Of a DNA stretch of 45,869 bases, positions 1 through 45,869 are shown piece after piece. The position numbers and the translations under genes are program-made. The DNA comes from a virus: the IMG/VR virus record IMGVR_UViG_3300044699_000094, positions 1 to 45,869 of that record. The stretch is one strand, 5' to 3'. The first letter of the stretch is position 1. Each line of letters begins with the position of its first letter. Below the pieces are notes generated by a model. The model ran no database searches, was not told the DNA's origin, and was given only the letters and a program-made list of their open reading frames with translations.

Positions 1-42
1 GGGGCCGGAGGCCCACACTCCGGGTTACCAGGGGCGATGTTG

Positions 43-51
43 TGGTACAAT
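43..51 (+). promoter_or_regulatory. Extended -10 promoter for the left early operon
   Basis: TGG followed by TACAAT gives an extended -10 element (TGn plus a 5/6 match to TATAAT). No good -35 is seen at the normal distance. A start near base 58 would place an inverted repeat (GAGTCG-AG-CGACTC, 61-74) and the first 20-bp palindrome in the leader of the first gene. The same element is repeated at 45,805-45,813. Confidence 0.5.
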
Positions 52-80
52 GGTGTCAGTGAGTCGAGCGACTCGCTGCG

Positions 81-100
81 CTGGCGACACGTGTCGCCAG
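81..100. repeat. 20-bp palindrome, copy 1
   Basis: Exact CTGGCGACACGTGTCGCCAG, 21 bases upstream of the first ATG and downstream of the extended -10. It would lie in the 5' leader of the first transcript. It is present again at 45,843-45,862 because of the terminal overlap. Confidence 0.95.
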
Positions 101-121
101 GCCGAAACCCTGAGAGGAACA

Positions 122-1187
122 ATGCAGCACCGCAACTACCCTGCCGAGCAGGCCACCATCACGCTCGCTGGCGACGCCAGCGAGCAGGCCGAGCAGGCCA
201 CGATCACGCTGGCGACACGTGTCGCCAGCGAGGGAACACCCCGCCGAGCAGGCCTTTCTCAGCGAGGCCGAGGCCGAGCGGATCCGCATCGCGGGATTCG
301 ACAAGACCGAGGCGACGACGTTTCTGGCGACCAGCGATGCGCGCCAAGCGCTGGCCAATCGGAAGATGTTCGAAACGTCCTACATGGTCCGCATGTCGAT
401 GGGCGCGACGTTGTACCGTTGTATGTCCTGGCATGCGATGAGGCCAGCGTTGTCGCCAAGGTGGCCGAGCAGGTCAATCTCCCCCGCGTGCTGACGTGCA
501 TCGTGATGGGTGCCAAGGTCAAGGCCGATGATGGCGTGTCGAAAGGCATACTACTCGGCCACGGCCCAAGGCCAGCATGTTCGGCCTCTCGTGGGATACC
601 TTGTATGACAACTATGACCTGTTCCGTTTCGGCACATCGGCCAAGGTGCTGGCCTGGCAGGACTACGCCACAAGCCAACCGGCCTCTCGCCCGATTCGAC
701 CAAGGCGTTCACGGCCTGGTGTCGGCGCTCCCGCCGCCGCGCTGACACCGCAGGCCCGCGCACAGTTGACCAAGGCCGATAACGAGGCCGACGCCAAGGC
801 CAAGGCCGAAGCGTTGCTTGTGGCCGAGGCCGAGGCCAAGCGCGTGGCCGACGCAATGCGCCAGGCCGAGGCCGACAAGGCCAAGGCCGAGGCCGAGGCC
901 AAGCGTGTCGAAACGCTGGCGCTGGCACCCACCGCCAAGGTGATCGGTGGGAAAACGCCCATCACGATGGCGCGGTTGCGCAACCTCACCCCAGCGTGAG
1001 CGCGTCACACTGCGCGACACGCTGGAACATCCTCATCGCTGAGGATGTCAAGGCCCGAAGGCCGAGGCCAAGCGCAATCAAGGCCGAGGATGACAAGCGC
1101 CAGCCGAGGCCAATACCTGACCATCGATACCGCGCGGCCATCATCGATGAGGCCAAGCGCGAGGCCGAGGCCGAGGCCAACGTCTAG
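122..1187 (+). CDS. Ala/Glu/Lys-rich coiled-coil protein, broken by indels
   Basis: The reading starts at ATG 122 after GAGAGGAAC (a good ribosome-binding site). It can be followed to a stop at 1185-1187 only by changing frame several times (near 235, 430, 560, 700 and 1,000). Recognisable stretches are PAEQATITL repeated in the N-terminus, then SEAEAERIRIAGFDKTEA, then WDTLYDNYDLFRFGTSAK, then a long Lys-Ala-Glu-Ala helix rich in KAEAEAKR units (about 770-1,180). The last part looks like a continuous coiled coil. The function is unknown. It is the first gene after the promoter at 43-51 and carries an in-frame copy of the 20-bp palindrome (209-228). Frame breaks often fall next to short homopolymers, so the gene is probably intact in the real phage. 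Confidence 0.5.
143..228. repeat. Tandem unit with short and long palindrome versions
   Basis: Two adjacent near-identical units each begin GCCGAGCAGGCCAC and end in a palindrome. The first contains GCTCGCTGGCG-A-CGCCAGCGAGC (163-185, arms meeting at one base). The second contains the full 20-bp palindrome (209-228). In protein they read ITLAGDAS and ITLATRVAS, so the long form differs from the short one by a small in-frame change at the palindrome centre. Confidence 0.7.
209..228. repeat. 20-bp palindrome, copy 2 (in frame)
   Basis: Exact copy inside the first gene, read as L-A-T-R-V-A-S. Confidence 0.95.
780..1180. repeat. Degenerate AAGGCCGAGGCC repeat tract
   Basis: Many imperfect copies of AAGGCCGAGGCCAAG lie in tandem and encode the Lys-Ala-Glu coiled coil of the first gene. 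Such a tract is prone to slippage and misassembly. The reading frame breaks inside it near 1,000. Confidence 0.7.
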
Positions 1188-1191
1188 CGCG

Positions 1192-1212
1192 CTGGCGACA
1201 CGTGTCCGCCAG
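1192..1212. repeat. 20-bp palindrome, copy 3 (one extra base)
   Basis: CTGGCGACACGTGTCCGCCAG lies five bases after the stop of the first gene and directly before its terminator. The extra C is probably an indel error. Confidence 0.85.
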
Positions 1213-1232
1213 CGATCTCAGCCCGAATACCG

Positions 1233-1266
1233 AAGAGCCCCGACGCCGAAAGGCGTCGGGGCTCTT
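1233..1266 (+). terminator. Rho-independent terminator
   Basis: A perfect 15-bp stem (AAGAGCCCCGACGCC paired with its complement) with a GAAA tetraloop, followed by TTTGC. It closes the first transcription unit. Confidence 0.85.
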
Positions 1267-1334
1267 TGCTGTCTCCGCTCAGGTCCACCACCACAGCCGA
1301 TCCTTTCGGCGTCCCTTCGGGGACCGCCACAGAC

Positions 1335-1373
1335 ATGTCGACCGACGTTCAGCCACGTATGTCGACCGACGTT
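1335..1373. repeat. 15-bp direct repeat in the intergenic leader
   Basis: ATGTCGACCGACGTT occurs at 1335-1349 and 1359-1373 in the 165-base non-coding stretch between the terminator and the next gene. It could be a binding site for an activator or repressor. No convincing promoter hexamers are visible around it. Confidence 0.55.
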
Positions 1374-1396
1374 TCGGCCAATTACCACCCAACAAG

Positions 1397-1416
1397 CTGG
1401 CGACACGTATCGCCAA
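1397..1416. repeat. 20-bp palindrome, copy 4 (two changes)
   Basis: CTGGCGACACGTATCGCCAA, 15 bases upstream of ATG 1432. Its changes are G to A at position 13, just after the central ACGT, and at the last base. Confidence 0.9.
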
Positions 1417-1431
1417 TGAAAGGAAACAATC

Positions 1432-1674
1432 ATGTCCACCTACACCGAAACAATGCGTGAGCGAGCCTGCACACGCCACACCGCTGATCCCGTCGAAGCG
1501 GAGACCGTCACCAACGGCACGTTGACCTACCTGGTGCTCCGTTGCTCGGTCTGCAATCGACCGCAGGGGATGCGTCTCGTACGCAAGCCGAAGCCCGCCC
1601 TGTGCGCCGTCTGTGGTGGCATTGCGGTCCCCGCCTGGCGCCATGATCACTGCGTGGAGCATGACGAATGCTGA
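1432..1674 (+). CDS. Small zinc-ribbon protein, 80 aa
   Basis: An intact 80-residue frame preceded by GAAAGGAAAC. Two CxxC pairs (CSVC near residue 39, CAVC near 58) followed by a His/Cys-rich end (WRHDHCVEHDEC) make a likely treble-clef or zinc-ribbon fold. No family is recognised. It opens an operon after a 20-bp palindrome. The stop overlaps the start of the next gene (ATG at 1668). Many small zinc proteins of this kind occur in this phage and may act on host transcription or nucleic acids, which is inference only. Confidence 0.8.
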   Translation: MSTYTETMRERACTRHTADPVEAETVTNGTLTYLVLRCSVCNRPQGMRLVRKPKPALCAVCGGIAVPAWRHDHCVEHDEC

Positions 1675-1876
1675 CGACCGAGCACAAACAGATCCTGTTC
1701 ATCCTCGGCCTTGACCGCGCTGTTGCCGCCCTCGAACGGCAGCCGATGTGGCCCCGTCACCGGAGCAAGCTCGCTTCGTCAAGGGTGCTCTGGCGCTGCT
1801 CGATCTGATCCCTCGCGACGACGTCGACCCGGTTCACCTGGCGATGGCTCGCCTCGACGATCATCGGAAGCCATGA
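1668..1876 (+). CDS. Small hypothetical protein, about 69 aa, one frameshift
   Basis: Starts MLTTEHKQILFILGLDRAV. A one-base shift near 1742 joins it to a frame reading ARFVKGALALLDLIPRDD and ending HRKP at 1874-1876. The start overlaps the upstream stop and the next gene begins in an ATGA overlap, the spacing expected of a translationally coupled operon. The product is probably helical and soluble. No family is recognised. Confidence 0.6.
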
Positions 1877-2022
1877 TGACCGGCCTGGCCCTGTCCCTCG
1901 TGATCATGTGGTACATCTGCGTCATCCAGTACGTCTGCAACCTGTGGCGCGACTGGCGTCGGCGGTGGATGTACCGGCGGACCGACTACTCACACATCCG
2001 CGACCCGCGCACCTTCTACTGA
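1873..2022 (+). CDS. Single-pass membrane protein, 49 aa
   Basis: Begins MMTGLALSLVIMWYICVIQ. One N-terminal transmembrane segment (residues 4-22) is followed by a strongly basic tail (WRDWRRRWMYRR), so it is likely an inner-membrane protein with a cytoplasmic basic end. It starts in an ATGA overlap with the previous gene. No family is recognised. Confidence 0.65.
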   Translation: MMTGLALSLVIMWYICVIQYVCNLWRDWRRRWMYRRTDYSHIRDPRTFY

Positions 2023-2130
2023 TTCGGATGCGTAAGCCGACCAACGTGTCATCCGCCAATTCGACTTCCTTTCAGGGAGTGGCGGTCGGCTCTGTTCACC
2101 TTCGGACAGCGAGCGTGACACAAACCGACG

Positions 2131-2160
2131 GAGCCCTCTCGGCGCAAGCTGAGGGGCTTC
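2131..2160 (+). terminator. Probable terminator hairpin
   Basis: GAGCCCTC pairs with GAGGGGCT across a short loop with one bulged G, probably because one C is missing from the run in the left arm. The palindrome at 2181 and the next gene follow. Confidence 0.5.
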
Positions 2161-2180
2161 GTCATTTCTCCACCAACAAC

Positions 2181-2200
2181 CTGGCGACACGTGTCGCCAC
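2181..2200. repeat. 20-bp palindrome, copy 5
   Basis: Matches the consensus at 19 of 20 bases (last base C). It lies 13 bases upstream of ATG 2214, between a terminator and a GAAAGGA ribosome-binding site. Confidence 0.9.
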
Positions 2201-2213
2201 GAAAGGATCAGCA

Positions 2214-2727
2214 ATGTTCACTCTCACCATCAGCTTCGACGAGGTCCAGATGGCTCTCGACGCGGCAGAGACGCTCTACTCGAACCCGGCGTTGCACATC
2301 ACCAAGTTGGTCATCGAAGATGATTCGACCGACCCGTTCGGCGGCCCGCCAATCAGGACCGACGTGACGACCGACGTGCGCTACGAGCCTGCGTTCACCG
2401 ACAAGTACAACACCACCTGGCCACCGCGCCCGTCCAAAGCCGTCTGTTGGCGTTGCCGAGCGGATCGTGCCACCGAGAACGTGTGGATGTCCGTTCCCTG
2501 CCCGTACTGCCAGATCAAGCCCGGCCGTCCCTGCCGGACACCACGCGGAGTCGACACGGCCACCCATGCCGCACGTCTCGCCTTTCTTCGAGCGGTACAA
2601 CCCGGAAAAACACCGAAGCGACCGCGGTCGTCGAGGCCACCCCGGTCGACGACGGCTACTTCGATGACATCGACGCGCCCAGCAGTGGCGCGAGTCGACC
2701 GGACCGATCGTCTTGGACGAGATGTGA
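2214..2727 (+). CDS. Phage zinc-finger protein, frameshifted C-terminus
   Basis: Starts MFTLTISFDEVQMALDAAE after GAAAGGATCA. Residues 75-130 carry CWRC, then CPYC followed by KPGRPCRTPRG and THAARLAFLRA. This C-x2-C...G-x-PC...HxxR pattern matches a zinc-finger domain that is widespread in actinophages and thought to bind DNA. After about 2605 the frame moves to one reading ATPVDDGYFDDID and then to one reading WRESTGPIVLDEM, ending at 2725-2727 in a GTGA overlap with the next gene. Two indels are needed for the full protein, about 171 residues. Confidence 0.65.
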
Positions 2728-2897
2728 GCGGCAAGTCGGACTTCGCCTATCTGCTGCCGTGGGCGTTGCCGTTACGTCTGTTCGTCGTCCACCTGTTGCG
2801 CAGGACGGGCAGCCGGTGGATGAACCGCAAGTCGGTGCCGACCAAGATCCACGCTCGGGACTACCCGAAGCGACCGACGTTCAAGCAGCACCTCTAG
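2724..2897 (+). CDS. Basic membrane-associated small protein, 57 aa
   Basis: A GTG start in a GTGA overlap. It reads MSGKSDFAYLLPWALPLRL and ends KRPTFKQHL. A hydrophobic stretch (residues 8-24) is followed by a basic tail. No family is recognised. A palindrome copy and a strong terminator follow at once, so this is the last gene of its unit. Confidence 0.6.
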   Translation: MSGKSDFAYLLPWALPLRLFVVHLLRRTGSRWMNRKSVPTKIHARDYPKRPTFKQHL

Positions 2898-2904
2898 AAA
2901 TCTG

Positions 2905-2924
2905 CTGGCGATACGTGTCGCCAG
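2905..2924. repeat. 20-bp palindrome, copy 6
   Basis: CTGGCGATACGTGTCGCCAG, with the outer arms intact and one change (C to T) beside the centre. It lies directly before a terminator. Confidence 0.9.
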
Positions 2925-2936
2925 GCAAGAACGATC

Positions 2937-2967
2937 GAGCCCTCCATCCCGCCGGGGTGGGGGGCTC
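2937..2967 (+). terminator. Rho-independent terminator
   Basis: A 14-bp stem (GAGCCCTCCATCCC with GGGGTGGGGGGCTC, two G-T pairs) and a GCC loop, followed by TGT. Confidence 0.75.
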
Positions 2968-3005
2968 TGTCGTATCCAAACACCAACCAACACGAAGGAG
3001 TTCAA

Positions 3006-3273
3006 GTGTCAAATGTAGGAGCAGGAATCGTGAGGATCGCCGCCATTGGTGATCCGGCCTGGCTCGTCGTCGAGTTGGGCGTCGAGCAGATCACCATCAC
3101 CGCTGACGGCCAGGAGCCGATCAACGTCGACATCGACGAGGCCCGCGATCTGGGCAACAACCTGATCGTCGCCTCGTGGCTTGCTGGCGCTGATGACCGC
3201 GGCACGCAACAAGGGCGCGGGCGGCAGCCTGTCGTCGCTGTTGGGGATCGGGGAGTTGCTCGAAGATGAGTGA
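3006..3273 (+). CDS. Hypothetical protein, about 88 aa, one frameshift
   Basis: A GTG start after a strong AAGGAG and the leader CACCAACCAACACG. The N-terminal frame reads IVRIAAIGDPAWLVVELG and EARDLGNNLIVAS. A shift near 3178 continues as LLALMTAARNKGAGGSLSS and ends GELLEDE at 3271-3273. It is probably a small soluble protein. No family is recognised. The next gene starts inside its end. Confidence 0.6.
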
Positions 3274-3508
3274 CGTCAACATGATGTTCGATCTGCGTGT
3301 CGTCCAGAACGCGGACGGCAACTGGTCGTTGAGCCTGATGTTCCCCGATGACGGCGACGGCTACGGCTGGCGGATGTTTTCCCTCGCAGTTGGAGGGCGG
3401 CGTCTTCGATGTCGATTCGTGGGAGGGGGAGACGTTGATCGACGTGATGGCCGAGGCCACCGCTTCGCTCGACGCAGCGCTCAACCCACCGGAGGTGAAA
3501 GGCGATGA
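3266..3508 (+). CDS. Hypothetical protein, about 80 aa, frameshifted
   Basis: Starts MSDVNMMFDLRVVQNADG, then GYGWRMF. A shift near 3380 moves to a frame reading QLEGGVFDVDSWEGETL and MAEATASLDAALNPPEV. A second shift would bring the end to the TGA at 3506-3508 that overlaps the next ATG. Beta-strand character comes first, then a helix. No family is recognised. Confidence 0.5.
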   Translation: MSDVNMMFDLRVVQNADGNWSLSLMFPDDGDGYGWRMFSLAVGGRRLRCRFVGGGDVDRRDGRGHRFARRSAQPTGGERR

Positions 3509-3682
3509 GCCGCGTGAACGAGTGGATCATCCAACGCCGCGACGAGGATCTGGCGCAAGCTGAGTTGGCTGGTGCCAACGAAGCCCTGCCTGAGCATCGC
3601 CAAGGCCTGGGGACGCCATCTTCCTGCCGAGCAGGCCCACCCGGCCTGCTCAGCGTCAACATGTCAGCGGAGGCAGAGATGA
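3505..3682 (+). CDS. Small hypothetical protein, frameshifted
   Basis: Starts MSRVNEWIIQRRDEDLAQAE after GAAAGG. A shift near 3583 gives a frame reading CLSIAKAWGRHLPAEQAHPA and ending at the TGA of 3680-3682, in ATGA overlap with the next gene. It is short and helical. No family is recognised. Confidence 0.4.
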
Positions 3683-3949
3683 CCGACACCGATGTTCCCG
3701 ACCCCGACGTCACCGTGCGTGACACCGAGGTCGATCCGATCGAACAGCAGCCAAGCGGTGTTCGACATGGAACGAGCGGAGTGCGACGCTTCATCGCTGA
3801 GTTCGGTGGCCTGTACAACGACAAGGGCACCCGTCATCGGGTGATCCTCTACTACGAAGGACATGCGCCGCATCGCAGAGATGTGTCGCTTCTTCCGGGA
3901 CACGGCGATCACCGAAGGAATCCAGGTGAGCGATGACCAAACGTCATGA
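3679..3949 (+). CDS. Hypothetical protein, about 90 aa, frameshifted
   Basis: Starts MTDTDVPDPDVTVRDTEV. Later pieces in other frames read FIAEFGGLYNDKGTRHRV, VILYYEG, then MRRIAEMCRFFRDTAITEG. The pieces fit one protein if single bases are restored near 3760, 3790 and 3860. No family is recognised. It overlaps the start of the next gene at 3933. Confidence 0.4.
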
Positions 3950-4080
3950 GACCACCGTTCGCCGTCGGTGGGTGGTGATCACCCAGGACACGACGACCGA
4001 CATGTCGTTGCGGCCGAGGTCCTGCACTCACCTGGGTCACCGAAGTCACGGACCTCAGGGGGAGGCTGGCCCGCAAGTGA
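3933..4080 (+). CDS. Small hypothetical protein, frameshifted
   Basis: Starts MTKRHETTVRRRWVVITQD. After two shifts it continues VAAEVL and TWVTEVTDLRGRLARK, with the stop at 4078-4080 overlapping the ATG at 4080. It is basic at the N-terminus. No family is recognised. Confidence 0.4.
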
Positions 4081-4173
4081 TGGGTCTGTCTCCCACCGAG
4101 GAAGCAGCACGCGCAAACACAACGCCGTGATCAAACACCTGAAAGGAGGTGGTACCCAAGCGACTTCACCTAA
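4080..4173 (+). CDS. Very small ORF before a terminator, frameshifted
   Basis: MGLSPTEEAAR joins, after one shift, a frame reading KHNAVIKHL. With a second shift it would end at TAA 4171-4173. The terminator follows 24 bases later. It is weakly supported. Confidence 0.25.
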
Positions 4174-4196
4174 ATCGACAACCGTTGCGAACAGGC

Positions 4197-4229
4197 ACGA
4201 GCCCGGACCCCGAGGGGGTCCGGGCTCGT
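4197..4229 (+). terminator. Rho-independent terminator
   Basis: A perfect 15-bp stem (ACGAGCCCGGACCCC and its complement) with a GAG loop, followed by TGTCGTTTT. Confidence 0.85.
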
Positions 4230-4254
4230 TGTCGTTTTCGACCAAGGAGGCACA

Positions 4255-4538
4255 TGCCAACATCCATTCCGCTCCTCCAATCCTGCGCACGCCCGGTCTG
4301 AAACTGATCGGGATGCGCCAGGACGGGGACAACCAGTACCTGGTGTTCAGCACACCACGACGCAAACATCCCGTGAATGGTTTGCTGTGCGTGTCGTCGG
4401 CCCCGGTGGCTTCGTCTACGTGTACACGGTCATGAACCACGACACGCAGACGATGATCACCTACGTCGGCCCGTATGGCGACCCGAACAAAGACCAATCG
4501 GAAACTCGATTGGCATCAATACGCCCAAGCTGTTCTGA
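4255..4538 (+). CDS. Hypothetical protein, about 95 aa, frameshifted
   Basis: ATG 4255 follows AAGGAGGCAC. Pieces in successive frames read LKLIGMRQDGDNQYLVFST, then EWFAVRVVGPGGFVYVYT and MITYVGPYGDPNKDQ. It is likely to end SIGINTPKLF at TGA 4536-4538, just before a palindrome copy. The pattern of short strands suggests a small beta-rich protein. No family is recognised. Confidence 0.45.
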
Positions 4539-4543
4539 TAGCT

Positions 4544-4563
4544 CTGGCGACACGTGTCGCCAG
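4544..4563. repeat. 20-bp palindrome, copy 7
   Basis: Exact copy between the end of one gene (4538) and the ribosome-binding site (GAAGGAG, 4604-4610) of the AAA+ ATPase gene. Confidence 0.95.
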
Positions 4564-4620
4564 CACTTCCGGCGGCTCCACCACCGCCACCATCATCCAA
4601 CATCGAAGGAGAATCTGGCT

Positions 4621-6161
4621 ATGCCAAGCAAGCTCGTCGCCACCCAGGCGGCACTCGATCGCGCCGCGATCGATCAGCTGAGGATCATCGCTGCGGTCGC
4701 AGACCCGTGACGATGACATCATCTACGAAGGGACCCAGTGGAAGGTCCAGCCAAGTACGTCGGCAACCCGACCGCTGCGGCCAAGGAGTTCATCCGCTTC
4801 GTCGAGTTGCAGGAAGAGGAAGTGGTCGTCGACAAGACGTTCATGTACCTGCCCTTCGACGGGGCCCACGCCACGTACCACTGCTTGAAGCAGTTCTTCG
4901 GCTACGCACAGAGCAAGGCCCGGCATGGGCCCGTTCGGCAAGGAGCCGCCGCAGGAGATCACCATCGACATCGGCTACGACGGTGGCGTCATGCAGCACG
5001 TCACCGTGCCCTGGGGGGACCTGGTGCTCCCCGGTCTGCGCGGGGCGACGACTGACCACCCACCCAGGCGAAGAGCCCGGAGACCGGTGGTCAGGTGTTC
5101 CGTCTGTACGCCAAGTGCCGTCGGGCGGACAAGCCCGCCATCGATGGCTTCTACAAGATGGTCGAGCAGTACCTCGAAGAGCACTCGATCTACCGCGGCA
5201 AGGCGATGACCGGCGACATGTCGTTCATCGACACCGAGGCGATCGATCCGTCCAAGTTCGTCTACACCGAAGCAAGCCTGGGCGGACATCGAGGTGGCGA
5301 TCCTCTCGCCGCTGCGCGACAACGACATCATCAAGCGCGCCGGGTTGGCGACCAAGCGAGCATCGCTGCTCGAAGGGCCGTACGCACCGGCAAGTCGGGC
5401 TTCGGTTCGACGGCGACCAAGGTGGCGGTGGCCAACGGTGTCACCGCCTTCAACTGCCGCCCGGGTCAGGACGACCCGTTCTGGTGATGAAGGTGGCGGC
5501 AATGTACGCCGGGACGAAGTACCGGGCGTTCGTGTTCATCGAAGACGTCGACACCTTCGCCTCCCAGACCGACCCGCAGTACATCACTCGTCTGCTGGAC
5601 ACCTTCGATTCGGCACGGACCAAGGGCATCGACTTGACGTGGTGATGACCACCAACCACAAGGATGAGATCCACAAGGGGATGCTCCGTCCCGGCCGTCT
5701 CGACGCGATCATCGAAATCGGGGCGATGGACCGTCCCGGTGTCGAGAAGTTGGCGCGCACTCGTGATCGGTGACAACCTGGAACCGGATTGTGGACTTCG
5801 ACCGAGTCTTCGCTTCGACCGAGGGCTACATGCCCGCGTTCGTTCGCTGAAGGGTTGGAGCGGGCGATCCGCTACACGATCGCCCGGACCCGCACCATCG
5901 GCCAGATCAACACCGATGACTGGTGCGGGCGATGGGTTCGCTGCGTCCGCAGCACGACCTCCACGAAGGAGCATCCGACCGGCGGGAGAAGCTGCCGCCG
6001 CTCGATCAGATGTTCCGGCGGATGTTCAACGAAGAGATCGTCCCGCCGATGGACGACATCGTCGACGCCACCGCTCAGTCGATCACCCGCAAGATGCACG
6101 GCGCCGTGTTGACCAACCGGAGACCGGCAAGCGCGGCTGGATCATCAACACCAACGAATAG
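4621..6161 (+). CDS. AAA+ ATPase, broken by about eight indels
   Basis: From ATG 4621 (after GAAGGAG) to TAG 6159-6161 the frames join into one protein of about 510 residues. N-terminal pieces read VQPKYVGNPTAAAKEFIRF and FMYLPFDGAHATYHCLKQF. The ATPase core follows. The Walker A is LLEG-PY(G)TGKSGFG (5,368-5,402, one base missing). The Walker B is YRAFVFIEDVDTFAS (5,521-5,565). Sensor 1 is MTTNHKDEIH (5,645-5,675), and the arginine-finger box LRPGRLDAIIE follows (5,684-5,716). The order and the LRPGRLD box are those of classical AAA ATPases (FtsH/Vps4/Cdc48 type). The C-terminus reads LERAIRYTIARTRTIGQI, then PLDQMFRRMFNEEIVPPMD, ending GWIINTNE. The substrate is unknown. Roles in protein unfolding or DNA transactions are both possible. 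Confidence 0.75.
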
Positions 6162-6174
6162 TCCAAGCAAGCGT

Positions 6175-6208
6175 CGGGCAGCTGGCGACACGTGTCGCCA
6201 GCTGCCCG
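6175..6208. repeat. 34-bp perfect palindrome containing copy 8
   Basis: The 20-bp palindrome (6182-6201) is here extended to 34 bp of perfect symmetry, with CGGGCAG and CTGCCCG as outer arms. It lies after the AAA+ ATPase stop and 33 bases before the next ATG. In RNA it could form a 15-bp stem with an ACGU loop and may double as a terminator or processing site. Confidence 0.95.
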
Positions 6209-6241
6209 GCACCACCATCCAACGAAAGGACACTACCCAAC

Positions 6242-6884
6242 ATGGACTTTGACGATTTCATGCGCGGCTTCGGCGGAGACTTCTTCGAGCAGTCCCCCGA
6301 GGGCGCCGACTGGATGCAGACCCACGAGCATCTCACCCCGATCATCCGTCACCTGGTCGCGGGCGTCGAAGGCGGACACATCTCCGCTGGGCAGATGATC
6401 GACGGCTGTACGCCTTGGCCCACCCGGACATCTCCCCGCAGGCACTCGACGTGAAGATGCTGTTCTCCGCCGCGGCCCACGCCATCGAGACACCGTCGAT
6501 CATCGACTTCTTCCACGACATGCACATCATCCACGTCCCCGGAGCGTTCGCCCTGATGTGCGCCACGCACAACAAGGATCGACTGCCCCTGTGGCCTGCC
6601 GCCGACACGCAGCCTGGCCGATGCCACCGATGTGGAGAAGGCCGCGGTGCACCACTGCATCAAGGCCTGCTTCGCCGTGGCCATCCCCGACGAACTGCAT
6701 GTCGAAGGCGACGGAGGACGACTTTCGCATCGTGCGCTATAACGAGCAGGACTTCGTCGACAAGCCGGATCTGATGGACAAGCTGGTCCGCAACTTCCGT
6801 CGCGAACTCGACGATGAACTGCCCACCGTGATCCCCGAGCACGAGAAGCCCGACGACAAGGGTGGCTTGGGGCGATGGATGTGA
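6242..6884 (+). CDS. Hypothetical protein, about 210 aa, frameshifted
   Basis: Starts MDFDDFMRGFGGDFFEQSP after CCAACGAAAGGAC. The first frame continues to HISAGQMID. A shift near 6410 gives YALAHPDISPQALDVKML and IIDFFHDMHIIHVPGAFAL. Another near 6603 gives DATDVEKAAVHHCIKACF. Another near 6705 gives EDDFRIVRYNEQDFVDK and a final acidic part ending GGLGRWM. It is a mostly helical, acidic protein. No family is recognised. It follows the AAA+ gene and could be its partner, on position alone. Confidence 0.6.
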
Positions 6885-7090
6885 GTCACCCGATCGACCT
6901 CAGTGGGCACTGCTGGTCGGTCTACGACGGTTGCCTCTGTGAGTACGAAGCGGGTCACAAAGGGCTGCACGCCTGTCTCAGCCCGTACCACATCCCTCAG
7001 TTCTGGACGACCGACGAAGCTCTCGAATGGATCTTCAACGAAATCACCAACCAACCAACAAAGAAAGGAGGCTCCGATGAACCTGTCTGA
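6875..7090 (+). CDS. Cys/His-rich small protein, 71 aa
   Basis: An intact frame overlapping the previous stop. Residues 12-34 hold CWSVYDGCLCEYEAGHKGLHAC, a C-x6-C-x-C-x6-H-x4-H-x-C pattern consistent with zinc binding. The C-terminal 25 residues are encoded by the CACCAACCAACCAACA leader of the next gene, so the real stop could lie earlier if a base is missing. No family is recognised. Confidence 0.65.
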   Translation: MDVSHPIDLSGHCWSVYDGCLCEYEAGHKGLHACLSPYHIPQFWTTDEALEWIFNEITNQPTKKGGSDEPV

Positions 7091-7284
7091 TGACCTGACA
7101 AGTGATGAGATCAGCCTGATCGCACGGGCTGTTTCGATCCACCGGCACGCATTGCGGCGCAAGCTGGGACGCGTGCCAGCACGGTCCGCTGAGTACCAGC
7201 GGACTGTCATTCGAGATGGCGGAGACCGATGCGGTCATCGCCAAGTTCAACGAAGCGGACTTGCAGCGGATCAGCGCTGCCTGA
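7077..7284 (+). CDS. Small helical protein, about 68 aa, frameshifted
   Basis: ATG 7077 follows AAAGAAAGGAGGCTCCG. It reads MNLSDDLTSDEISLIARAV, then after a shift near 7200 reads FEMAETDAVIAKFNEADLQ and ends RISAA at 7282-7284, with no base between its stop and a palindrome copy. No family is recognised. Confidence 0.55.
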
Positions 7285-7305
7285 CTGGCGACAACGTGTC
7301 GCCAA
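7285..7305. repeat. 20-bp palindrome, copy 9 (one extra base)
   Basis: CTGGCGACAACGTGTCGCCAA directly follows a stop codon and lies 11 bases before a terminator stem. The extra A is probably an indel. Confidence 0.85.
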
Positions 7306-7315
7306 CGGAAGGGTT

Positions 7316-7345
7316 GCCGCAAGGGTCGGAGACGATCCTTGCGGC
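7316..7345 (+). terminator. Rho-independent terminator
   Basis: A 13-bp stem (GCCGCAAGGGTCG with CGATCCTTGCGGC, one G-T pair) with a GAGA loop. There is no long T run. Confidence 0.7.
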
Positions 7346-7389
7346 GGCTCGCCACACCAACCAACCAACAGAAAGGCAAGGAAATCGCT

Positions 7390-8556
7390 ATGGCTCAACC
7401 CGTTACCACCTTCAAGCCGGTTGACGTGGGTGGCGTCAAAGACGACGGCATCAAGTCGCTCGTCCTGCTCGCCGCCAGCCTCGGCTACAAGTACGACTGG
7501 CGCTCCGGCAAGCCGATCACTCTCTTCGCTGCCGATCAGACCCAGATCAGCCTGTCGACCGAGACCTCGATCAACGCCGGTGTATTCCAGAGCAAGTTGA
7601 ACCACATCATGACCCACTACGACGCCTACCACTACTCGCCAACGATCGAGTTGATCGATTCGATCATCAAACAGTGCAAGCCGAACAAGGATCAGCAGCG
7701 GCTTCTACGTCTGGCGGTCGGTGAGACGATCGAGCAGACACGCAAGCGAATGGCTGCTCAGGAGGCCGGACCTGCGACCCAGAAGCGCCATCCCGACGAG
7801 CATCTGACGCAGCGCATCGAGGTGCCAACGAGCGACGAGAGCCCGTTGCCGCATGTCGGTGGCCCGGTCGTCGAGCCGCCCAAGTCGGACTACGTCTACA
7901 AGCCGCATGAGGTGCGTTTCGGGCCGGTCTCCGATGACGGCGTCTACTACTTCTACAACTCGGAGACGGTCGTCGATCGCTTCGATGCCACCGGAGCAAA
8001 GACCTACGTCTGCCGCTATTGCCACGAGCATGGCCGACCGGACTACGTGGTCGTCGCACCGGCAGGGATCGGCGTCCATTGGGGGCGACACGTCAAGGCC
8101 GGTGAAACGGTGAAGACGGATCGCCAGAAGCACACTCAGCGCAGCGACGGCGTGCCGGTGGCGCATCATCAGAAGCTGCACACCCGCAAGCGCAAGCAGT
8201 CCCAGCCGGGGACCACGGCGCATCGTCAGAAAGAACTCGACAAACTCATCGAGGAGGCGCAGGTCCACGAGGCCGAAGTGTTGGCCACCATCGATGCGCT
8301 CATCGAAGAGCGAAACGACGAAGCGACCGAGGTTCCCGAGAAAGTTGCAGATGCACCGGATGCTGCTCGCTTCGAGCACATCGAAGGTGCAATGGGGATG
8401 CTGACCCCGGAGCAGAAGATCTGGGCGATCCGCAACATCATCGACGACGGTCAGGTCGAGTGGCTACAGAACGAGAACGTGCGCCTGGCGACACGTGTCG
8501 CCAGCCTCGAATCCGATCTGCGGGCGCTCAAAGATCTGATCGGGGGCATCAAGTGA
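7390..8556 (+). CDS. Hypothetical protein with zinc pair and C-terminal coiled coil, 388 aa
   Basis: The start was chosen at ATG 7390, after AAAGGCAAGG and the CACCAACCAACCAACA leader. The first about 120 residues are globular (MAQPVTTFKPVDVGG, then DYDAYHY-type aromatic runs). A middle part carries CRYCHEHG near residue 210, followed by a basic, His-rich linker. The last 110 residues are charged helices (ELDKLIEEAQVHEAEVL), ending in a coiled coil that includes the palindrome-encoded LATRVAS. No family is recognised. It is intact, unlike its neighbours, and starts an operon after a terminator. A basic linker plus coiled coil suggests a DNA- or protein-binding scaffold, which is a guess. Confidence 0.8.
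   Translation: MAQPVTTFKPVDVGGVKDDGIKSLVLLAASLGYKYDWRSGKPITLFAADQTQISLSTETSINAGVFQSKLNHIMTHYDAYHYSPTIELIDSIIKQCKPNKDQQRLLRLAVGETIEQTRKRMAAQEAGPATQKRHPDEHLTQRIEVPTSDESPLPHVGGPVVEPPKSDYVYKPHEVRFGPVSDDGVYYFYNSETVVDRFDATGAKTYVCRYCHEHGRPDYVVVAPAGIGVHWGRHVKAGETVKTDRQKHTQRSDGVPVAHHQKLHTRKRKQSQPGTTAHRQKELDKLIEEAQVHEAEVLATIDALIEERNDEATEVPEKVADAPDAARFEHIEGAMGMLTPEQKIWAIRNIIDDGQVEWLQNENVRLATRVASLESDLRALKDLIGGIK
8485..8504. repeat. 20-bp palindrome, copy 10 (in frame)
   Basis: Exact copy near the 3' end of the preceding gene, read L-A-T-R-V-A-S without breaking the coiled-coil heptads. Confidence 0.95.
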
Positions 8557-8774
8557 ACTTCCTCGGGTTCCTCGTCGCGATCCTCGGGTTCATCACCCTG
8601 CTGGCCGGGGTGTGCGTCGTCACCTACTTCACCTACAAGGGCAGCCACGGCTACAGCTGCCCCTGGCAGGAACGCGCCGAAGAGTGGCGCCGCGAAACCA
8701 TCGACCTGACCAAGAGGGTCACCAAGCTGGAAGCCGAGAACGCCGAATTGCGGGCGTTCAGGGATGCCAAGTAA
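8553..8774 (+). CDS. Membrane-anchored coiled-coil protein, 73 aa
   Basis: A GTG start in a GTGA overlap with the previous gene. Residues 2-28 form one transmembrane segment (NFLGFLVAILGFITLLAG). A short loop and a coiled coil follow (IDLTKRVTKLEAENAELRA). The layout resembles an inner-membrane spanin or a membrane-tethered accessory protein. A spanin would be odd in a phage of an actinobacterium and far from the lysis cassette. No family is recognised. Confidence 0.75.
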   Translation: MNFLGFLVAILGFITLLAGVCVVTYFTYKGSHGYSCPWQERAEEWRRETIDLTKRVTKLEAENAELRAFRDAK

Positions 8775-8895
8775 GCACGTCTGTCCCCGGTGTGGCGGAG
8801 TCATCTCTGCCCGCCGGGGGCAGAAGATCGAACAGGCAATCGCAATACATGAGGCATCATGCCCATCACCACCAACAAGCAAGGAGAAGAAATGA
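8764..8895 (+). CDS. Mini zinc-finger protein, 43 aa
   Basis: ATG 8764 lies within the end of the previous gene. It reads MPSKHVCPRCGGVISARRG and later HEASCPSPP. CxxC followed by H-x4-C is a compact zinc site. The stop overlaps the next start in ATGA. It is short but tightly fitted into the operon. Confidence 0.6.
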   Translation: MPSKHVCPRCGGVISARRGQKIEQAIAIHEASCPSPPTSKEKK

Positions 8896-9355
8896 CAGCA
8901 TTACTGATATCCGCCTTACTGTTCGGCGCGCCTGCCGATCAGTTCATCATCCCGACATCGGCCCGGTGGCGATCCCGGTTGCCGCCGTGCGCATCAACAA
9001 CGCCGAGCAGGTCACGCCGACCGATCCACCGCCGCCGCCACCGGCACCGCTGAGCAACTGCGAAGAGATGCACATCTACCGCGTCTCCGCCGGGCTTCCC
9101 GCGGCCTTCGATTCGTTGGGCTGGCGGGAGTCGAACTGCCGCAACGAGGATGGCGTGCACACCGGCTGCTGTGTCGGCTACTGGATGTTGTGGGTCTCGC
9201 TGCACCTGCAGGACCCCCAGCTGGCTGACGCCTATCACCGCTGCGGGGTGTACTCGCGCTACGACGTCAACTCAGACACCCCGGGTGACAAGTGGCGCCA
9301 GGCGTGCGCGACCAAGGCGCTCTACGACCAGGAGGGTTTCGCACCGTGGCGCTGA
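8892..9355 (+). CDS. Secreted muramidase/transglycosylase-like protein, one frameshift
   Basis: ATG 8892 follows AAGGAGAAGAA. A short signal-like segment (MTALLISALLFGAPA) is followed, after a one-base shift near 8945, by DIGPVAIPVAAVRI, a Pro-rich linker and a Cys-rich domain. That domain reads LGWRESNCRNEDG, HTGCCVGYWMLW and ACATKALYDQEGFAPW. An E-S-N-C box, a G-YW core and an ALYDxxGFxPW end resemble lysozyme-like or Rpf-type transglycosylase folds, with the Glu of WRES as the candidate catalytic residue. If exported, it would act on peptidoglycan. It is separate from the amidase endolysin and lies in the early arm, so entry exclusion or cell-wall remodelling are possible roles. Confidence 0.6.
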
Positions 9356-9438
9356 ACGATCAGGAGAAGACCGACCTCGGTGTACTGATCCTCGGTGTGC
9401 TGTTCTTGCTGCTGGCGTTGGTGGTGGCCCGATCATGA
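9346..9438 (+). CDS. Single-pass membrane peptide, 30 aa
   Basis: GTG 9346 is inside the previous gene's end. It reads MALNDQEKTDLG, then a transmembrane run (VLILGVLFLLLALVVA) ending RS. The TGA overlaps the next ATG. Coupled position and the clean transmembrane segment support it despite its length. Confidence 0.5.
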   Translation: MALNDQEKTDLGVLILGVLFLLLALVVARS

Positions 9439-9671
9439 TCCGCAACGACCGTCACGCTCACTACGTCGGCTGGGTGTGGGGCATCGCCTTGAACAACGGT
9501 CTTGATGTCAAGCCGATGGTCAACATCGATGGCGACTACACCGACCGACTGGTGATGACCTTCCCTTCGGGGGAGATCGTCGTCCTCATCGTTCCCCCAC
9601 CCCCGCCGGAGTGGGACCCCTTCCAACCAACAGGAGAAAGCAATGAACGACAAGCCGAACCCGGGCAGTGA
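9435..9671 (+). CDS. Hypothetical protein, 78 aa
   Basis: Starts in an ATGA overlap. It reads MIRNDRHAHYVGWVWGIAL, MVNIDGDYTDRLVMTFPSG and then a Pro-rich run. It is a small beta-rich fold with a flexible end. The last 20 residues overlap the leader and start of the next gene. No family is recognised. Confidence 0.7.
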   Translation: MIRNDRHAHYVGWVWGIALNNGLDVKPMVNIDGDYTDRLVMTFPSGEIVVLIVPPPPPEWDPFQPTGESNERQAEPGQ

Positions 9672-9813
9672 CGACGCAATCGCTGCCGGATGTACCTGCG
9701 CGGTACTCGACAACAACCACGGCAGGTATGCACCGTGGCCACCCGACGGGTGGTGGATCACCGAAGGTTGCCCGGTGCACACCATCGCCTCTGCAGAAGA
9801 TCGGATCGACTGA
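9643..9813 (+). CDS. Small Cys-rich protein, 56 aa
   Basis: ATG 9643 follows CAACCAACAGGAGAAAGCA. It reads MNDKPNPGSDDAIAAGCTC and later GWWITEGCPVH. A CTC pair plus C-x2-H suggests metal binding or a redox pair. The stop overlaps the next start (TGATG). No family is recognised. Confidence 0.65.
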   Translation: MNDKPNPGSDDAIAAGCTCAVLDNNHGRYAPWPPDGWWITEGCPVHTIASAEDRID

Positions 9814-10118
9814 TGGATGACCAAGAGAAGACGATCATCTGCCTTGCTCGATCGAAGGCCTTCGTTGCTCACCCCGAGTCGGTGATCCGCTGGTGTTCGC
9901 TCTGCGGGCAAGAGGTGTGGATCAGCGCCGGTGGACTGGCGATGTTCGAGAACGACCGCGCCCACGTCATGCTGGTGTGCACCGAGTGCGCCCCGGGGGT
10001 GGTCTCCGTCGACAAGAACCCTCAGTGGGGGGCGATCGATCCGCAGGGCAACGAGACCCGACTCAGCCGAGCGCAAGCCGAGCGAGTGATCGAAGTCCTC
10101 AACGAGGGAGAGCCATGA
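9813..10118 (+). CDS. Zinc-ribbon protein, 101 aa
   Basis: An intact frame starting in a TGATG overlap. CSLC (near residue 29) and CTEC (near 60), about 30 residues apart, form a typical zinc ribbon. The rest is helical, ending RVIEVLNEGEP. No family is recognised. It belongs to the tightly coupled run of small genes between 8.5 and 10.8 kb. Confidence 0.75.
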   Translation: MDDQEKTIICLARSKAFVAHPESVIRWCSLCGQEVWISAGGLAMFENDRAHVMLVCTECAPGVVSVDKNPQWGAIDPQGNETRLSRAQAERVIEVLNEGEP

Positions 10119-10349
10119 CCAAGCGCGCCATCATCTTGTGCATGTACGCCGACAACGACATCACCAGCGACCTCGGCTGGGATGGCATCGAGATGTACAT
10201 GGTCTACGACGTCCTCGATGACATGTGGTGTGTTCGCTGACATGGAAGAAGCCCGCTGCAAGGACTGGGCCGATCTCCGCAACTACACGATCATCCCCAA
10301 GGAGGAGATCTTCCGCCACAACGGTCGTGAATGGGAGTTGGTCGAATGA
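10115..10349 (+). CDS. Hypothetical protein, about 77 aa, one frameshift
   Basis: Starts MTKRAIILCMYADNDITSD in an ATGA overlap. The first frame ends early at 10,240. One base restored near 10,232 joins it to VFADMEEARCKDWADL and KEEIFRHNGREWELVE, ending at 10,347-10,349. No ribosome-binding site is present between the halves, which favours one gene. No family is recognised. Confidence 0.55.
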
Positions 10350-10602
10350 GGGTCATCCCGATCGTTGCCCTGATCGACGAGCAGACCCACGAGAAGCTTG
10401 GCCGCTGATCGAAGAGTTGATGCCCCGGCTGGAACACTCGTCGTCGGACATCATCAAGACGACGATGGTGCTCAACGGGTGGAGCAACGAGGCACTGGCC
10501 TGGGGGCTGGTGCTACGTCACTTCGTGATGATGGGTGGCGACCTGGAAATCGTCATCGAAGACGGCACCCACACCACGGTCCACACTCTGGAGGAACGAT
10601 GA
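10346..10602 (+). CDS. Hypothetical protein, about 85 aa, one frameshift
   Basis: Starts MRVIPIVALIDEQTHE. A shift near 10,395 joins AWPLIEELMPRLEHSSSD and LRHFVMMGGDLEIVIEDG. It is a mixed alpha/beta protein. No family is recognised. An 11-codon ORF (10,599-10,634) overlaps its stop and the next start and may only couple translation. Confidence 0.6.
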
Positions 10603-10630
10603 ACATGATCTTGCGAGATCGGACCGATCG

Positions 10631-10765
10631 ATGAAGCGGCAGAAGGTGACGCTGTGGGTGGAGGTGGCCGACGACGACCCGCCGTTGTCCTCCGAGTACG
10701 CCATCGTCGTGGCGAGGGAGATGGATGCGTACGTCACGGACTGGGACGTGGAGGATGCGGAGTGA
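10631..10765 (+). CDS. Small acidic protein, 44 aa
   Basis: Reads MKRQKVTLWVEVADDDPPL and ends DWDVEDAE. It is the last gene of the rightward arm before the convergent terminator. It has strand-strand-helix character and an acidic C-terminus. No family is recognised. Confidence 0.55.
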   Translation: MKRQKVTLWVEVADDDPPLSSEYAIVVAREMDAYVTDWDVEDAE

Positions 10766-10828
10766 TCTGCGGAGACAGCACCACCGCGCACAGTCTGCAA
10801 GACTGAACTAACCCGCAGGCGACCCACG

Positions 10829-10873
10829 AAGAGCCCCTGTCTGGCCCCCTCCCGGGGTCGGGCAGGGGCTCTT
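10829..10873. terminator. Terminator closing the early arm
   Basis: AAGAGCCCCTG pairs perfectly with CAGGGGCTCTT across a GC-rich inner hairpin, followed by TCGCG. It lies where the two genome arms converge, and because its A-rich left flank also works in reverse it may serve both directions. Confidence 0.8.
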
Positions 10874-10899
10874 TCGCGTCCCGAGACGAGACTGCGAGG

Positions 10900-10977
10900 A
10901 TGATCGACCTGATTGCTCGCTACATCATCATCGTGTTGGTCATCCTGGTGATCTTCATCGTGCTCACCAGCATCTAG
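10900..10977 (+). CDS. Tiny transmembrane ORF, 25 aa
   Basis: Reads MIDLIARYIIIVLVILVIF and ends LTSI. It is almost wholly one transmembrane helix. A GCGAGG site precedes it. It lies beyond the early terminator and its stop shares CTAG with the opposed gene. It may be a real membrane peptide or a chance frame. Confidence 0.35.
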   Translation: MIDLIARYIIIVLVILVIFIVLTSI

Positions 10978-11045
10978 CGAACGGCCCTGACCAGGAAGAC
11001 GACCGCGCAGATGATCAACAGGATGATGAGGATGGTCCAGAGCAT
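10974..11045 (-). CDS. Tiny transmembrane protein of the lysis region, 23 aa
   Basis: Reads MLWTILIILLIICAVVFLV and ends RAVR. One transmembrane helix ends in a basic pair. It lies 15 bases downstream of the holin gene with a GAGCGGG site between. A very small helper of lysis is plausible but unproven. Confidence 0.5.
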   Translation of the reverse strand: MLWTILIILLIICAVVFLVRAVR

Positions 11046-11060
11046 GGTGCTGGTACCCGC

Positions 11061-11255
11061 TCAGAGCACGAACCAGGCGATCGCTGTCAGGCAGAGACCG
11101 ACGGCGATCAGCGTGGCGTAGAACGTCTTCACCGAGAAGGCGATGAACGCCCCGACGCCGAAGAGGATCGCGGCGATCAAGAACAGCAGGTCAGCCAGAT
11201 CCAGCTTGCCGTGGACGAACCCGTCGTCGGCGGCCAGCAGTGTGGTACTCAGCAT
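11061..11255 (-). CDS. Holin-like protein, 64 aa
   Basis: Two transmembrane segments (about residues 20-41 and 44-63) follow a short polar N-terminus (MLSTTLLAADDGFVHGKLD). Length, topology and position just after the endolysin and another membrane protein fit a class II holin that permeabilises the membrane at lysis. The start overlaps the upstream stop (TGATG) and AGAGGAGA precedes it. Confidence 0.75.
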   Translation of the reverse strand: MLSTTLLAADDGFVHGKLDLADLLFLIAAILFGVGAFIAFSVKTFYATLIAVGLCLTAIAWFVL

Positions 11256-11547
11256 CAGATGTCTCCTCTGGGTGGTTGACGTTGATAGCCCTCCATGCGA
11301 GCGATGCGTTCACGCAGCGCGCTGAGGGCGATGGCGAGGTAGACGATGCCCGCCAGTTCGACGGTGTTCAGGTGACCAGCGTTGCCTTCGGCTGACCAGG
11401 CAAGCAGCGAGCATCATTTGTCACGCTGCTCCGCTCGAACATCCGCGACACGCACGCACGACGCGCAGCGTGGCGATCGTCGCCAGCACCGCCCCGACGG
11501 TGAACGCCCCAGCAAACGTTGACGTTCTCCCATTCGATACCGAGCAT
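11255..11547 (-). CDS. Lysis-cassette membrane protein, frameshifted
   Basis: Starts MLGIEWENVNV. After one indel it reads AGAFTVGAVLATIATLRVV (a transmembrane helix). After a second it reads NTVELAGIVYLAIALSALR and ERIARMEGYQRQPPRGDI, ending in TGATG overlap with the holin start. One or two transmembrane helices plus a basic tail between endolysin and holin suggest a second holin, antiholin or holin partner. Confidence 0.55.
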
Positions 11548-11602
11548 CGTTCACTTCGGTACCAGGTCAGAGTTGCCCAGACCGGAGATGGCCATCACGA
11601 CT

Positions 11603-12413
11603 TCAAGTGCTGGGCGTGGGCTGGGACGTGACGACCACCGCCCCCTGGGCAACGAGGGCGCTGAACGCCTCCGGGGAGAGAGCCACCCCGCTCTGCGACC
11701 AGGTGTTCGAGTAGTTGGTGAAGGCGTAGATGACCATGTCGTCCTCTTCGGTGTGGGGCTGGGCTGGGGAGCCATCAGGGCAGAGGACACTGGCCCGGAA
11801 CTTGTCCATGTCCCAGATGTTCGAGTACTTCGGAGCCTTGCTCGGTGACGGCAACCACGGTGACGGACCGGCCGGGTCGATCTTGCGCCCCGGGCAGGAT
11901 GGCATGCAGTACTCCCAGTGAGAGACGATGTCGGTCACCGCCATCGTCGCCCCCGGTGTCTCGTGGTTGGCCCAGTCGAGCACCGCAGCGCAGCAGCAGC
12001 GGATAGTTGGCGATCTGCGCTGGCGGTCCACGGTTCACCGCTGCCGTTGTTCGCCTGCCTCGATGGCGAACATGTTGGCGTTGCCGTCGTCGAGGTTGAC
12101 CGTCCCCGGCTGACCCGCAGGCTCCACCTTTGCCCATCGTGTTCGCCGCCCCTGCGGCCCACAGCTGGAAGACACCGTCGCGCGACAGCGACCCGTTGCC
12201 GACCGGCTTGTCCGGGCGAGTTGTGCACGACCAGTTGTATGCCGAGTCGGCGCCGGCCCCTGCTGACGATGCGTCGTGGTGGATGCCGATCGCCTTCACC
12301 GAGTTGAACCCACCCGACTTGCGTGAGCGGGTCTCCCATCCGGGACGAAGGATGAACGGCACCCCCCACTTGCGCAGATAGGTAGGCAGGGTGCGCGCCC
12401 AGATGTCACCCAT
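11603..12413 (-). CDS. Endolysin, N-acetylmuramoyl-L-alanine amidase type, frameshifted
   Basis: Starts MGDIWARTLPTYLRKWGVP. Residues 41-95 read AIGIHHDASSAG, then TTRPDKPVGNG, LSRDGVFQLWAAGAANT and GKGG. This is the signature of Amidase_2/PGRP endolysins of actinophages, with His45 or His46 as a zinc ligand. Indels near 12,105, 12,050 and 11,990 interrupt NLDDGNANMFAIEA, NNGSGEPWTAS and ANYPLLLRC. The last frame contains DWANHETPGATMAVTDI, SHWEYC and GRKIDPAG (second zinc His and Lys/Asp). The C-terminal part (VIYAFTNYSNTWSQ) may bind the wall. One more indel would extend it to a stop at 11,551 with LEVVMAISGLGNSDLVPK. It cleaves peptidoglycan at lysis together with the holin downstream. Confidence 0.8.
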
Positions 12414-12706
12414 CAGTCCTCGTCGCTGGCGGTCTCCGACTCCCCCGTGTCATAGGTCCCCGGGTCCTCTTCGACTTCCACTTCCTCGGGCTCTTCGACG
12501 TGCTCATCTTGCCCAGCTTTCTGTTGGCCTTGGCAACCACCTGCTGGTAGCTGCCTGTGACAGGTTGCCCTTGTTCAACTGCTGCTTGGCCCGTGCCTTG
12601 GCGTTCGCCGCGTGGGACTTGTCCGGCATCGGGTACTTCTTTGTCCGGGCATGCCGAACGATGACTTCGGCAGTGCGTTGCGCTTGTTCGACGACAGTTC
12701 AGCCAT
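12413..12706 (-). CDS. Small virion or processing protein, about 97 aa, frameshifted
   Basis: Starts MAELSSNKRNALPKSSFGM. After a shift it reads KKYPMPDKSHAANAKARAK. After another it reads QVVAKANRKLG and an acidic tail ending SETASDED. The LP-x-FG-x-PG...KYPMPD...HAxNAxAR pattern is seen in a small domain common in actinophage structural regions (DUF6582-like). The exact role is unknown. It overlaps the endolysin start. Confidence 0.6.
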
Positions 12707-12942
12707 CACTTCTTCCTCGGTGCAGCCTTGGGCTGCGGGATCGAGTCGATCCGCTTGCCGACCGGCGGCAACGTCCGGTTAGTACCGGTCTTGGCTCCGG
12801 CAGTTGCCCCGCGCAACGCGTCGGGGAGCTTCGGTGCACCGATCCGGTTGGCCCCGATGTTCGCTCCGCGGTACGCCTGGCGGGCGAACTTGGGGGGGAT
12901 CTTGTCCGGCTTCTTCGGGGTCGGCTGGGATGGCTGGACCAT
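12706..12942 (-). CDS. Small basic protein, 78 aa
   Basis: Reads MVQPSQPTPKKPDKIPPKF and ends PKAAPRKK. It is rich in Lys, Arg, Pro and Gly and probably disordered. A DNA-binding or virion-packaged peptide is plausible. No family is recognised. Start and stop overlap both neighbours. Confidence 0.65.
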   Translation of the reverse strand: MVQPSQPTPKKPDKIPPKFARQAYRGANIGANRIGAPKLPDALRGATAGAKTGTNRTLPPVGKRIDSIPQPKAAPRKK

Positions 12943-13133
12943 CAGCTGCTCGACTGCTTCGGAGCAGGAGCGGGATCTTCCGGCTTGGTGACCGGCTTGC
13001 CCTCATCGTCGAAGCCCTCGTGGTAGGCCTCCGGCCACTCTTCGACGTGGAACGAGGGGTCCTGATCGGGGGGCAGCGGCTTGCCCATCGGGTATTCCTC
13101 AGCTGAGGGGGTGGCTTCCTTCTTCACGGCCAT
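12942..13133 (-). CDS. Small acidic protein, 63 aa
   Basis: The start at 13,133 follows a strong AGGAGGAATCCA. It reads MAVKKEATPSAEEYPMGKP and SFHVEEWPEAYHEGFDDEG, ending with a Pro-rich tail. No family is recognised. It lies between a short virion protein and the basic protein. Confidence 0.65.
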   Translation of the reverse strand: MAVKKEATPSAEEYPMGKPLPPDQDPSFHVEEWPEAYHEGFDDEGKPVTKPEDPAPAPKQSSS

Positions 13134-13559
13134 TGGATTCCTCCTGGTTGATGCGGATGCTATGCGGTACCACGGTGATGGCGGTCTGCAGTGCCACGAC
13201 GGCATCGCAGATGGTGTGATCGCTGCTTGCAGGTCACCCGATGCTGGCAGCAACGGAGGATGGGCAGCGACAGTCACACTGTTCCCCGGCACGGAGACCA
13301 GCAGACCAGCGATGGTCAGCAACTGGGCCTGCACCGTGGTCCCCGTCAACAGCCCTGACGGTGTCGCCGTGATTGCCGAGGCAGCATGAGCGTCGGTTGG
13401 ATCGGTGACGTGCGTGTTCAGTGAAGCGTCAGCTGGAGCCAGCAGGTTGGTGAGCAACATCTTCTTGGTCACCCCGGCGGTTTCCAGCACGGTGACATCA
13501 CCAGCGGTTGGTGCTGTCGCTTCGGGCAGGGCACCGATCGTCACGCGGGTTGCAGGCAT
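13099..13559 (-). CDS. Short tail/virion protein, probable frameshift
   Basis: Reads MPATRVTIGALPEATAPTA, DVTVLETAGVTKKMLLTN and HVTDPTDAHAASAI, a pattern common in phage tail-tip or fibre-adaptor proteins. The in-phase frame runs without a stop into the next gene. Another frame from about 13,225 reads VVALQTAITVVPHSIR and would stop at 13,099. The exact 3' end is therefore unsure. Confidence 0.6.
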
Positions 13560-13572
13560 GGTTCACATCCTC

Positions 13573-16500
13573 TCATCCACCGGAAGCCACCTCACGCTGC
13601 GCGGTGCGCAACGCAGCCGCCGCGTTCTGCTGCTCGTAGAACCTCCGCCAGAACTCGGAGTCCCTCTGCTTGTCGGTCAGCGTGCGCGCCGGGACACCGA
13701 GGTAGCGACCGACGGCTTCCAGCTGTCGCTCCTGGCCGTAGGCCCCACCGCCGGTCAGCTGGGGGAACACCCGGGCGGTGCGATCGAGCACCGGGTTGAC
13801 CGACATCAAGAAGTTGGTGAACGCATCGGACACCTGACCGGACGAGTTCTTCTGCCCGAAGATGGTGGCCAGCATGTCGATCGGCTTGCCGATCGGACCG
13901 GTCTGCGTGGAGTAGCTCTGATCGTCGTAGTTCTGCCCGGTGTAGATGTTCTTCTTCAACCACAGTTCCAGCGGAGCGGTGAACAGTGGGTTGAAGTTGG
14001 ACAACGCCGAGGCGTTCTTGAACTGCAACGTGTCCTGCAGGTCAGCCACGTCAGCACCGACGCGGGTGAAGCCGAAGTCCGGCTGCAGATAGATCGGCAG
14101 ACCCTGAGCACCACCGAGGCCAGGGATGTTGGGCACCTTCAACCCGGTGTTCCAAGCCCCGGCGTCGAGCCAGTACTTGGGGGTGAAGGCATCGTTCTCC
14201 CGAGCCATGTTGTTCATGAAGTGCTCGTAGGTCAGGTAGGCCTTCGGTCGCAGCCACATCTGCGACAGCTGCAGCGGCAGGTTGCGTGACAGGAACGTCC
14301 AGAAAGGGACCAGCCGTTTCATCGTCTCGTCGGCGCGCGACAGATCCCCGTAGTCGAAGTGGATGCGCGAGATGCGAGCGATCGCCCCGCTGACCGAGTC
14401 ACCGCGGCGGACCGAGTCGAGGCCCATCGCCAGACGGACCGAGCCTTCGACCTTCTCCCCGACGCGTTGGCTGAGACGGGTCACCTTGTTGGCCAACGCC
14501 TTCTCGGCAGCGGTGTGCTTGCCTCCGGAAGCGAAGCCTGCTTCGGTGAAGCGACCGCCCGCACCGGAACCGAACGCCGCCGAGAAGGCATCACGGATCT
14601 CCTGCGGCTGGGACTTCAACCACGGTTCGCCGCTGATCGCGTAGCGCCGCCACAGCCGGGCACCCTCGATCTGGGTCCTGATCCCGACACCATCGGAGAG
14701 ATTCATGAACGCTGCCGACAGAGCGTTGCGTACGTGGAACCCGGGGCTCAGCGTGGCGTAGGTCTTGAAGATGTTGGTCAACGTCTCCACCCCCCGCCAG
14801 AACCGGTTCGGTTCCTTGGAGATGTCGAACAGGTTGGTCATCATCTTGTGCAGTTCCTTGGAGACCAGGTAGTCCCCGGACTGCAGCGCCGCCTGCTTGG
14901 CGCCGGTGGCCTCGTAGAGCATCGACCAGTTGCCACCGACGGTAGTCAGCAGCATGTCGGAGAGGCCCTTCTTGCGCGTCGCTGAATCCATCAGCTTGTC
15001 GACTTCCTTGTTGCTCAGACGCAGCCCAGCGACCCGGTCGTAGGTCTTGCCCGCGTTGTCCAACAGCGCCTCGGTGGCCGACAGGTTGTTGTCGAGCATG
15101 TCCGGGTTGGCCCGTGCCACCTGACGAATCGAGTCGATGATCTGTGCCTTCTCCACCGACTTGCCCGGCGACTTCGGGTTGAGCATCGACTTCCACTGCT
15201 TCTCGGCGTTGTTGCGGATCTCGGTCTGGCGGGCCTTCGAGCCCAGCGCCTCTTCGACGTCGCGGATCACCTTCGTCTCGCGCTCCAACGGACCGAGTTC
15301 GGGGTGCGTGCTGACATCGAGGTTGGCGGAGACCCGTTTTGTCAGGTTCTCGCCTTTGAGCAAGTTGGCGGTCTCCGTCGCTCGGCCCCGGGCCTGCCCG
15401 GCCTGGGCCTGCAGTGCTCGCCCGGCAGGTGAATCATTGAACGACAGCGCCGCCTGGCTCAGTCGATCGATCGCCGCTCGCTCGGTGGAAGGCAGGTTGG
15501 GGACCGACGGAGGCATCCGTTCGACGGCCTGCTGGGCTTTGGCGACCATCTCCTGCCCGGCAGGCAGGGCTCGCTTGGCCTGCTCGGCAACCCGCTGCTC
15601 GGCCATCCCCTTGTACGGGTTGGGCATCGTCGGGGCGAAGGTGTCGACGTAGGCCTGAGCGATGTCGCGGTCCCCGCCGAACCACTCGGGCTTCATCGGC
15701 TGGGCCTTCTCCAGAGCGAGCATCTTGCGCTCTGCTTCGGACAGTGTCTCCTGTCCGGTGTCGGGCAGGTTGGCGCGCATCAACCGCTGCAGCGCGCTCT
15801 GCTTGCGTTCGGCAGCGACGTCGGCCTTGCTCGCCGCGTACTCGATCAACGGTTTGGCGTTACCCCGCCCGACGATCTTCGGCTTGATCCCGATGATCTC
15901 GTTCTGGCTGTCGCGGACCCCGGCTGCCTCCGCGATCTTGCGCCGCAGTTCGTTGCGCGGCAGCGTCGTCGCTCCGTCTTCGATCTCTTTGCGCAGCGCA
16001 TCGAAGCGCCGCTGCAGGTTGACCATCTGCGTGCGCTTGTCGCTGGTCAGTTGTTCCAGTGCCCGCTCCGGGAAGTACTTGGCCAGGCTTTCCTCGGGGG
16101 TCGCGCCCATCGTCTGGCTGACCCGCTGCAGACGGAGCATCGACTCCTTCTTCTGCGCTTCCAGTTCACGGATCATGCGGTGGTTGGCCAGCATCTGGGC
16201 GTCGAGTTCGGCGTTCTCCGGCAGCTTGGCCAACTCCGCCTGAGCATCCTGCAGGGTGGCGATGTTCTCGTCCATGCTGGCGATGTCACGCAGGTGATCG
16301 TCGGCGGTCTTGGTTCCTTCGCTGGCGACACGTGTCGCCAGCTGCTCGGCAGCCGGTGCCGCTTCGGTCCCGGCCTTCATCGCCGCTCGATCGGCAGCCG
16401 ACTCGGTAGCGATCCGGGCCTGCACTTCGTTCATCCCCCGGACCAGGGCGGTGGCGTCCTTGTCTTCGGCGTACTTGGCGATCAGTTGCTCGGTCTCCGC

Positions 16501-19500
16501 TTTGAGCACCCGACGGCGAACGTTCTCTCGGCGGACGAACGCTGCCGCCGGGCTGTCCTTGCGCCACCGCTGGGGGGTGCGCGGCATCGTTGCCCCGGAA
16601 CGATCGGAAGCAGCAGGGGGAACAGTTCTCGGCTGCGGAGTCTCGATCACCTTGCCTTCCCGAGGAACATCGACCGGCAGTGGGTTGCGCGTCTCGCCTG
16701 CACCCCAGCCGAGGTTCGGGTCCTGGACGCGCACCCCGAGGCCCTCGGCGCCCGCCTGCTTGACGTAGACGACCGACTCCGCCTTGGCGTCTGCGATCTG
16801 CCGCTGGACATCCAGCTGCCTGCGCGCCGCGACCACTGCCTCGTCGGCTTCGAGCGCCTTCTTCCGCTCGATGTCGCGCAGGATCACCTCTCGTGCCTGG
16901 TGTTGGGCCTTCCACTTGCCGGTGGTGAACGACCGATCAGCAGCGTTCAGCCGCTGCTGCAGTTCGGCGCGCTGGGCATCGGTGGTCGCCAGCTTCAACC
17001 GGGCAGCGATCTCATTGCGTGCCGCCAGCGCCTCGTCGTACGGGGAGCGCAGGCCGGGAGGGATCTGCACCTTGCCGGTCAGCTGCAGCGAGCCACGTGG
17101 GTCGAAGGTCCGTGGGTTGGCCCGGCTCGGTGGCACCGGAGGCTGCGCCGCACGCCGTGCCGCCTCGGCCTCCTGGCGCTTGACCATCTCTTCTTCCAGC
17201 CGCGCTGCCCGGCGGGCGGCGTACTCTTCGCCGCGGGCCTTCGCCGCAGCGGCCTCAGCCAGTTCCTTCTTCGTCGGCTTGCGCGTCTTCGGCAGCTTGA
17301 ACGACTCGCTGCGGTAGGGCTCGCGGGTCACCGCCGCGGCACGCCGCTCGTTGATCGCTTTGTCGACGGCAGCACGAGCTTCCTTCTGCGTCTTGAACGC
17401 CCCCAGGCTGCGACCGTTGCGATCGAAGGCCCGATAGCCGACGACCGAGCGCGCCGAGTTGCGCTGCTGCCAGATCTCCGAACCATCGACGTCGGAGGTC
17501 CAGATCGTGTTGCCGGTGTTCGGGTTGGTGTTCGCGTCCCACTTCGAGCGGACCTTCGCCGGGGGCTCGCGCTTGGGCAGCGGGCCCGCTTCGACGGCAG
17601 GCTCCCGAGGGGCGAGCACTTCGCCTTGCAGCGGGCGGGGTTCTGGCGGTACCGGAGGCTCGGCTGCCATCGTTGCCTCCGGTACCGGGGGTGGTGTTAC
17701 CCCGGCGACCGCGTCTTCGTACGCCTTCATCTGCTCGTCGAACTCCTTGGAGTTCTTCAACGAACGGCGGAAGGTGTTCAGCGCCGCGTCGACCTGCTTC
17801 GGATCAAGTGCCGGGAGGCGGGCCTCGGCGGCGACCCTGGCCTCCTTCAAGGCAATCTCTGCGGCCTTCACCGGAGCCTGCAGGATCTCCAACCGCTTCA
17901 ACGCTTCGGCGCGCACCACGGCCGGGCCCTCGGCCAGCTTGCGGTTCGCCTGGGCCTCGATCAACTTGGCCGAGCGCAGCACCTTCTCCAACTGCGGGCG
18001 CTGCTTGGCGACCTCATCGGAGATGACCTTGGTGGTCATGTCAGCCAGCTGCTGTTCGACTTCACCGCGGCGCAGCGACACCTGAGCCAGCGTGGTGACC
18101 ATCTCGTCGAGGTTCTTGGTGGTCAGCGGACCCAGCTTCTTCAACGACGCAGCGTGATCGCTGAGCACCTTGTCGTAGCCCTCGATCGCCGTCTTGGCTT
18201 CCTCAGCGGTGCCCTTCAACCCGGCCGTCAACCGATCACGCAGATCGATCAGCCCGGTGGTGGCCTTCTCCGTCGACGTCTTGATGTCCTCCTTGGTCGC
18301 CTGGAGGTACTTCTTGCCACCCTTGATGATCGTGTCGAGCATCTCGTTGGTCTGCACCTTGGCCGGAGCGCTGGCGAAGTACTCGTTGAGCGGGATGTCG
18401 TTGATCGTCTCCGGCATCTCCGGGGCAGGGACCGGCGCACGCGCTGCGGCACCAGGGCGGTGACCTTGGCGGATCACGTCGAGCAGCGGCTGCTGCTGGG
18501 AGAGGATCTTGTTGCGCTGCTCCAAGGCGTCAGCCAGATCACCGGTGACCTGGGCGACATGCGGGTTGGGTGAGCGGGCGTACTTGGCGACCGCCAGGTC
18601 ACGGCCCGCCTGCTTGGACAGCGACGAGACGTAGGCCTCCCCGATGAGGATCGGGTCATCCTGGTAGAACTTGCCCTTGAAGTCGGGGAACACCTGCCGC
18701 AGCTGGGTGTTCAGTTCCTCGATCGAGCCATCGCTGAGCGTCAGTTCCCGCCCACCGATGCTGATCTTCTTCGGCTCACCGATCTTGTCCGGACGCAGCT
18801 TGCGCGACTTCTCCAGGTAGCCGGAGCCTTCCAGCAGGTCGTCCTTCATGAACCCGGCCTTGCTGCGGAACTGGCGGACGGCATTGTTGTCGGCGTGCTC
18901 GCGCAGGTAGCGCTTCGCTTCCCCGGTGAGCATGTGCGGGACGTAGGTGTCGGGGTTCAGCTTGTGCTCGGTGGCGATCTTCCGACCGGTGACTTCCTCG
19001 TAGATCCCGGCGATGTCAGCGAACAGCTGGTTGATCTTGTTGCGCTGCGGCAAGGCCTCGGCCTTGAACAGCATGGTCCGAATCCCGGCTTCGTCGTTGT
19101 TCTCCCGCAGGTCGCGAGACAGAGTGCGCAGCGCCTGGTAGCCACGGCTCTGCACCTCGCGCCCACCCTTGGCCGCTTCGCGCATGCCCAACTGGGTCGC
19201 CGCCAGCAACGGGTCGAGGTCACTCTCCTTGCCGGTGATCAACTTGCCGAAGGCTTCCTCGGCCCCTTTGCCACCGCGGGAGAGGATGTTCCGCCCGGGG
19301 ATCTCGTTCAGTGCGGCACGCACCGCACCGCTGCCGCGTGATGCCAACCGGGCCAGCGGCTCGGTGTAAGGGATCTCCTTGCCTGCGAAGCGGACCGTGT
19401 TCTCGATGCCCAACGCTCGGCGCAACTCCGGGGAGGCGGCAGCGAAGCCGCGCTCCCCGGCACGGGTGATGTCCGCGCCGAGGTTCTCGAACAGCTGCGG

Positions 19501-20403
19501 AGCGGTGCGTGACAGGCTGCCGAGCAACTCCGCCCGAGCACCACGGCCGTGCTCGATCTTGACCCGCGCTGGGTACGAGGTCAGCTTGCGGTCCATCGCC
19601 GCCAGTTCGCGCTGCAGCTGGGCGGTCTCGCTGTCGAGACGCGAGCCGCGCTCGATCACCCGCGACAGATCGGAGACATCACCTTTGGCTGCCGCCGCCG
19701 CGGCAGCGGCCTTGAAGTCCTCCGCTTTGGCTGCTGCCTGAGTCAGCTGCTCGGCTTTGCTGGCCCGCTCCAAGGCCACGTCGGAGACCCGCGTTGCTCC
19801 ACCACTGAGGTAGGTGAACGGGTCGGTGGCCACGTCACCGGTGAACCCGAGCACCCGATCGAGGTTGGCATTGCCGGTGTCGAACAACTGCCCGGTGCCG
19901 TAAGGCTGATCACCGAAGATCTTCTGGAAAGCGGAGCGGGTGTCGGCATCGGACTTGGCGGTCTGCATGCCGAGTGCTTTGTCCAGCGACTCGATCCCGT
20001 AGGTCACCGCCCGCTGCGGGATCTGCAGCACTTCCAGGGGGCGCAGCAGGGTGCTGACCACCGGGTTGCCGAAGACCATCCCCAGTCCCTGCCGCCACCA
20101 CGGCACGTCGCCTTCGGCCTGCTGCTTGGCTGCTTGCTGGTTGGGCTTGTAGGCAGCCGAGGAACGGACCGACTCTTCCAGCCCAGCCCACGGGCTCTGC
20201 GTCGCCGTGGCCTGCTGATGCTGCACCGATCCGGTGGGGAACGGGCTGCGTCGCTTCGACTCGGCGGCGATCTGAGCGAACAGTTCGCGGGTGTTGGCCG
20301 GGACCGGGCGGGAGCGGGCTGCTGTGCCGGGAACGAGGCGACCGGGGCTGTAGATCTGAACGCGGGGTGGAGCCGAGTTGATCTGATCCAGCAGAGAGGG
20401 CAC
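13573..20403 (-). CDS. Giant internal virion (ejection) protein, 2276 aa
   Basis: A GTG start in a TAGTG overlap. The N-terminal 600 residues are helical (VLQIPQRAVTYGIESLDKA). The middle (about 650-1500) is long charged helices and Pro-rich linkers typical of extended proteins. The C-terminal 450 residues read LSPGFHVRNALSAAFMNLS, then FDYGDLSRADETMKRLVPFW and SRNLPLQLSQMW. The FDYxDL...PFWxFxRxNxPLQ signature occurs in very large phage proteins and in large polyvalent proteins (LPD38-like domain). No lytic transglycosylase motif is evident. Position after the tail nozzle and collar genes fits an internal core protein ejected with the DNA. It is remarkably free of frameshifts over 6.8 kb and carries an in-frame palindrome copy. 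Confidence 0.75.
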   Translation of the reverse strand: MPSLLDQINSAPPRVQIYSPGRLVPGTAARSRPVPANTRELFAQIAAESKRRSPFPTGSVQHQQATATQSPWAGLEESVRSSAAYKPNQQAAKQQAEGDVPWWRQGLGMVFGNPVVSTLLRPLEVLQIPQRAVTYGIESLDKALGMQTAKSDADTRSAFQKIFGDQPYGTGQLFDTGNANLDRVLGFTGDVATDPFTYLSGGATRVSDVALERASKAEQLTQAAAKAEDFKAAAAAAAAKGDVSDLSRVIERGSRLDSETAQLQRELAAMDRKLTSYPARVKIEHGRGARAELLGSLSRTAPQLFENLGADITRAGERGFAAASPELRRALGIENTVRFAGKEIPYTEPLARLASRGSGAVRAALNEIPGRNILSRGGKGAEEAFGKLITGKESDLDPLLAATQLGMREAAKGGREVQSRGYQALRTLSRDLRENNDEAGIRTMLFKAEALPQRNKINQLFADIAGIYEEVTGRKIATEHKLNPDTYVPHMLTGEAKRYLREHADNNAVRQFRSKAGFMKDDLLEGSGYLEKSRKLRPDKIGEPKKISIGGRELTLSDGSIEELNTQLRQVFPDFKGKFYQDDPILIGEAYVSSLSKQAGRDLAVAKYARSPNPHVAQVTGDLADALEQRNKILSQQQPLLDVIRQGHRPGAAARAPVPAPEMPETINDIPLNEYFASAPAKVQTNEMLDTIIKGGKKYLQATKEDIKTSTEKATTGLIDLRDRLTAGLKGTAEEAKTAIEGYDKVLSDHAASLKKLGPLTTKNLDEMVTTLAQVSLRRGEVEQQLADMTTKVISDEVAKQRPQLEKVLRSAKLIEAQANRKLAEGPAVVRAEALKRLEILQAPVKAAEIALKEARVAAEARLPALDPKQVDAALNTFRRSLKNSKEFDEQMKAYEDAVAGVTPPPVPEATMAAEPPVPPEPRPLQGEVLAPREPAVEAGPLPKREPPAKVRSKWDANTNPNTGNTIWTSDVDGSEIWQQRNSARSVVGYRAFDRNGRSLGAFKTQKEARAAVDKAINERRAAAVTREPYRSESFKLPKTRKPTKKELAEAAAAKARGEEYAARRAARLEEEMVKRQEAEAARRAAQPPVPPSRANPRTFDPRGSLQLTGKVQIPPGLRSPYDEALAARNEIAARLKLATTDAQRAELQQRLNAADRSFTTGKWKAQHQAREVILRDIERKKALEADEAVVAARRQLDVQRQIADAKAESVVYVKQAGAEGLGVRVQDPNLGWGAGETRNPLPVDVPREGKVIETPQPRTVPPAASDRSGATMPRTPQRWRKDSPAAAFVRRENVRRRVLKAETEQLIAKYAEDKDATALVRGMNEVQARIATESAADRAAMKAGTEAAPAAEQLATRVASEGTKTADDHLRDIASMDENIATLQDAQAELAKLPENAELDAQMLANHRMIRELEAQKKESMLRLQRVSQTMGATPEESLAKYFPERALEQLTSDKRTQMVNLQRRFDALRKEIEDGATTLPRNELRRKIAEAAGVRDSQNEIIGIKPKIVGRGNAKPLIEYAASKADVAAERKQSALQRLMRANLPDTGQETLSEAERKMLALEKAQPMKPEWFGGDRDIAQAYVDTFAPTMPNPYKGMAEQRVAEQAKRALPAGQEMVAKAQQAVERMPPSVPNLPSTERAAIDRLSQAALSFNDSPAGRALQAQAGQARGRATETANLLKGENLTKRVSANLDVSTHPELGPLERETKVIRDVEEALGSKARQTEIRNNAEKQWKSMLNPKSPGKSVEKAQIIDSIRQVARANPDMLDNNLSATEALLDNAGKTYDRVAGLRLSNKEVDKLMDSATRKKGLSDMLLTTVGGNWSMLYEATGAKQAALQSGDYLVSKELHKMMTNLFDISKEPNRFWRGVETLTNIFKTYATLSPGFHVRNALSAAFMNLSDGVGIRTQIEGARLWRRYAISGEPWLKSQPQEIRDAFSAAFGSGAGGRFTEAGFASGGKHTAAEKALANKVTRLSQRVGEKVEGSVRLAMGLDSVRRGDSVSGAIARISRIHFDYGDLSRADETMKRLVPFWTFLSRNLPLQLSQMWLRPKAYLTYEHFMNNMARENDAFTPKYWLDAGAWNTGLKVPNIPGLGGAQGLPIYLQPDFGFTRVGADVADLQDTLQFKNASALSNFNPLFTAPLELWLKKNIYTGQNYDDQSYSTQTGPIGKPIDMLATIFGQKNSSGQVSDAFTNFLMSVNPVLDRTARVFPQLTGGGAYGQERQLEAVGRYLGVPARTLTDKQRDSEFWRRFYEQQNAAAALRTAQREVASGG
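16322..16341. repeat. 20-bp palindrome, copy 11 (in frame)
   Basis: Exact copy within the giant virion gene, read L-A-T-R-V-A-S between charged helices (AAEQ before, EGTK after). Confidence 0.95.
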
Positions 20404-22220
20404 TACTGACCGAAGCCCATTGCTCTCTGCGCCAGCATGCGCTGCATCAGCGCATCACGTGTCGGTGTCCGTCCAGCCTGGGCGAGTGCCTGAGCGCGAG
20501 CGACAGCACGGATGCGATCGTTCAGCGGGTCCTGCTTCAACATCTGTCCCTGCCGCTGGTAGAAGTCGGTGTTGGCCTGGTTCTCCCGGTCGTACTGAGC
20601 CTGCAGGCGCGCCATGTCTTCCAACTTGGCGGGACGCTGCGTCGGGGAACCTTCTCGCTGATAGTCACGCAGCGGACGCAGCGGCGGGGCTTCCGGGGCG
20701 GGAACGATGTTGCCGTCGGCGTCGACGTAGAACAACGGCCGTGGCGGAGTGCCCCGCTGATAGTCGCGCAACGGACGCAGTGGAGTGGTCGGTGTGCTCC
20801 CGGTCGGCCCAGGTGAAGGTGCAGGTCCGGGCTGGTTCTCATCGGGGCTCGGACCGACGTAGTTGATGAGACCGGCGATCCCCGGCAGCGGATTGCCGCC
20901 ACCTTTCAGCACCCGATTGATCATCGCCTGCACATCGGGAGGCACCTGCGGCGCGCTGGGATTGCCCGGCTGACCCGGCGCTGGGGGACCGAGCATGGGT
21001 GCTGGTTGAGCAGGTGCACCCGGACCCTGCGCGAAGCCGAACGGGTTGTCTCCGAACCTGCTCGGGTTGCCCGGCTGACCCGGTGCCGGAGGCCCGAACA
21101 TCGCTGACGGCTGAGCCTGCCGCGGCATGCTCGGATTGCCCGGCTGACCCGGTGCCGGAGGCCCGAGCATGGCTGACGGCTGAGCCTGCTGCCGCGGCTG
21201 GGCCTGCTGTTGCAGCTGAGGCATGAACGGGCGCAGGGTGTCCATCCCCTCCCTGGCAGCGCGCTGGCGCATCCCACTCAGTTCATGCTCACCCATCATC
21301 TGAGCCATCTGATCCATGTAGCTCTGCTCGGCGGACTGCTGGCCCTCCGTGTTGCGTCCCGTGGCGGCAGCGATCGCCTTGTCGATGTACCCCGGATCGG
21401 AATACTGATCGGTCATGTAGGGGAGGCCTGCCTTGTCGAAGGCCTTCATCTGTTCCGTCTTCTGCATCGCCTGCTCGGGGGTCTTGGCGTAGTAGTTGCC
21501 CGCCTCGTCCTGGTAGGCGAAGGAAGGGTCCCTGGCGATGTCCTCGAACAGGCTGGTGGCGAAGCCGGTCACCTTGTTGGTGTCGTAGGCGGTGATCGCT
21601 TTGCGTCCCCCGGGGAGATCCCCGCGTGCTCCCTGCTGGCTGGGCAGGCCGAGCGCGTTGGATGTCTGCGTTGCCTGCGGCAGGGACTTCTGCAGCGACT
21701 GGATCAACGCCTTCTGCTTCGGATCGGTGATCTTGCTGAGGTCGGTGTTCATCGCCAGGTCCAGCGCCGACTGCGCGGCTTCGTCCGGACCCATCCCCTT
21801 GTTCATGATCGCGTCAGCGATGTACCCCTGGTAGCCACCGGTGTCGAGGTACTGCTGGGCCTTCTTCCGACCAACCAGGTTGAGCGGTTCGCCGTAGTCG
21901 TAGGTCGGCTGGAAGGCATCCGGGCCGAACGCCCCCGGCCCACCGAGGGCCCCGAGCATCGGGTCGTTGAGGCTGCCGTAGATGTCCTGTTCGAGGTTCA
22001 ACCGCTGCTGCGCCTGGCTCAGGTCATACGGATCGACCTTGCCTTTGGTGGTCAGCTGGGGGATGTTCACTGGGGTGTAGCCGGTGAGATCGAGACCAGC
22101 CGGGTCCATCGACGGCCCATAGTCGCCGCCGAACACACCGGGAGCCTGCTGCCCCTGGAGGATCTGCATCAGGATCTGCAGTTCTGCGGGGGTCAGGTCT
22201 CCGAGCCCGGTGTTGCTCAT
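20403..22220 (-). CDS. Low-complexity virion protein, 605 aa
   Basis: The N-terminal about 330 residues are folded (DLTPAELQILMQILQGQQA and a helical region with DTNKVTGFATSLFEDIARD). Residues about 345-440 contain three PPAPGQPGNPS repeats. TPLRPLRDYQR occurs twice near 490 and 525. The C-terminus is helical (RIRAVARAQALAQAGR). It is Gln/Pro-rich and probably flexible. Together with the two genes upstream and the giant gene downstream it forms a set expected for podovirus internal or ejection proteins. No family is recognised. Confidence 0.7.
   Translation of the reverse strand: MSNTGLGDLTPAELQILMQILQGQQAPGVFGGDYGPSMDPAGLDLTGYTPVNIPQLTTKGKVDPYDLSQAQQRLNLEQDIYGSLNDPMLGALGGPGAFGPDAFQPTYDYGEPLNLVGRKKAQQYLDTGGYQGYIADAIMNKGMGPDEAAQSALDLAMNTDLSKITDPKQKALIQSLQKSLPQATQTSNALGLPSQQGARGDLPGGRKAITAYDTNKVTGFATSLFEDIARDPSFAYQDEAGNYYAKTPEQAMQKTEQMKAFDKAGLPYMTDQYSDPGYIDKAIAAATGRNTEGQQSAEQSYMDQMAQMMGEHELSGMRQRAAREGMDTLRPFMPQLQQQAQPRQQAQPSAMLGPPAPGQPGNPSMPRQAQPSAMFGPPAPGQPGNPSRFGDNPFGFAQGPGAPAQPAPMLGPPAPGQPGNPSAPQVPPDVQAMINRVLKGGGNPLPGIAGLINYVGPSPDENQPGPAPSPGPTGSTPTTPLRPLRDYQRGTPPRPLFYVDADGNIVPAPEAPPLRPLRDYQREGSPTQRPAKLEDMARLQAQYDRENQANTDFYQRQGQMLKQDPLNDRIRAVARAQALAQAGRTPTRDALMQRMLAQRAMGFGQ
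20958..21178. repeat. Three copies of a PPAPGQPGNPS-coding repeat
   Basis: Near-identical segments of about 40 bases, TGCCCGGCTGACCCGG followed by a GC-rich tail, begin near 20,965, 21,069 and 21,139. They encode MLGPPAPGQPGNPS-type units in the 605-residue protein. Copy number could vary between relatives. Confidence 0.8.
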
Positions 22221-23314
22221 GCCAGCCCCAGCGATGCCAGGTCAGGCAGGTTGCCGCCGAACTTGCCGAGCAGCCCGAGTAGCGACTGGATCGTCGAAGC
22301 GTTCCACCCCTGGGTGTTCGTCGCGTTGGTGTCCTGCACCTGGTTCTGTCGCTGCCAGTTCTGCATCGCCGCCTGCTGGGCCAGCTGCTGCTGCATCTGA
22401 TAGTCCTGGTAGGCACGCTGGTCGGCAGCCTGCTGCCAGGCCGTCTGGGCCTGGGTGCGCTGCAGGCCGATGCCCGTGTTGCCTCCCAGGGCGGCGGCGT
22501 TGAGCGCCGCTTCGGAGTTCGCCCGGTCCTGCTGGGCGCGCAGCACACGGTTCTTCTGAGCGATGTCTTCGTTGGCCCCGAGCAAACCCCACACGTTGCC
22601 GAACGCCGCGTTGCCTGCCGCCGCGCCTTGCTGCAGGTTGTTCAGCTGCTGGTTGTTGTTCGGGTTGATCCCCTGGCCCTGCAGCAGGCGAGCCATCGCA
22701 TCCTGGCTCATCCCCTGGGTCTGCGCCGGGGGTGGTCCACCGGCGAAGGCGTTCTTGTACTGCGCCAGGTACTGGTCTTCGTTGTTGTAGGCCGCGTTCT
22801 GCGTGGCCCGGTCCTGGTTGACGGCCTGCCCGAAGTTCTTCGACAGCAGGTCGTACTGCGAAGGATCGAAGGCCCGCATCGCCATCCCGGTGTAGGCCGG
22901 TGGGGTGAAGGTTCCTGCCTGCTGGGCTTGCGGCCGACCGGCCTTCAACAGCTGAGCCATCCAGTCCATCTGTGCCTGGGTGATGCCGCCCGCTCCACCA
23001 CCACCGCCACCACCACCACGGCCACCGCCGCTGCCTCCGCTGGTGGCGAACTTCTTCAAGCTGTTGATCGCCGCGCTCGACGGGTTGGTGCTGCCCGGTG
23101 GCAGGTAGCCAGCGGCGATGTTCTGTCCGGTCGGGTACGACCGACCAGCAGCGATGGCCTGCTCGTAGGCGATCTGTCCCCACGGGGTGCGCACCGGGGT
23201 GCTCGTCCCGTTGGGCACGTAGCCATACTGGTAGGGGATCGAGTACTTGCTCGGTGCACCGCGTGCTCCCGAAGGTCGCTTGCTTTCATCGAGGACTCCG
23301 GTGTTGGGCATCAC
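22217..23314 (-). CDS. Gln/Asn/Ala-rich virion protein, 365 aa
   Basis: It has a Pro/Gly N-terminus (MMPNTGVLDESKRPSGARG), a Gly-rich linker with GGRGGGGGGGG near residue 100, and then long Gln/Ala helices (LLQGQGINPNNNQQL, QQQLAQQAAMQNWQRQ). It lies in a run of overlapping virion genes. It is likely an internal virion protein. No family is recognised. Confidence 0.7.
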   Translation of the reverse strand: MMPNTGVLDESKRPSGARGAPSKYSIPYQYGYVPNGTSTPVRTPWGQIAYEQAIAAGRSYPTGQNIAAGYLPPGSTNPSSAAINSLKKFATSGGSGGGRGGGGGGGGAGGITQAQMDWMAQLLKAGRPQAQQAGTFTPPAYTGMAMRAFDPSQYDLLSKNFGQAVNQDRATQNAAYNNEDQYLAQYKNAFAGGPPPAQTQGMSQDAMARLLQGQGINPNNNQQLNNLQQGAAAGNAAFGNVWGLLGANEDIAQKNRVLRAQQDRANSEAALNAAALGGNTGIGLQRTQAQTAWQQAADQRAYQDYQMQQQLAQQAAMQNWQRQNQVQDTNATNTQGWNASTIQSLLGLLGKFGGNLPDLASLGLA

Positions 23315-23766
23315 ACGCCTCCCAGGAACGGACGCATCGCTTCGATCGCCAGCGCAGCGTTGGCGATGTCCTGCTGCTTCTGCTGCTCCAACGCCGCCAG
23401 GCTGTTGTTGTAGTAGGCGTCCATCTGTGCTCCTTGCAGATCGTAATTCTGCGCTTCCTGCTGAGCGTCTTGTTGCAGTCGGCCGTACTGGGTGGTGTAG
23501 TCACCGAGGTAGTTGCCCATCGAGCGCTGCATCACCCCGGAGGTCACCCCCGGACCCTGCAGTCCCCGGTGAGCGAACGATGCCTTGTAGTCGGGCAGCG
23601 CTTGGTTGAAGTTGTTGCCCAGATCGGTGAGCGAGCGGGTGCCGCGCTGCTGGGAAAGGAAGCGGCCGTAAGCGTTGCTCGCCCGGTCGGTGTTGTAGCG
23701 GTAGCCGAGGTCGGCAGCTTGCTGGGTGTAGGCCCCCGTGTTGACCCCGTAGCCATCGAGCGGCAT
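23311..23766 (-). CDS. Virion protein, 151 aa
   Basis: Reads MPLDGYGVNTGAYTQQAAD, then a helical Gln/Tyr-rich body (GRLQQDAQQEAQNYDLQG) and ALEQQKQQDIANAALAIEA. It overlaps the next gene by four bases. It is probably part of the same internal-protein set as the three genes downstream. No family is recognised. Confidence 0.7.
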   Translation of the reverse strand: MPLDGYGVNTGAYTQQAADLGYRYNTDRASNAYGRFLSQQRGTRSLTDLGNNFNQALPDYKASFAHRGLQGPGVTSGVMQRSMGNYLGDYTTQYGRLQQDAQQEAQNYDLQGAQMDAYYNNSLAALEQQKQQDIANAALAIEAMRPFLGGV

Positions 23767-23768
23767 CG

Positions 23769-24686
23769 CTACTTCGCTCGGATGATCATCGTCAGGCCGA
23801 CGTACGGCGGCAGGTTGCCGTTGGTACCCGCCACGCTCGCCGGGCCGCTGGCCTGGGCCAGGGCAGGGACTGCCACGGTGTGAGTGTGGGCTGCGCTGCG
23901 ACCACCGCTGCTTGATCCACCACCGGAGATATCGGTGTCGGTCGGGCTCGGGCTACCAGTGTTGTACGACGAGGCCAGATCGCCGGTGGTGTTGACGTGG
24001 TTCCACTGGTTGGGGCCAGCCACCGAATCAATCGACAGACCAGTGCCGACGTTGGTCTGACCGAGGACCAACGTGTTCCCCTGCGAGGGCAAGAAGGTGT
24101 GTCGGTGATCACCGATGAGATGGGTGTGAGCCATCTTGTGCGAGTGGTTGGGAGCGGTATGGGTGTGATCGACGCTCTCCGTGCCCGACGTGGCCACCGC
24201 ATGGGTGTGGTCGATGGCGTGGGTGTGGGCACCGACACCGACCGAGTCGGCGGTCCCACCAGTAGAACCGACGACATGGCTGGCATCAGTGCCCATCACC
24301 ATCTTGCCGCCCATGTTGGGGACGTTGAAGTTTCCGGCCGTTCCGCCGAAGGTGTTGCCGATCACGGCGAACAATTCGGCGTAGTCGGCAGTGGCGTAGG
24401 AGGCCCCGTCGCAGACCAGCCACTTGCCCCCGGGCGGAGTGCTCGCCCCGCCGTAGGGCATCACCACCCCGACGGGAAGCACGGCGTCGACGTAGCTCTT
24501 CGACGCCGCGTCGAGTTCGGAGACCGGGAGGCCGACGAGACGTAGCTGGGCGATCATCGCCACGTGTCCGTCGCGAGCGATCACTTCCTGGTTGATGTAC
24601 TGCTCGATGCGGTTGAAGTTCGCCTCCACCGGCCCGGCTGCTGCCGGAGTGTCGTCGACGATGTCGTACTGCAGGTCCAGGGGCAT
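23769..24686 (-). CDS. Tail collar / short fibre protein with HxH array, 305 aa
   Basis: Residues about 70-135 match a phage tail-collar domain (VGVVMPYGGASTPPGGKWL, CDGASY, FGGTAGNFNVPNM). The following 60 residues are dense in HxH motifs (HTHAIDHTHA, HTHTAPNHSH, HTHLIGDHRH), which in T4 gp12-type fibres coordinate metal ions in the trimer. The C-terminus is Ser/Gly-rich and ends NLPPYVGLTMIIRAK. It is probably the central tail fibre or tip, attached to the nozzle protein encoded directly upstream. Confidence 0.85.
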   Translation of the reverse strand: MPLDLQYDIVDDTPAAAGPVEANFNRIEQYINQEVIARDGHVAMIAQLRLVGLPVSELDAASKSYVDAVLPVGVVMPYGGASTPPGGKWLVCDGASYATADYAELFAVIGNTFGGTAGNFNVPNMGGKMVMGTDASHVVGSTGGTADSVGVGAHTHAIDHTHAVATSGTESVDHTHTAPNHSHKMAHTHLIGDHRHTFLPSQGNTLVLGQTNVGTGLSIDSVAGPNQWNHVNTTGDLASSYNTGSPSPTDTDISGGGSSSGGRSAAHTHTVAVPALAQASGPASVAGTNGNLPPYVGLTMIIRAK

Positions 24687-26443
24687 CAGCGAAATCTCCT
24701 CATGACGAACTTGGCGACGATGCCATCGACGCCCCAGCGGTTGCGCTGCGTCAACGTTGACGATTGGACGCGCAGCTGTACGGCCCTGGCCAACCCGAGG
24801 CTGCCGCTGCGGACGATCTCCGAGCCGGTCGTTGCCGCACCCCAGTTGGCTCCCCGGGGGTCGAGCTTGCCGAGTTCTTCCCAGTCGAAGCCATGCTCCA
24901 AGGGATCGTCGAAACCGTCTTCACGCCAGAAGGCACCACCGCTGACGGGCACCACCAACGTCCGGCTGCGACGGACGTTGGTCTCGTCGTAGTCACGGAA
25001 GGCTTCGACGACCAACTGGGTCTCGACGTCGACACCACGGCAGATGAACGTCGGTCTCCGCCAGGACTTCTTCCGTTCCGGCCATCCGGCATGCAGCCAG
25101 CGAGTGCGGTAGTAGGCCTCGAACGGCTGGCCGGTCACCGTCAGACCTTCGACACCGATGTCCAGCCCGTCGACAGTGGAGATGATGCGGTCATCGACGG
25201 TGGCCAACACCGGTCGATCGCTGATGTCGTCGAAGGCTCCGGACAACGTGTCGAGGATGACCACCCCGGCGAACTCGGTGGACCACAGCGCCGCCTTAGG
25301 GAACTTGGCCTGGACGTCGGAGCCGTCGAGCACCGGTGCCGGGGTACCGAACTCGGAGCGGTACATGACCCACGCCCCCTGGCCAACCTCCGGATCGTAG
25401 ATGAACGCTGTCGACGGGTCAGAGGTTGCGCCGACGTCTTTGCGCCACGGGACGGTGACCCACAGTCTGCGTCCCGCCCAGGAGACGAACACGTTCTCGT
25501 AGGCCAGCAGGTTCTCGAACGCCGGGCGCAGGTTCTCCGAGATGCACACCGGGGTGGTGCCCCCGTAGCCGTAGATCCCGCCGCGCGACGAGGCCGAGTA
25601 GAAGTAGCAGGCGGTCTCCGACTTGCCGATCGAATGCGGACCTTGGCATCCGATCAGCGACGAGACCCGGACCAGCTGCCAGGTCTGCGAGTCGTAGCCG
25701 TAGAGGGCCCACATCGTGTTCGACTTGAAGATCAGCAGGTGATCGTTGAACGAGGCGATCGCCGTGATCCGCCCGCCTCCGGTGTCGATGTCGATGAAGT
25801 CCGACTGCCGCCAGGCGTCGGGCACCCCGGGATGCGACCAACGCAGCCGGGACCCCCGAGCAACGCCGCCCTCGGTGGTCCCGGCCACGAACATGTACCC
25901 AGCGTGCGGTTCGAGATGCTCGGCACGAGGTGTGGTGTTGAACGTCGGAGCATCAACCTCCGACCATGTCTCCGGAGCCATCGCCGTCACCGTTGCCGGT
26001 CCGGTTGATGGTTGGCGGAGACGGTAGGAGGTCTGGCCGATGCCGCAGGACACGTAGAGATCGTCGCCCCATGCCCCGAAGTCCGCCTGGTGTCCGACCG
26101 CCTGGCAGTTCGGCCCGGTGATCGGGTTGAACACCGCGGTCACATCGGCCGAGTAGAGCAGGTTCTTCTCGACGATGTAGATCCACTGACCATCGTTGGC
26201 GTGGACGTGGAGGAAGGCGTTGCGCGGCTGGAAATCGGGCTGTGTCGGCCGTGCTTCGAGGTCGACGATCGACTGCTCGTTCCATCGCTGCCAGCCACGA
26301 CGGGTGTAGAACCCACCACGTGGATCGATGTCCACGTTGAGCATGTCCGGTGACTCGTCGTCGGCCAGCTGGAACTGGTCGGCGCGCAGGTTCAACCCTC
26401 CGACGTAGCTGACCAGGTTGAGCGGTTCGAGACGGTTGGCCAT
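24686..26443 (-). CDS. Tail nozzle / stabilisation protein, beta-propeller, 585 aa
   Basis: Starts MANRLEPLNLVSYVGGLNL and LADDESPDMLNVDIDPRGG, then TRRGWQRWN, the usual opening of podovirus tail-nozzle or tail-tube B proteins. Repeated blades contain WGDDLYVSCG, SFNDHLLIFKSNTMWALYG and WAGRRLWVTVPW. The C-terminus is a jelly-roll-like part with RTRWLHAGWPERKKSW. It extends the tail below the adaptor encoded upstream. This gene, with no tape measure or major tail tube protein nearby, is the main reason to infer a podovirus. Confidence 0.85.
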   Translation of the reverse strand: MANRLEPLNLVSYVGGLNLRADQFQLADDESPDMLNVDIDPRGGFYTRRGWQRWNEQSIVDLEARPTQPDFQPRNAFLHVHANDGQWIYIVEKNLLYSADVTAVFNPITGPNCQAVGHQADFGAWGDDLYVSCGIGQTSYRLRQPSTGPATVTAMAPETWSEVDAPTFNTTPRAEHLEPHAGYMFVAGTTEGGVARGSRLRWSHPGVPDAWRQSDFIDIDTGGGRITAIASFNDHLLIFKSNTMWALYGYDSQTWQLVRVSSLIGCQGPHSIGKSETACYFYSASSRGGIYGYGGTTPVCISENLRPAFENLLAYENVFVSWAGRRLWVTVPWRKDVGATSDPSTAFIYDPEVGQGAWVMYRSEFGTPAPVLDGSDVQAKFPKAALWSTEFAGVVILDTLSGAFDDISDRPVLATVDDRIISTVDGLDIGVEGLTVTGQPFEAYYRTRWLHAGWPERKKSWRRPTFICRGVDVETQLVVEAFRDYDETNVRRSRTLVVPVSGGAFWREDGFDDPLEHGFDWEELGKLDPRGANWGAATTGSEIVRSGSLGLARAVQLRVQSSTLTQRNRWGVDGIVAKFVMRRFR

Positions 26444-27123
26444 CAGGCATCAGCGGGCGGGTTGATCACGAAGGCCGGGTAGCCACCCCGCAAACCTCCA
26501 CCTCCGAGGACCAGCGGACGGTGCCGCGGCGGCTGCAGGATCGCCTGCATCAGCCCCCGACAGTCCCGCTCCCAGCGAGCCATGTACACGCCTTCGAGGA
26601 CTTCGTCCTCCTGGGCGGCGTACGACAGGGACATGGCGTAGTAGCCCAGCGCGAGGTGCAGTCGAGGATCGATGTCAGGGATCGTCGAAGCCCCGTCGGT
26701 CCACACCGGCTGGCGATAGCCACGAACGTGGACGTCGAACGTGCCGACCGTTCCGGGGCTCGGCATGAACGACATCTGTCCCGCCCACGCCGTCCAGTAG
26801 ACGGGGACCCCGGTGGTCTGCGGGGTGCCGGTGCGGAAGTCGTCGTCGAGGTTCTCGAAGGTCATGTACACCAGGCGCCGGTTGTCTCCGGTGGTCACGG
26901 AGATGATCGACGCGGCATCCAGATCAGCAGGGATGGTGGCCAACAGTTCTCCGTCAGCCTTCGACAGCGTCCAGGAAGTTTCGTTGCGCGGCCAACGATT
27001 GTCGAGTGCCACCGTCCGCGTGAAAGCGTCCTGCAAGTAGGTGTTGAGGATCGTGTCAGGCAGTTCCTCATCGTCGACGTCCAGGTGCGCGCGGACGTAG
27101 TTCCTCAGACCTTGGACGTCGAT
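26443..27123 (-). CDS. Head-to-tail adaptor (tail tube A-like), about 226 aa, unclear start
   Basis: Reads LRNYVRAHLDVDDEELPDT and ILNTYLQDAFTRTVALDNR, the helical opening typical of gp4/gp6-like adaptors. It continues with a beta domain (FDVHVRGYRQPVW) and ends AFVINPPADA. The conserved N-terminus lies upstream of any ATG, GTG or TTG that would keep it. The best ribosome-binding site (GAAAGGAAGG) precedes an ATC at 27,121-27,123. A non-standard start or a base error (ATG to ATC) is likely. It joins the portal to the nozzle. Confidence 0.75.
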   Translation of the reverse strand: MDVQGLRNYVRAHLDVDDEELPDTILNTYLQDAFTRTVALDNRWPRNETSWTLSKADGELLATIPADLDAASIISVTTGDNRRLVYMTFENLDDDFRTGTPQTTGVPVYWTAWAGQMSFMPSPGTVGTFDVHVRGYRQPVWTDGASTIPDIDPRLHLALGYYAMSLSYAAQEDEVLEGVYMARWERDCRGLMQAILQPPRHRPLVLGGGGLRGGYPAFVINPPADA

Positions 27124-27467
27124 GGCTGGGCCTTCCTTTCGATCAGCCCCAGCGACAGGCTGTGCCCGTAGCAGTAGCCGGTGGAGCGCATCGCCGGAGC
27201 ACCGCAGCCTTCACGGGTGCACGGATTGGTCCTGGCGACACGTGTCGCCAGCGGTGCAGCAGGCTTGGCTGATTCCAGCACTTTCAGCGAGGGCGGCTCG
27301 ACGTAGGGAGCGGTGGAGTACAGCCCGGCAGGCTGGATCTCTTCGCCGGGAGCGTTGGAACGCTTCTTGGTTGCCACCGGATCGCCGTAGGCCTGATCGA
27401 TGAGGGCCACGTTGTCACCCACCGACAGGGCAGGCTTGCGGTAGTTGAATGACTCGACGCCCATCAT
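27105..27467 (-). CDS. Virion-region zinc-finger protein, 120 aa
   Basis: Reads MMGVESFNYRKPALSVGDN and, near the C-terminus, CTREGCGAPAMRSTGYCYGH, a C-x4-C-x10-C-x2-H zinc site. An in-frame 20-bp palindrome encodes LATRVA just before the zinc site. It lies between the major capsid and adaptor genes, where small head-completion proteins are common. No family is recognised. Confidence 0.7.
   Translation of the reverse strand: MMGVESFNYRKPALSVGDNVALIDQAYGDPVATKKRSNAPGEEIQPAGLYSTAPYVEPPSLKVLESAKPAAPLATRVARTNPCTREGCGAPAMRSTGYCYGHSLSLGLIERKAQPSTSKV
27232..27251. repeat. 20-bp palindrome, copy 12 (in frame)
   Basis: Exact copy inside the 120-residue gene, read L-A-T-R-V-A-R. Confidence 0.95.
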
Positions 27468-27481
27468 GGCCCCTATCTGTG

Positions 27482-27518
27482 TTCGGTGACCCCGGACAGC
27501 AGGCCCGGGGTCACCGAA
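27482..27518 (-). terminator. Hairpin after the major capsid gene
   Basis: TTCGGTGACCCCGG pairs perfectly over 14 bp with CCGGGGTCACCGAA across a 9-base loop. It lies 8 bases beyond the capsid stop. A partial terminator or mRNA-stabilising hairpin here would raise capsid protein over downstream genes. There is no long U run. Confidence 0.7.
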
Positions 27519-27525
27519 GTCTGGC

Positions 27526-28653
27526 CTACGTGAAGGTCATCGCCGTGATCTTGAAGTTGCGACGGCGCTCCCTCGTGGTGGTGTTCCCGTAGGTGGTGAT
27601 GAAGCTGACCCGAGCGTCGATCGTCGACGCTGCAGGCACGCCCGGCACGGTGCCGTTGGTCCCCGACGCGGTACCGATGGTGCCCACCCCGGAGCCCGCG
27701 CTGACCGCCCCGGAGAGGTTGGCGGTGAACGGGGACTGCTTGAAGTTGCGCTCGGAGTGCAGCGTCAGGCCGACGTACTTGGAGTTCAGCCCGAGGGCCA
27801 CGCCCGCCGGGGCGTCCGGGTCCCAGAAGATCGGGACGTTCTTGAACATCAGGTTCTGGAACCCGAGGTTGGCCTTCGACGTGTCGGTGTAGCGGACCTG
27901 CGGGGTCAGCGAGGCCTCGTAGGCCTCGAAGGTGTCGCTGGCCCCGAAGATCGCATCGACGTGATCGGCGCCACCGTCGGAGGCCAGGTTGAACATCCGC
28001 CGCAGGACCCGCTCCAGTTCGGCTCCGTCGAGCGACCCGGCAGCAGGCAGGGTCCCGGCCGGGATGGTCACGCCCTTGGCGTCGGTGCCGACCATGGTGG
28101 TCGTGTTCAGCGTCGGTGACCGCCAGTTGTTCTCGATCGCCGGAGCGGCAGCCGGGGTGATCCCGCCGGTGGCTGCGGTGGCGTCGACCAGGGTGGTCAG
28201 CGGATCGAAGTCGGTGGCCTTGGCGGCACCACCACGGGTGCCCCACAGCATCGACGAGAGGATGTTCTTCAACGTCTCTTCGGCCTGCATGATCTTGGCT
28301 TCGATCAGGCTGATGGCCTGCTCCTTGCCGTTGTTCTGCGCCTCTTCGAGACCGTTGATGATGATCGTCGCGTACAGCTGCTTCCACGGGAACTGGGCGG
28401 CGGAGATCCCGCCGACCGGGTTGACCTGGATCTGCTGCCAGGGACCGTAGGAGTCGGCCTCACCGGAACCAAGCAGCAGCGGCTCGACGATGGAGATGCC
28501 TCCGTCGATGGTCCGCACCCGGCCCTTGGACATGAAGTAGTCGAGTAGCACCCGGCTGCCGAAGATGTTGTCGGTCAACGTCTTGCGGTAGTTGTGCATC
28601 GTCGTCGACAGGATGGTGTCCCAGGTTGCTGGGACGTGAGAAGCGAGAGCCAT
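27526..28653 (-). CDS. Major capsid protein, HK97-fold type, 375 aa
   Basis: Reads MALASHVPATWDTILSTTM, GSRVLLDYFMSKGRVRTID, GISIVEPLLLG and later WGTRGGAAKATDFDPL and VPIFWDPDAPAGVALGLN. The G-x-x-I-x-x-P N-arm strand, the long spine helix (EEAQNNGKEQAISLIEAKI) and the P-domain order fit HK97-fold capsid proteins of podoviruses. Position directly after a scaffold gene and the hairpin downstream support it. It builds the icosahedral shell. Confidence 0.85.
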   Translation of the reverse strand: MALASHVPATWDTILSTTMHNYRKTLTDNIFGSRVLLDYFMSKGRVRTIDGGISIVEPLLLGSGEADSYGPWQQIQVNPVGGISAAQFPWKQLYATIIINGLEEAQNNGKEQAISLIEAKIMQAEETLKNILSSMLWGTRGGAAKATDFDPLTTLVDATAATGGITPAAAPAIENNWRSPTLNTTTMVGTDAKGVTIPAGTLPAAGSLDGAELERVLRRMFNLASDGGADHVDAIFGASDTFEAYEASLTPQVRYTDTSKANLGFQNLMFKNVPIFWDPDAPAGVALGLNSKYVGLTLHSERNFKQSPFTANLSGAVSAGSGVGTIGTASGTNGTVPGVPAASTIDARVSFITTYGNTTTRERRRNFKITAMTFT

Positions 28654-28675
28654 CAGAGGCCTTTCGGGTCAGTCG

Positions 28676-29515
28676 CTACCCCATCTGTTCGACCTGGTCA
28701 AAGGCCGCTTCGATGGCTTCGCGGATCGTCATGCGTCCACCGGTATCCACCTGACGAGTCAGCCCGTTCGCTCCGTTGGCCTGAGTGCTGATGATCCCTG
28801 ATGCCTGCTGCTTGGCGGCGGTGCGTTTGGCCTGTTCGGCTTCCTGCTGCTGCTGCTGTGTCCGCTGGGCTTGCACCCGAGCGGCCAGGCGGTCATAGGC
28901 CATCGTCTTCCAGATCATCGGCAAGGCTTCGACGCCGAGGCCCATCTTGTAGGCCACGCCGACGACCTCGCGTACGTCGTCTTCGTTCAGTTGGTACTGG
29001 TCTCGCAGACCACCGATGGCATGTTCCAGTTGTCGATCGGCTTCCTGTGCGGCAAGGCGTTGTTCGAGATCCAGCCGGGCCTGGCGTTCCACAGCGATCG
29101 CCCGTTCAAGGGGATCGGCGTACTCGTCCTCGGCAGGAGCCTGCGGCTCCTGTTGCCCGAAGGCTTGTCCGTACTGTTCGGCCAGGACGCGCAGCGTCAT
29201 CTCCGGGTTGGCCTGCAACGCTTGCTGCAGGTTCAACGCGTACTGCACTTCCTGACGTTGCTGTGCCAACGCCTGGGCCTTGCGGGTGTAGTCAGCCTCT
29301 CGGCTGTACCCCTTCAATGCCTCCGCATAGGGAACTTCAACGTCTTCCCCGTCGACTCGGACTCGCACGTAGCGGTCATCCGGGTCATCGACTTCGACGT
29401 ACCGTCGTTCCTGTTCACCACCTTGTGGCTGCTGTTCGGCCTCTGACGTGGTTTCCCCGAGTTCGGGACCTTGGTCTTCTGCGCCAACCCCTTCGAGGGG
29501 GTCAATGTCGCTCAA
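28676..29515 (-). CDS. Scaffolding protein, 279 aa
   Basis: A TTG start after GGAAGGATC. The N-terminus is acidic (MSDIDPLEGVGAEDQGPEL), then comes a short beta-hairpin (RYVRVRVDGEDVEVPYAEA). Long Gln/Glu helices follow (LAAQEADRQLEHAIGGL), and the helical C-terminus ends TIREAIEAAFDQVEQMG. Composition, length and position just before the major capsid gene are those of a capsid scaffold. No protease is fused to it. Confidence 0.8.
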   Translation of the reverse strand: MSDIDPLEGVGAEDQGPELGETTSEAEQQPQGGEQERRYVEVDDPDDRYVRVRVDGEDVEVPYAEALKGYSREADYTRKAQALAQQRQEVQYALNLQQALQANPEMTLRVLAEQYGQAFGQQEPQAPAEDEYADPLERAIAVERQARLDLEQRLAAQEADRQLEHAIGGLRDQYQLNEDDVREVVGVAYKMGLGVEALPMIWKTMAYDRLAARVQAQRTQQQQQEAEQAKRTAAKQQASGIISTQANGANGLTRQVDTGGRMTIREAIEAAFDQVEQMG

Positions 29516-29557
29516 CGTGGAGATCCTTCCTGGATGTGCTCCCTTGGCTGTTGAGGA

Positions 29558-31464
29558 TTATGCACCACCACCGGGCGTCCCGGAGAACATTGCCTCCAGC
29601 ATGGCCGGATCGACGCCCGGCGGCATCCCGTTCTGCGGTGGCTGCGGCCCGCCAGGAGGCATCCCTTGCATCTCCGGGGGTGGACCGCCGGGCGGGCCCC
29701 CAGGGGTAGGCGGACCCTCCGGAGGCCCACCTGGGGTCTGACCTAGCGCAGCCTGGGGTTGGCCGGTCGCCGGGTCGATCTGTGGCTGTTCGGCAGGTCC
29801 GTTGATGAACGGACCGATGTCTTTGATGCCGAAGCCCTTCTGCAGAACGTACATGTACAACGCCGTCGGATTGGCCACCCCAGCCTGCATGAAAGGCATC
29901 GAGGCATCGACCAACTGCAGCGCCGACTGCCGCCGGAACGTCTCGTTCTGCGGCTCGGTCGACCCGGCGGCGACATCGAAGTCGAACTCGCCCTGGATGT
30001 AGTCCCGGTCGTAGGGCACCCAGGCCCGCCCGGGCATCGTCACGATGCGGGCCACCTGGTCGCCGGTCAGGAACTGCTGCATCAGCCCGATGATCCGCTC
30101 GCCGAGGCGGGCCAGGCTGCCTTCGATCGAGGCCAGGCGGTCCTGGGCCCGGGCGTTCGCCGAGTCCTGGATCATCGCCGCCTCGGTGGCGGTGCGCTTC
30201 ATCGTCGTTGGCGGTGGCGCCACGCTGGTAGTCGGTGACGCCGGAGACCCGGTCGATGTCGTTGGAGATCATCGCCGACTGGTCGTAGAACTCCGACGGC
30301 GTGATCACGGCGGGCAGCGGAGCGATGACGTTGGCCGGGTTCCCGTCCGACATCACCGGGATCATCGTGTTGTCGACGTCTGCTTCGAGCGCCTGCACGC
30401 CTTCACGATCGAAGGCGTCCCGCTCGTAGAGCCACTTGCGCTGGAAGCGCTTGCGGTGGTTCATCATCTGCGTGCGGGTCTCGTTGAGTTCCAGCTGCAA
30501 CGACTCGATCTGCTCGACGTCACCCATCGGGTAGAAGTGGTCGGCCACCTCGAAGCCACGGAGCATCTCGAACGGGTGACCATCGCGTAGGGCATCGGCT
30601 CGGCTTGATCAGGAACCCGGACTCGTCCCCGGCGCAGTCCGAGTCGAGGCAGAACGTGGACACCAGGTTCGACTTGATGTCGTAGTACTCGATGATCTCG
30701 CAGAACGACTTGCCGCTGTTGCCCTGGGTGTTCTGATCGTTGCGCGAGTCCCCGTCGTCACTCGACCACCGCGACCAGCTGCGGGCGGAGGACCTTCTTG
30801 CGTGCCGTGGCCGAGTAGCGGCTGTCAACCTGCACGTCGCGCACCGGGACGCCAGGTGCGCTGGGCGATCCAGCACATCTCCTTGGGATGCCGGGCATCG
30901 GGGTCGACGTACATGTCGAACAGTGAGATCCGCTCGACGAAGGGACGATCCTCGTAGACGTACATCTCCGATTCGACGTTGCCGTCAACGTCGTCGCGGT
31001 CATCGATCCCGTAATCGGTGCCGTTGATCTCCGCGTTCGGTTCATCGGATTCGACCGGCTTCTCTTCCGGGGGCTTGGTGAACTTGTAGCCGACCTTGCA
31101 CCCAGCCATGCCCGCAGACCAGCCAGTCGTTGACCGCCAGGCGGAAGTCATCCTGGTACTTGTAGGTCCGCCAGGCGTAGTTGAGCACCTCTTCGGTGAT
31201 CACCGCCTGCGGTGCGGCCTCCGGCTTGCGGGCGTTGACCACGAACTTCGGGTTGTTCACGGCGACCGAGGGGGCGATGGTGTTGATCGTCGAGAAGGTC
31301 AGGTTGACGATCAGCTTGTCGCCCATCTGATCTGAGTTGTAGTGCTTGCCGCGGTACAGGTCGATGTACCGCCGCCACTCGTCGTCGTAGCCTTCGTCTC
31401 GCCGCCAGCGCTTCGATCGACGGATCTCGTCGCGGTACTGCTGCAGCCTGGCGGACAACTTCAC
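29558..31464 (-). CDS. Portal protein, broken by about five indels
   Basis: The most likely start is GTG 31,464 in GTGA overlap with the previous gene (KLSARLQQYRDEIRRSKRW). Pieces in successive frames read YIDLYRGKHYNSDQMGDKL, FSTINTIAPSVAVNNPKFV, VESEMYVYEDRPFVERISL, DMYVDPDARHPKEMCWIAQ, CEIIEYYDIKSNLVSTFC, YPMGDVEQIESLQLELNET, NDIDRVSGVTDYQRGATA and TATEAAMIQDSANARAQDR. The end is Pro/Gly-rich and stops at TAA 29,558-29,560. These match portal proteins, including the WRRYIDLYRG opening, the YVDPxARH...MCWIA wing and the stem-helix EQIESLQLELNE. Frame changes fall near 31,105, 30,865, 30,775, 30,595 and 30,215. It forms the DNA entry channel and binds terminase. Confidence 0.8.
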
Positions 31465-31661
31465 GTCCAGCACCCCCGCTCGACTGGCTCCGCTCCCGGA
31501 GGAACATTCTCGTTGATGTACTCCTGGGTGGTGCGCTCGTGGAACGTCTCTCGCCCGTAGCCACCACCACCAACGAAGCTGAACCCGACACTGCGCACCC
31601 GGCAAAGGAAGCACTCGTTGCTCTCCGGCTCAGCTGGTTTGCCGCACCGGCAATCAGGCAT
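31461..31661 (-). CDS. Small zinc-ribbon virion-region protein, 66 aa
   Basis: ATG 31,661 lies inside the end of the previous gene. It reads MPDCRCGKPAEPESNECFL and then GYGRETFHERTTQEYIN. C-x-C...C-x2-C forms a zinc ribbon. The stop overlaps the portal start (GTGA). It may be a head component or assembly factor. No family is recognised. Confidence 0.65.
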   Translation of the reverse strand: MPDCRCGKPAEPESNECFLCRVRSVGFSFVGGGGYGRETFHERTTQEYINENVPPGAEPVERGCWT

Positions 31662-31982
31662 GTGCTCCAGCCGCCCATGCCGATGACGTCCAGTTGAAGT
31701 CGAACGTGCCGATGGTGATCTTCTGCCCGGTGGTCCATGCCGTCTGCGGTGCAGCGACGTAGCCGAGACCGGCCAGCTTGGCTGCGTTCGGTGCATCGGA
31801 GGCAGTGATCGTCGTCTCCGCCGGATAGACGGTGCCCGGCACCGCCGAAGCGACACGACCCGGCCTGCGCCGACTCGCCCCACACGGTGTGCGGGGGTGA
31901 CGTCGTAACCGCGGACCATCTTGCGAGCGTTCGGTCGGGCGTGCACCCGATTCGGCAACCTCTGTGTATCAAGCCTTGTCAT
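31654..31982 (-). CDS. Small virion protein, about 109 aa, frameshifted
   Basis: Starts MTRLDTQRLPNRVHARPNA in an ATGA overlap with the terminase stop. One indel near 31,880 joins it to GRVASAVPGTVYPAETTIT and KLAGLGYVAAPQTAWTTGQ. It ends FDFNWTSSAWAAGAHA. The IGTFDFxWxGxAWxAG ending is common in small phage head-decoration or head-fibre proteins. No exact family is assigned. Confidence 0.6.
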
Positions 31983-40294: not shown

Positions 40295-41498
40295 CCTGGC
40301 GATGCTCGACGAGTTCCCCGAGGGGAAGCTCGACTTCCGCCGGGCGAACGGGGCACCGATGGTCTCCAACCCGGCGGACCCGGAGAAGTGGCTGCGCTAC
40401 AGCCGCCCGTCGGGGTACGCCAAGTGCCTCGACGACGAGCAGGCCTTGATCACCTGGAAGATCTGGAAGGCGATGCAGGGGGTGGCTCGCTCACCGGCGT
40501 TGCAGACCCAGATCTCGGCCACCAAGGAGGAAGACAAGGAGTCGCAGAAGGCACTGCGCGACGCCGCCTTGGACAAGGGCACGGCCAACGAGAAGGCCGA
40601 CATGGGCACCGGGCTGCACGCCATGACCGCCCGCGCCGAAGACAGCAGCGACGTCGACTTCGACCCACCGGAGCAGTACCGCCCCGATCTCGACGCCTAC
40701 GTCGACTGCCTGGCGACCTACGGGCTGGTCAGCGAGATGGTCGAAGTGCCGATGGTCAACGACGACTTCCGTGCCGCGGGGACCGCCGACCGCATCTACC
40801 GCCTGACGCTGCCGCTGCAGACCCCCGACGGGACCGTGCTGGAACCGGGGGACCTGGTGCTCGGGGACTTGAAGACCGGGCAGAAGCTGGACTTCTCCCT
40901 GCCCGGCTACTGCGTGCAGATGGCCCTCTACGCCACCGGCGTGCTCTACGACCTGACCACCCAGATGCGCCTGTCGACCCCACCGATCAATCAGAACTGG
41001 ACGCTGCTCGTCCACCTGCCGTTCGGTTCGGGGCGCTGCACGCTGCTGTGGGTGCCGATCGCCACCGGGCTGATGGGTGCCGCCCACGCCTTCGACGTGA
41101 AGGAATGGCGGCGGGAGTGGAAGAAGGGTTCGGAGGGCTACGACGCCATCGAGGTCCCGCTGCCCGTCGAAGCCAACGACGACTCGTGGGCCGATGGTGT
41201 CGAGGAACCGGAGCACCTGGTCGACACGATCGTCGAGATGACTCTCTTCGCTCTCCGCCGAGTGAAGGCGATCAGCGACGTACCCGAAGCCAAGGCGTGG
41301 CTGATCATGAACTGGCCAGAGGGCCTGCGCACCCCCAAGCAGGGCTACACAGATCCGACCGACCTGGTCCGCTGCCTGAACTTGCTCGACGAATGCGAGA
41401 AGCGTTTCTCGCTGCCATTCATTCGTGACCCCCGGACTCAGGACGGGGTCCATAGTTCCACGATCAACCGCTCGAACATGCGGTTGCTGGTGGATTGA
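40281..41498 (+). CDS. RecB/Cas4-like PD-(D/E)xK exonuclease, 405 aa
   Basis: GTGLHAM (His113), AAGTADRIY (Asp170), VLGDLKTGQ (Asp196, Lys198) and YCVQMALYA (Gln213) are the ordered motifs of the RecB/Cas4 nuclease superfamily. The N-terminus (EFPEGKLDFRRANG) and C-terminal 150 residues are less conserved. It would degrade one DNA strand to give 3' tails for annealing, next to SSB and a resolvase. It is intact, with the stop followed by a short A-rich leader to SSB. Confidence 0.85.
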   Translation: MEEIDLAMLDEFPEGKLDFRRANGAPMVSNPADPEKWLRYSRPSGYAKCLDDEQALITWKIWKAMQGVARSPALQTQISATKEEDKESQKALRDAALDKGTANEKADMGTGLHAMTARAEDSSDVDFDPPEQYRPDLDAYVDCLATYGLVSEMVEVPMVNDDFRAAGTADRIYRLTLPLQTPDGTVLEPGDLVLGDLKTGQKLDFSLPGYCVQMALYATGVLYDLTTQMRLSTPPINQNWTLLVHLPFGSGRCTLLWVPIATGLMGAAHAFDVKEWRREWKKGSEGYDAIEVPLPVEANDDSWADGVEEPEHLVDTIVEMTLFALRRVKAISDVPEAKAWLIMNWPEGLRTPKQGYTDPTDLVRCLNLLDECEKRFSLPFIRDPRTQDGVHSSTINRSNMRLLVD

Positions 41499-41528
41499 CA
41501 ACCACAAACCAAGAGACAAAGGATTCCA

Positions 41529-42005
41529 ATGGACAACGATGTGAACGACTTCCTCTTCGGAGGGGGTGTCAAGGCTGCCAAGTTCGAGAACCTCGGGGAC
41601 TACGTCGAGGGCACGGTGGTCGACGCCAAGATCAGCCAGCAGACGGCGATGGAGGACAACGCTCCGCTGTTCTGGCCGGACGGCAAACCGCGCATGCAGC
41701 TGGTCGTCACCCTGCAAACCGACGCCCACGACGACGAGGAGGACAACGGCGAGCGCCGGGTATTCGCCAAAGGTGGCCGCTACGAGGTCGCCTCCGGCAA
41801 GGGGCAGTCGATGAAGGACGCCATCGCGGATGCGGTGCGCCGCAGCGGGGCGAAGTCGTTGGAGTCGGGCGGCAAGTTGAAGCTCGGCTACACCGGCGAA
41901 GGGAAGAAGACGAACCGCGGCTACTCGGCCCCGAAGCTGTTCACCGCGGCCTACTCGGTGCCGGTCGCCGCCGTGGCGGTAGCCGACCTGTTCGATGACG
42001 ACTGA
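41529..42005 (+). CDS. Single-stranded DNA-binding protein, OB fold, 158 aa
   Basis: ATG 41,529 follows CAAAGGATTCC. An OB-like pattern is present (GDYVEGTVVDAKISQQTAM, MQLVVTLQTDAHDD, RRVFAKGGRYEV). GKLKLGYTGEGKKTNRGYS and an acidic C-terminus (VADLFDDD) follow, which in SSBs recruits partner proteins. It works with the exonuclease, resolvase and PrimPol-helicase around it. Confidence 0.8.
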   Translation: MDNDVNDFLFGGGVKAAKFENLGDYVEGTVVDAKISQQTAMEDNAPLFWPDGKPRMQLVVTLQTDAHDDEEDNGERRVFAKGGRYEVASGKGQSMKDAIADAVRRSGAKSLESGGKLKLGYTGEGKKTNRGYSAPKLFTAAYSVPVAAVAVADLFDDD

Positions 42006-42216
42006 GCGTCATCCGACTTGGGTTCTGGCGGAGGATGACGAGTCGGTCGTCATCCTCCCCGCCAGAACCTGGGACGCGATGAACACCGCAGCCCGCCAGC
42101 ATGGAGGCATCCCCTACGTCGATGAGACGTGGGCCCGCCGTGGTTTGCAGAACCTGCTGGTGTGGTCGGATGACCACGAAGGCAGGTACATCGTCCTGGT
42201 CAGAGGGGAGTCATGA
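41995..42216 (+). CDS. Hypothetical protein, 73 aa
   Basis: Starts MTTERHPTWVLAEDDESVV inside the SSB stop. It continues ILPARTWDAMNTAARQHGG and GLQNLLVWSDDHEGRYIVL. It is a small alpha/beta protein. No family is recognised. A GAGGGGAG site within its 3' end serves the next gene. Confidence 0.7.
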   Translation: MTTERHPTWVLAEDDESVVILPARTWDAMNTAARQHGGIPYVDETWARRGLQNLLVWSDDHEGRYIVLVRGES

Positions 42217-42219
42217 CTG

Positions 42220-42824
42220 ATGGTCGAGATCCGCCGCCTGCGGCAGTTGAACACGCCATTCGTGATCTCCATGCCGCGCAAAACGGATCTCCCCGCCCCT
42301 CGCCGTCCGTCTGCGATCAAAGTGACGGTTCGCCGTCTGATTGATTTCCCGGCTCCGACGCCACAGCCGACTCCTTGTCGGCTGTGGCAGGGGGCAGCGA
42401 CCCGCGATGGTTACGGCCAGCGCAAGGTCTGGGAGGGCGAATGGAAGACCGTTTCGATGCATCGTTGGGCAATGTCGCAGTCTCTCGGGCGTCCATTGTC
42501 TCATCATGAAGTAGTCATGCATCTGTGCGACAACCGCTTCTGTTACCGCATTGATCATCTGCAGGTCGGTTCATTGTTGGACAACAACGCCGACATGTTC
42601 GCCAAGGGGCGCAACGTGCTGCCTCCGCTGACGTCGATGCCGGGGTCCGCCCATCCGGGGCGAAGCTGACCGAGCGGGCGGTACAGGCGATCCGCTGGCG
42701 GGTGCTGTGCGGGGAGACGGCAGCACAGGTGGCCCCCGATTTCGAGATCTCGGAGACCACGGTGCGAGCGATCTGCCGTGGTGACCGGTGGGGCCATCTG
42801 CCTCCGCCGACCGAAGCGCCCTGA
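42220..42824 (+). CDS. HNH endonuclease with C-terminal HTH, one frameshift
   Basis: The central part reads CRLWQGAATRDGYGQRKVW, then MHRWAMSQSLGRPLS, HEVVMHLCDNRFCYRIDHL and QVGSLLDNNADMFAKGR. C...W...G, HRW and the C-x4-C-x4-H-L box are the HNH_3-type metal-binding fold of free-standing homing endonucleases. A lost or gained G in GGGG at 42,657-42,660 then joins AKLTERAVQAIRWRVLCGE and FEISETTVRAICRG, a helix-turn-helix that would read DNA, ending GHLPPPTEAP. The start is uncertain (ATG 42,220, ATG 42,274 or GTG 42,322). An overlapping 43-codon frame from ATG 42,213 is an alternative small gene. Confidence 0.75.
42361..42387 (+). terminator. Perfect hairpin within the HNH frame
   Basis: CCACAGCCGAC and GTCGGCTGTGG form an 11-bp perfect stem with a TCCTT loop. 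It lies within coding sequence just before the HNH core. It could attenuate readthrough from the SSB operon into the HNH gene, or be chance. There is no U run. Confidence 0.4.
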
Positions 42825-42857
42825 GGCTCGCCGGTCGAGGCCTCGACCGGCGAGCCT
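42824..42857 (+). terminator. 34-bp perfect palindrome after the HNH gene
   Basis: AGGCTCGCCGGTCGAGG and its exact complement, beginning in the HNH stop codon. It is a strong terminator-type hairpin without a U run. It could also act as a DNA site. Confidence 0.7.
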
Positions 42858-42900
42858 ACTCAGTTGATGCCCCAAAAGTCAAACAGGAAAGGATCTGGAC

Positions 42901-43191
42901 ATGGAAGATCTGCAAACGCAGCTGTCGATGGGCTTCGACAGCGTCCCCGATGTGTCGTTGCTGCGCGTCGAACAGCCCCCCGGGTTGCCGCTGGTGCCCC
43001 GCCCGCACCCGACGTGGGTGCTGCTGGCCAACAAGAAGGGCCCGATCGGGTTCCACCACCTGCTGTACACAGCGCCGTACGGCCTCCACGTAGCGCTGTG
43101 CGGGGCGAAAGGCCGTCGGGTGTCCGAGGACAGCCCGGAGATCCCGCTGTGCCCGCTGTGCGTCGCTCAGCGCCACGAGGGCCCTCGCTGA
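42901..43191 (+). CDS. Small zinc-knuckle protein, 96 aa
   Basis: ATG 42,901 follows AAAGGATCTGG. It reads MEDLQTQLSMGFDSVPDVS, then HPTWVLLANKKGPIGFHHL and HVALCGAKGRRVSED, ending in CPLCVAQRHEGPR. The last CxxC plus CG pair may bind zinc. It is single-gene between two hairpins, so separately regulated. No family is recognised. Confidence 0.75.
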   Translation: MEDLQTQLSMGFDSVPDVSLLRVEQPPGLPLVPRPHPTWVLLANKKGPIGFHHLLYTAPYGLHVALCGAKGRRVSEDSPEIPLCPLCVAQRHEGPR

Positions 43192-43219
43192 GGGGCGTAA
43201 CGTCAGGACCCCGACACGC

Positions 43220-43252
43220 GAACGAGGGGCCCCGGTCGGAGGCCCCTCGTTC
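43220..43252 (+). terminator. Rho-independent terminator
   Basis: GAACGAGGGGCC pairs with GGCCCCTCGTTC over 12 bp, followed by CTGATG. It separates the zinc-knuckle gene from the PrimPol-helicase gene. Confidence 0.75.
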
Positions 43253-43277
43253 CTGATGCCCTGTGGAAAGGATCATC

Positions 43278-45236
43278 GTGGCTGGACGCCAAGATAGCAG
43301 TGAGTTGCAGCCGCAGACGGCCGCTGAATACGCCATCGCCTACGCCGGGCAGCTGAGATTGCCGGTGGCCCCGATCCCGCCAGGAGAGAAGTTCCCCAAG
43401 GGAATCAACCGCTGGCAGGAGAAAGCGACCAACGACGCCCGCGCCGTGGCTGCTGCCTGGGCCAAGCACCCGGAGTGGGGGGTGTGCATCGTCACCGGCC
43501 CTGTGGCCGGAGTGTTCGTCCTCGACGTCGATCCCCGTCACGGCGGGGACAAGAGCCTGACGGACCTGGTGGCCGAGCATGGCCCGCTGCCGTTCACCTG
43601 GATGACCCAGACCGGGGGCGGGGGCGCGCACTTCTACTTCCGCTACCCGCAGGGGCGCACGATCACCAACGGGGCAGCGACGCAGCTGCCCGCCGGGTTG
43701 GATGTACGCGGCGTCGGTGGGCAGGTGGTCGCCCCTCCGACGATCCACCCCTCGGGCATCGCCTACCGCTGGGCCGACGAGCACTGCCCGCTGGAAGACT
43801 GTCCGCTGGGCGTGGCCCCGGAATGGCTGCTGGACATCCTCGATCCACCGGAACCGCTGGCCACGGTGTCCAGGCTGCCCTCACCGCCCTCCGATTTCCG
43901 TCATGACGAAATGACCCCGGCCGACTGGGTGCGAGCCAACCTGGCCTGGCAGCCCGAGTTGGTCCAGGAAGGCTGGCAGTACCTGGAAACGAAGGGCAGC
44001 CGAGAGTACTGGGTGCGTCCGGGGAAGAACCCCCGCGATGGCAAGAGCGCCTCGCTGCTGTTGCCTGACGGTCCGCTGTACAACTTCTCCCCGGAGGCCC
44101 CGGTCGACGTCGAGCGCGGCCTGTCGTTGTTCGAGTTCATCGCAGAGAGCCGCTTCGGCGGGGACATGGCAGCCTGTGCTCGCCACGTGCGCCTCGACCT
44201 GATGCCACGCCCGACGTCGCCGGTGCTCAGGGTGGAGGAACCGCCGAAGCGTCAGCTGGTAGTGAAGGGCGACGTGTTCCTCTACGACCTGGCGATCGAC
44301 GTCCCGGCGCGCTGGGGCCACGGCTCGGAGATCTTCTGGGCCTCCGGCGAGTCGCTGATCCTCTGCGGGGTGATCGGCTCCGGCAAGACGACCTTGGCTG
44401 GTCAACTCGTCGCCGGGATGTGCGGGCTGAGCCCGAAGCTGCTCGGCCAGCCGATCGCTGAGGCTCGCCGGGTCCTGGTGCTGGCCGCTGACCGTCCCCG
44501 ACAGATCGCTCGGGCGCTGGTCCGTCACTTCCCCGAGGCCGAGCATCGGGCCCTGGTCCACGATCGCCTGGTGATCCATCAGGGCCCGCTGCCGAAGCTG
44601 ATCACGACCGATGACGAGCAGCTGATGCGTCTGGCGCAGGAGTTCGATTGCGACGTGATTGTCGTCGACAGCCTGAAAGACCTGGGTGGCTCGCTGTCCG
44701 ATGAGGCCACCGGGGCGGCGATCAACCGCTCCTTCCAGCTGTGCCTGGCGCAAGGCGTCGACGTGATGGCCTTGCACCACACGCGCAAGGAGTCGAACAG
44801 CGAAGGGGCGAAGAAGGAGAACACCCTGGCTTCGGTGTACGGCTCGAACTGGATCACCGCCGGAGCGGGCTCGGTGCTGATGCTCTACGGCGAACCGGGG
44901 GCCCTCGATCAGAAGTTGATGCACTTGAAATCCCCGATCGACCCGCTCGGCCCCTTCGACGTGATCCATGACAACCACGCCGGGACCACGGAGATCGCCA
45001 AAGGCTGGGACTGCTATGCCTGGCTGGTTCGGCGGGGTCCGATGGGGGCGACGATCGCAGAGGCGACGCAGTCGGAGCACGGTCGCCCGATTACCACCGA
45101 CTCGGTGCGCAAGAAGACCGAACGGAAGCTGGAAGCACTGGTCAACGACGGCCGGGCGCGCAAGGAAGGAAAGGCCTCTCCGGGGGTCGCGGTGCGCTAC
45201 TTCGCGGTGCCGCAGATGGACATCCGCCCCCACTAA
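43278..45236 (+). CDS. Primase-polymerase / RepA-type helicase fusion, 652 aa
   Basis: The start was moved from the upstream GTG (43,263) to GTG 43,278, which has GAAAGG at the right distance. N-terminal PrimPol: VLDVDPRHGG (catalytic Asp83/Asp85), TGGGGAHFYF (113-121) and GLDVRGVGGQVVAPPTIHP (140-158). C-terminal helicase: CGVIGSGKTTLAG (Walker A, 363-374) and CDVIVVDSLKDL (Walker B, 458-469), then MALHHTRKES. The last about 60 residues are a winged-helix-like end (ATIAEATQSEHGRPITTDS). It primes and unwinds DNA. With no phage DNA polymerase seen, the host polymerase presumably copies. A candidate origin follows at once. Confidence 0.9.
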   Translation: MAGRQDSSELQPQTAAEYAIAYAGQLRLPVAPIPPGEKFPKGINRWQEKATNDARAVAAAWAKHPEWGVCIVTGPVAGVFVLDVDPRHGGDKSLTDLVAEHGPLPFTWMTQTGGGGAHFYFRYPQGRTITNGAATQLPAGLDVRGVGGQVVAPPTIHPSGIAYRWADEHCPLEDCPLGVAPEWLLDILDPPEPLATVSRLPSPPSDFRHDEMTPADWVRANLAWQPELVQEGWQYLETKGSREYWVRPGKNPRDGKSASLLLPDGPLYNFSPEAPVDVERGLSLFEFIAESRFGGDMAACARHVRLDLMPRPTSPVLRVEEPPKRQLVVKGDVFLYDLAIDVPARWGHGSEIFWASGESLILCGVIGSGKTTLAGQLVAGMCGLSPKLLGQPIAEARRVLVLAADRPRQIARALVRHFPEAEHRALVHDRLVIHQGPLPKLITTDDEQLMRLAQEFDCDVIVVDSLKDLGGSLSDEATGAAINRSFQLCLAQGVDVMALHHTRKESNSEGAKKENTLASVYGSNWITAGAGSVLMLYGEPGALDQKLMHLKSPIDPLGPFDVIHDNHAGTTEIAKGWDCYAWLVRRGPMGATIAEATQSEHGRPITTDSVRKKTERKLEALVNDGRARKEGKASPGVAVRYFAVPQMDIRPH

Positions 45237-45250
45237 GAAAGGGGGCGGAT

Positions 45251-45398
45251 TTGTCCACGTTGGTTGTCAGCGATGTCCACGTCGTTGTCCGCGTTCTGAC
45301 CAGGGGTTATGTAAGATTTGTCCGCGTTGTCCGTGCCTTGTCCACGTTGACGTGGACAAGGCCGTGTCCGCGTTCTGACCAGGGCGTTTGTCCACGTA
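45251..45398. other. Candidate replication origin: iterons of TTGTCCRCGTT
   Basis: At least nine units of the type TTGTCC(A/G)CGTT lie in 148 bases: 45,251, 45,273, 45,285, 45,318, 45,327, 45,338, an inverted one at 45,349, 45,364 and 45,388. TTGTCCACG differs from the actinobacterial DnaA box TTGTCCACA at one base. Two units form an inverted pair (CCTTGTCCACGT-TG-ACGTGGACAAGG, 45,336-45,361). TGTCCGCGTTCTGACCAGGG is repeated exactly at 45,286-45,305 and 45,365-45,384. It lies directly after the PrimPol-helicase gene. An origin or autoregulatory operator is likely. Confidence 0.75.
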
Positions 45399-45421
45399 AC
45401 AAATTGTCTCAAAGGAGCATC

Positions 45422-45661
45422 ATGGAGCCCCCTGTCCCCGCCTCGCAGGAGGTGGCCCGGCACGCCATCGGTCAGCGAATGCGTACCCACGATCCCGCCT
45501 GTCCCGGCCCGAAGTACGCCGAGCGCTACTGCCCCTGTGGTCGGACCATGTTCTCCTACTGCCCTGCCTGTGAAGACATGTACTTCGTCGGGGTGCAAGA
45601 CGGCGAAAAGTGCGAGCACTACGCCGAGATCGCCCAATATCCGGAGCAGGGCTACCTGTAG
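45422..45661 (+). CDS. Zinc-ribbon protein, 79 aa
   Basis: ATG 45,422 follows a perfect AAAGGAG. It reads MEPPVPASQEVARHAIGQR, DPACPGPKYAERYCPCGRT and FSYCPACEDMYFVGVQDGE. C-P-C and C-x2-C plus other Cys residues form one or two zinc ribbons. It lies just after the iteron block and before the SOS box, so it may be the first protein controlled by the origin region. No family is recognised. Confidence 0.75.
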   Translation: MEPPVPASQEVARHAIGQRMRTHDPACPGPKYAERYCPCGRTMFSYCPACEDMYFVGVQDGEKCEHYAEIAQYPEQGYL

Positions 45662-45680
45662 AAGCGAAAATCCTCTTAAC

Positions 45681-45725
45681 TCGAACGTATGTTCGCTTTG
45701 ACATCGGGAAAACCCTCAAAAAAAT
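45681..45725 (+). promoter_or_regulatory. LexA/SOS-type box overlapping a promoter
   Basis: TCGAACGTATGTTCGC (45,681-45,696) matches the Gram-positive/actinobacterial SOS-box consensus CGAACnnnnGTTCG perfectly, and 15 of 16 bases of the TCGAACnnnnGTTCGA form. One base further lies TTGACA (45,698-45,703), 16 bases, then AAAAAT (45,720-45,725). LexA bound here would cover the -35. The promoter would read rightward through the junction into the left early operon. Confidence 0.65.
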
Positions 45726-45759
45726 CGCTCTGCGCTCGACTCCCCTTTACGTCTTATGG

Positions 45760-45780
45760 GTGGGGGCCGGAGGCCCCCAC
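45760..45780 (+). terminator. Strong hairpin between two promoters
   Basis: GTGGGGGCC and GGCCCCCAC form a perfect 9-bp stem with a GGA loop. A degraded form opens the contig at 1-14. It lies between the SOS-type promoter and the extended -10 promoter and could be an attenuator. There is no U run. Confidence 0.6.
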
Positions 45781-45869
45781 CTCCGGGTACCAGGGGCGAT
45801 GTTGTGGTACAATGGTGTCAGTGAGTCGAGCGACTCGCTGCGCTGGCGACACGTGTCGCCAGGCCGAAC
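45763..45869. repeat. Terminal redundancy, right copy
   Basis: Corresponds to bases 1-107, including the extended -10 (45,805-45,813) and palindrome copy 1 (45,843-45,862). It differs from the left copy by a few single- and double-base indels. The left copy reads straight into the first gene, so the genome is contiguous across the junction. Confidence 0.85.

Follow-up and report, generated by a model that had tools for sequence, protein, structure and literature searches.

An iteron array, box and hairpin beside a phage PrimPol-helicase gene as a probable replication origin

Helicases encoded beside their iterons

The C-terminal domains of SaPI Rep and SCCmec Cch2 recognize iterons that lie just downstream of their own genes (PMC7581432), and PICIs share a pri-rep-ori order (PMC6092414). 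The locus described here resembles SaPI and PICI, in which a primase and an initiator-helicase, sometimes fused, are followed directly by an origin of iterons (PMC6092414, PMC7581432). It differs in having a RepA/DnaB-type RecA-fold ATPase, a PrimPol rather than the SaPI primase, and a genome with phage structural genes; its iterons are accompanied by a box and a hairpin, and the array may be inverted or overlap the gene. In SCCmec, the C-terminal domain of Cch2 likewise binds direct repeats right downstream, and the priming partner, CCPol-MP, prefers the same site (PMC7581432). That system, which we liken by description, differs in its MCM-like helicase, its A-family polymerase primase and its AAGTG 5-mers.

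The oriV of RSF1010 has the same helicase fold and an AEP-type primase, together with iterons and the hairpins ssiA and ssiB. However, RepA, RepB' and RepC are separate proteins there, with RepC as the iteron binder, whereas the three roles appear to be fused in one chain here (PMC4234260). ORF904 of pRN1 carries a PrimPol, a helicase and a C-terminal winged helix in one protein, with a downstream cis element that includes a stem-loop, but its helicase belongs to SF3, the stem-loop is large (100 nt) and iterons are absent (PMC4234260). The PrimPol-PV1 families PrimQH and All3500, which we liken by architecture, combine an AEP primase, a RepA/DnaB-type helicase and a winged helix in mobile elements; the winged helix has been proposed to serve in origin recognition, and the paper makes no use of the word iteron (PMC5862659). 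In an actinophage, gp43 of corynephage BFK20 is by annotation a PrimPol plus RepA-like protein (cited in PMC3973330), and its C-terminal end is winged-helix-like by eye. Its sequence does not match significantly (helicase E 0.03), so that we rejected it as a homologue, and the roughly 550 bp inspected around its gene end showed no obvious repeat array. A literature search, conducted mostly outside subscription journals, found no paper on iterons beside this actinobacterial helicase family. The general kind of origin is thus already known; what appears to be new is the helicase fold, the fused architecture, the cassette of box, spacing and hairpin, and the pairing of helix and iteron.

The PrimPol-helicase and the adjoining repeat block

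The window, by which we mean the whole stretch of DNA analysed, is an entire IMG/VR record of 45,869 bases, which may itself be a fragment. The minus strand carries terminase, major head and tail genes; at the right end, the plus strand carries genes for an exonuclease, an HNH protein and the PrimPol-helicase. The relatives of the helicase that were found in genomes are actinobacterial, and the host is therefore probably an actinobacterium. About 1.5 kb (34800-36330) lacks long genes, has a GC content of 0.44-0.6 and a G skew of up to 0.94, and includes a long G run (35929-35946); the stretch resembles low-quality polyG assembly filler, and the join may be artificial. The GC skew of the window is dominated by this junk at 34.8-36.3 kb and cannot decide the position of the origin, because the rest of the signal is swamped.

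The PrimPol-helicase, identified by Pfam matches, an AF2 model and Foldseek, is a protein of 657 aa with a Prim-Pol domain (aa 24-181; PF09250, E 8.6e-40) and a RepA/DnaB-type RecA-fold ATPase (aa 358-511; PF13481, AAA_25, E 2.7e-17). The closest solved sequence to the ATPase was RSF1010 RepA (1g8y; hmmsearch E 1.7e-4), and Foldseek matched the AF2 model of the helicase (pLDDT 92) to the same protein (1nlf) with a TM of 0.71 by target length. Judged by sequence and model, the helicase is of the RecA-fold RepA/DnaB type close to RSF1010 RepA, and not of the MCM-like type of SaPI and SCCmec. In the model, the last 80 residues (winged helix at about aa 580-650) form three helices and a two-stranded wing. 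A fold search with the winged helix only gave weak E-values (0.03 and up), and many of the top matches were winged-helix domains. The recognition helix, H3, comprises residues 286-302 of the 331-aa helicase segment, equivalent to residues 612-628 of the full-length protein.

The repeat block starts 14 bp beyond the helicase stop codon (45234-45236), which places the putative origin directly 3' of the rep/helicase gene, as in the pri-rep-ori order of SaPI and PICI. Non-random short direct repeats adjoining an initiator gene, by which iteron-type origins are recognized, are present. Within 148 bases (45251-45398) there are ten units, each matching TTGTCCRCGTT at no fewer than 8 of 11 positions: nine direct units, starting at 45251, 45264, 45273, 45285, 45318, 45327, 45338, 45364 and 45388, and a single inverted unit at 45349-45359. 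The nine TTGTCC(A/G)CGTT units counted in the sequence-only reading correspond to the direct ones, provided that the degenerate units at 45264 and 45327 are included. The inverted pair that it reported is also present (45335-45347 and 45350-45362, with arms of 13 bp), as is its exact 20-base direct repeat, TGTCCGCGTTCTGACCAGGG, at 45286-45305 and 45365-45384. This 20-base repeat is composite: an iteron is joined to another conserved motif, which on the minus strand is the GGTCAG box. The exact core TGTCCRCGT occurs in 8 of the 10 units and only twice outside the block in 45.9 kb; in 200 Markov simulations there were never more than two exact cores per 150 bp, as against eight in the block. The features of the locus are listed below, with sequences of minus-strand elements given in the sense of the cassette.

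43263-45236, plus strand: PrimPol-helicase gene
45096-45146, plus strand: codons of recognition helix H3 (TDSVRKKTERKLEALVN), placed by DSSP on the AF2 model
45222-45250, minus strand: terminal hairpin ATCCGCCCCC[TTTCTTAGT]GGGGGCGGAT; conserved, overlapping the helicase stop codon, p=0.005 against shuffles, z -6.4, positioned alike with respect to the iterons in most relatives
45251-45261, minus strand: iteron AACGTGGACAA, adjoining the hairpin
45264-45274, minus strand: degenerate iteron ATCGCTGACAA, at a conserved spacing position
45273-45283, minus strand: iteron GACGTGGACAT
45285-45295, minus strand: iteron AACGCGGACAA, right after the box
45296-45306, minus strand: conserved box CCCCTGGTCAG, 9/11 against the family consensus CCGCAGGTCAG
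45307-45317, minus strand: AT-rich stretch ATCTTACATAA, which fills the conserved gap of 33 bp and is a candidate unwinding element
45318-45328, minus strand: iteron AACGCGGACAA
45327-45337, minus strand: degenerate iteron GGCACGGACAA
45338-45348, minus strand: iteron AACGTGGACAA
45349-45359, plus strand: inverted iteron GACGTGGACAA; with 45338-45348 it makes the 13-bp palindrome 45335-45362
45364-45374, minus strand: iteron AACGCGGACAC, after the second box
45375-45385, minus strand: second box GCCCTGGTCAG, 8/11
45388-45398, minus strand: iteron TACGTGGACAA

The iterons flank the AT stretch at 45307-45317 on both sides, yet they form one continuous array. Beyond the array, the small protein encoded by 45422-45661 (79 aa) has CxC/CxxC-like motifs (CPCGRTMFSYCPAC) and probably binds zinc; a ribosome-binding-like AAAGGAG for this gene is found at the array end. 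The AT-rich noncoding DNA that follows the small gene (45660-45735) contains the only promoter-like match of the region, at 45698-45725.

A cassette shared with relatives of the helicase

Alignment with mycobacteriophage helicases yielded 27 loci in viral contigs and 72 in actinobacterial genomes, and arrays were sought after the helicase stop as repeated 9-mers, with no motif presumed. In most loci an array starts near the helicase stop, often 0-30 bp past it, and contains 5-11 copies, often exceeding every other 500-bp stretch of the locus. The helicases that carry arrays span actinobacterial phages, prophages and Streptomyces integrative elements, and the genes flanking the cassette vary among them. 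The array overlaps the 3' coding end of the helicase in seven loci (L056, L061, L066, L071, L091, L108 and L112), lies upstream in L042, L063 and L107, and is found 1.5 kb downstream in L104. The sequence-only reading had regarded relatives that keep the helicase and lack the block as evidence against an origin. One such sublineage was found, the Omegavirus/Gaia-type mycobacteriophages, in which the helicase is present with no array in its flanks; most other relatives carry the array, and the association of helicase and array is therefore common, not universal. A spacing-cassette scan of the whole Squint genome likewise revealed no array, only triplet-like repeats. The winged helix of L025 and other Omegavirus helicases reads KKAER, near the window type, though no array was found.

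The cassette shared by the relatives comprises an AT stretch, the box, iterons spaced about 33-12-9-15, and a GC hairpin whose loop is AT-rich. The spacing ranges are 32-35, 12, 9-10 and 13-17, followed by the hairpin; past the box, typical iteron intervals are about 12, 9 and 15-16 bp. The box lies between iterons, usually 1-3 bases ahead of an iteron on the same strand, and is matched at 10-11 of its 11 letters at the helicase end of 36/104 loci, compared with 50/2431 control stretches. An AT-richer stretch precedes it in many loci, within the 32-35 bp gap; averaged over the relatives, AT content shows only a slight rise, and an 11-bp AT stretch is present here and in several relatives. The relatives' hairpin is GC-rich, stands about 10 bp past the last iteron, has a loop of TTTA, TATA or similar, and beats shuffles at p <= 0.06 in most loci. 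The 5' arm of its stem is C-rich in some lineages and G-rich in others while the hairpin stays, indicating that structure is kept rather than sequence. In Streptomyces arrays, inverted iterons are found past the hairpin.

In the window the cassette is inverted. The minus strand reads an iteron, ATCTTACATAA, CCCCTGGTCAG, iterons at 33, 12, 9 and 13 bp, and then the hairpin. When the window was scanned for five 8-mers at the family spacing, the top scores fell at the block, on the minus strand, and none arose in a shuffled control; the value of 13 in the window was known when the last range (13-17) was chosen, and the spacing scan is therefore not fully independent. Since the hairpin holds its position relative to the iterons when the module flips with respect to the gene, it is most readily regarded as belonging to the origin rather than to the end of the gene; a priming site, as for the ssi hairpins of RSF1010, and a terminator are both possible functions. 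The sharing of this cassette with the helicase loci of relatives supports the earlier proposal that the block is the best candidate origin in the genome, and we consider that it is very probably the replication origin of the phage.

No DNA-level relatives of the window were found among phage records, and an Rfam search gave no match. When viral contigs were searched for clusters of three TGTCCRCGT, 20 contigs were returned, none with a helicase of the PrimPol-helicase's family; these were mostly evenly spaced tandem repeats, coding-looking or simple. Scanning for the box with a TCACG iteron gave 18 stretches, near chance expectation, two of them beside the helicase, and scanning for the box with the window form of the iteron gave one stretch, in apparently coding sequence.

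In the Streptomyces elements the N-terminal domain of the helicase is DnaB-like and not a PrimPol, which identifies the helicase, winged helix and origin as the constant core. One of them, L086 (2397-10798), encodes a tyrosine integrase, a NikA-like protein and a MobA/VirD2-type relaxase. Its helicase combines DnaB_N with AAA_25 and is accompanied by an origin of this kind, and the locus is probably an integrative mobilizable element. Beside the integrase, at 257-2326, the product of a single predicted gene matches Pkinase as well as the XhoI restriction endonuclease family; this is possibly a defence gene. Similar loci of helicase and array are present in dozens more Streptomyces genomes. C/G homopolymer runs of at least 12 bases, perhaps assembly artefacts, occur past the origin cassette in L045 (about 6335-6360) and in the flank of L072.

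Iteron sequence, recognition helix and alternative binders

The window iteron, TTGTCCRCGTT, reads AACGYGGACAA in the sense of the cassette. L059 has CCGTGGACA and L058 has CCATGGACA; both belong to the nearest relatives (44% identity). The iterons of Streptomyces are CGATCACGC and CGTACACGC, and that of Mycobacterium and Gordonia is CAATCACGC; further lineages have CCTTCACGC, AACTCACGC, CCAACTC, CCGCCAGAC and others. In a first set of 25 loci, whose ATPases share less than 70% identity, helicases with RR at positions 294-295 were accompanied by [CT]ACG iterons in 18/18 cases and those with different residues there in 1/7 (Fisher P 4e-5). A new search then provided 52 further loci outside the data from which the rule had been formed, among which nonredundant loci with clear arrays were counted. 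All 12 of the held-out RR loci had CACG iterons, and the non-RR loci L173 (KKAMR), its near relative L177 (KRAQR) and L194 (KRAKR) had GGACG or GGACA. Exceptions were L186 (HR with TCACG) and L031 (SR with TACG), and possibly the held-out loci L183 and L201, which are ambiguous or contrary. For the combined nonredundant loci, RR was found with [CT]ACG in 30/30, compared with 4/12 for non-RR (P 4e-6).

Iterons with GGAC accompany K291, in the window, L058/L059, L173/L177 and L194. This pairing holds for 4/5 loci with K291 and 0/37 others (P 4e-5), a P value that is descriptive because the rule was noticed after these loci had been seen; L032 has K291 but no GGAC. On the ATPase tree the GGAC type requires three changes, at least two of which are forced by well-supported (starred) branches, and the clearest switch is that of L173/L177 beside L166. 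Only two of the switch pairs are placed on branches with good support, which does not suffice for a sign test. Since repeat sequence and helicase tail change together, the helicase is suggested to read its own repeats rather than to borrow DnaA. This favours the second proposal of the sequence-only reading, binding by the helicase encoded just before the block, and suggests that recognition occurs via the helicase's own winged-helix tail.

A block that is an origin could also be bound by a separate initiator of the phage, or jointly by the helicase and a partner, the winged helix tracking the iterons through shared ancestry. RSF1010 offers a precedent, pairing a separate RepC with RepA (PMC4234260), and the backbone of our ATPase tree is poorly resolved. 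However, iteron distance tracks helix distance when ATPase distance is controlled (partial Mantel r 0.50-0.59, permutation P 0.0005), and of the 314 seventeen-residue segments of the helicase, those that correlate best with the iteron start at 278-287, in the H3 region. The genes flanking the cassette differ between relatives. We therefore regard this arrangement as unlikely.

The actinobacterial DnaA box is TTGTCCACA, and DnaA boxes are nearly constant across the actinobacterial hosts concerned. Four direct units of the block begin with TTGTCCACG or ATGTCCACG, only one or two letters off this box, a near match that had led to the suggestion that host DnaA is captured or competed for. The block also adjoins a replication gene, and DnaA would on this view either start phage replication or be titrated. 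No exact TTGTCCACA or TTATCCACA is present anywhere in the window, though, and three units have G at box position 7, while all exact units have G, not A, at position 9. Moreover, the homologous arrays of actinobacterial hosts (Streptomyces, Mycobacterium, Gordonia and others) have unrelated iterons, such as CGATCACGC, CAATCACGC and CCTTCACGC, which vary with the helicase's own winged helix. Iterons that differ by lineage while DnaA boxes are nearly constant mean that DnaA does not explain the family, and we rejected DnaA capture, which is very improbable for the window too. Similarly improbable is a role of the repeats as operators, or as another kind of regulatory site, acting on the small gene downstream (45422-45661) or on the replication operon, the hairpin then being a terminator. 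The array does lie between the helicase and the next gene, and the window's hairpin runs over the helicase stop codon, but the arrays of several relatives overlap the helicase coding end, sit inverted upstream or lie 1.5 kb off, the hairpin is fixed relative to the iterons even when inverted, and a terminator scan does not call the hairpin at 45222-45250.

The cassette, its conservation, spacing and inversion, and the matched variation of helix and iteron can be read directly from the sequences compared. Taken with these, an origin recognized by the phage's own PrimPol-helicase is the probable explanation of the block. The winged-helix tails of the helicase subunits would bind the iterons and load the hexamer, the 11-bp AT stretch by the GGTCAG box would melt, and the PrimPol domain would prime the exposed strand, possibly at the adjoining hairpin. 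The candidate unwinding element, at only 11 bp, is short for that role, which counts against this part of the scheme.

More tentatively, and with rather less confidence than for the window itself, actinobacterial phages and integrative mobilizable elements may share a portable, self-recognizing replicon. In such a replicon a RepA/DnaB-type helicase would read the downstream iterons with its winged helix, by a simple helix-to-repeat code; its N-terminal module would be exchangeable (PrimPol in the phage, DnaB-like in the Streptomyces elements), the fixed hairpin would be the start site of the primer, and the origin would flip relative to the gene. The findings describe a SaPI-like layout on a different helicase fold, across actinobacterial phages and mobile elements, and give locatable origins for many actinophages and prophages. 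The natural series of helix-iteron pairs makes the recognition by a helicase of its own origin directly testable, and these origins may aid vector building for actinobacteria.
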